This document shows positions 1 through 64,000 of a DNA stretch of 64,000 bases, piece after piece. Made by a program: the position numbers and the translations under genes. Below the pieces are notes generated by a model. The model did no database searches. It had not been told where the DNA came from and worked only from the letters and a program-made list of their open reading frames with translations. The stretch spans positions 4,960,001 to 5,024,000 of the forward strand of contig CP143430.1 in the NCBI GenBank assembly GCA_039636795.1, read 5' to 3'. Each line of letters starts with the position of its first letter. The stretch's first letter is position 1. Origin of the DNA: Micrococcaceae bacterium Sec5.1. Its GTDB lineage: Bacteria; Actinomycetota; Actinomycetes; Actinomycetales; Micrococcaceae.

Positions 1-82
1 TTGGCATGTACCCACTTAGGCGTTCCGATCTGCTGCCCCGTGGTGTCTAAACAGAAGTAAACCTCACGAAAGGAACCAGACC

Positions 83-460
83 ATGACTGAAAAGCAGGCC
101 AAGGCCGTCGAGATCGCAGTGGCCTACCATCGGGCCTGGACAACCGGCAACTTGGACTCGGCGGCCGAGCACTTGGCCGAGGACGTCACCTGCCATGCGC
201 CGTCCGGCACAATGAACGGTAGGGCAGCTGTCCGGGCGTTCATGGAGCCCTTCGCTGCTTCGCTCACAAAATCCGTGCTTCTTGCGGCTTATGGGTCCAA
301 CGACGAAGCAATACTCATGTACGACACTGCCAATCGGGCGGTTCCGAGCGCTCCGGGGGCTGAGCTGTATCGCATTCAGAATGATCAGATCGCCGAGATC
401 CACATCATCTTTGATCGTCTGCCTTTCGCATTGGCGCGTGGCGACGTTGTTGGGGTGTGA
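83..460 (+). CDS. SnoaL-like / NTF2-fold protein
   Basis: This is a 125-residue protein whose length and pattern fit the SnoaL-like (NTF2-fold) family. The N-terminal helix carries an AYHRAWTTGNLD segment, followed by LAEDVTCHAPSGTMNGRAAVRAFM, which has the typical layout of a cone-shaped barrel that binds a small ligand. The ATG is preceded by a good ribosome binding site (AAAGGAACC). Members of this family are ketosteroid-isomerase-like enzymes, polyketide cyclases or non-catalytic ligand binders, and the sequence does not show which applies here. The gene converges on the rRNA operon, and a strong hairpin lies between them. Confidence 0.7.
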   Translation: MTEKQAKAVEIAVAYHRAWTTGNLDSAAEHLAEDVTCHAPSGTMNGRAAVRAFMEPFAASLTKSVLLAAYGSNDEAILMYDTANRAVPSAPGAELYRIQNDQIAEIHIIFDRLPFALARGDVVGV

Positions 461-505
461 ACGCGATGGCTCCTCCCGATGTCAGCCGGAAGGTGGGTTA
501 AATGA

Positions 506-538
506 GGCAAGCCCCGACCGTCATGGTCGGGGCTTGCC
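506..538. terminator. Bidirectional terminator hairpin between SnoaL gene and rRNA operon
   Basis: A perfect 14-bp stem (GGCAAGCCCCGACC pairing with GGTCGGGGCTTGCC) encloses a 5-base loop. It lies just past the plus-strand SnoaL gene and just past the 3' end of the minus-strand 5S gene, so it probably ends transcription from both sides. Confidence 0.75.
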
Positions 539-548
539 CGTTAATGGT

Positions 549-667
549 TGTCCGGCGGTGTCCTACTCTCCCACACCCTCCCGGGTGCAGTACCATCGGC
601 GCTGTGGGTCTTAGCTTCCGGGTTCGGAATGGGACCGGGCGTTTCCCCCACGCTATGACCGCCGTAA
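549..667 (-). rRNA. rrf: 5S ribosomal RNA
   Basis: Read on the minus strand, the segment starts GTTACGGCGGTCATAGCG and ends at CACCGCCGGAC, which is the usual actinobacterial 5S sequence with the ends able to pair. The conserved CCGAACCCGGAAGCTAAG loop region is present. The exact ends are uncertain by a few bases. It is the last gene of the rRNA operon. Confidence 0.93.
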
Positions 668-811
668 CCTTGTTACCCGAACCCCTGTGCCGGTTTGGTG
701 CCGGTGTTGGGGTGGGAAGCTTTGTGGTTACAACATGTGTGTTCCCTCGATGTTGAGGGTCCTGTGGTGTTGTGTATTTAGTTGTGGTTTTTGTTCCTGG
801 AAGCAACGGGT

Positions 812-864
812 TTTGTTGTTCGGGAACCACATAGTGGACGCGTGCAGTGCTTTTGTGTGTGGTG
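812..864 (-). ncRNA. 3' arm of the 23S precursor processing stem
   Basis: The segment 815-846 downstream of 23S is complementary to 4122-4154 upstream of 23S. Over 32 positions, 28 form Watson-Crick pairs and two more form G-U pairs. Such a stem looping out 23S is the usual RNase III substrate in bacterial rRNA maturation. The pairing is seen in the sequence and the RNase III role is inferred from known rRNA processing. Confidence 0.75.
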
Positions 865-6054
<5,190 letters not shown>

Positions 6055-6520
6055 AAAAACAAATCAAACAGACACAACCACACCCACCGGAAATAACGGT
6101 AAACACGGCTGCACAAAATTCGAAACCAGCTGAAAACCAGACCACCACACACGGGGGTGCGCAGAGGCCCGGCCATAATTTCAACCAATCAATAAAACAA
6201 TCGGCATCAACAAACTTGGCACACTATTGAGTTCTCAAACAACAGACACTAACCGGCACCACCGGACCCTTACAGGGCCACAGGATCGCTCCGGAGCAAC
6301 TTTTCAAACTTACCCGATCAACCGGAACCATGCAAATCAACGTTTCCGCGATTCCCGATCCGATGTTCGGCCCCACCCGGCACCGGCACGCCCAAAAGCG
6401 CACCATATTCCAGGCTGTTATCAAAGGGGTTGGCCCCCGCAGTTCCCAGCACCAGGCTGTCTCACTCGCGGCGACTCAGAAGACATTACACGCCCACCAG
6501 CCCTGGAACAAATCGCCCCG
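6055..6520 (-). promoter_or_regulatory. rRNA operon leader with boxA and 16S processing-stem arm
   Basis: The leader upstream of 16S carries GTTTGAGAACTCAATAGTG on the minus strand (6224-6242), which matches the antitermination region of actinobacterial rrn leaders and recurs in the spacer. Segment 6205-6220 pairs in three blocks (GCCAA, GTTTG, TTGATG) with spacer segment 4398-4422, giving the 16S processing stem. A possible promoter is TTGTTC, 15 bases, then TGTAAT (minus strand, 6511-6485), but the spacing is poor and I hold it only weakly. Confidence 0.55.
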
Positions 6521-6707
6521 AACACCACCCCAAAACCCCGCAAACACACGCCAAACAACACCATCCACGGCTCAGAAACAGCCCGGAAGCACCAAAACAA
6601 CTTCCGTGAGGCCCATCACACCAACCAAAGCCCCCGCCCCAGACAGCCGCGGCACCCAGCCCAGCAACCGCCGTCGAACATTCCGAAACCCCCAACCAAA
6701 AGCCGAC

Positions 6708-6870
6708 ACGACATGAGGGAAGAAACCCCCAAACACGTCGCGATGTGAGAGAAGGATGCTCAAAAACAACGACGATGTGAGAGAACAACCGAAGGGGGCG
6801 GGGGTCATCCGGCAGCGCGCGTCCAAGGGAGGAACGAGCGAGCGGGCAGAGGATGACCCCAGCCCCGCCC
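6708..6870. repeat. Composite 32-bp-period repeat element, copy 1
   Basis: Three copies of a GAnRTGAGrGA motif start at 6710, 6742 and 6774, exactly 32 bases apart. They are followed by an inverted repeat whose arms (about 6796-6810 and 6851-6870, GGGCG/GGGGTCATCC) enclose about 40 bases. The same arrangement occurs at 13392-13553. It lies between the rRNA promoter region and the rpsN terminator and has no convincing coding potential. Confidence 0.7.
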
Positions 6871-6919
6871 AAGCCACACGCCGCACCGGCACCACGGACA
6901 AGCACGCTTAAACGCAGAA

Positions 6920-6949
6920 AAGGCCGGCAACCATAACGGTTACCGGCCC
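6920..6949 (-). terminator. Rho-independent terminator of rpmB-rpmG-rpsN
   Basis: On the minus strand, AGGGCCGGTAACC and GGTTGCCGGCCT form a stem with a short loop followed by TTTT. It lies 17 bases past the rpsN stop codon. Confidence 0.85.
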
Positions 6950-6965
6950 TTTCAGAGCTTCGTGA

Positions 6966-7271
6966 TTACCAGGAAGACTTGGTGATGCCCGGGAGCTCAC
7001 CGCGGTGAGCCATGTCGCGGAAGCGAACACGGGAGATACCGAACTTCTGGAAGGTGCCGCGGGGACGGCCGTCGATCTGGTCGCGGTTACGCAGACGGAT
7101 CGGGGAGGCGTTGCGGGGCAGCTTCTGCAGGCCGAGGCGTGCAGCTTCGCGTGCTTCGTCAGTCGCGTTGGGGTCAACCAGGGTCTTCTTCAGTTCGAGA
7201 CGCTTGGCAGCGTAACGCTCAACAATGACCTTGCGCTGCTCGTTGCGAGCAATCTTGGACTTCTTTGCCAT
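6966..7271 (-). CDS. rpsN: 30S ribosomal protein S14, zinc-independent type
   Basis: This 101-residue protein begins [14 protein letters not shown] and contains the S14 signature region [22 protein letters not shown]. It has no cysteines, so it is the longer C-minus form that does not bind zinc; the zinc form is about 61 residues with two CxxC pairs. It lies 4 bases after rpmG in a three-gene operon of cysteine-poor ribosomal proteins. In many actinobacteria such operons are repressed by Zur as zinc-sparing paralogues. I could not identify a clear Zur box here, so that regulation is not claimed. Confidence 0.95.
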
Positions 7272-7275
7272 GTGT

Positions 7276-7443
7276 TTAGCGCTCCTCTCGGAATTCGACG
7301 TGCTGGCGGATCTTGGGGTCGTACTTCTTCAGGACCAGACGGTCAGGATCGTTACGACGGTTCTTGCGCGTTACGTAGGTGTAACCCGTGCCCGCAGTGG
7401 ACTTCAGCTTGATGATCGGACGTACGTCCTTGTCCTTTGCCAT
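7276..7443 (-). CDS. rpmG: 50S ribosomal protein L33, zinc-independent type
   Basis: The product is 55 residues, beginning [20 protein letters not shown] and ending QHVEFREER. It matches L33 but lacks both CxxC zinc-binding pairs. Its ATG overlaps the rpmB stop codon by one base (TAATG), which suggests translational coupling. It is part of the rpmB-rpmG-rpsN unit. Confidence 0.94.
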
Positions 7444-7679
7444 TAGAGCTTTACTCCTCGTGCCAGGATGTCGGCGACGACAGAGTCGATGCCGCGTACG
7501 TCGATTGTCTTGATGCCACGGGCTGACAGGGTCAGCGTGACGTTACGGCGCAGGGACGGAACCCAGTAGCGCTTCTTCTGAATGTTCGGGTCGAACCGAC
7601 GCTTGTTGCGGCGGTGCGAGTGCGAAATGCTGTGTCCAAAGCCCGGCTCGGCCCCGGTCACTTGGCAGTGTGCTGCCAT
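7443..7679 (-). CDS. rpmB: 50S ribosomal protein L28, zinc-independent type
   Basis: The product is 78 residues, starting [20 protein letters not shown] with the L28 hallmark [14 protein letters not shown]. It has a single cysteine, where the zinc-binding form has CxxC pairs. I chose the ATG at 7679 because GGAGGAG lies 5 bases upstream; the reading frame stays open further upstream without another good start. It is the first gene of the three-gene operon. An inverted repeat GTAACG/CGTTAC lies upstream at about 7702-7730 and could be regulatory. Confidence 0.94.
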
Positions 7680-8074
7680 GACTCTCCTCCAAAGATTGAA
7701 TGTAACGGTGTGCAGATGTTCCTGCGTTACCGTGCGACAGGCAGCGTTCGCATCCGATCCATACCATTTCGGTAGTTTCCGCATCAAGTACGGCGAAGAA
7801 GGTTGGGCCTCAGAGCCGGGCAGTGATAAACACTGGAACAGATCCTGGGATACCGGGCGAATACAGGAATGCACGCAACTTGAGCCCCTAACTACCGGCC
7901 ATCGGGATGTCAGTCAGACTGACCTCACCGCCAACCGGAGCAATTGCACACGATCCGCACTACCTAGCGCCTAACTATTCTACGGGCCAGGCCAAATTAA
8001 GACCAATCAGGAATCATAAGCCCTCACAAGCCCTTTCACAGCAGAACGAAAGGATCATTGGCGAGTCTTGGATC
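7680..8074. other. Divergent intergenic region between rpmB and the flavin electron-transfer operon
   Basis: About 395 bases without a convincing gene. It should hold the rpmB promoter on the minus strand and the promoter of the membrane reductase on the plus strand. An inverted repeat (GTAACG ... CGTTAC, spaced by about 16 bases) lies just upstream of the rpmB ribosome binding site. I see no recognisable promoter hexamers that I would defend. Confidence 0.4.
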
Positions 8075-9535
8075 ATGACATCGCTTCTCTCACGTGTTTC
8101 GGGTGCTGAACGGTCCTCGGCGCCGGGCCCACGGACGCCACCAGCCGCCGTCGAACCCTTTCGGGCGCAAGCCCGACGGCGGCTGGCCCGGGCCGACCTT
8201 TTGGGTTTCCTCGCGTGGGTGTCCCCAGTCGTCGCGGTCGCCTTGTGGCTCGCAGACGGCGGCGCAGGCGGATTCTCCTCCTTTGCCGGAACCGCGACAG
8301 GATTGGGAATCGTGGCCGGTTTGGTCGGCATGGACGTGGTCCTCCTCATGCTGCTCCTCGCGGCCCGGATCCCGTTGATCGACAACACAATCGGGCATGA
8401 CCGTGCTCTTGAGATCCACAAATCGCTGGGCAAGCCGGCGCTGTACCTGCTGCTGGCGCATGGGATCTTCATAGCCATTGGGTACGGCGTTGCCGAGGGT
8501 CTGGACCCGATCAGTGAGTCGGTCTCCCTGTGGGTCAACGTACCGGATATGTGGCTCGCGTTCGTCGCTATGGCGCTGTTCATAGCCGTTGTGGTCACCT
8601 CGTTGGTGGCTGTTCGACGCCGATTCCCTTACGAATTCTGGTACGCGATCCATCTCCTGACGTACGCAGCAGTGGCAACGGCCATTCCCCACCAGTTCAG
8701 TGTTGGCGGACTCTTTGCCGAAGGAACCTGGCAGCGCTGGTATTGGCTGGCAATCTGCATCGGAACGGGCGCGGCGCTCCTGTTCTTCAGGATTTACCAG
8801 CCACTCGCGGCGACAGCCCGGCATCAACTCACGGTCAGCCGCATAGTGCGCGTGGCACCGGACGTGTTCACCATCGAAATGACCGGACTGCGCCTCGAAT
8901 CGCTGGCAGGCAGCGGCGGGAGATTCTTCATCTGGAGGTTCCTGGCTCCGGGGTTCTGGTGGCAGCCGCACCCCTTCAGCCTGTCCGCGGAACCACTTCC
9001 GGCCACGGGCACTACAGCGGGCAAGCTCCGTATCACCGTCCGAAACCTGGGCGACGGATCGGCCCGGCTGGCCCGCCTTAGGCCCGGCACCAGGGTCGCT
9101 CTTGAGGGACCCTACGGGATGTTCAGCACCGCCGCGCGGTCCCGCAACAAAGTGGTGATGATCGGCGCCGGCATTGGCATCACTCCGCTGAGGTCGCTGC
9201 TGGAATCCACCCCATTCGAGCCCGGCAACGCAACTGTCTTGCTGCGCGGACACGACGAATCAGAGCTCTTCCTTGGTCAGGAAATCATGGCGCTTTGCCA
9301 AGCCCGCGGCGCAACCCTCTTCCACTTGACCGGCCCGCGCTCCGCACGCCCGAACGAATGGCTGCCCGAATCAGCCGTCCACGCCGGTTTCACGCTCCGC
9401 GACTATGTCCCGGATGTAGCCAACGCCGACGTGTACGTCTGCGGCCCGGCCGGCTGGGCCAGCCAAGTGGTCAAGGATGTACAGGCCGCCGGGCTACCTG
9501 CAGAACAACTCCACTACGAAAGGTTCGACTGGTGA
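8075..9535 (+). CDS. Ferric-reductase-like transmembrane flavoprotein (FAD/NAD(P)H oxidoreductase)
   Basis: This 486-residue protein has a membrane domain of about six helices (residues ~45-245) like the ferric reductase/NADPH oxidase family, with histidines in the helices (LLAHGIF, IHLLTYAAVATAIPHQF) suited to haem binding. The C-terminal half is a ferredoxin-reductase module: an FAD-binding HPFSLS motif and an NAD(P)-binding MIGAGIGITPLRSLL segment, ending in a CGPAGW motif. It should carry electrons from cytoplasmic NAD(P)H across the membrane. The next two genes encode an FMN-carrier domain and the transferase that attaches FMN, and the genes overlap, so the likely partner is the extracytoplasmic FMN protein. 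The start is chosen at the ATG at 8075; upstream sequence lacks a better one. Confidence 0.85.
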   Translation: MTSLLSRVSGAERSSAPGPRTPPAAVEPFRAQARRRLARADLLGFLAWVSPVVAVALWLADGGAGGFSSFAGTATGLGIVAGLVGMDVVLLMLLLAARIPLIDNTIGHDRALEIHKSLGKPALYLLLAHGIFIAIGYGVAEGLDPISESVSLWVNVPDMWLAFVAMALFIAVVVTSLVAVRRRFPYEFWYAIHLLTYAAVATAIPHQFSVGGLFAEGTWQRWYWLAICIGTGAALLFFRIYQPLAATARHQLTVSRIVRVAPDVFTIEMTGLRLESLAGSGGRFFIWRFLAPGFWWQPHPFSLSAEPLPATGTTAGKLRITVRNLGDGSARLARLRPGTRVALEGPYGMFSTAARSRNKVVMIGAGIGITPLRSLLESTPFEPGNATVLLRGHDESELFLGQEIMALCQARGATLFHLTGPRSARPNEWLPESAVHAGFTLRDYVPDVANADVYVCGPAGWASQVVKDVQAAGLPAEQLHYERFDW

Positions 9536-9996
9536 GAATCCGGGCAGCAATGGCAACGGCCCTGGCCTCCGCGGGCATCCTGCTCGCGGGCTGGCAGTCT
9601 GGGGCGCATGTTGCCGAGACAGGCACATCTACCACAACGAGCCTGAGCAGCAGCATGTCCGCCGGCGGTTCGGCTGCGAACGGCAGCACCGGTACCGGCA
9701 GCAGCGCGGAAAGCACGACGGCGGCAACGTACGACGGCGCGTCAGTCGGCACCCGCTTCGGCACAGTCCAGGTGCAGGTGACCATCCAGAATGGCAAGAT
9801 CACCGAGGTCACACCCCTGCAACTCACCGATGCGGAACGGAAATCCGCACAGATCAGTAGCCGGGCAGCACCGGTCTTGCGATCCGAGGTCCTGCATGCC
9901 CAATCAGCCAACGTACAAACCGTCAGTGGCGCGACGGTCACAAGTGAGGCCTATCTCACCTCCCTTCAGGCGGCCCTCGATGCAGCCAACTTTTAG
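9532..9996 (+). CDS. Secreted/membrane-anchored FMN-binding domain protein
   Basis: This 154-residue protein starts at a GTG that overlaps the previous stop codon by 4 bases. Residues 4-21 form a hydrophobic signal or anchor, followed by a long Ser/Thr/Gly-rich linker (about 30-66) and an FMN-binding domain like NqrC/RnfG. The SGAT motif at 132-135 is the expected site where ApbE links FMN covalently to the threonine (T135). The family is known for extracytoplasmic electron transfer. The downstream apbE gene overlaps it by 17 bases, which strongly supports this role. The final electron acceptor cannot be read from the sequence. Confidence 0.85.
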   Translation: MRIRAAMATALASAGILLAGWQSGAHVAETGTSTTTSLSSSMSAGGSAANGSTGTGSSAESTTAATYDGASVGTRFGTVQVQVTIQNGKITEVTPLQLTDAERKSAQISSRAAPVLRSEVLHAQSANVQTVSGATVTSEAYLTSLQAALDAANF

Positions 9997-10801
9997 CGGC
10001 GAACAGCTCCGTGCCCGTACTTTCCGCAGCATGGGCACTGTGATGAGCCTGACCGTGGCGAGCGGCACGTCCGCCCAAACCGCCGCCGAGGAACTTGAGT
10101 CCGCCGTCGACGTCGTAGGAGAGATATTTATGCAGCTCGACCTGACGTTCAGCCTTTACCGCGAAGGATCTGAGGCGAGCCGGCTGGCCCGGGGCGAACT
10201 GACGTTGGCGTATGCCTCGGAGTTGATGCAGGAACTGTATGCAGCGGCCTCGGAATGGCGGGTGGATACCGAAGGTGCGTTCACGGCTGAGCGACCGGAC
10301 GGCGCGTTGGATCTTTCCGGAATCGTCAAAGCCCACGCCATGCGCGAAGCTGCGCTGTCCTTAGGTGCCCTCGGCCTGCACGATTGGTGCCTCAACGCTG
10401 GCGGGGACGTGCTGGTGAGCGGATCACCGGAGCCCGCGGACTCTGGCTTTGAAGATCCCAGTCCGTGGCAGGCCGGGATCGTTGATCCGTTCGATCGCCA
10501 GAAGCTGCTCAGTACATACCGCCTCAGCGCCTCGGCCGAAAGCGGAATGACGGCCCTGGCAACGTCAGGCTCGACTGAACGGGGAGAACACATTTGGACC
10601 GTCGGGGCCGGACGGTCGGAGTTCCTTCAGGTTTCCGTCGCGGCGCAGGACATTCTTACGGCCGACGTCCTGGCAACGGCAATCGTCGCCGGCGGAATAC
10701 AGACCTTGGATCATGCCGTGGAGAAATGGGGCGTCGAAGTGCTCGCGGTTGGCAGGACGGGAACGCTGCTCGCCACGCCGGGTTTCCGTTATGCGGCCTG
10801 A
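9980..10801 (+). CDS. apbE: FAD:protein FMN transferase (ApbE family)
   Basis: The 273-residue product has the ApbE pattern: RSMGTVMSLTV near the start, a LDLSGIVKAHAMREA segment and NAGGDVLVSG in the flavin/metal-binding core. The enzyme transfers FMN from FAD to a threonine in an SGAT motif of a partner protein, and such a protein is encoded immediately upstream. No signal peptide is visible, so export would need another explanation, or the reaction happens before export. The ATG at 9980 is within the end of the upstream gene, so the two are probably translationally coupled. Confidence 0.88.
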   Translation: MQPTFSGEQLRARTFRSMGTVMSLTVASGTSAQTAAEELESAVDVVGEIFMQLDLTFSLYREGSEASRLARGELTLAYASELMQELYAAASEWRVDTEGAFTAERPDGALDLSGIVKAHAMREAALSLGALGLHDWCLNAGGDVLVSGSPEPADSGFEDPSPWQAGIVDPFDRQKLLSTYRLSASAESGMTALATSGSTERGEHIWTVGAGRSEFLQVSVAAQDILTADVLATAIVAGGIQTLDHAVEKWGVEVLAVGRTGTLLATPGFRYAA

Positions 10802-10826
10802 GGCCGGTCCATCTAAACCGGGCCTT

Positions 10827-11591
10827 CTAGACCGGGCGGATCAGGGCCGGATATTTCGGGCTAAGCCCATCGCCCGAGGACGTACCCCGCACACGGCGCA
10901 CCACCCACGGACCGGCGAATTCCCGGACCCATCGTGCGTTTGCCCTGATGGCTTCGGAACGGTTCAGCGTAGGAAGCGGAGCGAGCTCGGGGACTTCGAG
11001 CACATGCTCATGCTCGAGGACGTCCAGCACGCGCTTGGCCATATTAACGTGGCCAGCCGTCGACATGTGCATCCTGTCCTGCGCCCACATCCGGACGTCG
11101 TAGTACTCGTCGAACCGCCAGTAATCCACCAGCAGGGCACCGTGGTTCTCCGCGATTTCGCGCAGCAGCTCGTTGTAGATCGCGGTCCGTCCACGCATCG
11201 TGCTAAAAACCTTGGAACCGCGGGCGTCAAAGCCCGTGAAGAGTACGACAGTGGCACCCGTCGCGCTTAACTTGGCGATGCCGGCGTCGTAATCCTCCAA
11301 AAGGGAGTCAATATCGATCTTCGGCCGCAGGATGTCGTTCGCGCCGGCGTACATCGTCACCAATGTGGGCTTCAGTGCGACCGCCGCGTCCACCTGTTCT
11401 GCAATGATTTGGCGGAGCTTCCTGCCGCGGATGGCGAGGTTGGCATAGCCGAAGTCCTCGTTGCTGTGGGCCAACTGCCGGGCAACGACGTCGGCCCACC
11501 CCCGGACGCCGTTGGGTCGCGTTGGGTCGTCGTCGCCAACGCCCTCAGTGAACGAATCCCCCAGAGCAACATAACGGGCAGAAAAATCCAT
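10827..11591 (-). CDS. SGNH/GDSL hydrolase, paralogue 1
   Basis: The 254-residue protein has the SGNH block I motif ALGDSFTEGVGD near residue 10, a block II glycine in NLAIRG, block III GANDI (about 83-87) and block V DRMHMS with the catalytic Asp/His pair. No signal peptide is present, so it is cytoplasmic. Members are esterases or lipases with varied substrates. It is a clear paralogue of the gene at 12493-13329, which shares the GDSFTEGVGD and WADRVA/WADVVA regions. It ends 25 bases from the convergent apbE gene. Confidence 0.85.
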   Translation of the reverse strand: MDFSARYVALGDSFTEGVGDDDPTRPNGVRGWADVVARQLAHSNEDFGYANLAIRGRKLRQIIAEQVDAAVALKPTLVTMYAGANDILRPKIDIDSLLEDYDAGIAKLSATGATVVLFTGFDARGSKVFSTMRGRTAIYNELLREIAENHGALLVDYWRFDEYYDVRMWAQDRMHMSTAGHVNMAKRVLDVLEHEHVLEVPELAPLPTLNRSEAIRANARWVREFAGPWVVRRVRGTSSGDGLSPKYPALIRPV

Positions 11592-11640
11592 GCCGTCAGT
11601 CTGCCATTAGCCAACCGCTACCTACAAAGCGTGGGCAAGG

Positions 11641-12120
11641 CTACGATTCGCGCAGGATCCAGTGGTTATTGTCCAGCCGGGAGACGATTTTCTCGCCGAT
11701 GCGCGCGAGGTCCGCGACGTCGTCGGGCGAGAGTGAATCGAGCATCAGCGCTCGCACGGACTCAACGTGACCGGGAGCGAGGGCCACAATGGTGGACATG
11801 CCGGCCTCGGTCAGGTGGGCAACGGTGACCCGCGCGTCGCCCGGGTGCGCCTGGCGTTCCACCCAGCCGCGCTTCTGGAGTTTGGTGACCACGTGCGACA
11901 GCCGCGACAGCGACGCGCTGGTCCGGGCCGCGAGCTCGCTCATGGGCAGGTACCGGCCCTCGGTTTCCGAGAGCATCGCCAACACGTTGTAGTCGAACAG
12001 CGACAATTTCCCGGCAGACTGAAGCTGCGTATCCAACGCCGACGGAAGCAAGGTATTGATGCTCAGGAGGGCCAACCAGGCACGGCGTTCGTCGGCATTA
12101 AGCCAGCGGGGTTCAGTCAT
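11641..12120 (-). CDS. MarR-family transcriptional regulator
   Basis: The product is 159 residues with a winged-helix core: LSLFDYNVLAMLSETEGRYLPMSELAARTSASLSRLSHVVTKLQKRGWVERQAHPGDARVTVAHLTEAG follows the MarR pattern, including the wing motif DARVTVAHLT. It acts as a homodimeric DNA-binding repressor or activator; the ligand is unknown. It is divergent from the YciI-like gene (68 bases apart), which is a plausible target. It could also control the downstream SGNH hydrolase on the same strand. Confidence 0.88.
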   Translation of the reverse strand: MTEPRWLNADERRAWLALLSINTLLPSALDTQLQSAGKLSLFDYNVLAMLSETEGRYLPMSELAARTSASLSRLSHVVTKLQKRGWVERQAHPGDARVTVAHLTEAGMSTIVALAPGHVESVRALMLDSLSPDDVADLARIGEKIVSRLDNNHWILRES

Positions 12121-12188
12121 GGATCCATCTTAGGAGAATTAGCCGGTTGGCCCGGCCTTGCTGCAGCCGCAAACGGTAGGCTGACGGA

Positions 12189-12476
12189 ATGTTCGTTGTT
12201 GCCCTGACCTACAAAGTTCCCGATGAGATCGCCGATTTCCACCGGCCAGCCCACATGGCCTGGCTTAAGGACGCGTTCGACGCCGGCGTATTCCTTGCGT
12301 CGGGACGTCGCGTCCCAGCCACGGGCGGCGTGTTGCTGTCCAAAGCAGACCGGGCAACACTGGATGACTCGCTGGCCAAAGACCCCTTCTTCAGCAACGG
12401 CGTGGCCGAGTTCGAGATCATCGAATTCACCGCGACCAGTGTGGCCGAGGGCTACGAGAACCTGCTCGAGAACTGA
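12189..12476 (+). CDS. YciI-like protein
   Basis: A 95-residue protein beginning MFVVALTYKVPDEIADFHRPAHMAWLKDAFDAGVFLASGRR, which is the YciI ferredoxin-like fold with the conserved His in RPAHMAWL. The family includes dehydrochlorinases and many proteins of unknown function. It is transcribed divergently from the marR gene. The specific role is not known. Confidence 0.85.
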   Translation: MFVVALTYKVPDEIADFHRPAHMAWLKDAFDAGVFLASGRRVPATGGVLLSKADRATLDDSLAKDPFFSNGVAEFEIIEFTATSVAEGYENLLEN

Positions 12477-12492
12477 GGCTTGCCGGGTAGCT

Positions 12493-13329
12493 TCACTGCG
12501 TAGCCTGCTGGTTTTCGACCAGTTTCTTCAGTCCACCCTTCCGCGGGACCTTCACGGGCTGGGGCCACCGCGGATTCAGGGAGTCCCCCAATGTGACGCC
12601 GCGGAGTTTACGTCCAAAAAGCGGCAGCACCCAGTCGTTCACCCAGCGCCGCTGCCTGCGTTCCCATTCGCGCATGGTCATTCTTTGGGGCGGGTCCCAT
12701 TGCTTCGGAGAAATCTTGTGCGGGACATTTAGGTGGTCCAGGACCTGGGCGGCGAGGTATTTGTGGCCAGCTTTGGACATGTGAAGCCGGTCAGGGGCCC
12801 ACATCCGTGAATCTTTGTAGGCGTCGAAGCACCAGTAATCCACCAGGATCGCCCCATATTTTGCAGCAACATCACGGACCTTTTGGTTGTACATGGTGTT
12901 GCGCTTCTTGAATGGTTCCAGGACGGCTGAGACCTTCACGTCAAAGCCGGTAAAAAGGACCAGGGTTGCTCCCGTTTGGCTCAGGCGCGCGACAAGCAAT
13001 TCGTAGTCGTTGAGGAGTGCGTCCATGTCCGTGCCAAAGTCCAGGATGTCATTGCCGCCGGCATACAACGTGATGAGTGTTGGTTCCATGGCCAGAGCGG
13101 GCTCGAGCTGTTCATCGATGATGTGCCGGAGCCTCTTGCTGCGCACTGCGAGATTCGCATACTCCCAGCCCGGCTGCGCTTTGGCCAATTTCTCGGCGAC
13201 CCGGTCTGCCCACCCGCGAACCCCATTGGGCAGCACCTTGCTTGGGTCCCCCACGCCCTCGGTGAAGGAATCCCCAAGGGCGACGTACCGCCTTCGTCCG
13301 CTGTGCCCAGCCGCGTAAACATCCCGCAT
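12493..13329 (-). CDS. SGNH/GDSL hydrolase, paralogue 2
   Basis: This 278-residue protein has the same motifs as the hydrolase at 10827-11591: ALGDSFTEGVGD near residue 17, GGNDI in block III and DRLHMS in block V. It has an extra C-terminal stretch rich in basic and aromatic residues (WERRQRRWVNDWVLPLFGRK). No secretion signal is seen. The two paralogues flank the marR-yciI pair, suggesting a local duplication followed by divergence. The start is uncertain, because upstream sequence has no strong ribosome binding site. Confidence 0.82.
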   Translation of the reverse strand: MRDVYAAGHSGRRRYVALGDSFTEGVGDPSKVLPNGVRGWADRVAEKLAKAQPGWEYANLAVRSKRLRHIIDEQLEPALAMEPTLITLYAGGNDILDFGTDMDALLNDYELLVARLSQTGATLVLFTGFDVKVSAVLEPFKKRNTMYNQKVRDVAAKYGAILVDYWCFDAYKDSRMWAPDRLHMSKAGHKYLAAQVLDHLNVPHKISPKQWDPPQRMTMREWERRQRRWVNDWVLPLFGRKLRGVTLGDSLNPRWPQPVKVPRKGGLKKLVENQQATQ

Positions 13330-13640
13330 CCAGCCGACGCTACCTACCCCCGGTTACACCACAGCCAACCCCAAGTGAACAGGACGAACGGGACATGAGA
13401 GAACATCCCCCATAAACCCGGGGGAAGTGAAAGAAGATCCCCAAAAAACCGGGGGGAAGTGAGAGAGCATCGGAAGGGCGACCTGCCCGCAAGGCCGCAG
13501 CGGCAGTTTTGTGTAGGAGCGCATCGCAGCCCATCGTGGCGCGGAGGTCGCCCAGCGACCGGAACGGCACCTATGGGTTGTGTCTAAGCGACGGCAAAAC
13601 TACCGCTGCGGCCGGACTCTGCCGCGGCGCCAAAACACGA
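13330..13640. repeat. Composite 32-bp-period repeat element, copy 2 (13392-13553)
   Basis: Three copies of GAnRTGAgAGA start at 13392, 13424 and 13456, exactly 32 bases apart, with C-rich/G-rich half-palindromes (CCCCC...GGGGG) between them. They are followed by a segment bounded by GGGCGACCT (13476-13484) and AGGTCGCCC (13545-13553). The order and spacing match the element at 6708-6870. There is no gene in this stretch. Confidence 0.72.
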
Positions 13641-14696
13641 TTAGCCCTCTGCCTTGCCCCGTCGCCAGTAACCCATGAATGCAACCTGCTTCCGATCAAT
13701 TCCAACGTCCCGCACCAAGTACCGCCGCATTTCCTTGATGACGAACGCTTCCCCGGCGATCCAGGCGTAGAACGGCAGCGCACCGGCAGGCAGAGTGGGG
13801 TTCTTGGTGGCTTCGATGGCTGCGGCGTCCATGCGTTGCGGGGTCTCCCAGAGGATGTCCTGATCCACGTTGACGTCTTCGGGCTCGGGTCCGGCGGCGG
13901 TGCCAGCGCCCTTGATGCCTACCCATCCCGGCACGGGAACGGCCTTGGCCACCGCTTCCTTGAGAAGTTCGCCATGGGGACGTGAGCGTCCAATGGCCGC
14001 TCCACGTGCCAGCCAGGTGATTTCGATGTCGGCTTCGGTGGAGATGTCCTGGAAGTCGCCGGCTTCGGGTACTTCGAGGAAGGCGTGGCCGGTCATGTCG
14101 GCGGGCAGGCTTTCCAAGATTGCGCTGATGGCAGGGACGGCGGTTTCGTCGCCGGCGAGCAGGACTCTCTGGGCCAGGCCGGGGCGCCATTCGATGCCGC
14201 CGTAGGCTCCGGCTGTGGTGCACTGCGCCGCACGGTTGTTGGGGCCGATGATGGTGATGGCGTCGCCGGGCTTGGCTTCTTTCGCCCAGTTGGCTGCGGG
14301 CCCGCCGCGGCCTGCATCGTCGAAGTGCATCACAAAGTCGATGTCGATCTCGGGGTAGACGGCGTCGAGTCGCTCAGCCCTGACGGTGTAAGTGCGCATG
14401 TCACCGCGGACGGACGGGTCCATGGCCAACCATTCCTGGTACCAGCCGGCTTCTTCCATCTTGAACGGAGGCAGCGGAATGACGTTGCCGGCCACGTCGC
14501 ATGAAGGAATCATCAGCTTCACGCGCAGGTCCAAAGTGTCCCCTGCAACGCCGAAGCCGCGCAGTGAGTAGCCTCCAAACGTGATCCGGCGGAAGTTTGG
14601 GCTCAGGTCCTGCACGGCCGAGACGGTGACGTCGAAGGCGAGGGTCATCGGTTCCACGGCGGCGCTCGCTTGGGTCCGTGTTGGTTGGGCACTCAT
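13641..14696 (-). CDS. Siderophore-interacting protein (FAD-dependent ferric-siderophore reductase)
   Basis: The 351-residue protein matches the SIP family. The N-terminal barrel contains the FAD-binding region MRTYTVRAERLD, with the RTYTVR motif near residue 120. The C-terminal part has an NAD(P)-binding region (RVLLAGDETAVPAISAILESLP). It reduces imported ferric siderophores in the cytoplasm to release iron. Its ATG overlaps the stop of the ATPase gene by 4 bases, so it is the last gene of the siderophore import operon. An insertion near residues 275-300 makes it longer than the usual 260-300 residues. Confidence 0.92.
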   Translation of the reverse strand: MSAQPTRTQASAAVEPMTLAFDVTVSAVQDLSPNFRRITFGGYSLRGFGVAGDTLDLRVKLMIPSCDVAGNVIPLPPFKMEEAGWYQEWLAMDPSVRGDMRTYTVRAERLDAVYPEIDIDFVMHFDDAGRGGPAANWAKEAKPGDAITIIGPNNRAAQCTTAGAYGGIEWRPGLAQRVLLAGDETAVPAISAILESLPADMTGHAFLEVPEAGDFQDISTEADIEITWLARGAAIGRSRPHGELLKEAVAKAVPVPGWVGIKGAGTAAGPEPEDVNVDQDILWETPQRMDAAAIEATKNPTLPAGALPFYAWIAGEAFVIKEMRRYLVRDVGIDRKQVAFMGYWRRGKAEG

Positions 14697-15517
14697 GAGG
14701 CGATCTCCAGTTCGTTGGTTGAAACGGGCTGTGCATGGTGGCGTCCGATGGGGACAATGAGCGGTGTTCCCGAGATGGGGTCGGGAACCACACGGGATTC
14801 GAGGCCAAAGACGTCGAAGACCAGTTGCTCGGTGACCACGACGGGTGCGGGTCCTTCGGCCACAATGCATCCGCCCTTCATGGCGATGACGTGGTCGGCG
14901 TAGCGCGCGGCGAGGTTGAGGTCGTGGAGCACGATCGCCACGGTGGTTCCGCGGCTGCGGTTGAGGTCCGTGATCAGGTCCAGGACTTCCACTTGGTGTG
15001 CCAAGTCCAAATACGTGGTGGGCTCGTCCAGCAGCAGGACTTCGGTTTCCTGCGCGAGGGCCATGGCGATCCAGACGCGCTGGCGCTGTCCGCCGGACAG
15101 TTCGTCGACGCTCCGCTCTGCGAGTTCCAGCGTTGCGGTAGCTTGGAGGGCGCGCTGCACCGCGGCGTCGTCGGAATCGCTCCAGCTGCGGAAGAACCCC
15201 TGGTGCGGATACCGGCCCCGTCCCACGAGGTCGCGCACGGTGATGCCGTCGGGAGCCGTGGGGTGCTGCGGCAGCAAACCCAAGGTCCGGGCGAGTTCGC
15301 GGGCGGGACGGGTGTGAATGTCCTTGCCGTCGAGCGTCACGGCACCACTGGCGGGCTTGAGCAGCCGCGACAGTCCTCGAAGCAGCGTGGACTTACCGCA
15401 GGCATTTGCGCCCACGATCATGGTGACTTTGCCCTCGGGGATCTCGGTGGTGAGACCCTCAACCACCTTGCACTGCTCATATTGAAGTGTCAGGTCCTTG
15501 GCATTAAGGACGGCCAT
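14693..15517 (-). CDS. Ferric-siderophore ABC transporter, ATP-binding protein
   Basis: The 274-residue protein has the Walker A motif GANACGKST near residue 34, the ABC signature LSGGQRQRVWIAMAL, and the Walker B motif VLLLDEPTTYLD, the FecE/FepC/FhuC-type pattern. It powers the import complex with the two permeases encoded just upstream. It starts one base after the upstream permease stop and overlaps the reductase gene by 4 bases. Confidence 0.95.
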   Translation of the reverse strand: MAVLNAKDLTLQYEQCKVVEGLTTEIPEGKVTMIVGANACGKSTLLRGLSRLLKPASGAVTLDGKDIHTRPARELARTLGLLPQHPTAPDGITVRDLVGRGRYPHQGFFRSWSDSDDAAVQRALQATATLELAERSVDELSGGQRQRVWIAMALAQETEVLLLDEPTTYLDLAHQVEVLDLITDLNRSRGTTVAIVLHDLNLAARYADHVIAMKGGCIVAEGPAPVVVTEQLVFDVFGLESRVVPDPISGTPLIVPIGRHHAQPVSTNELEIAS

Positions 15518-15518
15518 G

Positions 15519-16631
15519 TCAGGCTTCCTTTCGATTCGAGGTGACCAGGAGCCACAGCAGGAAGGGTGCACCGAGGGCGCCGGTGATGACGCCGACCGGG
15601 AGAACGGTTCCGTCGAGGATGACTGGGGCGATGTTGGAGGCGAAGAAGTCAGCGGCCAGCACGATGAGCGCACCGGTAAGGGCCGACGCCGGGAGGCTGG
15701 GTTTGCGGACAATACGACGTGCAATTGGCCCGGCCAGGAAAGCGACGAACGCAACGGGACCGGCAGCGGCCGTCGCGACGGCGGCAAGCCCCACGGCGGT
15801 CAACACCAGTCCCAGCCGAGTGGCGTTGACCCTAATGCCTAGGCCGGCGGCTGCATCGTCGCCGAGTTCGAGGATGCGCAGCGGGCCGGCCAGGATGATG
15901 ACAGCCGGAACCAGGACCAGCAATGAGGCCGTGAGGATCCCGGCGCGCTCCCAAGTGGCAGAATTCAGCGAACCGTTTAGCCAGACGAGGACGTCCGCTG
16001 CGGTACGGATGTCTGCACGGGTCATGAGGAAGTTGACCACCGCGTGCAGTGCCGCGGCGATACCAACGCCAGCCAGGATGAGGCGGTTGCCGGCAGCATT
16101 GCCGCGGCTGCCTCCGCCTGCCCCGGACCCGGTGCCACGCGAAATCGCGTAGATGATGGCCGCAACACCCAGCGCCCCGCCAAGGGCTGCACCGGAAACC
16201 ACGGCTCCGGAAGCACCGAAGATCACGATGACTGTCACGGCCGCGGCACTGGCTCCGTAGCTGATACCAATGACATCCGGGCTGGCCAGCGGATTGCGCA
16301 GCATGGTCTGGAACAGTGCACCGGCCAGGCCAAAGGCCACGCCGATCAGCGTTCCGACGGTAGCGCGCGGCAGCTTGTGCTCCATCACGATGAAGCTGGC
16401 TCCTGGAATTTTCTCGCCCCCTGTCAGGTGGTTGATGACGATGGTGAAGAAATCAGGAATGGTGACGGTGTAGCTGCCCAGGAGAACGTACACGCTGAAC
16501 ATCACCACGAGGGCGAAGCCCAGAAAAAGCGTGGGGCTGAGCACGCGCCGAAGTGACATTTGATGCCCATGTTTCTGGGAATCATTGGTGTTAAGTGCCA
16601 ACTCGGCGGGGAGTTTGTGGATGGTGGTCAC
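15519..16631 (-). CDS. Ferric-siderophore ABC transporter, permease (FecCD family)
   Basis: The 370-residue protein has about nine or ten membrane helices and the FecCD/BtuC signature (LPRATVGTLIGVAFGLAGALFQTMLRNPLASPDVIGISYGA). I chose the GTG at 16631 because it overlaps the upstream stop codon as GTGA; an ATG 71 bases further in (MSLRRVL) is the alternative. It pairs with the second permease to form the channel. Confidence 0.93.
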   Translation of the reverse strand: MTTIHKLPAELALNTNDSQKHGHQMSLRRVLSPTLFLGFALVVMFSVYVLLGSYTVTIPDFFTIVINHLTGGEKIPGASFIVMEHKLPRATVGTLIGVAFGLAGALFQTMLRNPLASPDVIGISYGASAAAVTVIVIFGASGAVVSGAALGGALGVAAIIYAISRGTGSGAGGGSRGNAAGNRLILAGVGIAAALHAVVNFLMTRADIRTAADVLVWLNGSLNSATWERAGILTASLLVLVPAVIILAGPLRILELGDDAAAGLGIRVNATRLGLVLTAVGLAAVATAAAGPVAFVAFLAGPIARRIVRKPSLPASALTGALIVLAADFFASNIAPVILDGTVLPVGVITGALGAPFLLWLLVTSNRKEA

Positions 16632-17740
16632 AGCCCGGCCCCCTTTCCGCGGCGGATGAGCCAGACGAAGACCGGCGCACCCACAAGCGCGGTCATGATG
16701 CCGGCGGGAACTTCGCCCGGAAGCAGGACCACGCGGCCGATCACATCGGCGATGATCAGCAGGATGGGCGCCGAGATCATGGAGAACGGCAGGACCCAGC
16801 GGTAGTCCGGACCAGTGAGCGAGCGAACAGCGTGCGGAATCACCAGGCCGAGGAAGCCAATGGGTCCAGCCAGCGCAGTAGCGGATCCGCACAGCAAGAC
16901 GATCCCCAGGCCGATGATTCCCCGGGACAGGGCAACATTCTGGCCAAGTCCACGGGCGATGTCGTCACCCAGCGCGAGGCTGTTCAAGATGCGGCCACTG
17001 GCCAGGACGATCACGGCGCCGACGGCCAGGAAGGGAAGCGCGGGCAACAGGACAGACCAATCGCGTCCGCCAATGCTTCCCACCTGCCAGAACCGGAATC
17101 GGTCCAAAGTGTCCTGACTTGAAACCAGGATGACATTCATCAGCGAGAACAGGCCCGCGCTCAGCGCCGCACCCGCAAGGGCGAGCTTGACCGGCGTCGC
17201 GCCGTCACGGCCCCTGGATGCGATCGCGTAAACGACGACGGCGGCCGCTGCGGCGCCGATGAAGGCGAACCAAATGTAGCCGGTCAGCGAACCGACACCG
17301 AAAACATAGATGCCCACGACAACAGCCAGGGCCGCACCCGCGTTGAGTCCCAGGATGCCGGGATCAGCCAGGGGATTGCGGGCCACTCCTTGCATTGCCG
17401 CTCCGGCCAAGCCCAGGGCGGCGCCTGCCAGGAGACCCAATACTGTTCGGGGAATCCGTGCGATGACCACTGCGTGGTCGCCGCTTTCAGGATTGAAGTT
17501 GGTGATAGCTTCCCAAATGGTGGTCAGGGGAAGCCCGCGCGCGCCGATTGCCAAGGATGCTGCGCACGCAGCGGCGAGTACGACGACGGCGACCACCAGC
17601 CAGGCACTCCGCCCACCTGTCACGTTGGGACGGGTTCCCCCTGCCGCCGCATTGCTCCGGGGGTCGCTACCTCTCTGGTTACCCGGCACGGATGCGCAGC
17701 CAACCTGCCCCAGAGACGCCGTCGTCGTACTCAATTTCAT
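16628..17740 (-). CDS. Ferric-siderophore ABC transporter, permease (FecCD family)
   Basis: The 370-residue protein carries the same signature (IPRTVLGLLAGAALGLAGAAMQGVARNPLADPGILGLNAGA). The N-terminal 45 residues are polar and precede the first helix, which is longer than usual. The ATG lies 5 bases after the lipoprotein stop codon. Together with the other permease it forms the membrane part of the importer. The specific siderophore cannot be told from sequence. Confidence 0.93.
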   Translation of the reverse strand: MKLSTTTASLGQVGCASVPGNQRGSDPRSNAAAGGTRPNVTGGRSAWLVVAVVVLAAACAASLAIGARGLPLTTIWEAITNFNPESGDHAVVIARIPRTVLGLLAGAALGLAGAAMQGVARNPLADPGILGLNAGAALAVVVGIYVFGVGSLTGYIWFAFIGAAAAAVVVYAIASRGRDGATPVKLALAGAALSAGLFSLMNVILVSSQDTLDRFRFWQVGSIGGRDWSVLLPALPFLAVGAVIVLASGRILNSLALGDDIARGLGQNVALSRGIIGLGIVLLCGSATALAGPIGFLGLVIPHAVRSLTGPDYRWVLPFSMISAPILLIIADVIGRVVLLPGEVPAGIMTALVGAPVFVWLIRRGKGAGL

Positions 17741-17745
17741 TGCAG

Positions 17746-18831
17746 TTACTTGCCTGCCGCGTCGGCAGCCTTGTCCGCGGCGCTGCCCAGCTGCGGCAGG
17801 AACGTGTCCAGCGCCCACGGCAGGCTCAGCGGCGAGGATGCGGAGATGGACAGGGTAAGGGTCTGATCGGCGTCGGCAACGAGTGCGCCGGACTTGACGG
17901 CGGGTATCTGGCCCAGCAGGGGGTCGGCCTTGATGGCATCGGCTGTGGCGGCTTCCGGCACCCATGTCACGAAGACATCGGACTGGAGCTCGTTGGCTTT
18001 CTCAGCGGACCACGGGATGAAGAAGTCCTTGTTGGTCTTCGTGTTCTGCTCCACTACCGGAGCGAGCTTCATACCGATTTCAGAGAGGAAGCGCGGGCGG
18101 TTGTCGATGGCCGTGTAGACGTTCACGCCGTCGCCCTTTGCCGGTTCCAGGTTGCCGTAGATAAAGGTCTTGTCCTTGATCTGCGGGTACTTGGAAACCT
18201 TGTCCTTGACGGTGGCTTCGGTGTCCTCTATCAGCTTCTTGGCTTCGGCTTCCTTGCCGAGGGCCTTACCGATGATGGTGGTGCTCTCCTGCCACGGCGT
18301 ACCGTAGGCGAGCTCCGGGTAAGCAACCACGGGAGCGATTTCCGAAAGCTTCTTGTAATCGGCTTCCTCCAGGCCGGAGTAGGCGCCGAGGATAACGTCC
18401 GGATTCAGCTTGGCGATCTCTGTGAAGTTGATGCCGTCCGCCTCGGAGAACTGCGCGGGAGCCTTGTCCGAACCGAAGCCTGCGCCAAGCTTTTCCAGCG
18501 CGGCATCCTTCCACGGCGTGGAGCCCTTGTCGTTATTGCCCCACTCGTTCTTGGGAACGCCAACCGGGACAACGCCCAGGGCTATTGCGACGTCGTCATT
18601 GACCCAGGAAATGGTGACTACGCGCTTGGGCTGTTCCTTGATGGTGGTCTCGCCGAAAGCGTGCTTGATGGTCACGGGGAAAGCAGCGGTTTCGGCCTGC
18701 TCCGTTGCCGGAGTGGTGGTGGTGGCAGGCCCGGTGGAGCAGCCCGTGAGGGAAAGGGCGACGGCGGCCAAAGCGGCTGTGGCGGTGCCTGCGGTCTTCA
18801 GCAGGGCACGGCGTGGAAGAAGGGAAGCCAC
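17746..18831 (-). CDS. Iron-siderophore substrate-binding lipoprotein
   Basis: The 361-residue protein starts at a GTG with AGGAG upstream. It has a twin-arginine-like start (LLPRRALLKTAG), a hydrophobic stretch and a lipobox LTGCS (Cys near 31). It continues as a helical-backbone (type III) binding protein of the FepB/FhuD class, with PKRVVTISWVNDDVAIALGVVPVG early in the fold. It captures the ferric siderophore at the outer face of the membrane. It is the first gene of the operon, directly behind an iron box. Confidence 0.93.
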   Translation of the reverse strand: MASLLPRRALLKTAGTATAALAAVALSLTGCSTGPATTTTPATEQAETAAFPVTIKHAFGETTIKEQPKRVVTISWVNDDVAIALGVVPVGVPKNEWGNNDKGSTPWKDAALEKLGAGFGSDKAPAQFSEADGINFTEIAKLNPDVILGAYSGLEEADYKKLSEIAPVVAYPELAYGTPWQESTTIIGKALGKEAEAKKLIEDTEATVKDKVSKYPQIKDKTFIYGNLEPAKGDGVNVYTAIDNRPRFLSEIGMKLAPVVEQNTKTNKDFFIPWSAEKANELQSDVFVTWVPEAATADAIKADPLLGQIPAVKSGALVADADQTLTLSISASSPLSLPWALDTFLPQLGSAADKAADAAGK

Positions 18832-18858
18832 GGGACTCCTTAGGTAAGTGACGCGAAC

Positions 18859-18877
18859 CTAAGTAAGGCTAGCCTAG
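18859..18877 (-). promoter_or_regulatory. DtxR/IdeR-type iron box
   Basis: The 19-base sequence CTAAGTAAGGCTAGCCTAG closely resembles the IdeR/DtxR consensus TTAGGTTAGGCTAACCTAA. It lies 28 bases upstream of the lipoprotein start codon, where it would overlap the promoter. A looser pair of half sites (TTAGGT at 18840 and ACCTAA ending at 18862) sits beside it. Iron-loaded IdeR would repress the operon when iron is plentiful. Confidence 0.8.
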
Positions 18878-18957
18878 CCTTTCAATAATTACGAAACGTT
18901 TGCATCACGTAATCACCTCGCCAGGGCATTGCTAAGATATCGGCAGCGGACTACCGC

Positions 18958-18995
18958 TTCCAGAGAGAACGACGAGTTCCAGAGAGAACGACGAG
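18958..18995 (+). repeat. Perfect 19-bp tandem duplication
   Basis: The 19-mer TTCCAGAGAGAACGACGAG occurs twice back to back. It ends 3 bases before an ATG of a possible 31-codon reading frame, so the ribosome-binding region is part of the duplicated unit. Confidence 0.9.
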
Positions 18996-18998
18996 GAG

Positions 18999-19094
18999 AT
19001 GAGCGTGCGCACTGTTTCAGTTGCTGCAGCCATGGTTGGCGAGGTGGCCATTTTGGCCTGCTTGGCACTCCCCCGCACGTCGGCATCACTCTAG
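18999..19094 (+). CDS. Possible 31-residue hydrophobic micro-protein or leader peptide
   Basis: An ATG at 18999 follows GACGAGGAG and opens a 31-codon frame (MSVRTVSVAAAMVGEVAILA, then CLALPRTSASL, stop TAG). The middle is hydrophobic. It is 128 bases upstream of the FBP-type gene on the same strand. It might be a leader peptide, a small membrane protein or chance. I have no family to compare it with. Confidence 0.3.
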   Translation: MSVRTVSVAAAMVGEVAILACLALPRTSASL

Positions 19095-19222
19095 CTCCCA
19101 GCCCTGGCACCCCTATTTTGGGTCTCTTTGCTGTGCCTCGCTTTCACTCGTGACCGACGCCCCCTGCCAGTTAACGCGCTCCTGTTTGCGCGACGTCGAT
19201 CATCTCCGAAAGAAGCTTTGCC

Positions 19223-19726
19223 ATGCAGAAAATCACTGCCCAACAAATCCGTTCATCGTTCATCAATGCCAGCCGCTCCGAAGCTGCCAAGCTCAATCTT
19301 CCCCGCGACTTTGAAACCATCGACTGGGACAACCGTGAATTCCTCGGCTGGCGCGACGAAAAGATGCCCCAGCGCGGATATCTGGTGGTCCCGCACAGGG
19401 GCAAGCTCACCGGAATCATGCTTCGCGCTCCCGAAGGTGGCTCCGGAAAGAAGCGCGTGGTCCTTTGTGAATTGTGCCGGGACGTCTTCTCCAAAGACGA
19501 CGTCTATCTGTGGGTTGCCAAGAAGGCCGGACAGTCAGGCAAGGACGGCAACACCGTGGGGACCCTGATCTGCGCCGAGTTCGGATGCAGCGCCAATGTG
19601 CGCAAGGAACCGCCCGCCAACGAGATCAACCCGGACCCTGCCGTCGTCGTGGTTCGGCAAATCGCCGGGCTCGAAGAGCGGACGGCCCAGTTCCTGGATC
19701 GGGTGCGCGGGACCCCCACCCGCTAA
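19223..19726 (+). CDS. FBP/FusB-type treble-clef zinc-finger protein (predicted EF-G binding)
   Basis: The 167-residue protein has a four-cysteine zinc site in a treble-clef arrangement: CELC at 82-85 and CAEFGC at 117-122. The surrounding sequence (LCELCRDVFSKDDVYLWVAKKAGQSGKDGNTVGTLIC) fits the FBP C-terminal/FusB family, whose best-known members bind elongation factor G and rescue it from fusidic acid. Cellular role here is inferred only from the family. It converges on jetC with a strong terminator between them. Confidence 0.8.
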   Translation: MQKITAQQIRSSFINASRSEAAKLNLPRDFETIDWDNREFLGWRDEKMPQRGYLVVPHRGKLTGIMLRAPEGGSGKKRVVLCELCRDVFSKDDVYLWVAKKAGQSGKDGNTVGTLICAEFGCSANVRKEPPANEINPDPAVVVVRQIAGLEERTAQFLDRVRGTPTR

Positions 19727-19728
19727 AG

Positions 19729-19793
19729 ACAACGCGGGGTCACATATGGCCCATTAAGGTCTCCACCATGGGCCATAAGTGACCCCGCGTTGC
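19729..19793. terminator. Bidirectional terminator between FBP-type gene and jetC
   Basis: CAACGCGGGGTCAC and GTGACCCCGCGTTG form a perfect 14-bp outer stem, and an inner TGGCCCA/TGGGCCA stem extends it. It sits directly between two converging stop codons and marks the end of the jetABC operon. Confidence 0.85.
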
Positions 19794-19794
19794 T

Positions 19795-22700
19795 TTATCG
19801 GAGGACGATATCCACGGGGTTGGCTTCGGATCGCCATGCGCCAGGCTCGCCAGGGCCTGCAATGACGGGAGCTGTTAGCACGCCGGACCGGTTGGTCCGC
19901 TTGTCGCGGAGGATTTCCGTGACCGAGCCAAGGTGCCGGGACAGATCGATGACGTTTTCCGGTGCGGCCAGCAACAACTGGAAGCCGAATTCGTGAAGGG
20001 CCTTGATTCCAGCCCCGGCGAATTCCTCGGATGCCAGCACAAATGCTTCGTCCATCATCACGGTGCCGTAAGTGGTGAAGCCCTGCTCGGCGATCCCCAG
20101 CTGGTAGCTCAGGGCCGCGGCCATGATGAACGCCGTGAAGCGCTGGCGCTCACCACCGGACATGGAACCGGTATCGGCATGCATGAAGACCTCGGTCTTC
20201 TTCTTACCGGATTTGCCGGCCTTGGCCGACTTCGCGGCCACCTCCCTGTGCTCCTTGCACTGGATAAACAAGTGGCCGCGGACGTCCAACACTTCGGCGC
20301 GCCAGCGGCGATCCTCAGGGGTTTGGGAACCGAGACGCTTCACCAGGGTCTCCAGGGACTTGTAGCGGGCGGTGAGCTCGGCGTCGTCATCGGCCTCTGT
20401 TCCAGCAGCGGCAGACGCACTGCGGGAGGGCCGCGTGTGCTTGGCTTTCAGCGCGTTCTGGATCGCGTCCTTGAACTGCTTGGCCGTAGCCGGAAGCGTC
20501 TGCTTGATGTCCAGTTCCAGGTAGCTGCCTTCGTGGAAATTGACCTCGGACAGGATGCCGTTGAGGGGCAGGATCCGGCTGGTGATGCTCCGGCGCTCCT
20601 CGTCCAGCAGGTGCAGGAGCGTACTGAACGACTCGTGCGTGCGCTGGTTGAAGAACAGCCGGAACTCCGCCTCCTGGGCGGGCAAGCCATCGCTCACGAT
20701 CGCGTGATATCGCGATTCGAAGTCCCCGGCAGCACTAATGGACGTGCCATAGTCCGCGCTGATGGCACTGCCCCAATCGCGAACGAAAGCCTCGAAGATT
20801 CGCGTCAGACGCTCTGCCGTAGCCTGGCTGCGTGATTCGGCGGCGTGCAGCTCGTCGAGCAGCTTGTTGCGGACGCTGTTGGCCAGGTTGTCGAGTTCGT
20901 AAAGCTCGGACACCTCGCCGACGCCGGCAAAGTACGGTTCAAGCGCGGCTACGGTAGAGCCCGACGGCGGTGCTTGCTCAAGCTTCAACCTCGCGGCATC
21001 GAGCAGGCCGTCAGCTGTGACCATCTTCTGGTCGAGCGCTTTGTATTCACTCTGCAGCACGGCGGCCGCGCCTGTGGAGGACTGGTGCTTTTCGCGTACG
21101 GCCTCGATGCTGGCGCGCAACGGTTCCAGGTCCGCCTGGGCAGCCAGGGCATCAGTGAGGCGCTGTTCGATCCGGGCAAGTTCGTCCGCGGCCACGACTG
21201 CGGAAACCTGCTCCCACGGCCGCTCATCTTCAGCGACGCGGCGGAGCGCTTCCAGTTGCCGGGCCATCCCTTGGTGGGAATCCTCACGGCTTTGCGCCAA
21301 TTCGGCAGCCTTTGCGAGCTCGTTTTCCAGCTCGCCCACCCGGGCCGCCACCAGTTCAAGCTTGGACGCATTATCGAAGCCGAGGACGTAATCCTGCCGG
21401 CTCGTGAAACGGTCGTCCTTTTCCACGGTGTGCCGGTTGCGTTTGACCACACCACCCAGGCTGAGGCCCTTATCCATCGAAGCAAGCTCGTCCGGGTCCT
21501 CCACGCACGGGTACGCGAAGTCCAAGGCGATCCGCTCGCGGATCCACTCCCCGGCGTCGGCATTGGCACCCGAGGTGAGGATGCTCAACTTAGTCAAGAG
21601 GTCGCCGTCGGACACGTCCTCCACAGCCAGCGCGCCACCGGCAACGGGCTTGGACACATCCACTGCACGCAGTGCGCCACGGACCGTGTTGTCGTTCAAG
21701 TACCGCGTAACAGCAGCGAAGTGCTCTCCCGGGACCAACAGTGTGGTGGCGAGGTTGCGCAGCGCACGTTCGGCGGACGGACGCCACTGATCCTGGCCCT
21801 CGGCGAGGTCGATCAGCTCACCGCCGAACGGCATGCGCTCCTCGGGGATGCCGGTCGCGGCTGCGATCGCGGCTCGGTTCTCAATACTCGACGGCGGCAG
21901 CAAAGACTTGCGCGACCGCAACGACAGCAGCTCCTGCTCAGCCGCGGCCAGCTCGCGTTTCTTCGTCGCGTGGCCGTCGAAGGCCTCGAAACGGAGCTCC
22001 TTCAAAGCCTCCGAATCGTCCTTCAACTCCGCTGAACGCGTGGCAGCCTGCTCATGGGCCTGGTCCCAGCCCTCGGCCGACCATTCAAGGTTCAGCCCGG
22101 CATCGGCCAACGCTTTCCTGGCGGATTCCTCCACCTGTTGGCGCAACTTCAGGCTTACACGGGCGTTCTCCAGCGACTGCTCGATAGCCGAAATCGCGTT
22201 ACCACCGCGGTTGTTGTAATCCAGCTCCAGTTCACGCAGCTCCTTGGCCAAAGCATCCCGGACCGTGCGCTCGGCAGCGAGTTCCTGCGCCTTGGACTGC
22301 GCCAACTCCTTGAAACGCGCCAAGGTCTTGGCGTGGACCGTGACCGCAAGCTGCTGCTTGTACGCCTCAAATTCCTCGCCGGCCAACTCGCGGAGCCTGT
22401 TCGCATCCAACAACGCCTGCGCATAGTCCTTGTTCAGCCCCGGAACCGGCGCCAGCTGGTCGCGCTGCTGCCGGACATCCTCCAACCGCTGCCGGATGGA
22501 CATCAGGTTGCTGAATTCCTCCACCACATCATCAGCCGCAGCCAACGTAGCCGGGGCATCGAGTACCTGGTCCCGGAAGAACGTATTAACGCTGCCGCCA
22601 AGGCCCTTCCCGGCCTGGATCACACGCAGCAGGGGAAGCGCCTGGTCAGAGTTGATGCCAAGGAGCCTGCGGAACCGCTCGGCGAACGCCTTGTGAACGT

Positions 22701-23265
22701 CGAACACCTGGCCGTCAGGGAAGATCCCCTCCAACGCACCCTTGGTGAACCTCTTCTGGGCAATCCCCTCGATCGCTTCCAAGTCCAGCGGCTTGTTGTC
22801 GATCACGTAAAAACGCCCGACGCTGGACTCCGTACCATTCTTCGGCAAATCAAACAGCGCCGAGACCGTCACCTTCGTGCCGGCCGCGTTGTCGAACGTC
22901 AGCGCGACGGCGGACCAGGTGGCACCCGGGCGCTGGAAGGCACTGGCCGAACCATCGCCAACAGCCTTATCACCGACCTTGCCGCGCATATAAGTAAACG
23001 TGGTCCTCTTGTCCTCCACAGCACCGCCGGACCGCTGGGCAGCAGCCTCATTGGACCGCGGACGGGCATCAAACACCCGGAGCATGGCATCAAACAGCGT
23101 CGACTTGCCGACGCCCGAATTGCCCGTCAGGAGAGTGCCGTTTCGATCCACGTGCATAGTGTGGGCCCCATGGAACGTGCCCCAGTTGACCACCTGCACG
23201 AGTGCCAGGCGCATCTGTCCGGGGTTCGTGAGCTCGCCGAGCGGGAGCATGCTTGCGATCGTCAC
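19795..23265 (-). CDS. jetC: JetC/MksB-type SMC-like ATPase
   Basis: This 1156-residue protein is an SMC-like ATPase of the MukB/MksB/JetC type. The head has Walker A GNSGVGKS at 48-55. The signature SGGERQRF (about 1036) and Walker B TVMMDEAF (about 1068-1075) are at the far end. Between them lie long Glu/Ala/Arg-rich segments that look like coiled-coil arms with a hinge near the middle. It forms the motor of Wadjet (JetABCD) or MksBEF complexes, which extrude DNA loops and restrict plasmids. The GTG start overlaps the jetB stop by 4 bases. No jetD follows: the operon ends in a terminator. Confidence 0.9.
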
Positions 23266-24611
23266 TTCTGTGTCCCGTCAGTGCTTGTTGCGTCGGTGCT
23301 GGTTGCGTTCGCGGCGGTACCGGACACATGCTCTGCATGCTCGGTCGTTCCTCCCTTAGACGCATGCTGCCGCATGTCTCCGGGATCGCCGCTCGTGCCG
23401 TTCCCGGCTTCCGAACCCGCGTCAAACCGTTTAGCAAGATCGACGAGGTCGCCGGTTGGATTGACCCCGGCACCATCTTCATTTTCATGGTCAGGGAGGG
23501 CGGCTGACGGCGCTGGATCGTCGAGGCCGCTGGCTGGATTGACCCCGGCACCATCTTCATTTTCATGGTCAGCGATGGCTGCTGACGGCGCTGGATCGTG
23601 GACTCCGGGTTCGACGCCGGTGAGGTCGGCACCCAAGGTAGACGACGCCGATGCCGCCCCGGGAGTGGCATCGGGCCTTCCGGAGCCGGCAGCATCGTCC
23701 ACAGGACGAGTGCTGTCCGGCGAAGGGGCGGGGGCGGCATCGGCGTCGTCCTCCCCAACCCCCACGGCCGCGTCGGCATCGTCGTCCTCGGTTGAGGTGT
23801 CTGATGAATCCACGTCCAGCAGCGGCTCTGTTCCTGATTCGTCGGCGGCTACCGCTATGAGGGCCTCTATTTGGGCTGGGATGTCGCCGATGTTTTCGAA
23901 GGGGAGGGCCAGCGGGAGCGCGTTGCTGATGGTGTACGTGTCGTCCAAGGGGGTGGGGAGGAGGAGTTGGCGGGCCAGGAGTTTGGTGATGGTGCGGGTG
24001 ACGACGTCGGAGTCGCGGAGTGCATCCTGTTGGCCTGCGGGGGTGTAATTGGCGACGAGTTCCGAGATCTCTTCGCGGGTGATGGTGGGGTCCGTCTGGG
24101 CTGTGACGTGACGGTCCAGGAGGAGGCGCAGGCGGAGGAGGACGATGGTTTCCACGCGGCTCAGTGCACGCTGCTGCCGGAGGATGCTTGATCGTGAGCT
24201 GGCGCCGATGATCTCCGGGTCGACGGGGCGGAGGACGGCGATCTTGCGGTCGTGATCCAGCTGGAGAGTGAGGAACAGTTCGGAGAGGCGGCTGCGGAGG
24301 ATGAGTTGGTTGTCCAGGAGTGTGGTCCAGAGCTTCTCGTCGCGGCCGCCGTCGATGTAGGGGCCTTTCAGCAGTTTGACCAGCGCGTGACGGACCTTCA
24401 TCGGCAGCACGCCTGTGTCGCCCGGGAAGAGGGCGGCACCGTCAACGAACGTGTCCCGCGGGGTGACCCGGAACGGGTCACCGTGGGTGGCGTGAGTCGC
24501 CGCTTCAGTCGGGACTTCAGCCTCCTCAACGGCTCCGTGCTCGTCGGTGGCATGCTCCTCGGTGACGTGCCCCTCCTCGGTGACGTCCGTCGTCGTGATT
24601 TCCTCAGTCAT
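23262..24611 (-). CDS. jetB: JetB/MksE-type subunit (DUF4194) with repetitive C-terminal tail
   Basis: The 449-residue protein has a DUF4194/JetB core of about 190 residues ([20 protein letters not shown] through [14 protein letters not shown]). JetB is the winged-helix KITE-type subunit that joins JetA to the JetC heads. It has an acidic N-terminal tail of about 45 residues and a low-complexity Asp/Ala/Ser/Pro-rich C-terminal tail of about 190 residues, far longer than a minimal family member. The tail holds a 26-residue tandem repeat. The ATG at 24611 is preferred over 24623 because of the GAGG 8 bases upstream; it overlaps the jetA stop. Confidence 0.87.
23461..23600. repeat. 78-bp in-frame tandem repeat inside jetB
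   Basis: The segment beginning TTGACCCCGGCACCATCTTC recurs 78 bases later (23461 and 23539), which equals 26 codons. It encodes the repeated unit with DPAPSAA and [12 protein letters not shown]. The second copy carries few substitutions, which suggests a recent duplication. Confidence 0.88.
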
Positions 24612-26061
24612 CAGAATCCTCATTCAGCGAGACAACGGGCAAGTACGCAGTGCGGATACTGCCGTCGATTTGTTCGAAGTCGATGTGTTCCCAAGCGGCC
24701 CGGTCGAAGGCCGCACCACCATGCAGCGCCATGGACAACAGGGTTCGGACAGTGTTGATGTGCCGTTCCTCGGCGGGCAGGTTTTCCCACGCCTCGCCCA
24801 GGGTAGCTGCGCCGGCCATCGCGGCCCGCACAGCAGCAGGCTTCGCCTTTCCGGTGCGGGCTGACCGAACCCGGTCCGAGTCACTGAAGGCGATGGGATC
24901 GGCCAATCGGGGCGGGGTCGCGAACTCGTCGGGGTCGAAAAGTTTGACCATTGCCAGCGACTCGAACCCTGCGTTGTACAGAACGGGGCCGCGGACCAGG
25001 CCTGGCCGGTCGCGTTCGTAGGGCATGGACCTGATGGCTTGCTCTGCCTCAGCTAAGACCTTGCGCAGGCTGACCGACTGGCGGACGTCGTCGCTCTGGA
25101 TATAGGTGTTCAGGCTCTCGGAGAGCTTGCCGTAGATTCTCTGGATCTGGCTGTGCTGGGTGCGCAGTTCGGCCACGAGGTTCTTCAGCGTTTCGCGGTC
25201 CTCGTGCGAAAGATCGTCCGCGAACTGACGGCTCAAGACCTCGCCGATCGCGGAGCGGAAACGCAACTGCTGCTGCGGGTCTTCCAGAAAGGCTGTGAAG
25301 GAGCGGAACGTTCGGCCCTCTGGACTTTGACGCAGGCGTTTGTCGGCCTCCAGAACCTGGGCCATGGTTGCGCCCTTGCTCAGCGACTCCTCGATGATCT
25401 GGTTGCGGAGTTCGCCCACCAACTCCTCGATGCGGTCACGCATTTTCTTGTAGTCAGCGGGAAGGCTGGCTGCGAGGTCAAGGATGTTGCCGGCTGCCTC
25501 AACAGCCTCTTCGTCGTCCAGGAGGCCGTCGAACTGGCCGGAGCTGATGTCTTCGACGAGTTGCTGGCGCTCCTGGATTTCTTCCTCCAGCGCCTCCAAA
25601 CGTGCGCTTTGGTCCGGATTGGTCTCGTTGGCAAGCTTCTCCACATCGCCGAGCAGCGTGCCCAAGCGGGAACCGTTGAGCGTGGAACGATCGCTTGAGA
25701 GGCTGTCCAGGAAGGCGAGCACGCGCGCCGCTGCTTCGGTGACTTCGTAAACGATCTGGCCTGACTGGTTGCGGCGCGTCAGGAACTGCCTGCGCGTCCA
25801 TTCGTCGCCGAAGGCCTTGCCGTTCTGCTGGCCGCCCAGCCCTGGTTCCTGGCGGCGAAGCTGCTCAAGGAAGGCGTCGACGTCGGCATGGAACTCTTCC
25901 AGCGGAAGCTGCGGCCGGGTGCGGGTGAAGGAAGCCTGCAGCACCGCGATCACCCAAGGGGCCGAACGTGTGAGGGCCCAGGCTGGACCTTTGGTTAGTT
26001 GCTCGAGGTCGCGAAGCCGGGCACTGATGGCGTCGGCGGAGGACATGGCTGAACGGGACAA
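24604..26061 (-). CDS. jetA: JetA/MksF-type kleisin subunit (DUF3375)
   Basis: The 485-residue protein matches the DUF3375 family, the kleisin-like JetA/MksF subunit that bridges the ATPase heads. Features include the N-terminal [40 protein letters not shown] block and a long helical middle. A TTG at 26061 is chosen as start because AAGGAG lies 5 bases upstream, while the ATG at 26046 has no ribosome binding site. It is the first gene of the jetABC operon. Confidence 0.88.
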
Positions 26062-26362
26062 CTACTCTCCTTCAGCTGCTGCGAAACCTGGCTGGCAGCG
26101 GAAACTGCCCCGTACAAGGTTAACGCAGAGCATCACCGCCGCGTCGGGCGGTACTGAAAGGGCCGCCGTCGAGCCTTCCAAGGACGATGCGAAGGCTGGC
26201 CCCGCAATCATTCCGTAACATACCGCCCGGTTCGGTTTCGATCCCATATCGACACGGCCGCGACGCGATTCTGTGCTGGCCGAAAACTACGCCCACCCTT
26301 AGTGTCGGATCATCGACGCAGCCACGCCGCGTCTACCCACGCATTGTCGCATAGGGGGAACC
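26062..26362. other. Intergenic region upstream of jetA
   Basis: About 300 bases between the jetA start and a divergent small membrane-protein gene. It must contain the promoters of both. I see no gene, no repeat and in particular no jetD on either strand. Confidence 0.5.
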
Positions 26363-26665
26363 ATGGATTTTGACTTTACCGCTCTGGAAACAGCCACCTA
26401 CGTATTCATTGGAACGCTGGCCTTCGCCGCCATTTTGGTGGCGTTCATCGCAGCAGCAGCCATAGCAACTATCGTTCTCATCGGCGCCATGGGCATAGCC
26501 TGGTACACGGTCAAGGCCGTCTTGGGCGGCTTGGTGCATGGCATCAATTTTGCGTGGGACAGCCTGGTCCACCATGCAGGAAACGTCGAAATCCCGGCCG
26601 AATTCCAGCCCCAGGTTTCCCCTAGCACGGGTAGCTACTCGCGGGTAGCATTGAGGGACAGCTGA
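26363..26665 (+). CDS. Small membrane protein of unknown function
   Basis: The 100-residue protein has two hydrophobic stretches (about residues 12-34 and 35-60, rich in Ala/Ile/Val) followed by a soluble tail of about 40 residues. The ATG is preceded by AGGGGGAA, a good ribosome binding site. I recognise no family. It is divergent from the jetA operon and lies 63 bases upstream of the acyl-CoA dehydrogenase gene. Confidence 0.6.
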   Translation: MDFDFTALETATYVFIGTLAFAAILVAFIAAAAIATIVLIGAMGIAWYTVKAVLGGLVHGINFAWDSLVHHAGNVEIPAEFQPQVSPSTGSYSRVALRDS

Positions 26666-26728
26666 AGGGTTCCCCACCCGAGGCGGACCCTGGCTCCATC
26701 CGGCACAACCGGCTAGAGGAGTTATCCC

Positions 26729-28693
26729 ATGACGTCCGCTACTGACAACAGTCTCACCGCCGCAAGCGTCAACGCCACAGCAGAAGAAGCCCGCGCCGTC
26801 GCCGAGGCCGCCCGCGAAACTGAATGGAACCGGCCCAGCTTTGCCAAGGGCCTGTACTTGGGTAGCTTCGACCTCAGCCTGATCCACCCGTGGCCACAAG
26901 CCAAAACGGAGGACGTGGAGCGCGGCGAAGAGTTCATGGCCAAGCTCGAGGCGTTCTGCCGGTCCATGTCCGGACGGGTGATTGAACGCGACGCGAAGAT
27001 CCCGGACGAGTACCTTGCAGGCCTCGCGGACCTTGGCGTCTTCGGCATGAAAATCCCGCGGGAGTACGGCGGCCTGGGATTGTCCTTGGTCTACTATGGC
27101 CGCGCACTCGCTTTGGTGGGCTCCGTCCATCCGAGCCTTGGCGCACTGATTTCGGCACATCAGTCCATTGGTGTTCCGGAGCCCGTGAAGGAATTCGGCA
27201 CGCCGGAGCAAAAGCAGGAATACCTTCCGCGCTGCGCTGCCGGCGCCATTACGGCTTTTCTCCTGACGGAGCCCGACGTCGGCAGCGACCCCGCCCGGAT
27301 GGGCGCCACAGCCGTTCTTTCGGACGACGGTCGGTCTTACCTTTTGGACGGCGTGAAACTCTGGACCACCAACGGGGTGATCGCCGAGCTCGTGGTTGTT
27401 ATGGCCAGGGTTCCTGCCCACACCGACGCCGACGGCACCACGCACAAGGGCGGCATCTCCGCGTTCGTCGTGGAGATGGACTCTCCCGGCATCACCGTGG
27501 AAAACCGGAACAGCTTCATGGGCTTGCGCGGTATCGAGAATGGCGTGACCCGTTTCCACCAGGTGCGTGTGCCGGTGGAGAACCGCTTGGGCCGCGAAGG
27601 CCAAGGCCTCAAAATCGCCCTCACCACGCTCAATACCGGACGCCTCTCCATCCCCGGCCTGTGCGTTGCCGCAGGGAAATGGAGCCTGAAGATCGCCCGC
27701 GAATGGTCCAACGCGCGGACACAATGGGGCCGCCCGGTGGGCAAGCACGAGGCCGTAGGAAAGAAGATTGCGTTCATCGCCGCCACCACCTTCGCGTTGG
27801 AAGCTGTGTTTGAACTGTCAGCCGAGATGGCAGACGCCGGCCAAAAGGACGTGCGCATCGAAGCCGCGCTGGCCAAGCTCTGGTCCACTGAACTGAGCTG
27901 CCGGATCGCCGATGAACTGGTTCAGATCCGCGGCGGCCGTGGCTTTGAAACCGCCGAATCCCTTGAAGCAAGGGGGGAACGCGCCGTAGCTGCCGAGCAA
28001 CTCCTCCGGGACCTCCGCATCAACCGGATCTTCGAGGGTTCCAGCGAGATCATGAAACTCCTCATCGCCCGCGAAGCCGTGGACGCACACCTTGCCGCCG
28101 CGGGCGACCTCGCCTCATCGGATGCCAGCCTGCAGGACAAGGCGAGGGCCGCCGTCGGAGCTTCAGGTTTCTATGCCCGCTGGCTGCCGAAACTCGTTGC
28201 CGGAGCAGGCATGGATCCGCGCTCCTACGGCGAGTTCGGACGATTGGGCAAGCACCTGCGGTTTGTTGAAAGGTCCTCGCGCCGGCTCGCCCGGCAGACT
28301 TTCTACGGCATGGGGCGCTGGCAAGCGAAGCTGGAACACAAACAAGCGTTCCTTGGCAGGATCGTGGACATCGGCGCCGAACTGTTCGCGATGGCAGCAT
28401 GCTGCTCCCGGGCCGAAATGCTGCTCCGTACCCACCCGGAACACGGCGCGGCGGCCTTTGAGCTCGCCGAGGCCTATTGCGAGCAGGCGCGCGTGCGGGT
28501 GGACGAATACTTCGACCAGCTGTGGCGGAACACCGACGACGGCGACCACCAGCTTTCGCGCAAAGTCCTCGCCGGCGATTACGCCTGGCTGGAGGCCGGG
28601 GTCCTGGATCAGTCCGAAGGAACCGGGCCGTGGATCGCCGATGCTTCCCCGGGCGCCTCAAACAAGGAGAACCTGCACCGGAAATATCGGTAG
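26729..28693 (+). CDS. Acyl-CoA dehydrogenase family protein
   Basis: The 654-residue protein has the acyl-CoA dehydrogenase fold: LTEPDVGSDPARMGATA is the FAD-contact signature, and QIRGGRGFETAESLEARGERAVAAEQLLRDLRINRIFEGSSEIM is the C-terminal signature. Typical enzymes have about 380-400 residues; this one has an additional C-terminal helical domain of about 190 residues, as in the very-long-chain type. It oxidises acyl-CoA to enoyl-CoA in fatty acid degradation using FAD. The start has GAGGAG upstream. The substrate chain length is not determined. Confidence 0.92.
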   Translation: MTSATDNSLTAASVNATAEEARAVAEAARETEWNRPSFAKGLYLGSFDLSLIHPWPQAKTEDVERGEEFMAKLEAFCRSMSGRVIERDAKIPDEYLAGLADLGVFGMKIPREYGGLGLSLVYYGRALALVGSVHPSLGALISAHQSIGVPEPVKEFGTPEQKQEYLPRCAAGAITAFLLTEPDVGSDPARMGATAVLSDDGRSYLLDGVKLWTTNGVIAELVVVMARVPAHTDADGTTHKGGISAFVVEMDSPGITVENRNSFMGLRGIENGVTRFHQVRVPVENRLGREGQGLKIALTTLNTGRLSIPGLCVAAGKWSLKIAREWSNARTQWGRPVGKHEAVGKKIAFIAATTFALEAVFELSAEMADAGQKDVRIEAALAKLWSTELSCRIADELVQIRGGRGFETAESLEARGERAVAAEQLLRDLRINRIFEGSSEIMKLLIAREAVDAHLAAAGDLASSDASLQDKARAAVGASGFYARWLPKLVAGAGMDPRSYGEFGRLGKHLRFVERSSRRLARQTFYGMGRWQAKLEHKQAFLGRIVDIGAELFAMAACCSRAEMLLRTHPEHGAAAFELAEAYCEQARVRVDEYFDQLWRNTDDGDHQLSRKVLAGDYAWLEAGVLDQSEGTGPWIADASPGASNKENLHRKYR

Positions 28694-28697
28694 CCCG

Positions 28698-29153
28698 CTA
28701 CAGGACCTCGCCGTCAACGTAGTACCAGCGCCTAGCCTCACGTACGAAACGGCTGTGTTCGCGCTGCACTCCCCGTTCGCCGTCGGACCTGTAGCGCGCG
28801 GCGAACTCAACGGTCCCGGTGGTGTCCAAGGGCCCGCCGTTTGACGTGCCCAGGATGTCGAGCCTGCGCCATTGCATGTCCGCGTCCAGCTCCAAGGAAG
28901 CCGGGCGGGTTGACGCGTGCCAAGTGCGCAGGAGGTATGCCGGATCCAGAATGACGAACGCCGAATACCGGGAACGCATAAGCTGCTCGGCTGTGGGCGC
29001 ATCGGCCTCGCCGCGGTGGAAGCGCCCACAACAATCGTTATAGGGCTCCCCGGAGAGGCAGGGGCACGCACTGTTGCGGAGTCGGCTGAAATCAGGGGTC
29101 ACGTTGTCCCAATCCGAGGCTGAAAATGAGAGCTGGACAACATATTTTCCCAC
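28698..29153 (-). CDS. YchJ-family SEC-C motif protein
   Basis: The product is up to 151 residues with the SEC-C zinc motif CPCLSGEPYNDCC at 30-42, followed by the YchJ region APTAEQLMRSRYSAFVILDPAYLLRTWHASTRP. This family has an NTF2-like core and an unknown biochemical role. The ATG at 29153 has a weak ribosome binding site; a GTG at about 29102 would remove 17 residues that are not typical of the family. It ends 4 bases from the convergent dehydrogenase gene. Confidence 0.82.
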   Translation of the reverse strand: MGKYVVQLSFSASDWDNVTPDFSRLRNSACPCLSGEPYNDCCGRFHRGEADAPTAEQLMRSRYSAFVILDPAYLLRTWHASTRPASLELDADMQWRRLDILGTSNGGPLDTTGTVEFAARYRSDGERGVQREHSRFVREARRWYYVDGEVL

Positions 29154-29289
29154 GCCATGTAACAGCTTCGAAACAACCCCTGCCAGAGGGTGGTGCGGGG
29201 CGTGATTCCGTCGGTGCTGGACCTTAGGCTAGATGTGCAAGCTGGGTGGGCAATGCGCGCATCGCAAAACGACTGCCAGGGGAGGCTAC

Positions 29290-30177
29290 GTGGAGGATCC
29301 GACAACACTCGCCATCAACCTGACATATTTGGGCACGGTGGGGATGGCTATCCTCATGTTCCTGGGCCTCGGGTTGGTCATCATCATCACTCTGGTAGTT
29401 GCCGGAGTCGGACGGCTTGTGTCAGTGATTCTCCTGGCGATGATCGGCGTCTTCCCCAAGAAGGAAACGGTCGCCATCGTTCATCTGCCTCCTGCTCCGG
29501 AACACGTACCCGTTTTGGCGGGTGACGACGTCGATTACTCCAGTCACGCTGTTGAGTCACCTCTTGAAGATCTTGCCTACGTTCCTACCGGTTCCACTGC
29601 CGAGGTGGCAGCCCATCCTGTTGTGGCAGAGCCCAAGAAGGATCGCTTTGGCGATGTTCGACGCCGGGTCTCGGATGCCGCTTCTGCCGTCAAGGACGGT
29701 GCGTGGAAGGTTAGCCCCAGGAAGGTACCCAAGCCTGCCCAGGTTAAGGAAGTGGTCGAAACACAGACCGCCCACCACCCCTTGCTCGTGGCCGCCAGCA
29801 AGGAACCCCCCGTGCTTGCGAAGGACTGGGCCGACGCCGTCGCGGAAGCTGACCGGAGGGCGGCCGAGCGCGCAAAGGCAGAGGAACCGCCCGCCATCAA
29901 GGTAACGGTCCGTGAGGTGGGCGAGCCAACACCGCCGTCCAGCAATGAGGAACCACCCGCCCCGAAGGCCCCGGATGCGCAGCAGTCTTCGGGCACCGAG
30001 GCGTCGCCGGGCAATGGTCCGAAAAAGTCCGGTCCTGAATCTACAAAATCCAGCCAGGGGAACAGCTCGGCCCAAGGGAACAACTCCAAGAAATCGGGCC
30101 CGAACACTTCCAAGAATGGAAAGCCTTCGAGCCCGGTCCGTAAGGGTTCGCTCAGCGGGGTAAGCCGCAACTCCTAA
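29290..30177 (+). CDS. Membrane-anchored protein with long charged tail, unknown function
   Basis: The 295-residue protein has a hydrophobic N-terminal region with about two helices (roughly residues 10-55: VGMAILMFLGLGLVIIITLV and a following segment), then a long polar tail rich in Pro, Glu, Lys and Ser that ends in a basic stretch. I chose the GTG at 29290 because AGGGGAGG lies 5 bases upstream. No known domain is evident. It shares its last 4 bases with the convergent flavin reductase gene. Confidence 0.6.
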   Translation: MEDPTTLAINLTYLGTVGMAILMFLGLGLVIIITLVVAGVGRLVSVILLAMIGVFPKKETVAIVHLPPAPEHVPVLAGDDVDYSSHAVESPLEDLAYVPTGSTAEVAAHPVVAEPKKDRFGDVRRRVSDAASAVKDGAWKVSPRKVPKPAQVKEVVETQTAHHPLLVAASKEPPVLAKDWADAVAEADRRAAERAKAEEPPAIKVTVREVGEPTPPSSNEEPPAPKAPDAQQSSGTEASPGNGPKKSGPESTKSSQGNSSAQGNNSKKSGPNTSKNGKPSSPVRKGSLSGVSRNS

Positions 30178-30665
30178 GCGGCGAGCTGCCGGAACGCTGC
30201 TCCGTGGTAGATCAGTGGTTTGGATTCGTGGTTGATGGTGGTCGCTTTGACCTCGAGGACAACGATCGCGTGGTCCCCGGCGGGCGTCTCGGAGACAACC
30301 TCGCACTCGAAACCCAGCACCGCGCCGTCGATCAGAACGGCCCCTGAGTCACTGACGCTGGTGGACAATCCGGCGAAGCGGTCCCGGGTTTTGGAGGACA
30401 GCTGAAGGCAGGCCGCTTCCTGACCCTCGGCCAGCACGGATACCCCCAGCCTGCTGGCCTGCCGAAGCTTGGGCCACGTTGTGGAGGAGTTCTGCACCGC
30501 GAACATCACCAACGGCGGCTCCAATGACACGCCCACCGTGAAGGACGATGCCACCAGGGCTTCTGGCGTGAAATCCACCATGGCACTGAAGGCAGCCACT
30601 CCGGACGGGAACTGCGCAAATGCAGCCTTGATGGCCGCCGTTTCTTCCACGGTTGTCTGTGTCAT
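30174..30665 (-). CDS. Flavin reductase family protein
   Basis: The 163-residue protein matches the flavin reductase/DIM6 family: FPSGVAAFSAMVDFTPEALVASSFTVGVSLEPPLVMFAVQNSSTTWPKL is the FMN-binding half. It may supply reduced flavin to a two-component monooxygenase or act alone. No monooxygenase is adjacent. It overlaps the convergent upstream gene by 4 bases at the 3' ends. Confidence 0.88.
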   Translation of the reverse strand: MTQTTVEETAAIKAAFAQFPSGVAAFSAMVDFTPEALVASSFTVGVSLEPPLVMFAVQNSSTTWPKLRQASRLGVSVLAEGQEAACLQLSSKTRDRFAGLSTSVSDSGAVLIDGAVLGFECEVVSETPAGDHAIVVLEVKATTINHESKPLIYHGAAFRQLAA

Positions 30666-30912
30666 TTTTGCTGTCCCCTATCGTGCGTTGCTTGAGTTCC
30701 TTTCCCATAATTCACCCGCTTCCGGGAACGGCAATATTTGTTGATTCGAAAGACATTTGTGTTGCCGCATGTCAAGAAATGTCGCGAACTAAGGCCGCTT
30801 CCATTACCCCGCAAGACGAAAAACGAAGAAGTTCTACCGTTTGCATTTGGGCGTCCCACGGCCGTGTGTAGCCTCGATTGGACATGCCCTTGACCCACCA
30901 CAGGAAGCCGAC

Positions 30913-31947
30913 ATGAGCCTCAACGAGCTACGAACGCTTGGACGCACTGGCGCCCTGATCAGCCCTCTCACCCTGGGTACCTTGAACTTCGGCACCGGCA
31001 CCGCCCCCACGGGACCTGCGGAGAGCATCCGCATCATCCAGGCTGCGCTCGACGGCGGCATCACCAGCATCGACACCGCCGATATTTACTCCCAGGGCGA
31101 GGCCGAGGTAGTGGTGGGCCAGGCAATCCAAGGAAGGCGCGACGACGTTTTCCTCGCCACCAAATTCCATGGCCAGATGGGGTCCAACCCAGCACACGCC
31201 GGAAATTCGCGTCGGTGGATTGTCCGGGCTGTGGAGGACAGCTTGAGGCGGCTCAATACGGACAGGATCGATCTCTACCAAGCGCACCGTCCCGACTACA
31301 ACACCGATCTCCTTGAGACCATCACCACCCTGAACGATCTCATCCGGCAGGGCAAGATCCTCTACTACGGCACCTCGGTGTTCAGCCCCGCGCAGCTCGT
31401 CGAGGCACAGTGGATCGCGAACACCAACCACCTGACGCCGCCGGTGGTGGATCAGGTTCCCTATTCGCTTTTGGTTCGCGCCAACGAACGCGACGTTTTC
31501 CCCATCACCCAGCAGTACGGCGTCGGGGTTTTGAGTTATGGACCGCTCGACGGTGGGTGGCTGGCTGGCGGTTACCGCGTTGGCGCGGGCCAGCCCGAAA
31601 GCTCGCGTTCGGCCGCTGTGCCCGGCCGGTTCGATGTGAACGCGCCCTTCAACCAAGGCAAGCTGCACGCGGCAGACGCACTCGCACAACTGGCCGCCAG
31701 GTACGGACTGACCCTCATCCAGCTCGCTGTGGCCTTTGCGTTGAACCATCCAGCCGTCACCAGTGTGATTATTGGACCGCGGACCGAGGACCATCTCACC
31801 GACTACTTGAAGGCCGCCGATGTGGTGCTCAACGACGCGGTTTTGGATGAAATCGATGACATCGTGGCCCCCGCCGTCAACTTCCTTGAGCGGGACGCCG
31901 GCACGGTTGCTCCGCATCTGGAGTACCCGGAACTTCGACGTCGGTAG
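30913..31947 (+). CDS. Aldo/keto reductase
   Basis: This 344-residue barrel protein has the aldo-keto reductase catalytic tetrad regions: SIDTADIYSQGEAE (Asp and Tyr), FLATKF (Lys) and YQAHRPD (His). It should use NADPH to reduce carbonyls or oxidise hydroxyls. The start has CAGGAAG upstream. Substrate is unknown. It belongs to the subfamily of potassium-channel-beta/Tas-like reductases rather than to the fucose dehydrogenase encoded at 47675-48637. Confidence 0.9.
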   Translation: MSLNELRTLGRTGALISPLTLGTLNFGTGTAPTGPAESIRIIQAALDGGITSIDTADIYSQGEAEVVVGQAIQGRRDDVFLATKFHGQMGSNPAHAGNSRRWIVRAVEDSLRRLNTDRIDLYQAHRPDYNTDLLETITTLNDLIRQGKILYYGTSVFSPAQLVEAQWIANTNHLTPPVVDQVPYSLLVRANERDVFPITQQYGVGVLSYGPLDGGWLAGGYRVGAGQPESSRSAAVPGRFDVNAPFNQGKLHAADALAQLAARYGLTLIQLAVAFALNHPAVTSVIIGPRTEDHLTDYLKAADVVLNDAVLDEIDDIVAPAVNFLERDAGTVAPHLEYPELRRR

Positions 31948-32109
31948 CTCGCCACCCGTTGTGGGGACCGCTCTGCGGGCTTCTTCGCTCGCGGACAGTG
32001 CATACCGGGCCTCGCAATCGCCTATTGACGGCATTAGGTCCCCGCGTGATCCTTGTCCTAAGTGCTGCGGCACGCCCGCAGCGTCAGGTCCAGTAGAACG
32101 CCGCCTCCC

Positions 32110-33213
32110 ATGTCCAAACACCATGTCAAGCAAGACGCGGCGAAAGCCGTCATCACGGGACAGCCGACCGAAGGTCCCCTGACCCACGAAGAGTTGCAGC
32201 TCTCCGGCCGCAACCATTCAATGCCGCTCGAAGCCCTCCACGACGACATCACGCCAGCAGGCCTGCACTATCTGCTCATTCACTTCGATATCCCGCACGT
32301 TACCGCCGAGGAATGGCGCCTGCGGCTCGGTGGCGCCCTTAATAACAGTCTGGAACTGAGCCTCGACGACATCAAGTCGCGGCCCTCAGTCACCATGCCT
32401 GTCACCATGGAGTGCGCCGGAAATGGACGCTCACTGCTGCAGCCACGTCCGCTCAGCCAGCCTTGGGTGCTGGGAGCTGTAGGCACTGCGGAATGGACTG
32501 GAACTCCGTTGGCACCACTGCTGGAGGAGGCAGGGTTGGCGAGTGACGCCGTCGAACTTGTCTTTACCGGCGCCGACAGCGGTATCCAGGGTGGAGTGGA
32601 GGAACCATACGCCCGTAGTCTTTCGATTGCCGAAGCGATGCATCCCGAAGTCATGTTGGTCTACGCCATGAACGGCAACCCGCTACCGATCCAGCACGGT
32701 TTCCCGCTGCGGCTGTTGGTGCCCGGCTGGTATGGCATGGCAAGCGTGAAGTGGTTGACCTCCATCGAGGCAGTGACTTCACGTTTCATGGGATTCCAAC
32801 AGGCCGTGGCGTATCACTACCTTCAGGGACCCGATGGGCCAGGTTTGCCCGTGTCGCACATTCGCGTCCGCTCCCTGATGGTGCCGCCCGGGATTCCTGA
32901 TTTCTTTACCCGACGCCGGGTAGTGGATGCCGGTCCTGTGATGCTGCACGGCAGGGCGTGGTCCGGTCACGGCGAAGTGGAACGGGTGGAGGTGGGGATC
33001 GACGGCGAATGGATGCCGGCCCATCTGGAACCCGCTATGGGTGATTTTGCCTGGCGTTCGTGGACCATGGTGTGGGTTGCGAGCCCGGGCGAGCACGAGT
33101 TGCGGTGCCGTGCGATGGACTCCTCAGGTGCGCTGCAGCCCAGCGACCAAGTGTGGAACTACCAGGGCATCGGGAACAACATGGCCCAGCGGGTTGAGGT
33201 GACGGTTCGGTAG
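32110..33213 (+). CDS. Sulfite-oxidase-type molybdopterin oxidoreductase
   Basis: The 367-residue protein matches the sulfite oxidase family. The molybdenum-coordinating cysteine is in VTMECAGNGRS (C102), followed by the Moco fold (IQHGFPLRLLVPGWYGMASVKWL) and a C-terminal dimerisation domain with an Ig-like fold. It lacks a haem domain and any signal peptide or twin-arginine signal, so as encoded it would be cytoplasmic. The substrate is probably sulfite, but other family members act on different substrates. Confidence 0.88.
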   Translation: MSKHHVKQDAAKAVITGQPTEGPLTHEELQLSGRNHSMPLEALHDDITPAGLHYLLIHFDIPHVTAEEWRLRLGGALNNSLELSLDDIKSRPSVTMPVTMECAGNGRSLLQPRPLSQPWVLGAVGTAEWTGTPLAPLLEEAGLASDAVELVFTGADSGIQGGVEEPYARSLSIAEAMHPEVMLVYAMNGNPLPIQHGFPLRLLVPGWYGMASVKWLTSIEAVTSRFMGFQQAVAYHYLQGPDGPGLPVSHIRVRSLMVPPGIPDFFTRRRVVDAGPVMLHGRAWSGHGEVERVEVGIDGEWMPAHLEPAMGDFAWRSWTMVWVASPGEHELRCRAMDSSGALQPSDQVWNYQGIGNNMAQRVEVTVR

Positions 33214-33348
33214 GTTTTTCTCGCCGAGATCGCGGGAGAGCTGCGTGATCGCCGGAACTCTTCGGCGTGCTCGGTGGCTTCCCCTTGTACTCGCACGTTT
33301 CCGGCGTTCTCGCGGGTCTTGCTCGGCCCGGTTAGACTCTTCCCAATC

Positions 33349-33726
33349 ATGAGTATCCCGACATCATCCCCGGCAAACGTCCGCGTCGATGCCTGGTTGT
33401 GGGCGATCCGCGCTTACAAGACCCGATCCGCGGCCACCGCCGCCTGCCGTGCCGGCCACATCCGGATCAATGGAAATCCGGTGAAGGCCTCGCAAACCGT
33501 GATCATCGGCGACACCGTCCGGGTCCGCGAATCGGGCTGGGAACGGATCCTCGAAGTACGGCGGCTAATCGCGAAACGCGTCGGCGCCGAGGCTGCGTCG
33601 CACTGCTTCACCGACCACACTCCCCCGCGGCCCGTTGCCCCCAAGCTCGGCCTTCCCCAGCGCGACCGCGGTGCTGGCCGACCCACCAAGAAGGATCGGC
33701 GGGATATGGAGAAATTGCGGGGTTAA
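33349..33726 (+). CDS. S4-domain RNA-binding protein (Hsp15-like)
   Basis: The 125-residue protein has an S4 domain at about residues 11-70 (VRVDAWLWAIRAYKTRSAATAACRAGHIRINGNPVKASQTVIIGDTVRV), as in Hsp15, which binds ribosomal 50S subunits stalled with peptidyl-tRNA. A basic C-terminal tail (RDRGAGRPTKKDRRDMEKL) follows. The role as a ribosome-rescue factor is inferred from the family. Confidence 0.9.
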   Translation: MSIPTSSPANVRVDAWLWAIRAYKTRSAATAACRAGHIRINGNPVKASQTVIIGDTVRVRESGWERILEVRRLIAKRVGAEAASHCFTDHTPPRPVAPKLGLPQRDRGAGRPTKKDRRDMEKLRG

Positions 33727-34459
33727 TTGTCCACATACAGCCCCCGATGGCTGTATTGCTGGCTAGCGGCCATTTAGCTTGGTGGAGGTCCCTGCGACAA
33801 AAGACCGGGTCCGATAACAGGGCCGAATGGTGGCGACGGGCTGAGTGGGCTTTCGACAGCATCCTTTCCCAAGAACCCCGCCGCGCAAAGGGTGGGCTTT
33901 CAGGTAATGACTGTATTGGCCGAATCAACACCAAGCCGTGAAGAAGTTGAATTTATAACTGTGGCTTGGAGTTATCCACTGGAAGAAGCGGCAGAATCGA
34001 CAAAGATGGATGGCTTATCGCCACCCGAAGTCCCGCCCAGTTACCCCGACCCGGACCTCGATGTTGAGCTGGACCCCAACCCGGGCAACAATGAACCGAC
34101 GGCAAGCGACACCAGATAAGGGGTTGGCGATGACGGAGCCAATGAGAGCACCAGCACACCAGGGAGCAGGGACCGGGGCAACCGACAGAATCGACCGCGG
34201 CGCCGCGGCGCGTGACCGCGGGGTGCAAATCGCGGCCGCCCAGCTACGACTGGTCACAGACCGACGCCTCGGAAAGGAAACTCCCGACTGGGTCAGGCAG
34301 CTCGCAGCAGAGAGCCCTCGGCGCGGCGTCTCGTAAACTCCGGGCAACAGCTCCACGAACAATAGTTATCCACAAGCGGTCCCCTTCGACGTGAAACCCT
34401 CCCTTTCCCCCACCTAGACTGGCCGACACATCGCCAAACAGTTGCTGGGGGAACCTGTC
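33727..34459. other. Intergenic region with three DnaA-box-like nonamers
   Basis: About 730 bases with no strong gene. It contains TTGTCCACA (33727-33735), TTATCCACT (about 33972) and TTATCCACA (34366-34374), which match or nearly match DnaA boxes. A small hairpin (ATACAGCC/GGCTGTAT, 33734-33753) just after the S4 gene could be its terminator. One weak small reading frame is listed separately. Parts are less GC-rich than the flanking genes. Confidence 0.4.
34130..34336 (+). CDS. Possible small protein, unknown
   Basis: A 68-codon frame starts at an ATG with AAGGGG 8 bases upstream. The C-terminal part (QLRLVTDRRLGKETPDWVRQLAAE) looks protein-like, while the N-terminal part is low complexity. 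I recognise no family and the frame could be chance. Confidence 0.3.
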   Translation: MTEPMRAPAHQGAGTGATDRIDRGAAARDRGVQIAAAQLRLVTDRRLGKETPDWVRQLAAESPRRGVS

Positions 34460-37220
<2,761 letters not shown>

Positions 37221-37629
37221 GACTCAGAACTTTCGATAACGGTTTGTAACAATTAATTCCGTACCCAATCCTAGCCCTGTACTGCGGGGGTTTTGCCGCT
37301 GGTTCGCGCTGAAAGATTTAATGTTGCACTGATCTGGAATTAAGTTCCTGCTTCGAAAGGGCTGCCTTTCACTGTCCTGTCCAGCAACGGTCTCTGGTGG
37401 GGAGGAAGGAAGGGCGATCGTTTGGAAGCGAGCGCTCAAATCCATCACGAACCCTGGGCGGCAGGACTGGATTCCGATCCTCGGACCAATGTGCTTCCAC
37501 GGCCGAGAATCCTAAACGCTTTCAAGAGCAGCGATGGGAAGCATGTCCAATATGCTTCCCTTGCTTGTAAAGCTTGGTCGCCGAAGAGCGGGTGCAAAGA
37601 AGCTCAGGAAGCCACAGAGCGAAGCTGGA
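37221..37629. other. Intergenic region upstream of the Fic gene
   Basis: About 410 bases. The end next to the Fic gene is AT-rich (around 37245-37260) and probably holds its promoter. I see no gene, RNA or repeat in the rest. Confidence 0.45.
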
Positions 37630-38091
37630 TCAGGAGAACCAGGTATCCGGCGGGCCCATGAACAGGAGGAAGCTGAACACGCCAGCCACGCCCACCAAGA
37701 CAATCGCAATGGCCAGGATCGGGTTTCCCAGGATCCAAGCCAGCCCTTTCTCCAGCCCGCCTTGAGGTTCCTCTCCCCCAGGGGCAAAGCGCCAACCGCC
37801 GGCAAGGAGACCCCGACGGTCGAGCGACTTTTCCACGGGAATAGTGACGTACGGGATCACGGCAGAGACGGTGGCAAGCAGACCCGTTCGGGCCGGCCAT
37901 TTCTGGTTGATCCAAGTGAAAGCGGCTGTTGCTGCATAGCAAAGGAAGACAAAGCCATGAATGCCTCCGGCTATGCTGACGCCTACCTCCGTGGTGTGGG
38001 TGACGTACTTAAGGAACAGCCCAATCAGCAGCAGCGTCCACGTCACAGCTTCGGCAAAAGCAACGGTACGAAACAGGGTGCGGGGCTGCAT
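37630..38091 (-). CDS. DUF3817-type integral membrane protein
   Basis: The 153-residue protein has four likely membrane helices and the DUF3817 pattern (RTVAFAEAVTWTLLLIGLFLKYV, then GIHGFVFLCYAATAAFTW). The start at 38091 is chosen because AAGGA lies 5 bases upstream. Function of the family is unknown. Confidence 0.82.
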   Translation of the reverse strand: MQPRTLFRTVAFAEAVTWTLLLIGLFLKYVTHTTEVGVSIAGGIHGFVFLCYAATAAFTWINQKWPARTGLLATVSAVIPYVTIPVEKSLDRRGLLAGGWRFAPGGEEPQGGLEKGLAWILGNPILAIAIVLVGVAGVFSFLLFMGPPDTWFS

Positions 38092-38151
38092 GGAAGTCCT
38101 TGGCTGGGAAACGGGAGTCCCGTCCAATTTACCGTGACAGGACAAACACGT

Positions 38152-38769
38152 TCACCCCGGGAGAGGAAGCGAGTCCCGGTGCCGGATCTGCGAATCCCCG
38201 AATTCAACGGGCACTGGAGCAATCTCCATGGGCGGCTCATGGCGGGTCCGGGCCTTGCCGACGGCGATATGGGGCAACCAGCGGGGTGACCTGTAGCCAA
38301 GGGCAGGTGAGCTCAGGATGAAGTCGTCAATGTTGTCCAGGCCCAGATCATCCAAGAGCACATGGAGCCCCTGAACCAGAAGGGCCTGATAGTCGTGAAC
38401 CTCTTGAGGAACGTCCACTTCCAGTCCCATAAGGCGGCCACCGCCCAGAGGGATCAATTTGTCCGACTTTCCCAGGAACCCCTGCAATACAGGCAACTCT
38501 GTCAACCAACCCACAAGCTCGGGAAGTACATTCTCTGCCCGGGACATTCCTTTGGTCCAGGCTTCAATGTCCTGGACCAAATCATCGAGGATACCCACGT
38601 GCAGCAGCGTCATGTGGAGTCCTTGCGGCTTCCGGAGGAAGTCGACGTAGCGGTTGAGTCCCTCGTATTCGGTTTGCCCGGCGCCTATGCGGAGGACAGG
38701 CACCTCGACGGTAATGCGGGATCCATGCGGTTTGCCTCCAGCGGGGTTACTGGCCGTCATGCATGACAT
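38152..38769 (-). CDS. Possible 2H phosphoesterase (2'-5' RNA ligase-like)
   Basis: The product of about 205 residues contains LHMTLLHVG (HxT at residues 52-54) and a later HIAVGK segment, resembling the two HxT/S motifs of 2H phosphoesterases. The second motif has Ala where Thr or Ser is expected, so activity is uncertain. Two ATGs (38769 and 38760) are possible starts. It is on the same strand as the DUF3817 gene. Confidence 0.55.
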   Translation of the reverse strand: MSCMTASNPAGGKPHGSRITVEVPVLRIGAGQTEYEGLNRYVDFLRKPQGLHMTLLHVGILDDLVQDIEAWTKGMSRAENVLPELVGWLTELPVLQGFLGKSDKLIPLGGGRLMGLEVDVPQEVHDYQALLVQGLHVLLDDLGLDNIDDFILSSPALGYRSPRWLPHIAVGKARTRHEPPMEIAPVPVEFGDSQIRHRDSLPLPG

Positions 38770-38838
38770 TATGCGCCGCTCGCGGCTCCCATGGCAGGCC
38801 CCCAACAGAAGCCCAGTGCCGGCGTCGTGCCTAACGTC

Positions 38839-39411
38839 CTATTTCTTGGAGCGGGCTTGAACCAGATTCGCAAACGGCAGGCGGCCATAGGTGGCAACGA
38901 AATCAGCATGGTAGGCAGCCTCGGCTGCATTCACCTCGGAAGGAGGGAGTTCCTTCCACGCGATGATCAGGTCCAGAGCATCCCGGAGCTGCCAGATGAG
39001 CCGGGCGTCCCAGACGACGGTGGGCCGCCCGCGACCGTAATCCATGAACTCCTGGATCTGCTTCCGCAGCCCCCGATTTCCTTGGCTTCCGGCGCTGGCC
39101 TTGCCCAGGTACAAGACGGAAGCATCCGGGACCCACTCCGCTTCCAAAGCTTCCCGCTTAAGGGACGGGTCCTTTTTCTTGAACGTTCCCGCGGTGCTCT
39201 TGTTAAGGAAGGCGGGCTCGAAGGCAGCAGGGCAAAGCAGGACAAAGATCCCGGGGCCCTGGGGGACGCGCATGACATCGAGTTCGTCTAAGGCTCGAAA
39301 GCCCGTGAAACCTTCGGCGGTGAGTGACTTTTTGGTGAAGAGCATGGTCCATTGTGTCAACCGCTCGTTTGCGGTGCCTGCGCGCTTCCCTTCCTGGTCC
39401 GTGAGCGTCAC
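38839..39411 (-). CDS. Hypothetical protein with GIY-YIG-like pattern
   Basis: The 190-residue protein contains PGIFVLLCPAAFEP and then SVLYLGKASAGSQGNRGLRKQIQEFMDYG. The GIF...LYLGK...GLRKQI spacing is reminiscent of a GIY-YIG nuclease fold, but the catalytic residues cannot be assigned with confidence. It starts 36 bases from the first hipB operator-like site and is transcribed away from hipBA, so those sites could affect it as well. Confidence 0.5.
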   Translation of the reverse strand: MTLTDQEGKRAGTANERLTQWTMLFTKKSLTAEGFTGFRALDELDVMRVPQGPGIFVLLCPAAFEPAFLNKSTAGTFKKKDPSLKREALEAEWVPDASVLYLGKASAGSQGNRGLRKQIQEFMDYGRGRPTVVWDARLIWQLRDALDLIIAWKELPPSEVNAAEAAYHADFVATYGRLPFANLVQARSKK

Positions 39412-39446
39412 GCAGGGCCCGCATCAAGATCAAGGACAGCGTGGCA

Positions 39447-39518
39447 CTGTCGCCTTACGGCAACAAATGCTAAAGTCGTCGTACGGCGACATTTTCGAAA
39501 GTTGCCGTACGGCGACAG
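39447..39518. promoter_or_regulatory. HipB operator cluster 1
   Basis: CTGTCGCCTTACGGCAAC (39447-39464) and GTTGCCGTACGGCGACAG (39501-39518) are inverted copies that match at 17 of 18 positions. A third site, GTCGTACGGCGAC, lies between them (39478-39490). The half sites GTCGCC/GGCGAC fit the palindromic style of HipB operators. They lie just upstream of hipB. Confidence 0.75.
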
Positions 39519-39528
39519 GAGTCCGAGA

Positions 39529-39753
39529 ATGCGCACGGTGCGGGAGGCAGGGCCACTGGTACGTGAGCTTCGTGAGGAGCGTGGCTGGTCTCAGGCAGAG
39601 CTTGCCCGCCGAGCGAACGTTTCGCGAACCTTCTTGATCGACCTTGAATCCGGCAAGGCAACAGTGGAGACTTCAAAATTCATGGACGTCTTCCAAGCTT
39701 TAGGGTTTGAGCTTGCCGTACGCAACAGCGACACCGGCTACGTCAGATGGTAA
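39529..39753 (+). CDS. hipB: HipB-like helix-turn-helix antitoxin
   Basis: The 74-residue protein has an XRE-type helix-turn-helix (LVRELREERGWSQAELARRANVSRTFLIDLESGKATVE). It sits directly upstream of hipA and overlaps it by 7 bases. HipB proteins bind their own operator and neutralise HipA. Three operator-like sites lie immediately upstream. The ribosome binding site is weak (CAGGAG at about 39516). Confidence 0.88.
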   Translation: MRTVREAGPLVRELREERGWSQAELARRANVSRTFLIDLESGKATVETSKFMDVFQALGFELAVRNSDTGYVRW

Positions 39754-41027
39754 ATACCCGTGCACTTGACGTGTTCATGGATGGGGCAGCCTGTGGCCGG
39801 GTTGAGCAGACGCCCTCAGGAAATCTGATAATCCGCTATAAACCGGAATATCAGGCAATCCCCGACGCGACACCATTATCGCTTTCCATGCCACTGGCCG
39901 CCGCTTCACACAAGAAGCGCGCAGTCCTGCCCTTCCTGCAAGGCTTGCTCCCGGACAGCGACGGGGCCTTGCGGACCATAGCGAGGAGGTTTGGGGTCTC
40001 CCCATCAAACCCTTTCGCCATCCTTGAGTACATCGGTGCAGATGTCGCTGGCGCACTCCAATTCATGCGTCCGGGAACAGAATCCCCGGACGGCGGGCTC
40101 GCCAGGAACTCGGTCACCCCGGTCTCGGAATCCGATGTTGCCACCATGCTGGATCATGTCGTGGCTGAATATGAGGATGGCACGCCATACGACGATGCAG
40201 CAGGACGTTTCAGTCTTGCAGGAGCACAACCGAAAATCGCCCTTCATCAACTCCCCGATGGGACGTGGGGAGTCCCCGCAGATGCGACACCAACAACTCA
40301 CATCTTGAAGCCGACAGCAGGGAACTTCAGCAGGCTCGACGTCGTCGAGCAGCTGACCATGAGGGCGGCAGCCTTGCTCGGCCTTGAGGTGGCGAGCTCC
40401 GAACTTGCACGCATCGGTTCTTGGGACGTATTCGTGACACGGCGCTATGACCGTCAACTGACCGATGGCGTCTGGCGCCGCATTCACCAAGAGGACCTCT
40501 GCCAGTCTCTGAGCGTTTCGCCGGCAAAGAAATACCAGCATCGCGACGGGGGTCCTGGGGCCGGCGACATGGCTTCTCTTGCGCGGTCGTTTCCCCTCGA
40601 AAGAGACCGCCGCAAAGCTGGAGAAGCACTTTACCGGGCCTTCGTGTTCAACACTGTGGCCGGTTGCACGGATGCTCACGCCAAGAACTACTCGATCCTG
40701 CTCCGAGGCAGTGAAGCGCAAATAGCACCGCTTTATGACCTCGCTACATACGCACCCTACTGGGATGGAGAATCGACCATCGACCTCGCAATGAGCGTGA
40801 AAGGCGAATACCGTCTGCAGAAAATCAGCAGGCAAATGCTGGTCTCCACGGGTAGGCAGTTCGGCGTCACGCCCGACGTAGCGGAAGAGATTGTTGGAAA
40901 CTACTGCGGGCAGCTGGTGGAAGCGTTTGATGCCGCCAAAGACGAACTGCAAAACCATATGGGGCGGCTGCCGAAAGTCGCCGACGATGCAGTGACCAAC
41001 GTACGCAAGCTGCCACTGGTGCAGTGA
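39747..41027 (+). CDS. hipA: HipA-like serine/threonine kinase toxin
   Basis: The 426-residue protein has the HipA layout. An N-terminal couple_HipA domain is followed by a Gly-rich loop region with FSLAGAQPKIAL, an ILKPT lysine segment, the catalytic CTDAHAKNYSIL and the metal-binding APLYDLATY. HipA kinases phosphorylate glutamyl-tRNA synthetase or other targets and can slow growth; the target here is not known. It is encoded with hipB and ends before the asparagine gene cluster. Confidence 0.9.
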   Translation: MVNTRALDVFMDGAACGRVEQTPSGNLIIRYKPEYQAIPDATPLSLSMPLAAASHKKRAVLPFLQGLLPDSDGALRTIARRFGVSPSNPFAILEYIGADVAGALQFMRPGTESPDGGLARNSVTPVSESDVATMLDHVVAEYEDGTPYDDAAGRFSLAGAQPKIALHQLPDGTWGVPADATPTTHILKPTAGNFSRLDVVEQLTMRAAALLGLEVASSELARIGSWDVFVTRRYDRQLTDGVWRRIHQEDLCQSLSVSPAKKYQHRDGGPGAGDMASLARSFPLERDRRKAGEALYRAFVFNTVAGCTDAHAKNYSILLRGSEAQIAPLYDLATYAPYWDGESTIDLAMSVKGEYRLQKISRQMLVSTGRQFGVTPDVAEEIVGNYCGQLVEAFDAAKDELQNHMGRLPKVADDAVTNVRKLPLVQ

Positions 41028-41074
41028 GCCAGCCGCTTGGCCAACCCCCAAACCCTGAAGCAAGCCTTTCAGCG

Positions 41075-41104
41075 TTGACACAGCCTTGTGACCCGTGCCA
41101 TATT
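41075..41104 (+). promoter_or_regulatory. Promoter of the asparagine operon, leaderless
   Basis: TTGACA (41075-41080) and CATATT (41099-41104) are separated by 18 bases. The expected transcription start, 7-8 bases further, coincides with the GTG at 41112, and no ribosome binding site is present there. This points to a leaderless transcript. Confidence 0.6.
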
Positions 41105-41111
41105 CGATAAC

Positions 41112-41837
41112 GTGAACCTGTCAGACAGCCGGACAGCCGGACAGCCCGCATCGGGCAAGCCCGCTGGGCCCACCCCGATCTCGCGCATTTCCGCGGCTGA
41201 GGCGGTCTTCGCGGCACTGAGAAGGGCTATCGAGGGCGGCCAGTTCGATATCGGCACCAAGCTGAGCTCTGAAGCAACGCTGGCGGCCCAGTACGGCGTG
41301 AGCCGCTCCGTCATCCGAGAAGCCCTGCGATCCTGCAACACGCTGGGTTTGACCGTGACCAAGACCGGCAAGGGCACGTTCATTGTGGCCAACAAGGTCG
41401 CCAATGACCTTACCTTGGGCCAGTACAGTGCGCGTGATCTGAACGAAGCACGTCCGCACATTGAGATTCCCGCAGCCGGACTGGCAGCCCAGCGCCGCAC
41501 GGAAGAAGAACTTGAGCACCTGAAGGACATCGTCCAGGAAATGCTCAATGAGAACGATCCCGAAGCCTGGGTAAACCTGGATGCCAGCTTCCATTCCGCC
41601 GTCGCCCGGGCCAGTGGCAACCGGGTGTTCGCCAGCGTCGTTTCCGATATTCGCGACGCCTTGGCCCACCAGTCTGAAACCCTCAACCTCGTCGCCGACC
41701 GGCAACACCGCTCTGACGAGGAACATGTTGCCGTGCTGAACGCAATCGAAGCAGGCGACTCCGAAGCAGCGAGCAAAGCGATGGCCGATCACCTTCAGGC
41801 CGTCAGCGTCGCACTGGACACGATCCTCAGCAAATGA
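41112..41837 (+). CDS. GntR/FadR-type regulator of asparagine utilisation
   Basis: The 241-residue protein has a GntR winged helix (about residues 25-95: LSSEATLAAQYGVSRSVIREALRSCNTLGLTVTKTGKGTFIV) and an FCD-type ligand-binding domain with acidic and histidine residues (FHSAVARASGN, EEHVAVLNAIEAGD). The GTG at 41112 fits a leaderless start; a GTG at 41088 is possible. It overlaps the asparaginase gene by 4 bases, so it is the first gene of the operon and probably controls it. Ligand may be asparagine, aspartate or a related metabolite (inferred). Confidence 0.82.
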   Translation: MNLSDSRTAGQPASGKPAGPTPISRISAAEAVFAALRRAIEGGQFDIGTKLSSEATLAAQYGVSRSVIREALRSCNTLGLTVTKTGKGTFIVANKVANDLTLGQYSARDLNEARPHIEIPAAGLAAQRRTEEELEHLKDIVQEMLNENDPEAWVNLDASFHSAVARASGNRVFASVVSDIRDALAHQSETLNLVADRQHRSDEEHVAVLNAIEAGDSEAASKAMADHLQAVSVALDTILSK

Positions 41838-42859
41838 ACCACCCGAAGGACACCATGCCCCAAGTGACCGCAGCAGCAGCGGCCCAAACAGCACAGAGAA
41901 CGCCCAACCACGTCCCGCTCGTCGAACAGACCCGCGACGGCTTGGTGGAGAGCATCCACTATGGATCGCTGATCGCCCTGAACGCCGATGGCAGCAGTGC
42001 CATCGAAGCCGGCCAGCCGGACGCGCCCATGTACCCGCGTTCCTCCCTTAAACCGCTCCAGGCCGTAGCCCTCCTTCGCGCGGGCTTGGATATCCCCCAG
42101 AAGCTCCTCGCCCTGACGGCCGCCAGCCACTCAGGCAGCAAAGCGCATCGCGACGGCGCCGCCGAAATCCTGGCGCTTCACGGCCTGACCGAAGCGGCAC
42201 TGGGCAACAGCACTGACCTGCCATACGGCGTCGTTGAGCGCGAAGAATGGCTCCGCGCCGGCAACGGCCCCACCCAACTTGCGCAGAACTGCTCCGGCAA
42301 GCACGCGTCCATGACCGCGGTGTGCGTCATTAATGGTTGGCCCGTGGAGGGCTACCTGAACCCGGAACACCCGCTTCAGGTCCTGGTTCGTGACACCATC
42401 ACCGAACTGACCGGCGAGGACGCAGCCGCAGTGAGCACTGATGGCTGCGGCACCCCGCTTTTTGCCCACACGCTTCACGGAATGGCCCGCGCTTACGGCC
42501 GCATCGCCGCCGCTGACCAAAGCACCTACGAGGGCAAAGTTGCCCACGCCATGCGCCGCTTCCCGGAGATGGTAGGCGGCGAAGGCCGCGACGTCACTGC
42601 GCTGATGCGCGCCGTCCCGGGGCTGCTTGCCAAGGACGGTTTTGAAGGCCTCCAGCTGGTGGGCCTGCCGGACGGCCGCGGCGTGGCTGTGAAGATTTCC
42701 GACGGCGGTGACCGCGCGCGCATGCCCGTCACCGTTGAGGTTCTCCGCCAGTTGGGCGTCGACGGCGGCAGCCTGGACACGCTTCAAAGCCCACCGGTGC
42801 TGGGCGGCGGCCTTCCGGTCGGCGAGCTCCGCGCCGCGCAATTTTTCAGCAAGAACTAA
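41834..42859 (+). CDS. ansA: L-asparaginase, Rhizobium-etli type
   Basis: The 341-residue protein has the motifs of the PF06089-type asparaginases: the catalytic SSLKP (residues 70-74), CSGKH, and TDGCGTP. These enzymes are unrelated to the E. coli types; Ser-Lys pairs catalyse the hydrolysis of L-asparagine to L-aspartate and ammonia, and two cysteines and a lysine hold zinc. It overlaps the regulator gene by 4 bases and is followed by aspartate ammonia-lyase. Confidence 0.92.
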   Translation: MNHPKDTMPQVTAAAAAQTAQRTPNHVPLVEQTRDGLVESIHYGSLIALNADGSSAIEAGQPDAPMYPRSSLKPLQAVALLRAGLDIPQKLLALTAASHSGSKAHRDGAAEILALHGLTEAALGNSTDLPYGVVEREEWLRAGNGPTQLAQNCSGKHASMTAVCVINGWPVEGYLNPEHPLQVLVRDTITELTGEDAAAVSTDGCGTPLFAHTLHGMARAYGRIAAADQSTYEGKVAHAMRRFPEMVGGEGRDVTALMRAVPGLLAKDGFEGLQLVGLPDGRGVAVKISDGGDRARMPVTVEVLRQLGVDGGSLDTLQSPPVLGGGLPVGELRAAQFFSKN

Positions 42860-42872
42860 ACCAAGGACAGCT

Positions 42873-44288
42873 ATGACCACCGTCGATCAGGCGATCCCCA
42901 TCCGTTCCGAACACGACCTCCTGGGGGACCGCGACATTCCCGGGAACGCCTACTGGGGCGTCCACACCCTGCGGGCTATCGAGAACTTCCCCATCACCGG
43001 ACAGCCCCTGTCCACCAACCGTCACTTGGTCCGCGGCCTCGCCGCGGTAAAAATGGCGGCAGCACGCACCAACCACGAGCTCGGCCTCCTGGATGCTGAA
43101 CGTGCCGGAGCCATCGAGCAGGCCTGCCAGGACGTCATGGACGGCATGCTCCAGGAGCAGTTCATGGTGGACGTGATCCAGGGCGGCGCGGGAACCAGCT
43201 CCAACATGAACGCCAACGAGGTCATCGCCAACCGCGCGCTGGAAATCCTTGGCCACCCCAAGGGCGATTACTCCAAGCTGCACCCGAACGACCATGTAAA
43301 CCTGAGCCAGTCCACCAACGACGTCTACCCGACGGCGGTAAACCTCGCCACGATCTTCTCGGTGAAGGAACTCCTCCTCGCCTTGGAAGAACTCGAGCTG
43401 GCGTTTGCCGAGAAGGGCCGTGAATTCCGCACGGTAGTGAAGATGGGCCGCACCCAGCTTCAGGACGCCGTTCCCATGACCCTGGGCCAGGAATTCGGCG
43501 GATACGCCGTGACCATCGCCGAGGACCGGGCCCGCCTGGACGAATCCCACATGCTGATCCACGAAATCAACCTTGGCGCCACCGCTATTGGCACTGGCCT
43601 GAACGCGCCAGTCGGTTACGCAGACGCTGCATGCCGCCACCTGGCCGAAATCACGGGCCTTCCGCTCCTCACGTCGGCGGACCTCATTGAGGCCACGCAG
43701 GACGTCGGCGCCTTTGTTCACCTGTCCGGCGTCCTCAAGCGCGTGGCAGTGAAGCTCTCCAAGATTTGTAACGACCTCCGCCTGCTGTCCTCTGGACCGC
43801 GTGCGGGTTTGGGCGAGATCAACCTGCCGGCCGTACAGTCCGGCTCGTCGATCATGCCCGGCAAGATCAATCCGGTGATCCCGGAAGTGGTCAGCCAGGT
43901 GGCGTACGAAGTCATCGGCAACGATGTCACAGTCACCATGGCCGCGGAGGCGGGCCAGCTCCAGCTGAACGCCTTCGAACCGATCATTGTGCACAGCCTG
44001 CACAAGAGCATCTCCCACCTGGAAGCAGCGTGCCGCACCCTTACGGCACGCTGCGTCCGGGGCATCACCGCAAACACCGAACGGCTACGGCTTACCGTGG
44101 AGCAGTCGATCGGTCTCGTCACGGCATTGAACCCCCACATCGGTTATGCCTCCGCCACGGCCATCGCCCAAGAAGCGCTGGCCACCGGCAAGGGTGTTGC
44201 AGAACTCGTCCTGGAGCACGGTCTGTTGACCGCTGCCCAGCTTGAGGAACTGCTCAGCCCGGAACGTCTGGCAAACCTGAGCAAGTAA
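42873..44288 (+). CDS. aspA: Aspartate ammonia-lyase
   Basis: The 471-residue protein has the fumarase/aspartase signature GSSIMPGKINP at about 324-334, and a GGAGTSSNMN and SQSTNDVYPTAVN core. It converts L-aspartate to fumarate and ammonia. The context with asparaginase and permease supports the aspartase assignment over fumarase. The ATG has AAGGA upstream. Confidence 0.93.
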   Translation: MTTVDQAIPIRSEHDLLGDRDIPGNAYWGVHTLRAIENFPITGQPLSTNRHLVRGLAAVKMAAARTNHELGLLDAERAGAIEQACQDVMDGMLQEQFMVDVIQGGAGTSSNMNANEVIANRALEILGHPKGDYSKLHPNDHVNLSQSTNDVYPTAVNLATIFSVKELLLALEELELAFAEKGREFRTVVKMGRTQLQDAVPMTLGQEFGGYAVTIAEDRARLDESHMLIHEINLGATAIGTGLNAPVGYADAACRHLAEITGLPLLTSADLIEATQDVGAFVHLSGVLKRVAVKLSKICNDLRLLSSGPRAGLGEINLPAVQSGSSIMPGKINPVIPEVVSQVAYEVIGNDVTVTMAAEAGQLQLNAFEPIIVHSLHKSISHLEAACRTLTARCVRGITANTERLRLTVEQSIGLVTALNPHIGYASATAIAQEALATGKGVAELVLEHGLLTAAQLEELLSPERLANLSK

Positions 44289-44428
44289 GCCGAAACCGGC
44301 CAGTAAGCCCAGCGGCTCAAAAGAGCCGTCCCGCCCGATAAGGCACACCCCCGAGGCCCTGTCCTGCGCTCCGGCCCCCGACCAGACGCGTCCAGGACAC
44401 CCCCAACAGGACACCCCTAAGGATTCCA

Positions 44429-45940
44429 ATGACCAACCCACCCATTACGGACCACACGGTCCCGGCCCAAGCGCATGCCAGCGAGAAAGCCCTCCACACG
44501 GAGGACAAGGGCTACCACAAGGATCTGAAGCCCCGCCAGATCCAGATGATCGCGATCGGCGGTGCAATCGGCACCGGTCTGTTCCTCGGCGCAGGTGGCC
44601 GCCTCAACGCTGCCGGCCCTTCGCTCGTCATCGCCTATGCCGTATGTGGCTTCTTCGCGTTCCTGATCCTCCGCGCGCTCGGTGAACTCGTTCTCCACCG
44701 CCCGTCGTCGGGATCCTTCGTTTCTTACGCCCGTGAGTTCTTCGGTGAGAAGGCCGCGTTCGTTTCCGGCTGGTTCTACTGGATCAACTGGGCCACCACC
44801 ACCATCGTGGACATCACAGCAGCGGCGCTGTACATGAACTTCTTCGGCAAATACGTCCCGTGGATCGGCGTCGTTCCACAGTGGGCCTGGGCGCTGATCG
44901 CACTGGTCGTGGTCCTGGGCCTGAACCTCGTATCGGTCAAGGTCTTCGGCGAGCTTGAATTCTGGTTCGCCATCATCAAGGTGGCCGCACTGGTGGCGTT
45001 CCTGGTGTTGGGCACCTACTTCGTCATCTTCGGCACACCCGTCGAGGGCCAGGAAGTTGGCTTCAGCCTCCTTTCGGACAACGGCGGCATCTTCCCCAAT
45101 GGCATCCTTCCCATGATCATCCTCATGCAGGGTGTGCTGTTCGCCTACGCATCGATCGAGCTCATCGGCACCGCCGCCGGTGAAACCCCGAACCCTGAGA
45201 AGATCATGCCCAAGGCCATCAACTCCGTGGTCTTCCGTATCGCAGTGTTCTACGTCGGCTCGGTCATCCTGCTGGCTCTGCTGCTCCCGTACACCTCATA
45301 CGAGAAGGGCGTCAGCCCGTTCGTAACGTTCTTCGGATCCATCGGCATCCAGGGCGTTGACGTCATCATGAACCTTGTGGTTCTCACCGCCGCACTGTCC
45401 TCGCTGAATGCCGGCCTGTACTCCACCGGCCGTATTCTGCGCTCGATGTCCGTTGCCGGCTCCGCACCGAAGTTTGCCCAGCGCATGAACAAGGCTGGTG
45501 TCCCCTACGGTGGCATTGCGATCACGGCAGGCGTCTCGCTGCTCGGCGTTCCGCTGAACTACCTCGTCCCGTCACAGGCGTTCGAGATCGTCCTGAACGT
45601 TGCTTCCGTCGGCATCATCGTCACGTGGGCCACCATTGTCCTGTGCCAGATGCAGCTCAAGCGCTGGGCAGACAAGGGCTGGCTCAAGCGCCCGTCCTTC
45701 CGGATGTTTGGTGCGCCGTATACCGGTTACCTCTCGCTCCTGTTCCTGGTGGGCGTGCTGGTGATGGTCTTCATCGACTCCCCGCTCACCATGCTTGTCA
45801 CGGGTATCGCCTGCGCACTGATGGTGGTCGGCTGGTACCTGTGCCGCAAGCAGATCCATGAGCTTGCTGCGACCCGCGACGGCTACACCGGCAGCGCCCC
45901 GGTGGTTGCTAACCGCCCCATGCGTGGCGGCGACTCCTAA
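44429..45940 (+). CDS. Amino-acid permease (AnsP/GabP-like)
   Basis: The 503-residue protein has about twelve membrane helices and the AAT-family start [30 protein letters not shown]. It is probably a proton symporter for asparagine, given the operon. It starts 140 bases after aspA with its own ribosome binding site (TAAGGA). The gap could allow a separate promoter or a processing site. Confidence 0.9.
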
Positions 45941-45958
45941 CAAGCCCCAAGCAGCGCC

Positions 45959-46008
45959 CGACGGCGGCACCCGGGTTCCGTAACATCGGAGCCTGAGTGC
46001 CGCCGTCG
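45959..46008 (+). terminator. Inverted repeat, first terminator after the permease gene
   Basis: CGACGGCGGCAC (45959-45970) pairs with GTGCCGCCGTCG (45997-46008) in a 12-bp stem. It lies 19 bases past the permease stop codon. Confidence 0.65.
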
Positions 46009-46026
46009 TTGGTTAACGGGCCCAAG

Positions 46027-46066
46027 TAGCCGTGGTTGTTCCCAGGGCTGGGAACAACCACGGCTA
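46027..46066 (+). terminator. Perfect 18-bp hairpin, second terminator
   Basis: TAGCCGTGGTTGTTCCCA and TGGGAACAACCACGGCTA form a perfect 18-bp stem with the loop GGGC. It is stacked just after another inverted repeat. No U-tract follows, so it may act by other means or as a dual element. Confidence 0.7.
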
Positions 46067-46092
46067 GATGCGGGAGAACGCGCCTAAGCCAA

Positions 46093-46103
46093 ACATCCGA
46101 TGA
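46093..46103. promoter_or_regulatory. FucR operator upstream of the regulator gene
   Basis: The sequence ACATCCGATGA matches the ACATC-N-GATGT inverted repeat found in the divergent fucose promoter region. It lies between the likely -35 and the -10 (TACTAT, 46112-46117) of the regulator gene, so it fits autoregulation. Confidence 0.7.
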
Positions 46104-46123
46104 TTCGCGACTACTATGGACCC

Positions 46124-46795
46124 ATGGCTGTCACAGATGAGGCGATTGGCAAGATCAAGGACATGCTGATCCGCGGGGAACTCAAAGCCGGGGATCGGCT
46201 TCCACCGGAGAAGGAACTGAGCGAGCGGCTCGGCCTTTCGCGCAGTTCACTGCGTGAAGCGGTGAAGGCGCTGGAGCTCATCCGCGTGCTCGACGTCCGC
46301 CGCGGCGATGGAACCTACGTCACCAGCCTCGACGCCAAGCTGCTCAACGAAGCCGTCGCTTTTGTGGTTGACCTGCATCAGGATCGCTCCATCCTGGAAC
46401 TCTTTGAGGTCCGACGAATCCTGGAACCCGCCACAGCCCACCTCGCTGCCGGCAAGATCGGGCCAGCCGAACTCACGGCACTCCGCGCCACCATGGACGG
46501 CATCGATGAAAACACCGACGTCGAAGAACTGGTAGCCCACGACCTCGAATTCCACAGCATCATCACCGAAGCCGCAGGGAACGACTACCTGGGCAGCCTG
46601 TTGGAAGCCCTGTCCAGCAGCACGGTTCGTGCCCGGATCTGGCGTGGCCTGACGCAGGAAAAGGCCGTGGCGCACACCCTTGCCGAGCACCGTGCGATCG
46701 CCGACGCCTTGGAACGCGGCGATGCCGAGCTGGTCCGGGCCCTCGTGACGGTCCACATCAGCGGCGTGGAGAACTGGCTGCGGCAGGCGCTCTAA
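46124..46795 (+). CDS. FadR/GntR-family regulator, predicted for L-fucose genes
   Basis: The 223-residue protein has an N-terminal winged helix (residues ~5-70: AIGKIKDMLIRGELKAGDRLPPEKELSERLGLSRSSLREAVKALELI) and an FCD domain with metal or ligand residues (HDLEFHSII, EHRAIADALERGD). I chose the ATG at 46124 rather than 46100 because a TACTAT -10 box lies 6 bases upstream, suggesting a leaderless transcript. The 46100 ATG overlaps the operator. It ends 14 bases from the convergent lactonase gene, and its operator recurs in the fucose promoters. Confidence 0.85.
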   Translation: MAVTDEAIGKIKDMLIRGELKAGDRLPPEKELSERLGLSRSSLREAVKALELIRVLDVRRGDGTYVTSLDAKLLNEAVAFVVDLHQDRSILELFEVRRILEPATAHLAAGKIGPAELTALRATMDGIDENTDVEELVAHDLEFHSIITEAAGNDYLGSLLEALSSSTVRARIWRGLTQEKAVAHTLAEHRAIADALERGDAELVRALVTVHISGVENWLRQAL

Positions 46796-46808
46796 TCCCT
46801 CGAAAGCG

Positions 46809-47678
46809 CTAGTCCTGTGGAAGCGGCGTAACCGGCAGCCCGTAGGTGCGAATGGCTGTCGCCTCGAGTACGGCATCCTGTTCCGGGACGCTCAGTGTAG
46901 ACACGAGTTCCAACAACACATCCAAGGTCCTGCCGTACGGCGCACCGAGCGTACTGACTGGCCAGTCGCTGCCGATCATCAAGCGATCGGGGCCGAAGGC
47001 TTCCAGCGCTTCCTCGAACAGCGGCCGCAACGCATCAGCCGAGTACTCGACGCCGGGCAGGTGCAGGCCTGACACTTTAGCCACCGTGTTGGGCAGCCGC
47101 CCGAGTTCTCGAAAATCAGAGCGCCAAACATCAATCGCAGCCGCATCCGCAAGCGGTGGCTTCCCGAGATGATCCACGACCACGGTCAGCGCAGGAAGTT
47201 CTCGGGCAAGCCGGACAGTGGCTCCCAAGTGACGCGGGAAGGCATCCGGAACATCGAAGGCCAGGCCGCGTGCAGCAACCATGGCCAGGGATTTCCGTAC
47301 CGAGGGCAGGTCAAGGAAGTCATCGCGGCGATCGTCGTGCACCAAGTGCCGGACTCCGCTGAACACGGAATGCGCGGTGAACGCGTCCAGCTGCTCCGCG
47401 GCCTGTGTTGGCGAATCCAGTTGGACCCACCCCACGACGCCGAGTACCCAAGGATTGCGCGCGGCCACCCCAAGCATGCTCTGGGTGTCGGCAACCGTAT
47501 CGTCCGCCTGGACCAGTACCGCTCCCCTGATCCCGGCTGCGGCCAAGACCTCTCCGGCCTCATCCTCCCCGAAGCTGCGGAACAGCGCGCCGTGCTGCGG
47601 GCCCAGCCACGAGTAGGGTCGGACACCCCCGTTCATGGAGGCCTCGAGGTTCCACAGGTGCAGATGCGCGTCAATCAC
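46809..47678 (-). CDS. Amidohydrolase, predicted L-fuconolactonase
   Basis: The 289-residue protein starts at a GTG overlapping the previous stop (GTGA). It begins VIDAHLHLWNLE, the HxH metal site of the amidohydrolase_2 family, and has VVDHLGKPP and SDWPVST in the later metal and active-site loops. The family includes 2-pyrone-4,6-dicarboxylate and fuconolactone hydrolases. In this operon it would hydrolyse L-fucono-1,5-lactone to L-fuconate. It is the last gene of the long fucose operon. Confidence 0.85.
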   Translation of the reverse strand: MIDAHLHLWNLEASMNGGVRPYSWLGPQHGALFRSFGEDEAGEVLAAAGIRGAVLVQADDTVADTQSMLGVAARNPWVLGVVGWVQLDSPTQAAEQLDAFTAHSVFSGVRHLVHDDRRDDFLDLPSVRKSLAMVAARGLAFDVPDAFPRHLGATVRLARELPALTVVVDHLGKPPLADAAAIDVWRSDFRELGRLPNTVAKVSGLHLPGVEYSADALRPLFEEALEAFGPDRLMIGSDWPVSTLGAPYGRTLDVLLELVSTLSVPEQDAVLEATAIRTYGLPVTPLPQD

Positions 47679-48637
47679 GCCCCCAGAGCCTCCAATGCAT
47701 CCCACAATTCTTCCGGCACTGATTCCTGCATACGGCTGGCGTTCGAGGTGACTTGTTCAGCTTTGCTGGCTCCGACTGTCACGTTCACCACGGCCGGATG
47801 CCGCAACGGGAACTGGATTGCCGCCGTCGGAAGTTCAACGCCGAAATCCCGGCAGACCGCGGCAAGCGCCCGCGCACGCTCGACCACTTCACGCGGGGCG
47901 CGGTCGTAGTTGTAATGCGCGTCGTCGGGGACTTCGGGACGTGCCAACAACCCGGAGTTATAGACGCCAACATTCACGACGCCGGTGCGGCGCTCCACAC
48001 ACCGGTCAAGCAGCGGGACGCTGGGCTGCTCAAGCAGTGTGTAGCGGCCTGCGAGCATGACGAGGTCCAGGTCCGCGGCCTCGACACACTCCAAGGCTGC
48101 CTCCGCGGAGTTGGTGCCGACGCCAATGGCTTTGACCACCCCTTCTTCGCGCAGTTTTTCCAGCGCTGGAAGGGCCTGGGAGATCCCGGCCTGGAGATCG
48201 TGAACATCGGGATCGTGGAGGTACGCGATGTCCACGTGATCCAGACCCAGGCGTTCCAAGGAGTCCTCTATGCTGCGCCGAATGCCGGCTTCGGTGAAAT
48301 CCCACACCCGCCTGGTGGTGGCGGGGACGTCGAAGCCTTCGTCGTCCTTTACTGAACCGTCCTTTGCCGCGGCGCCGCCGGTGTTGGCTTCCAACAAGCG
48401 GCCCACTTTAGTGGAGATGACGAATTCGTCCCGAGGTTTCTCCCGGAGGACAGCACCCAGTCTCTGCTCAGACAAGCCCAGGCCATAGTGCGGTGCGGTA
48501 TCAAAATAGCGAAAGCCTGCGTCCCAAGCGGCCAGGACAGTGGCCATGGCTTCCCCATCAGGGATGGCCTTGTACAGGTTCCCGATGCCGGCCGCACCGA
48601 ATCCGAGCCTGCCGAGGTTAAGTGGTTCCAGGTTCAT
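47675..48637 (-). CDS. Aldo/keto reductase, predicted L-fucose dehydrogenase
   Basis: The 320-residue protein has the aldo-keto reductase motifs FRYFDTAPHYGLGLSE (Asp, Tyr), ISTKVGR (Lys) and AYLHDPD (His). An insertion of about 30 residues after the lysine (ANTGGAAAKDGSVKDDEG) is typical of L-fucose/D-threo-aldose 1-dehydrogenases. It would oxidise L-fucose to the lactone. The ATG at 48637 has GGGAG 5 bases upstream and overlaps the mutarotase stop by 4 bases; an ATG at 48649 is less likely. Confidence 0.88.
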   Translation of the reverse strand: MNLEPLNLGRLGFGAAGIGNLYKAIPDGEAMATVLAAWDAGFRYFDTAPHYGLGLSEQRLGAVLREKPRDEFVISTKVGRLLEANTGGAAAKDGSVKDDEGFDVPATTRRVWDFTEAGIRRSIEDSLERLGLDHVDIAYLHDPDVHDLQAGISQALPALEKLREEGVVKAIGVGTNSAEAALECVEAADLDLVMLAGRYTLLEQPSVPLLDRCVERRTGVVNVGVYNSGLLARPEVPDDAHYNYDRAPREVVERARALAAVCRDFGVELPTAAIQFPLRHPAVVNVTVGASKAEQVTSNASRMQESVPEELWDALEALGA

Positions 48638-48948
48638 GGCAGCTCCCATACTTTCTGGATACCCGAATCGTTCCCGGAGTAATCGTCCTGAACCTCAAGA
48701 AGTTCGGCCATCCGGGCTTGCCAAGGGACGTTCGCCGGATGATCGGCGAGCGCCCGCCGCATGGCTTGGTAGTCCTCGACGTCCACCACGTGGAAAAGGT
48801 CCAGCCCGCTGCGCCAGATCCGCCAATTCCGCACGCCGGCTCCTTTAAGGGCTTCGACCAGTTCGGGTGGGATGTTTGCGTGGGCGTGGGCGTATTCCTC
48901 CTCGGTTCCGGGCTTGAGGCGGGTGTGGAGGGCGATGCTTTCAGTCAT
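48634..48948 (-). CDS. L-rhamnose mutarotase family protein, predicted L-fucose mutarotase
   Basis: The 104-residue protein matches the RhaM-type (DUF718) mutarotase family: ALHTRLKPGTEEEYAHAHANIPPELVEALKGAGVRNWRIW, with a later WQARMAELLE. It interconverts the anomers of the sugar, and by context L-fucose. Its start overlaps the fucosidase stop by 8 bases. Confidence 0.87.
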   Translation of the reverse strand: MTESIALHTRLKPGTEEEYAHAHANIPPELVEALKGAGVRNWRIWRSGLDLFHVVDVEDYQAMRRALADHPANVPWQARMAELLEVQDDYSGNDSGIQKVWELP

Positions 48949-50233
48949 TGAAGTCCCCCGGCTTCAGGAACAGCTCAAGCACGGGCACAGCGACGTCGGG
49001 CCGCTGGACGGGGAGCTTGATGGTCAGCGTCCCGGCCGGCTGGCCGCCGGGGGTGATGTTGATGGCTTGCTGTCCGGGGTCACCCTCTTGCAGGAAGACT
49101 TCGGACGCATCGTTGAGGAGTTGGGCGTACTCCACCTTGCCAGCCAGGTCCGGGAGATGGACGTATTCAAAGGGCCACGCGAAGAGGTGCACGTACAGCC
49201 GGTTCCCGCGCTGGGTGTAGCGGGTATCCGGTGGTGCTGTGAACTGGGATGTTCCTGCACCGTAAATGGAGCGGGAGTGCAGTTGCATCCATTCGCCGAT
49301 CCCTTCGAGGGAGGCGAGCGCTCTGGGGTCGATGCTGCCCCGGCCTGTTGGGCCTACGTTGAGCAGAAGGTTTCCGCCCTTGGAGACGCCATCCACCAGC
49401 ATTCGGATCAGCAGGTCCACGGATTTGTAGTTGAGGTTGTCGCGGTCGTAACCCCAGCTGCCGTTCAACGTTTGGCACGCCTCCCAGCTGACCGGGGCGC
49501 CGTCGACCATCATGGGACCTGCTGGCTGGTACTGCTCAGGGGTGACAAAGTCTCCGGGGATCCCCAGGCGGTCATTGACCACGATGTCGGGCTGGAGTTC
49601 CCGCACCATGGCGAGCAGCGTTTCGGAGTCCCAGTCCTTGGCGCCTTTGGCGCCCCAGAACCCGGCGTGTTCATCTTCGTCGTAGGAGAAATCGAAGAAC
49701 AGGTAGTCGATGGTGCCGTAGTTGCTGAGGAGCTCACGGACCTGGCCGTGCAGGTACTCGCGGTAGCGTGCCATATCGCGCCCGGCGTTGAGGCTTTCGA
49801 CGTCGGTGATGTTGCGTTGCGGGTGCACGCCATCGATGGTGAAGTCGGGGTGGTGCCAGTCGATCAGCGAGTGGTAGAAGCCGACTTTGAGCCCTTCAGC
49901 CCGCAGCGCTTGAACGTAGGGTGCGATCAGGTCACGGCCGGCTGGCGTGTTGGTGGCTTTGTAGTCGGTCAGAGCGGAGTCCCACAGGCAGAAGCCGTCG
50001 TGATGCTTGGTGGTGAGGACCACGTACTTCATGCCGGCCTTACGCGCTGCGCGTGCCCACTCGTTTGGATCGTAGAGATCGGGGTCAAAGCGCCGGAAGT
50101 ATTTGGAGTACTCCTCCACAGTGGTTTCCTCCCGGTTCATCACCCACTCGTGCCGGGCAGGCAGAGCGTAGAGGCCCCAATGGACAAACATGCCAAAGCG
50201 GGACTCTTCAAACCAAGGTGCGTGCTGGATCAA
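48941..50233 (-). CDS. Alpha-L-fucosidase (GH29), cytoplasmic
   Basis: The 430-residue protein matches glycoside hydrolase family 29: WFEESRFGMFVHWGLYALPARHEW is the N-terminal signature, AGMKYVVLTTKHHDGFCLWDS the second, and the likely nucleophile Asp is in IDYLFFDFSYDEDE. I chose the TTG at 50233 because GGAAGG lies 7 bases upstream. It has no signal peptide, so it acts inside the cell, probably on fucosides imported by the ABC transporter encoded upstream. Confidence 0.9.
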   Translation of the reverse strand: MIQHAPWFEESRFGMFVHWGLYALPARHEWVMNREETTVEEYSKYFRRFDPDLYDPNEWARAARKAGMKYVVLTTKHHDGFCLWDSALTDYKATNTPAGRDLIAPYVQALRAEGLKVGFYHSLIDWHHPDFTIDGVHPQRNITDVESLNAGRDMARYREYLHGQVRELLSNYGTIDYLFFDFSYDEDEHAGFWGAKGAKDWDSETLLAMVRELQPDIVVNDRLGIPGDFVTPEQYQPAGPMMVDGAPVSWEACQTLNGSWGYDRDNLNYKSVDLLIRMLVDGVSKGGNLLLNVGPTGRGSIDPRALASLEGIGEWMQLHSRSIYGAGTSQFTAPPDTRYTQRGNRLYVHLFAWPFEYVHLPDLAGKVEYAQLLNDASEVFLQEGDPGQQAINITPGGQPAGTLTIKLPVQRPDVAVPVLELFLKPGDFND

Positions 50234-50338
50234 CGGGATACCTTCCGTGTGCCGGGAGTTGGTGGTGCTTTTGGAGCGACAGGGCAGGATTGGGAGGGGC
50301 GCAGAGGGGCACAGGGCCCCACCCAATCGGGCGTGATT

Positions 50339-51340
50339 CTATTCGTAGAGGTTGGGCTTAATGGTCTCGGAGTCGATGTTCTTTGCGTCGTACCAGTAGA
50401 AGCCCGTGTCGATCTTGCTCGGCAACTTCTCACCCTTGATGGCGGCAACGGCTGCCTTGACGGTTTCGTAGCCGATGCCGACCGGGTTCTGGGTGACGGC
50501 GCCGGCCATGAGTCCGGACTTGATGGCGTCGATTTGCGCCTTGCCGGAGTCGAATCCGACGATCGTCAGCTTGCCCTTGAGGCCGAGTTCTTCCACGGCC
50601 TTGACGACGCCGATTGCCGAGCCTTCGTTGGTTCCGTACATGCCTTTGAGGTTCGGATTGGCGGTAATGATTGCCTTGGCAGCGTCTGCCGAGAGCAGCT
50701 GGTCGCCACCGGCGTACTGGATGGCGACGATCTTGACACCGGGGTTGTTCTTCTCGATGTATTCCTTGAAGCCGTCGCGGCGGTCGGTGCCGGACTTGGA
50801 CGTCTGGTCGTGGCCGATGATGGCGATCTCGCCTGACCCGCCAATCAGTTCAGCAAGGTGCTTGGCAGCCTCAGCTGCTGCAGCCTTGTTGTCGGTGGAG
50901 GCCGTGGTGGCCGGGATGGTGGAGTCGACGCCAGAGTCGAACGCAATGACGGGGATGTTCTTGCTCTTGGCCTGCTCCAGGAGGGGCGTGGCGGCCTGCG
51001 AGTCCAGCGCTGCGAAGCCGATAGCTGCAGGCGACTTGCCCAGGGCGGTGGTGAGCATCTGGATCTGCTGGTCCACGTCCTTCTCGGTGTTCGGGCCTTC
51101 AAAGGTGATATCGACATTGAATTCCTTGGCAGCTTTGTCCGCTCCTTGCTTAACGGCCTGCCAGAACTGGTGTTGGAAACCTTTGGACACGACAGCGATG
51201 TACGGCTTGGCGCCGTCTGCTGCTGCTCCGCTGGCACTCGCGGATCCGGCCGGTGCCTCGCAGCCGGCGATGGCGACGGCACCGAGGGCGAGGCCGGTGA
51301 GGGTAAGGAAGGAACGGCGGTTGTGGATGGACTTGCTCAC
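50339..51340 (-). CDS. Sugar ABC transporter substrate-binding lipoprotein
   Basis: The 333-residue protein starts at a GTG (GGGAG nearby upstream). It has a twin-arginine-like NRRSFLTLTGLALG segment and the lipobox AIAGCE (Cys near 25), followed by a type I periplasmic-binding fold of the RbsB family (IAVVSKGFQHQFWQAVKQGADKAA, then PVIAFDSGVD). It captures a sugar, here probably L-fucose or a fucoside. It is separated from the permease gene by 71 bases. Confidence 0.92.
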   Translation of the reverse strand: MSKSIHNRRSFLTLTGLALGAVAIAGCEAPAGSASASGAAADGAKPYIAVVSKGFQHQFWQAVKQGADKAAKEFNVDITFEGPNTEKDVDQQIQMLTTALGKSPAAIGFAALDSQAATPLLEQAKSKNIPVIAFDSGVDSTIPATTASTDNKAAAAEAAKHLAELIGGSGEIAIIGHDQTSKSGTDRRDGFKEYIEKNNPGVKIVAIQYAGGDQLLSADAAKAIITANPNLKGMYGTNEGSAIGVVKAVEELGLKGKLTIVGFDSGKAQIDAIKSGLMAGAVTQNPVGIGYETVKAAVAAIKGEKLPSKIDTGFYWYDAKNIDSETIKPNLYE

Positions 51341-51411
51341 GATTGAAGACTCCCTTTTTCTGAGGATGCGTTCTGGAGAGGATGTGGGTGGTTGGAGCGG
51401 AAGCACAGCGG

Positions 51412-52449
51412 CTATTTGGCGGTCTCCTTCCTGCGCAGCATGTCCAGATAGACCGCTACGAGGATCACGACGCCGATTGCCACGTTCTGCCATTCCTGCG
51501 GCACGGAGATGATGCGCAGGCCGTTGGTCAGGACGGACATGATGAGGGCGCCGATCACTGTTCCGACGATGGAGCCTTTGCCTCCTGCGAGGGATGTTCC
51601 ACCGATCACGACGGCGGCAATCGCCTGTAGTTCGTAGCCCATGCCCTGCCCGGGCTGGGCTGAGTTGAGGCGGGCTGCGATGATGACGCCGGCCAGGCCT
51701 GTGAAGGCTCCAGCGGCCGTATAAATCCACAACTTCCAGTTCCGCACGTTGATGCCGGAAAGTGCCGTGGCTTCCTCGTTGGAGCCGATGGAAAAGGTGT
51801 AGCGGCCCAACAGTGTCTTGCTCATGACAAGCCCTGCCAGTACGGCCACTGCGAAGAAGATAAATACCGCGTTGGGAACCACCAGGCCCGGGATGGGCTT
51901 GCCGAGGGCGAGGTTGGCGAAGCCTTCAGTGCTGGTGAAATAGATCGGCTTGGTTCCGGAGACTACCAGGGCCATACCCTGTGCAACGAGCATGGTGGCC
52001 AAGGTGGCGATGAACGGTGGAATCTTCAGGAAGGAGATCAGGAACCCGTTGACGGCACCAATCACGGCTCCCATCAGGATGCCGCCAATGACGCCAGCCC
52101 ACAGCGGCAGCCCAAGATAGGTCAGGACAACGCCTGTCATCACCGAGCACAGGCTCATGCCGGTACCGACGGAGAGATCAATGCCCCCGGTGATGATCAC
52201 GAACGTCGCGCCGAGGGCCAGCAACCCGATCACCACTGTGGAGAGCAGGATGTCCGAAAGGTTGCTCGGCACCAGGAACCGCGAGTTCATTGCGCCGAAA
52301 AAGATCACCAGGACAATGAGTGAACCGAAGGCCAGGAGCTGTTGAAGGGATGAACGGAACCGGGTAGCCAGGTCACGTACGGGCTTCTGTTCGGCGGGTC
52401 CGGGCTTTGTACCCTGGTTGCGGGACGCGGGGGTCTCTACAAGGCTCAT
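51412..52449 (-). CDS. Sugar ABC transporter permease (RbsC-like)
   Basis: The 345-residue protein has about ten membrane helices and the RbsC-type patterns (GGIDLSVGTGMSL and a later GGTSLAGGKGSIVGTVIGA). It forms the channel of the importer. Its ATG overlaps the ATPase stop codon by 4 bases. Confidence 0.92.
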   Translation of the reverse strand: MSLVETPASRNQGTKPGPAEQKPVRDLATRFRSSLQQLLAFGSLIVLVIFFGAMNSRFLVPSNLSDILLSTVVIGLLALGATFVIITGGIDLSVGTGMSLCSVMTGVVLTYLGLPLWAGVIGGILMGAVIGAVNGFLISFLKIPPFIATLATMLVAQGMALVVSGTKPIYFTSTEGFANLALGKPIPGLVVPNAVFIFFAVAVLAGLVMSKTLLGRYTFSIGSNEEATALSGINVRNWKLWIYTAAGAFTGLAGVIIAARLNSAQPGQGMGYELQAIAAVVIGGTSLAGGKGSIVGTVIGALIMSVLTNGLRIISVPQEWQNVAIGVVILVAVYLDMLRRKETAK

Positions 52450-53999
52450 GCTGTCATTGCTCCTGGTGTGGCGATGGCGCGGCGGGTGGCCAGCTCCATG
52501 ATGTGTTCCTGGGTGGCTTCAGCGTTGCTGAGGAAGCCTGTGATCCGGCCTTCGGCCATAACGGCGATCCTGTGGGACATGCGCAGGATCTCGGGAAGCT
52601 CCGAGGAGATCATGATGATCGATTTCCCACCGGCGGCCAGTTCGTTAAGGAGCCTGTAAATTTCCTCCTTGGCACCAACGTCGATTCCGCGTGTGGGTTC
52701 ATCAAAGATGAGAATGTCGCAGTCCTTGACCAGCCACTTGGCGATCACGATCTTCTGCTGGTTGCCGCCGGAGAGATTGCGGGCCAGCTGGTGGATGGAT
52801 GGCGTTTTGATCCGAAGCTTCCTGCTGTATTCCTCAGCGGTCCGGCGCAAGGCCGAATCCTTGATGAACCCGCCCGGCGCATTCGCGGCGAGCGAAGAGA
52901 GCATGATGTTCTCTTTCACGTCCCGCTCAAGCATGAGGCCAAGATGCTTGCGGTCCTCGGACACGTACCCGATGCCCAGTTTCGCGGCAGCAGCAGGGTT
53001 CGGGATGGCCGCATCAGCGCCGCGCACCTGTAGCCGCGTAAACGTGGCACGATCAGCGCCAACCAAGGCACGCGCCACTTCCGTCCGACCTGCTCCCATG
53101 AGTCCGGCAAAGCCAAGGATTTCGCCACGTCGCAGGTCGAAGCCGACATCCCGCAGCAAGGATCGCGTCGATAACCCCTCAACCGAAAGCACGACGTCGT
53201 TACGCACCTCGGTGGGGACCGCCGTCGGGCGCTGTTCTCCCGAAATCTGACGCCCCACCATCAAGGAAATGACTTCCTTCATGGTGGTCTCCGCCGTGCT
53301 GACTGTGTCCACGTACTCGCCATCGCGGATGACGGTGATGCGCTGAGAGATCTGTTTGAGTTCGTCCATGCGGTGCGAGATGTAGATGACGCCGGTGTCG
53401 GGAGAGATGAATCCACGGATGATCTGGTGCAGGGCGGCCACCTCGGCGTCATTCAGGGCTGCCGTTGGCTCGTCCATGATGATCACTTTGGAATCGTGGC
53501 TCAGTGCTTTCGCGATCTCCACCATCTGCTGCTTGGCGACCGTCAGCTGCCCTACTTTCTGACGGGGATTCAGCTGCAGCCCGATCCTGTCCAGCAGCTC
53601 CTGGGTCTGGTGGTTAAGGGCCCGTTCGTTCAGCACTCCGAAGCGCCGGGGTTCGCGGCCGATGAAAATGTTCTGCGCCACGGTGAGGTCCGGCATCAGG
53701 TTGAATTCCTGGTGGATGATGCTGATGCCCAGTTCCTGCGCGTGCTTGGGACTGTCCGGCACAAAGGCCGTACCGTTCAGCTCAAAGGCCGTACCGTTCA
53801 GCTCAAAGGTGCCGCTGTCCGGTGTATAGATGCCCGAAAGAAGCTTCATCAGCGTGGACTTTCCGGCACCGTTCTCTCCCACGAGCGCAAGGACTTCACC
53901 GTGGCGAAGCTCCAGCCCCATGTTGTTCAGGGCCCGGACTCCGGGAAAAGTCTTGCTGACTCCGTGGAGGGAGAGCAGTGGTGGTGCTTGCTGGGTCAT
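52446..53999 (-). CDS. Sugar ABC transporter ATP-binding protein (RbsA-like, two ABC domains)
   Basis: The 517-residue protein has two fused ABC domains. The first has GENGAGKST at 41-49 and LTVAKQQMVEIAKAL, a weak signature as usual. The second has LSGGNQQKIVIAKWL and ILIFDEPTRGIDVGAKEE. Between the Walker A and the Q-loop of the first domain there is an exact seven-residue duplication (ELNGTAF at 66-72 and 73-79) coded by a 21-bp repeat. The gene precedes the permease gene. Confidence 0.93.
   Translation of the reverse strand: MTQQAPPLLSLHGVSKTFPGVRALNNMGLELRHGEVLALVGENGAGKSTLMKLLSGIYTPDSGTFELNGTAFELNGTAFVPDSPKHAQELGISIIHQEFNLMPDLTVAQNIFIGREPRRFGVLNERALNHQTQELLDRIGLQLNPRQKVGQLTVAKQQMVEIAKALSHDSKVIIMDEPTAALNDAEVAALHQIIRGFISPDTGVIYISHRMDELKQISQRITVIRDGEYVDTVSTAETTMKEVISLMVGRQISGEQRPTAVPTEVRNDVVLSVEGLSTRSLLRDVGFDLRRGEILGFAGLMGAGRTEVARALVGADRATFTRLQVRGADAAIPNPAAAAKLGIGYVSEDRKHLGLMLERDVKENIMLSSLAANAPGGFIKDSALRRTAEEYSRKLRIKTPSIHQLARNLSGGNQQKIVIAKWLVKDCDILIFDEPTRGIDVGAKEEIYRLLNELAAGGKSIIMISSELPEILRMSHRIAVMAEGRITGFLSNAEATQEHIMELATRRAIATPGAMTA
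53770..53811. repeat. 21-bp in-frame tandem duplication in the ABC ATPase gene
   Basis: The 21-mer GTACCGTTCAGCTCAAAGGC plus one base occurs twice in a row (53770-53790 and 53791-53811), differing only in the last two positions. It adds seven residues to the ATPase. Confidence 0.92.
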
Positions 54000-54041
54000 G
54001 CGATCACTTCCTTGTGAGCGTGCACGTGCTGTCGCGGTACG

Positions 54042-55340
54042 TTATCGGGCCCAGACGGGGCCGTCGGGGAACGCGTATTCGGCCAGTGTTTCACGGACCA
54101 TTTCGTTGCCCGCGCCAGGAGCCGACGGCGGCCAGTACACGCCGCTTCGGACATCCACGGGTGTGATGAAGTGCTCGTGCAGATGGTCCACGAACTCGAT
54201 CATCCTGCCTTCTTTTGTCCCTGAAACGGCGACGAAGTCGAACATGGACAGGTGCTGAACGGCCTCGCAAAGCCCCACACCACCGGCATGAGGGCAGACA
54301 GGCACACCAAATTTGGCAGCGAGCAGCAGAATGGCGATGTTCTCGTTGACTCCAGCTACCCGGGCTGCATCAATCTGCAGGACCTGGAGGGAACCGGCTT
54401 GGAGCATTTGCTTGAACATCACCCGGTTCTGGACGTGCTCCCCCGTGGCCACGGGGACAGGGTCAACCCCGCGGGCAATCGCCGCGTGACCCAGGACGTC
54501 GTCAGGGCTGGTGGGTTCCTCGATCCAGGCGATGTCATAAGGGGCCAGGTGGGCCATCCAATCGATGGCTTCCTGGACATCCCAGCGCTGGTTGGCGTCC
54601 ACCGCAATCCTGATGTCCGGCCCCACCGCCTCGCGGGCAATTCCCACGCGGCGAACATCGTCCTCCAAAGAGGCGCCTACCTTGAGCTTGATCTGCGCAA
54701 ACCCGTCGGCCACGGCTTCCTTGGCCAGGCGGGTCAGTTTCTCGTCGCTGTAACCCAGCCAGCCCGGCGTCGTGGTGTAAGCGGGGTAGCCCTCAGCGCG
54801 AAGTGCCACTTTACGTACTTCCTTGCCCGCCTCCGCTGCGCGCAGGATTGCCAGCGCTTCATCCGGAGTGAGGGCATCGCTGAGGTATCTGAAGTCCACC
54901 AATGCCACGAGTTCCTCAGGACTCATGTCTGCGAGCAGTTCCCAGAGCGGCAAGCCCGCCCGCTTGGCCTTCAGATCCCAGAGGGCGTTCACCACCGCGC
55001 CAATGGCCATATGCATGACGCCCTTTTCCGGACCAAGCCAGCGGAGTTGGGAATCGTGGACCATCAACTTCCAGGTGGCGCCCATGTCTCCCAGGAGATC
55101 CTCCACGTTCCGGCCCAAAATGTGGTCCCGAAGAGCGTCGAGGGCTGCCGTCTCAACCTCGTTCCCGCGCCCGATCGTGAACACGAAGCCGTGGCCTTCA
55201 TGACCGTCACCGGCATCGGTGCGAACAATCAGGTAGGCGGCTGAATAGTCGGGGTCCGGGTTCATGGCGTCGGAGCCATCGAGGTCCTGTGAGGTGGGAA
55301 AGCGGATATCGAAAGTGTCCACTGCGGTGATGACGCTCAT
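54042..55340 (-). CDS. L-fuconate dehydratase (enolase superfamily)
   Basis: The 432-residue protein matches the FucD branch of the mandelate racemase group. It has the KxK motif FAQIKLKVG, the metal ligands in [18 protein letters not shown] and TGEHVQNR, and the catalytic [11 protein letters not shown] histidine. It converts L-fuconate to 2-keto-3-deoxy-L-fuconate. It is the first gene of the long minus-strand operon, just after the divergent promoter. FucD proteins are about 430-440 residues, so the length fits. Confidence 0.92.
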
Positions 55341-55382
55341 TGCGCTCCTTGCTTGGCAGCCGGTTGATCTAGGTAGAGCTAA

Positions 55383-55457
55383 ACATCCGATGTCTACCTT
55401 GTCAATGGGTCACATTTCCGTATTATGTAGTGAAACAGCACACTAGAGCTCGGATGT
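55383..55457. promoter_or_regulatory. Divergent fucose promoters with two FucR operator sites
   Basis: On the plus strand, TTGTCA (55399-55404), 16 bases, then TATTAT (55421-55426) is a good promoter for the hydrolase-dehydrogenase operon. On the minus strand TTGACA (55405-55400) overlaps that -35. The operator ACATCCGATGT (55383-55393) lies downstream of the minus-strand -35, and a degenerate copy (about 55447-55457) lies just past the plus-strand start. The arrangement would repress both directions. Confidence 0.75.
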
Positions 55458-55482
55458 TAGTCCCAAACGCACGGAGGAAGCC

Positions 55483-56391
55483 ATGACCTTGAAATTCGCC
55501 AGGCTGGGTACGGCCGGAAACGAACAACCGGCCGTCATCGCCCAGGACGCCGACGGCACAGAGAAGTACTTCGATCTCTCGCCGCTGACCAACGACATCG
55601 ACGGCGTTTTCCTCGCCTCGGGCGGCTTCACCCGCACCCGCGAAGCCCTGGAATCCGGAAAACTTCCTGAAATCCAGGCAGAAGGCCTGCGCATCGGAGC
55701 GCCTGTGGCCCGTCCGGGCTCGGTCATCTGCATTGGCTTGAACTACACCGCCCACGCAGCCGAATCCGGGTCCACGCCGCCCGAGGTACCGGTGGTTTTC
55801 CTGAAGCCGTCCAACACCATCAGCGGTCCTTTCGACGCTGCCCCCATCCCGCCGTCGTCGGAAAAGTATGACTGGGAAGTGGAATTGGCAATAGTGATCG
55901 GCAAGGAAGCGTCCTACCTTTCGTCCCTGGACGAGGCCGAAGCATGCATCGCCGGCTACGCAGTGGCCAACGACCTCTCCGAGCGCGACTACCAGATTCC
56001 GGGAGCCGCCGGACAATGGACCAAGGGCAAGTCGCTCCCCGCCTCCACTCCCCTTGGCCCCTGGCTGGTTCCCGCAGCTGACGTGGATGCGGGCAACCTC
56101 CGTCTGAGGACCTCGGTCAACGGCGAAGCCCGCCAGGACTCGAACACCTCGGACATGATTTTCGATCCCGCCACGATCGTTCACCACCTCAGCCAGTACA
56201 TGGTCCTGGAGCCTGGCGACGTCATCATCACCGGCACACCCGAGGGTGTGGCCCTGTCTGGTCGTTTCCCGTACATCCAGCCCGGCGACGTGGTGGAGCT
56301 GGAGATTGACGGCTTGGGACGCCAGCGGCAGGAATACTACCGCGCGCAGGCCGGGACCGTTTCCGCCGCCTCTGTCCACATCAACGCCTGA
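55483..56391 (+). CDS. Fumarylacetoacetate-hydrolase family protein, predicted 2,4-diketo-3-deoxy-L-fuconate hydrolase
   Basis: The 302-residue protein matches the FAH family: ICIGLNYTAHAAES in the central strand, DWEVELAIVIG with two metal ligands and NDLSERDYQ with the third. It would cleave 2,4-diketo-3-deoxy-L-fuconate to pyruvate and L-lactate. The start has GGAGGAAG upstream. It overlaps the following dehydrogenase gene by one base (TGATG). Confidence 0.88.
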   Translation: MTLKFARLGTAGNEQPAVIAQDADGTEKYFDLSPLTNDIDGVFLASGGFTRTREALESGKLPEIQAEGLRIGAPVARPGSVICIGLNYTAHAAESGSTPPEVPVVFLKPSNTISGPFDAAPIPPSSEKYDWEVELAIVIGKEASYLSSLDEAEACIAGYAVANDLSERDYQIPGAAGQWTKGKSLPASTPLGPWLVPAADVDAGNLRLRTSVNGEARQDSNTSDMIFDPATIVHHLSQYMVLEPGDVIITGTPEGVALSGRFPYIQPGDVVELEIDGLGRQRQEYYRAQAGTVSAASVHINA

Positions 56392-57152
56392 TGGCATCCG
56401 CAGTGGGCCAGGAATTCGAAGGCCTGGCAGCACTCGTAACCGGCGGAGCGTCCGGAATTGGTGCGGCCATCGCCGACCGGCTTGCCGCCGGTGGCGCGCA
56501 AGTTGCCGTCCTGGATCTGACACCGGAAACCAGCCCGCACTTCGGCGTGGAATGCAACGTGGCCGATAACGCTTCGGTGCGCACCGCCGTCGAAACCGTT
56601 GCCAAGCAGTTTGGCCGCCTGGACATCGTGGTCAACAACGCCGGCATCGGCGCCCAAGGCGACATCTCCGCGAACGACGACGACGAGTGGCTCCGGGTCC
56701 TGAACATCAACGTCGTGGGAATTGCGCGCGTCAGCCGTGCTGCCCTGCCGTACCTGCGCGAGTCGCCGGCCGCTTCAATCGTCAACACGTGCTCCATCGC
56801 AGCCACGGCGGGGTTGCCGCAGCGGGCGCTGTACTCGGCGTCCAAGGGCGCGGTGCTGTCCTTGACGCTTGCCATGGCTGCCGACCACGTCCGCGAGGGC
56901 ATCCGCGTGAACTGCGTCAACCCAGGCACTGTGGACACGCCCTGGGTCGGCCGCCTCCTGGATTCCGCCGCTGACCCGGCAGCTGAGCGCGCCGCACTCA
57001 ATGCCCGTCAACCGCATGGCCGGATGGTGGACCCGGCCGAGGTTGCAGGCGCGGTGGCTTACCTCGCGAGCCCCCTGTCCGGTTCGACGTCGGGAACCTC
57101 CTTGGCGGTCGACGGCGGCATGCAGGGTCTGCGGCTAAGGCCGGTTCAGTAG
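56391..57152 (+). CDS. Short-chain dehydrogenase, predicted 2-keto-3-deoxy-L-fuconate dehydrogenase
   Basis: The 253-residue protein has the SDR features: TGGASGIG at about 17-24, NNAGIG, and catalytic YSASKG near 148. Given its place, it would oxidise 2-keto-3-deoxy-L-fuconate to the 2,4-diketo compound using NAD. It is translationally coupled to the hydrolase gene. The family alone does not prove the substrate. Confidence 0.88.
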   Translation: MASAVGQEFEGLAALVTGGASGIGAAIADRLAAGGAQVAVLDLTPETSPHFGVECNVADNASVRTAVETVAKQFGRLDIVVNNAGIGAQGDISANDDDEWLRVLNINVVGIARVSRAALPYLRESPAASIVNTCSIAATAGLPQRALYSASKGAVLSLTLAMAADHVREGIRVNCVNPGTVDTPWVGRLLDSAADPAAERAALNARQPHGRMVDPAEVAGAVAYLASPLSGSTSGTSLAVDGGMQGLRLRPVQ

Positions 57153-57201
57153 GGGCTGCTTTGGTAGGGGATGCTGTGGTTGGGGCTGGTTTGGTGGCGT
57201 T

Positions 57202-58344
57202 TCAGTAGAGCCCGTTGAAGATGTTCCAGCCCCAACCGACAGTTTCAACACCCTTCCAACCGCCGCGGCCGTCGCCGTAGTACATCACCAGATCGCCACC
57301 GGCATTAACGCCGTGGACATCATTGAAACCGTCCCGGTTGAAGTCGCCAGCACTGCCGATCATCGTCAAGGCATTCCAGCCCTGCCCGATCTGCCGAGCG
57401 GTGGTCCAGCCACCGTGGCCGTCGCCGCCATACAGATACAGGCGTCCGGCTTTGTCTTTCGCCAGGACGTCCACGTTGCCGTCTCCATCCCAGTCACCAG
57501 GCCCGATGAGCAGGTCCATGACGTCCCAGCCGTGGCCGACCTTTTCCCGAGCACCCCAGCCGCCGAACGGCTGGGAAGGGAAGACGAAAAGATCGCCAGT
57601 TGCGTCGCTGGCCAGCAGATCGTTAGGTCCATCCCCGTTCCAGTCACCGGGCCCAATCGCGTTGTCCATGGCGCTCCACTCCCAGGTGCCCTGTGCGTTA
57701 TCAGTGTGGAATCCGCCGTCGCCTGTCCCCGGGAACCGGTAGAGCGTCCCCGAGGTGTTCTCGACCATCAGATCAGCAATGCCGTCGTGGGTCAGATCGC
57801 CCCCGGCAATGATCCTGGTAAACAGTCCCCATCCCGGGCCTACCTGACGGCTTTCCTTCCATCCCTTTGATGTGTCCTCGCCGAGGTACAGCATGAGCGT
57901 CCAGTCATGGGTTCGGCCCAGCAGTTCGAAGACTCCGCGCCCCGTGAATCCTGCAGCCCGCAGTGGTTCTTTCTCTACCACTGCGGTTTGCTGCGTCACC
58001 ACTTTCCGGCCGGCGCATGCGGCGGGCGAGCCACTGGCCACAGCGGAGATCCGACCGCCGAGGTCGTCCAATTCCACGACATGGAGGTAGGGGCTAAAAC
58101 GGGGATCCGGTGCGATCGGTTCCCCGTCGCGAAGCCACTGAATGGAATATCCAGGGTCCCCGTATCCGCCGCAGCCTTCGAAGTGCTCCTGGGCCCCATC
58201 GACGATCAACACCGCCCCCACGATTGGGTTGCCCGATACTTTCACGTCCGGCGCGTCTACTGCGGACGCGGCCGGACCCGTTGCAGAAACTGCGAGCGCC
58301 AGAGCCAGCAGCACTGCTGTTGCGATTGACTTCCTTCTCGACAC
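57202..58344 (-). CDS. Secreted Ig-like/FG-GAP repeat protein, paralogue 1
   Basis: The 380-residue protein has a signal peptide (start GTG, cleavage near residue 29 after ASAVDA), an Ig-like domain with YSIQWLRDGEPI and two cysteines, and then about five FG-GAP/VCBS repeats. Examples are GPGDWDGDGNVDVLAKDK and GDFNRDGFNDVHGVN, with DxDxD-type calcium-binding loops. It should be extracellular. The last 60 codons are nearly identical to those of paralogue 2. Its function is unknown. Confidence 0.82.
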   Translation of the reverse strand: MSRRKSIATAVLLALALAVSATGPAASAVDAPDVKVSGNPIVGAVLIVDGAQEHFEGCGGYGDPGYSIQWLRDGEPIAPDPRFSPYLHVVELDDLGGRISAVASGSPAACAGRKVVTQQTAVVEKEPLRAAGFTGRGVFELLGRTHDWTLMLYLGEDTSKGWKESRQVGPGWGLFTRIIAGGDLTHDGIADLMVENTSGTLYRFPGTGDGGFHTDNAQGTWEWSAMDNAIGPGDWNGDGPNDLLASDATGDLFVFPSQPFGGWGAREKVGHGWDVMDLLIGPGDWDGDGNVDVLAKDKAGRLYLYGGDGHGGWTTARQIGQGWNALTMIGSAGDFNRDGFNDVHGVNAGGDLVMYYGDGRGGWKGVETVGWGWNIFNGLY

Positions 58345-58356
58345 GTTCGCCCCCGC

Positions 58357-59532
58357 TCAGTAGAGCCCGTTGAAGATGTTCCAGCCCCAACCGACAGTCT
58401 CAACGCCCTTCCAGCCCCCGCGGCCATCGCCGTAGTACATCACCAGATCGCCAGCGGCATTCACCCCATGGACATCGTTGAAACCGTCCCGGTTGAAGTC
58501 GCCAGCACTGCCGATCATCGTCAAGGCATTCCAGCCCTGCCCGATCTGCCGAGCGGTGGTCCAGCCACCGTGACCATTCCCGCCGTAGAAGTAGAGCCTT
58601 CCGGTCTTGTCCTTGGCCAGCACGTCCACGTTGCCGTCGCCGTCCCAGTCCCCGGGGCCGATCAGCAGGTCCATGACGTCCCAGCCGTGGCCGACGTAAA
58701 CTCCCGGCTTGATGACTCGCTCAAAACCTGAAGGGTAGAGGTAAAGATCGCCATTGGCCTCACTGGCGAGGAGATCATTCAAGCCATCGCCATCGAAGTC
58801 GCCGGGCCCCAGCACTTTGTCGAAGGCATTCCACCCCGGTCCAAAGCCATAGTCGATTCCGGGATCCTGATAAGTGTGGAAGCCGCCGTCGCCGGTGCCA
58901 TTGAACTGGAACATCCTCCCCTCACTGTTCTGCGTGAGGAGGTCGTTGACACCATCGGCCCCAAAATCGCCGGCCCCGATGATTTTGCTGAAGCCTTCCC
59001 AGCCTGGCCCAACCTGCCGCACGTCCTTCCAACCCTTTGCGTTGTCCTGTCCGAGGTACAGCATCAGGGTCCCGTCATGCTTGCGTGCCATGACCTCAAA
59101 GGCGTTCCTGCCCGTGAAGCCCTCGGCCCTCATGGGTTCCTTCATGATGGGGTCCGATGGAGGCGTGGTTACTGTCCGATCGGCACAGTTCACGGGCGAT
59201 CCCGTGACGACTGCAGAAATACGGTGACCGAGATCAGGGGTTCTCAAACGATACAAATACGGGTTCTCCGGTGGAACAACAGGAACGGGTACGCCGTCCC
59301 TCAGCCATTGAATTGTCATGTCGGGCTTCCAACTTCCGCTGCAGCCCTCGAAGTAGTTGGACGCGGCCACCGACAGATACGAACCCACAATGGTTCGCCC
59401 ATCAAGGTGGACGTCATCAGGATCGATGGCCATTGCGGCGGGGGCCACGGCCGAAACCGCAAGTAGCACCGCCAAGAGCCCCGCAGCGCTTGCACGCCGG
59501 AAGCTGTCATTTTTCCATGAAATCATGCCCAC
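58357..59532 (-). CDS. Secreted Ig-like/FG-GAP repeat protein, paralogue 2
   Basis: The 391-residue protein starts at GTG (GGGAGAAAT upstream). It has a signal peptide ending in APAAMA, the Ig-like domain MTIQWLRDGVPV and about five FG-GAP repeats. It is 12 bases from paralogue 1. The carboxy-terminal repeats match paralogue 1 almost exactly over about 250 bases, including the codons, which suggests recent duplication or gene conversion. Confidence 0.82.
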   Translation of the reverse strand: MGMISWKNDSFRRASAAGLLAVLLAVSAVAPAAMAIDPDDVHLDGRTIVGSYLSVAASNYFEGCSGSWKPDMTIQWLRDGVPVPVVPPENPYLYRLRTPDLGHRISAVVTGSPVNCADRTVTTPPSDPIMKEPMRAEGFTGRNAFEVMARKHDGTLMLYLGQDNAKGWKDVRQVGPGWEGFSKIIGAGDFGADGVNDLLTQNSEGRMFQFNGTGDGGFHTYQDPGIDYGFGPGWNAFDKVLGPGDFDGDGLNDLLASEANGDLYLYPSGFERVIKPGVYVGHGWDVMDLLIGPGDWDGDGNVDVLAKDKTGRLYFYGGNGHGGWTTARQIGQGWNALTMIGSAGDFNRDGFNDVHGVNAAGDLVMYYGDGRGGWKGVETVGWGWNIFNGLY

Positions 59533-59571
59533 ATTTCTCCCAGCTCTTGCAACTACAGCCGAACAGCTTCC

Positions 59572-60723
59572 TTAGTAGAGCCCGTTGAAACCGCCCCAGC
59601 CGCGGCCCACTGTCTCCACGCCTTTCCACCCGCCTCGACCATCGCCGTAGTACATCAACAGATCACCGGCAGCATTTACGCCGTGGACATCACTGAACCC
59701 ATCGTGGTTGAAATCCCCGACACTTCCGATTTTGGACAAGGCATTCCAGCCTTGCCCTACCTGCCTCGGCGTGATCCATCCGCCGCGGCCATTGCCGCCA
59801 TACAGGAACAGCCGGCCGTCCTTGTCCTTCGCCATGACATCTACGTTGCCGTCACCGTTGAAGTCTCCCGGCGCGAAAATCAAGTCCATGGTGCCCCAGC
59901 CTTGGCCGACTTTTACCCGCGGACTCCACGAGCTTCTGTCAACCCTGGGGTATAGATAGAGGTCTCCCTTGGCGTCGCTCGCCAAAAGGTCGTTCAGTCC
60001 ATTTCCATCGAAATCCCCGGGACCCACCACCTTATCCATCGCATTCCATCCTGAGCCGACGACATTTCGATAGTGGGTGGTGAACGCGCCGTCACCATAA
60101 CCTTCGTACTGAACGAGGGCGCCTGAGAGGTCCGTAGCCAGGATGTCGTTGAGGCCGTCCGCGGTGATGTCTCCTGGGGCGATAATTCTCGTAAAGGACT
60201 CCCAGCCCGGCCCGATTCGCAGGACGCTCTTCCAGCCTTGCGACGCGTCCTGGCCCAGATACGAAAACAGCACCCCATCCGAGCGGCGGGCCTCCAATTC
60301 AAAGGCACCCCGGCCCGTGAAGCCCTCGGCCCGTGACGGTTCTTTCCGGATCACCCTTGGATCGTCCACCCGAACGGGCGGGCACTCCTGAGCACCGCTG
60401 ACAACCGCCGAGATCCTGGATCCAACATCATCAATGGTCAGTGCATGGAGCGCTGTGGAATACCCAGGACTGGGCCCCACCGGCTTACCGTCCCGCAGCC
60501 ACTGGACGGTGTAGTTCACCTGCGGGTTTGGATCGCATGCAATGAAGTAGTCGTAGGCTCGCTCGACGGAGAGCGCCGCACCCACAATGTTGGGGCCATA
60601 AATGACAAGGTCGTCGGCATCGACAGCGTTCGCCGCTGGCGCCAAGGACGTGCCGATAAGCCAGGCAGCCAGCACGCCGGCCGCGCCGCCTTTCAAGAAT
60701 GATCTCCCAAAAAACAAGCCCAC
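59572..60723 (-). CDS. Secreted Ig-like/FG-GAP repeat protein, paralogue 3
   Basis: The 383-residue protein has a signal peptide (GAAGVLAAWLIGTSLAPAANA), an Ig-like domain YTVQWLRDGKPV and FG-GAP repeats like its neighbours. I chose the GTG at 60723, because GGGAG lies just upstream and the start region aligns with paralogue 2; an ATG at 60768 is possible. It is the most divergent of the three. All are co-directional and probably co-transcribed. Confidence 0.82.
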   Translation of the reverse strand: MGLFFGRSFLKGGAAGVLAAWLIGTSLAPAANAVDADDLVIYGPNIVGAALSVERAYDYFIACDPNPQVNYTVQWLRDGKPVGPSPGYSTALHALTIDDVGSRISAVVSGAQECPPVRVDDPRVIRKEPSRAEGFTGRGAFELEARRSDGVLFSYLGQDASQGWKSVLRIGPGWESFTRIIAPGDITADGLNDILATDLSGALVQYEGYGDGAFTTHYRNVVGSGWNAMDKVVGPGDFDGNGLNDLLASDAKGDLYLYPRVDRSSWSPRVKVGQGWGTMDLIFAPGDFNGDGNVDVMAKDKDGRLFLYGGNGRGGWITPRQVGQGWNALSKIGSVGDFNHDGFSDVHGVNAAGDLLMYYGDGRGGWKGVETVGRGWGGFNGLY

Positions 60724-60933
60724 GATTCTCCCTCGCAACGCGCGCCACCACCGGTCTGTTGCGCCCATCCTAAATGGGATGTAAGACGCCGGGACGAAAG
60801 CGGGTGCCGACAGGCCGCCGTCGTGGGTTGCTCCGTAACGCAACGGGCCCGCAACGTTCCGGGCGGGTGGTTCGCCTATGCTCAACTCCAAGGCATCAAC
60901 GGCGATCCACCAAGCACACCCAGGAGAAACCCC

Positions 60934-62247
60934 ATGACCAACTGGCGTATCAGGGACTTCCATTCGTCCGATCTTGACGGCATCCTGCACCTCTGGGAGT
61001 CACTCAAGGCTGATGGTGTAGAGCCCGTGTACGCACTCTCTGAGGTCCTTGCCTCGTGCGAAAAGGACCACGCAGTGGTGGCGGTCCAGGGCGACCAAGT
61101 AGTTGGCGCCGCCGTTGGGCGTGCGGCCCATGACCAAGGCTGGGTCGTTTTCCTCGCGACACTGACAGAGTTCCGCGGCAGGGGCATTGGCACTTCTCTG
61201 CTGTCCGCCGTCGAGAACCGCATGGCTCCGCACGGACTCAACAAGCTGTCCGCGCTCATGCCGGAAACCGAGACACGCGTGGAAGCGTTCCTGGGCCGCG
61301 GCTTCGTGGTGAAGAAAAACCTGCGGTACTTCGAGCGGACCATCCCTGTGCAACGCCAGGAGCTGGAGCCACTGAGCCTGCTGGGTGGTCGGATCCTGGC
61401 CCGTGACCTGTGGGAAAACGTGGCGGGCATGAAGCGCGAGAAGGAACTCTTGGAACGCCGTCTGGTTCTCCCGCTGGCTGAGGCCGACCTCGCCGACGAG
61501 TACGGCGTGGTGCCGCCGCGCGCCGTCGTGCTTTTTGGTCCTCCGGGCACCGGCAAGACCACCTTCGCCAAGGCCATCGCGTCGCGGCTGGAGTGGCCAT
61601 TCGTGGAGGTGTTCCCGTCACGGCTTGCGTCTGACCCCAAGGGACTGGCCGGGGCTCTGCGGGAGACGTTCCTGGAAATCGCCGAGCTTGAACACGCCGT
61701 GGTGTTCATCGACGAAGTGGAAGAGATCGCCTCGCAGCGGGCGGGCGATCCGCCGTCGCCGCTGCAGGGCGTCACCAACGAACTCCTTAAGATCATCCCG
61801 GCATTCCGCGAACAGCCCGGACGTCTCCTGGTCTGCGCCACCAACTTCATCCGCGCCCTGGACACAGCTTTCCTGCGCCATGGCCGGTTCGATTACGTCA
61901 TCCCCATCGGCCTGCCGGACGTCCACGCCCGCGAGGCAATGTGGCAGCGGTTCATCCCCGCCACCGTGGTGGACGACGTCGACATCGCCCAGTTGGTGGA
62001 GCGCACCCAGGGCTTCTCGCCGGCGGACATCGAGTTCGCGGCACGCAGCGCCTCCCAGCGTGCCTTGGAAAAAGCAGTGTACGACGACGCACCTACTTCG
62101 GGTGCGTCGTCCACAGTCTCGTCGAACGGACGGAAGGGCCCGGTCACGCAGGACTACCTCGACGCCATCGCCGATACCCGGACGACCGTGAGTGACGAGG
62201 TGTACCAGGAGTTCCTCGAAGACATCGATGTGCTGGGCCGCGTGTAA
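60934..62247 (+). CDS. GNAT acetyltransferase fused to AAA ATPase
   Basis: The 437-residue protein combines two domains. Residues 1-140 form a GNAT acetyltransferase with the acetyl-CoA loop RGRGIGT at 81-87. Residues 190-437 form an AAA ATPase with Walker A GPPGTGKT (202-209), Walker B VVFIDE (256-261), the sensor region LLVCATNFIRALDTAFLRHGRFDYVIP, and a lid. The start has AGGAG 8 bases upstream. Each domain is standard on its own, but the fusion is not one I can assign to a known function. It may be a protein-remodelling or modification factor. Confidence 0.85.
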   Translation: MTNWRIRDFHSSDLDGILHLWESLKADGVEPVYALSEVLASCEKDHAVVAVQGDQVVGAAVGRAAHDQGWVVFLATLTEFRGRGIGTSLLSAVENRMAPHGLNKLSALMPETETRVEAFLGRGFVVKKNLRYFERTIPVQRQELEPLSLLGGRILARDLWENVAGMKREKELLERRLVLPLAEADLADEYGVVPPRAVVLFGPPGTGKTTFAKAIASRLEWPFVEVFPSRLASDPKGLAGALRETFLEIAELEHAVVFIDEVEEIASQRAGDPPSPLQGVTNELLKIIPAFREQPGRLLVCATNFIRALDTAFLRHGRFDYVIPIGLPDVHAREAMWQRFIPATVVDDVDIAQLVERTQGFSPADIEFAARSASQRALEKAVYDDAPTSGASSTVSSNGRKGPVTQDYLDAIADTRTTVSDEVYQEFLEDIDVLGRV

Positions 62248-62290
62248 GGGTTCCATCCGCGGGACCAGGTGCACCGGTAATCTTTGACCC

Positions 62291-63535
62291 ATGTCCACAA
62301 ATCCCCTGCGCCACGCGCTGTCCCGGATGGGCGGCCGCGATCCTCACGAGAAGCATCGCACGGCCACCCCGCTGGAGCTGTTCTTCGACCTGACGTTTGT
62401 CATTGCCTTCGGCGTCGCCGGTAGCCAATTCGCCCATGCTGTGGCGGAGGCACATTTCTGGCCGGGGCTCCTGGCATTCGCGTTCGCCATGTTCGCAACT
62501 ATCTGGGCCTGGATCAATTTCACGTGGTTCGCCAGCGCCTATGACACCGACGACTGGGTGTTCCGCGTGGTCACCATGGTCCAAATGGTGGGAGTACTCA
62601 TCCTGGCCATGGGCATAGAGCCGTTGTTCCACTCGATCATCGAAGGCAAGCACGTGGACAACGTGGCTATGGTGCTCGGCTACATCATCATGCGAGTGGC
62701 GCTGATCTTCCAGTGGCTGCGCGCTGCCCGCCAGGACCCTGCACGCCGTGAAACGTGCTTGCGGTATGCAAAGTACGTTGCAGTGGTGCAAGTCGGCTGG
62801 GTGGGGGTCCTCTTGATCGACGCGAGCGTGGCCACCACCTTCCTCATGGCAGCCCCGTTGTTCATCCTGGAGATGGCGGCGCCATACTTCGCGGAACGGA
62901 ACATCCGCACCCCGTGGCACGCCCATCACATCGCAGAACGCTACGGGCTCCTGGCCATCATTGCGTTGGGCGAATGTTTGATCGGCGCGATTGAAACGCT
63001 GCGCGCGATCGTTGCCCTCCACGGCTGGACGTTGGATGCTGCGCTGGTTGGTTTGAGCGGGACAGGGCTGGCCTTTGCCCTGTGGTGGATTTACTTCATC
63101 CTGCCCTCGGGCCCGGCCCTCCACGTGCAACGGCACCGCTCATGGATATTCGGATACGGGCACCTTCCCCTTTTCGCAGCCATCGCCGCCACCGGCGCCG
63201 GACTTCACGTTGCCGCCTACTTCATTGATGATGAAGCCCACATCCCGGCGGCCGCCGCAGTTGCCTCGATCGCCATCCCGGTCATCCTGTTCAAGGTCTC
63301 GCTCAGCACCCTTTACGGCATCATGCTTGGGCTGGAGCGCAGCCACCTTTGGGGCACTACTTCGGTAGTGCTTGGCCTCGCCACGAGTATCGCAATGGCG
63401 GCCGCGGGCGCATCCGTGCCTGTGTGCATGCTGGAAATGATGGTGGTGCTCGGCCTCTCGATCGTTTTCGATGAACGCCAGGGACACAAGGGCCGGGCAG
63501 CAGCGTTGCGTCGACTGGAGGCGGCGGCGGGCTAA
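62291..63535 (+). CDS. Low-temperature-requirement A (LtrA) family membrane protein
   Basis: The 414-residue protein matches the LtrA family: HRTATPLELFFDLTFVIAFGVAGSQFAHAV is the N-terminal signature, followed by about eleven membrane helices, with HHIAERYGLLAIIALGECLIG in the middle. The family is linked to growth at low temperature in Listeria, with unknown biochemistry. It follows the GNAT-AAA gene by 43 bases. Confidence 0.88.
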   Translation: MSTNPLRHALSRMGGRDPHEKHRTATPLELFFDLTFVIAFGVAGSQFAHAVAEAHFWPGLLAFAFAMFATIWAWINFTWFASAYDTDDWVFRVVTMVQMVGVLILAMGIEPLFHSIIEGKHVDNVAMVLGYIIMRVALIFQWLRAARQDPARRETCLRYAKYVAVVQVGWVGVLLIDASVATTFLMAAPLFILEMAAPYFAERNIRTPWHAHHIAERYGLLAIIALGECLIGAIETLRAIVALHGWTLDAALVGLSGTGLAFALWWIYFILPSGPALHVQRHRSWIFGYGHLPLFAAIAATGAGLHVAAYFIDDEAHIPAAAAVASIAIPVILFKVSLSTLYGIMLGLERSHLWGTTSVVLGLATSIAMAAAGASVPVCMLEMMVVLGLSIVFDERQGHKGRAAALRRLEAAAG

Positions 63536-63549
63536 GGTGCGCTACTGGG

Positions 63550-63643
63550 CCGGTACGTTCGTGCCGGTTCTCATCGTAAATGCCCTTGATTTGGCTTTGC
63601 ATAGGGAGCAAACTAAGGAATCGGCACGTTCGTACCGATTCCT
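63550..63643. promoter_or_regulatory. HipB operator cluster 2
   Basis: CCGGTACGTTCGTGCCGG (63550-63567) and TCGGCACGTTCGTACCGA (63621-63638) are near-palindromes that are inverted relatives of each other. The second is extended to AGGAATCGG...CCGATTCCT (63616-63643). Both are upstream of hipB2. The sequence differs from that of hipBA module 1, so the two regulators have different specificities. Confidence 0.75.
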
Positions 63644-63659
63644 ACCAAGGGAGGACCGC

Positions 63660-63914
63660 GTGGCAGCCACCAACCTTATGGCAACTTTGGGTTCTGAAGT
63701 ACGCGCCCGCCGTGCCTCGTTGAGCCTGAGCCAACAGGACCTCGCCGATCTCGCAGGTGTCTCGGAGCGGTTCGTCCGATTCGTGGAAACAGGCAAGAGC
63801 ACAGTCCAGCTTGAGCCACTTTTGGCCGTACTCGACACCCTCGGCCTGGAACTTTCCCTCCGTCAAGCTGGCCTGCCCACGGCTTCTGAGATAGCTTCTG
63901 AGTCAGCACCATGA
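63660..63914 (+). CDS. hipB: HipB-like helix-turn-helix antitoxin, second module
   Basis: The 84-residue protein starts at GTG with GGGAGGA upstream. It has an XRE helix-turn-helix (EVRARRASLSLSQQDLADLAGVSERFVRFVETGKSTVQ) and ends in a Ser/Glu/Pro-rich tail. Its stop overlaps the hipA start by 4 bases (ATGA). Two operators lie upstream. Confidence 0.88.
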   Translation: MAATNLMATLGSEVRARRASLSLSQQDLADLAGVSERFVRFVETGKSTVQLEPLLAVLDTLGLELSLRQAGLPTASEIASESAP

Positions 63915-64000
63915 CCTTCCACCGCATCGCCGACGTCTACAAGCAGGGCATCCTCGCGGCGCGCCTCGAACGCCATGAGGGCGGCACCAAGTTCAGCTAC
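63911..64000 (+). CDS. hipA: HipA-like kinase, start only (cut by window end)
   Basis: The first 30 residues read MTFHRIADVYKQGILAARLE and continue into EGGTKFSY, a HipA couple domain. The gene continues past base 64000, so whether it is complete cannot be told. Confidence 0.8.
   Translation, partial: MTFHRIADVYKQGILAARLERHEGGTKFSY

Follow-up and report, generated by a model that had tools for sequence, protein, structure and literature searches.

Repeats that share one feature or another with those reported here are known from several bacterial systems. The units of MIRUs are 40-100 bp long and many mycobacterial MIRUs overlap stop codons; rut sites are known for the lack of a strict consensus and of a period. 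REPs are single palindromes with a stem of 8-9 bp (CGTC) or 5-13 bp (GTAG), and neither Arthrobacter nor the Actinobacteria are named in the main text of the paper describing them (PMC3733652). The REP analysis table of RepRanger has a row for Arthrobacter livingstonensis, whose counts may or may not include the units described below (PMC12306157). Uptake words of the Neisseriaceae occur in thousands per genome (PMC3630211), and Rho defines mRNA 3' ends in M. tuberculosis (PMC5379054). No description of the arrays that are the subject of this study was found in the open-licence literature of PubMed Central.

The window analysed here is a stretch of 64,000 nucleotides corresponding to positions 4,960,001-5,024,000 of the 5.43-Mb single-contig genome of Micrococcaceae bacterium Sec5.1, and it contains two arrays of three units each. 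The cores of array A lie on the plus strand at 6710..6725 (GACATGAGGGAAGAAA), 6742..6757 and 6774..6789, the last unit being the closest to the end of rpsN, and the gene-sense strand of this array is the minus strand. The three GAnRTGAGrGA motifs that an initial annotation had placed at 6710, 6742 and 6774, exactly 32 nt apart, were therefore confirmed, and the second three-unit set that it had seen 6.7 kb away was found as array B, also on the plus strand and with the same 32-nt steps (cores at 13392..13407, 13424..13439 and 13456..13471). They are not due to chance, because a two-unit pattern allowing up to three mismatches matched four times in the window, whereas 100 shuffles gave 0.13 matches on average and never more than 2.

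Each array is faced by the 3' end of a gene of the minus strand. The rpsN gene (ribosomal protein S14, 6966..7271) ends 176 nt before array A, which is followed in the gene-sense direction by the 16S rRNA gene (4533..6052, minus strand). The gene of a siderophore-interacting protein (13641..14870), whose product was 93% identical to that of Arthrobacter sp. NtRootA1, the nearest named relative in the search, ends 169 nt before array B, and the next gene downstream encodes a GDSL-type hydrolase (12493..13329, minus strand). Both arrays are located beyond an inverted repeat, and array A is additionally beyond a hairpin followed by a T run (6918..6952, minus strand), which was read from the sequence, is seen also in orthologous loci and is the presumed intrinsic terminator of rpsN. 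In their placement, both arrays of the window are less typical of the family than others.

The initial annotation had regarded the array and the adjoining inverted repeat as one composite element with the same layout at both loci. Inverted repeats do follow both arrays, but they have neither sequence nor geometry in common: the one at array A (6795..6866) has arms of 16 nt (6795-6810 and 6851-6866) that are 94% complementary and 40 nt apart, whereas the unrelated one at array B (13493..13613) has arms of 19 nt (13493-13511 and 13595-13613) that are 95% complementary and 83 nt apart. The first belongs to a dispersed hairpin family with the apical sequence GCTCNTTCNTCNCTTNGACGC on the minus strand, which was found at 18 places of the genome when up to two mismatches were allowed (2 with the control); among the 12 loci of this family that were inspected, most had long arms and several had no array motif nearby. 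Moreover, the related genome G618 carries a hairpin of the array-A kind at the array-B locus. Because of these differences, the conserved object is the 32-nt array only, not the composite, and the inverted repeats are separate modules outside the array family.

An Rfam search of the window and of positions 6600-7000 returned only the rRNAs and one meaningless weak match. Two other tandem repeats were observed in the window, at 23438-23599 (78-bp period, 2.1 copies) and at 39449-39517 (26-bp period, 2.7 copies). NZ_AP024648.1, a 1.35-Mb record of Arthrobacter sp. StoSoilB13 that is labelled as a plasmid, matched 98% of window positions 6000-14900 with 90.5% identity, including the start of the 16S gene and rpsN, and is probably a chromosomal piece. 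Within the same genome as the window, a second stretch (1821558-1821879) was 76% identical to window positions 6604-6959, with a hairpin and array-like units of its own; it is probably located upstream of another rRNA operon.

When the whole genome was searched, the three-unit pattern gave 52 matches and the two-unit (adjacent-unit) pattern gave 107, of which 56 were forward and 51 reverse, and the reversed control pattern gave none in either search. The strict two-unit pattern found no array between 0 and 0.518 Mb or between 1.82 and 3.14 Mb, though arrays were frequent elsewhere. As many further copies with the same period were found in this and in related genomes, a coincidence of two loci is not supported. 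A looser detector recognised 65 arrays of 2-7 units in the stretches of this genome that were examined. The unit, read on the array strand, is 32 nt long and consists of a core of 13-16 nt followed by a 16-nt spacer, and the arrays both start and end with a core. In this genome the core reads GAnGTGAGAGA followed by RSRWY. Single strict motifs outside arrays accounted for only 4 of 69 motif clusters in the examined stretches, all of them within called genes.

The period was very constant. Among 318 intervals between neighbouring cores, taken from five sets, 287 measured 32 nt, 17 measured 33 nt (seven of these in G276), 11 measured 31 nt, two 30 nt and one 35 nt, that is, 317 of the 318 were in the range of 30-33 nt, and no other interval between 13 and 50 nt was present; with the looser detector, 153 of 163 intervals of the Sec5.1 genome were of 32 nt and one was of 34 nt. 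Neighbouring units (168 pairs) differed by 295 substitutions and 19 length changes, compared with 522 substitutions and 158 length changes in 41 intergenic control pieces aligned between the Sec5.1 genome and G618. Length changes are several times rarer in the arrays than in the intergenic control, in a count that large changes breaking an array would escape. The 32-nt period thus looks selected, in agreement with what the initial annotation had suggested for the spacing.

A tight period with few length changes would suit sites of double-stranded DNA, in which a putative protein would bind to each GTGAG-NNN-GCGTY core and the 32-bp pitch, corresponding to three helical turns, would align neighbours on one face for cooperation, so that the filament could act behind transcription units as a polar roadblock, an insulator or a nucleoid/topology site. 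The bipartite core, the genome-wide dialects described below and the mostly unshared spacers are what would be expected of sites that track a changing binding protein, AA is favoured at unit positions 23-24 in this genome and in its relatives, and arrays located behind intrinsic terminators would remain sensible. However, G276 retains arrays whose period is 33 nt and the excess of C over G reaches into the spacers, and we consider this explanation rather unlikely.

The spacers of neighbouring units within an array were identical at 12.7 of 16 positions (60 pairs), compared with 7.6 of 16 between loci. Tandem duplication in situ therefore appears to be how arrays grow, and the likeness of the core across loci seems to be kept by something besides much recent copying. 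These values are also consistent with functionless minisatellites, in which an easily slipping or duplicating motif is tolerated behind transcription units and kept by local tandem duplication, as in mycobacterial MIRUs; the unit number varies between species at one locus, and many relatives have no array at the orthologous ctaA end. Nevertheless, slippage accounts neither for the use of a single strand nor for the exact offset from the stop codon, it leaves unexplained both a motif that is alike across loci while the spacers differ and the rarity of length changes relative to the intergenic control, and the units at ppc were kept in most genomes examined in spite of their changed spelling. 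We thus regard this origin as improbable.

Recent proliferation by copying, another proposal of the initial annotation, did not emerge clearly: near-identical spacers shared by loci more than 5 kb apart formed 20 pairs, whereas 200 simulations of the null gave 7.5 on average and up to 25, so that the sharing is raised but not beyond what the null produced. A mobile or proliferating repeat of the REP/RAYT kind, inserting at gene ends, would agree with this raised sharing, with the dispersion of the 107 adjacent-unit matches over the genome, with the frequency of inverted neighbouring arrays and with the mostly downstream location of REPs (PMC3733652). On the other hand, the units are not palindromic, the sharing does not leave the null range, and the units at ppc recur in most genomes examined, so that such an element seems highly improbable to us. 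The best perfect stem averaged 3.55 bp in 60 units of the Sec5.1 genome (3.12 bp in shuffles) and 3.0 bp in 25 units of relatives (2.74 bp in shuffles); stems of 5 bp were present in 12 of these 85 units and stems of 6 bp or longer in none. A structured RNA within the unit, also proposed initially, received no support, as there was no pair covariation inside the unit and no stem of at least 7 bp in any of the 85 units.

Neighbouring arrays of opposite direction separated by no more than 400 bp were head-to-head in gene sense in 15 cases and arranged the other way in 3 (counted by eye). Such divergent pairs looked at first like transposon ends, a possibility that was rejected since the 30 array genes scanned were unrelated. 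A 1.28-kb IS3-type element, encoding HTH_Tnp_1 and rve proteins, was located in or beside arrays at five loci of this genome (761128-762405, 1079469-1080746, 1483262-1484539, 3145548-3146825 and 5041547-5042824), and a similar-looking end was seen in the ppc array of G023. A target preference of this element for arrays is only suggested, all loci having been chosen for their arrays.

The position of the arrays relative to genes was determined with gene calls from a purpose-written codon-usage script, some of whose start and end labels are wrong; with these calls, the neighbour on the 3' side of 60 arrays of this genome, recognised by a stricter detector, was a gene end in 45 cases and a gene start in 15 (47 and 18 for the 65 arrays of the looser detector), compared with 31 gene ends and 29 gene starts on the 5' side. 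Of the 60 arrays, 24 had a stop codon between -5 and +15 nt from their last unit, compared with 2 on the 5' side. In 14 of the 60 the stop was at offset -2, so that the last two bases (RA) of a TRA stop codon serve as the first two gene-sense bases of the core (TRA-CG-Y-TCTCTCAC). The genomes G194, G276 and G020 together contributed 31 arrays, of which 28 were outside called genes and faced a gene end in 21 cases and a gene start in 7; a stop codon was nearby in 12 of the 31 arrays, and two of the 31 had one on the 5' side (by eye). A further set of 55 arrays, from other genomes and with other dialects, gave 41 gene ends, 13 gene starts and one array without neighbour, and the stop codon was near in 16 of the 55 and on the 5' side in one. 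In these Arthrobacter soil bacteria, arrays thus sit just behind the ends of many unrelated genes, and most of them point the same way with respect to the gene.

The neighbour of the 39 genes followed by an array was convergent in 24 cases and co-directional in 15. Arrays were absent from closely spaced co-directional pairs: all 15 co-directional gaps with an array were of at least 147 nt, whereas 64 of 98 control gaps were shorter than that, a difference that is partly trivial because an array needs room. No common theme was found among the 30 array genes scanned (of 38), which include regulators of the LacI, GntR, TetR and LuxR types, PEP carboxylase, NAD synthase, CtaA, UbiA and an amino-acid permease; three of the 30 had no Pfam family. 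As these are ordinary genes, a special link to the rRNA operon is not supported. Terminator-like matches were present behind 26 of the 39 array genes and 29 of 90 controls, and are thus not depleted; some of these matches were inside arrays, and separate terminator-like hairpins precede or follow some arrays.

The gene-sense strand of the arrays had a peculiar composition. In nine genomes the C/G ratio was 1.53-3.26 in the arrays and 1.22-2.43 in the spacers alone, compared with 0.55-1.01 in the next 100 nt, the bias of the arrays being given partly by the motif itself. Behind the 39 array genes the ratio was 1.84 over nt 1-32 and had dropped to 0.83 by nt 225-256, whereas it stayed at 0.89-1.22 behind 62 control genes; the medians for the first 96 nt were 1.5 and 1.04, respectively (p 2.5e-7). 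In each of the nine sets the array RNA folded less strongly, per nt, than the sequence flanking it. Relative to dinucleotide shuffles, arrays were slightly more folded (mean z of -0.49 to -1.3 in eight of the nine sets), and array A folded better than all 200 of its shuffles. In composition, the arrays resemble what would be expected of a Rho loading region.

Considering position, strand asymmetry and composition together, we propose, with a probability of about 0.4, that the array is a strand-specific 3'-end (termination or insulation) element of the gene it faces and a predicted loading platform for Rho. Read in the direction of the gene, a transcription unit would carry behind its last gene between 2 and 9 units of RACGC-NNN-CTCAC (or of a variant spelling), each with its 16-nt spacer, and the units would often begin within the stop codon itself (TRA-CG...). 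The array would be transcribed as a C-rich, G-poor RNA of about 50-270 nt, typically 80 nt, free of ribosomes, and this RNA might serve as a regular platform on which Rho, perhaps together with a sequence-specific partner, would load and thereby end or insulate the transcription unit. An effect on transcription, RNA as the form that is recognised, and Rho as the reader are all inferences from these features. RNA is preferred as the recognised form mainly because the composition is like that of a Rho loading region, and the role of Rho is doubted mainly because of the strict core and pitch: we know of no need of Rho for a 13-nt motif or for a 32-nt period, and Rho alone leaves the strict spelling and the period unexplained. 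Several observations stand against the proposed 3'-end element, namely the gene start called as 3' neighbour in the 15 of 60 arrays mentioned above, the terminator-like matches that were not depleted at array genes, the slightly stronger folding relative to shuffles, the presence of units near the stop codon of ctaA in only 4 of 30 relatives (by eye), and the location of several arrays, including both of the window, beyond a hairpin or an intrinsic terminator, where little array RNA is therefore expected.

The same RNA could instead act in the finished mRNA, if a protein or a small RNA bound in the 3'-UTR to the repeated RACGC-NNN-CTCAC and set stability or decay. The specificity for the gene-sense strand, the frequent start at the stop codon and a C-rich RNA that is less folded than the flank would fit this role, but arrays past intrinsic terminators would seldom be transcribed and, to our knowledge, most single-strand binders do not need a strict pitch; we judge an action of this kind very unlikely.

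Comparison of orthologous loci indicated that places may be kept while the spelling changes. Thirty close genomes were compared at rpsN-rrn, where two loci had no anchor and were left unread and two were cut by contig ends; at least two units were seen in 16 of the 30 (by eye), with up to about 9 units and with different spacers. Among the loci listed for the comparison of the Sec5.1 genome with G618, 19 showed units behind the same gene in both genomes, with replaced spacers and often with different unit numbers, and at locus 761089 G618 had no units (all by eye). The ppc 3' ends of 30 genomes contained at least two units in 22, a single hairpin form in 5 and none in 3 (by eye), and a stricter script applied to the whole locus recognised arrays in 18 of the 30. 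In the five genomes with the hairpin form (G591, G605, G029, G035 and G026), the array is replaced by one long hairpin formed by a unit and its inverse (TTGCYCYATCACTTNTGG...), which is near-perfect in four of them and looser in G035 (by eye), and which is perhaps a minimal form of the element. Among the ctaA ends of 30 relatives, only those of G618, G598, G036 and G002 had units close to the stop codon (within about 50 nt); units lay farther away at some of the other loci and were absent from many, even in close relatives (by eye). Whether the location is conserved thus depends on the gene, the units being kept in most genomes at ppc and mostly not at ctaA. The siderophore-interacting gene was compared at 70 of 80 loci, in a plain count without a null model, and these had at least two units (loose criterion) in 21, at least three in 7 and fewer than two in 49; in A. 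pascens, Pseudarthrobacter sp. NamB4 and A. bambusae the units were located 12-20 nt behind the gene, and the laboratory strain Paenarthrobacter aurescens TC1 had five units there.

The spelling of the core at ppc was clade-specific, being TCTCTCAC in one clade and, in others, TCCCTCAC, TTCCTCAC or GTCCTCAC, TCGCTCAC, and CCGCTCAC or GCGCTCAC. Where comparable, it was the spelling found at other loci of the same genome: GCGC in G608 and GGAA in G002, and also GAGA in G020 and GGGA in G036, whose other loci were found by a pattern permitting only purines at two variable positions. The dialect counts are biased for the Sec5.1 genome, G194, G276 and G020, whose loci, like those of most genomes, were fetched as pattern matches, whereas the choice of G618, of the loci at ppc and ctaA, and of the NNN positions in G605, G608 and G675 did not depend on dialect. 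The core spelling thus forms clade-specific dialects, and the spacers are particular to each locus, being shared across loci with no clear excess; the sequence turned over while its place was kept at ppc and at several further loci. An extension of the 3'-end proposal, which we offer tentatively and would hold to be somewhat doubtful, is that, in Arthrobacter and relatives, the phased, stop-anchored arrays constitute a sequence-specific, factor-dependent end or insulation system whose core co-evolves clade by clade with a putative trans-acting reader, each clade using its own dialect at the same genes.

Related arrays were frequent within the genus. A relaxed first pattern matched 99 of 150 genomes and a second pattern, for other dialects, matched 111, the union being 115 (hand-counted), although genomes of one genus are related and the counts are not independent. 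With the first pattern the reversed control matched 18 of the 150 genomes, with up to 8 matches (by eye), and 3 genomes in the family search; with the second pattern it gave no match in the genus and family searches, nor did it in the search with the purine-only pattern. At least one repeat matched by the first pattern in the genus search (in G675, GTGATTGAGCCTGTCG...) does not look like the array family. Among 245 genomes of 32 genera of the family, the second pattern matched 20 genomes of 3 genera, one of these genera by a single doubtful match, and the first pattern matched 17 genomes of 4 genera, several single matches looking like coding repeats. Five genomes of genus g45 matched the second pattern, which makes this a second genus with related arrays. 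In the phylum, the strict two-unit pattern matched 1 of 296 genomes, but since this pattern also misses the Sec5.1 genome, it tests genomes outside the family only weakly.

Should a role in ending transcription hold, a large and well-sequenced group of soil bacteria would possess a 3'-end signal encoded by repeats, and its reader could then be traced through the dialects by genome comparison. Should the arrays have no function, they would still offer an unusual natural example of a period, and at some genes a location, outlasting the spelling of the motif and the spacers, which makes selection on spacing measurable. The arrays may also serve in strain typing as fast-varying markers.

When compared with known systems, the arrays share with REPs and BIMEs the presence of tens to hundreds of copies, an intergenic and mostly downstream location between convergent or co-directional genes, species-specific families and inverted dimers (PMC3733652). 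The arrays are indeed extragenic and mainly downstream of coding regions, and their units contain GTGAG and often CGTC. Yet there is no stem for these words to tag, since the palindromic stem of about 5-13 bp is lacking (12 of 85 units reach 5 bp and none 6 bp, with no covariation), and the units are arranged head-to-tail with a fixed 32-nt pitch that is often phased to the stop codon. The arrays resemble MIRU/VNTR loci, which are intergenic actinobacterial tandem repeats with a unit number varying between strains, and the copy number does vary at orthologous intergenic loci (rpsN-rrn, the Sec5.1 genome against G618, and ppc). However, a MIRU is one repeat family, whereas the arrays keep a short core, have spacers that differ per locus (7.6 of 16 positions identical between loci, so that no single homologous repeat is present at all loci) and follow whole-genome dialects. 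As in CRISPR arrays, a conserved repeat alternates with differing spacers at a fixed pitch, but here the repeat is of 16 nt, the spacers within an array are near copies of each other (12.7 of 16 positions identical in adjacent spacers) instead of unique, and the sites are many gene ends. The uptake sequence dialects of the Neisseriaceae are likewise short words with clade-specific spellings and sometimes inverted pairs at terminators (PMC3630211); very many single copies would be expected of such words, and in the stretches of this genome that were examined single strict motifs made up 4 of 69 clusters. The units are not intrinsic terminators either, having no GC-rich hairpin with a T run in each element. 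Like rut sites, the arrays are C-rich, G-poor and untranslated, with a typical length of 80 nt (three units) and a range of about 50-270 nt, and they differ from them in their strict core and 32-nt period. By these membership tests the arrays are not a REP, MIRU, CRISPR or uptake-word family; they form a real family, undescribed as far as the open-licence literature shows, that would work most like a strand-specific transcription-end signal.
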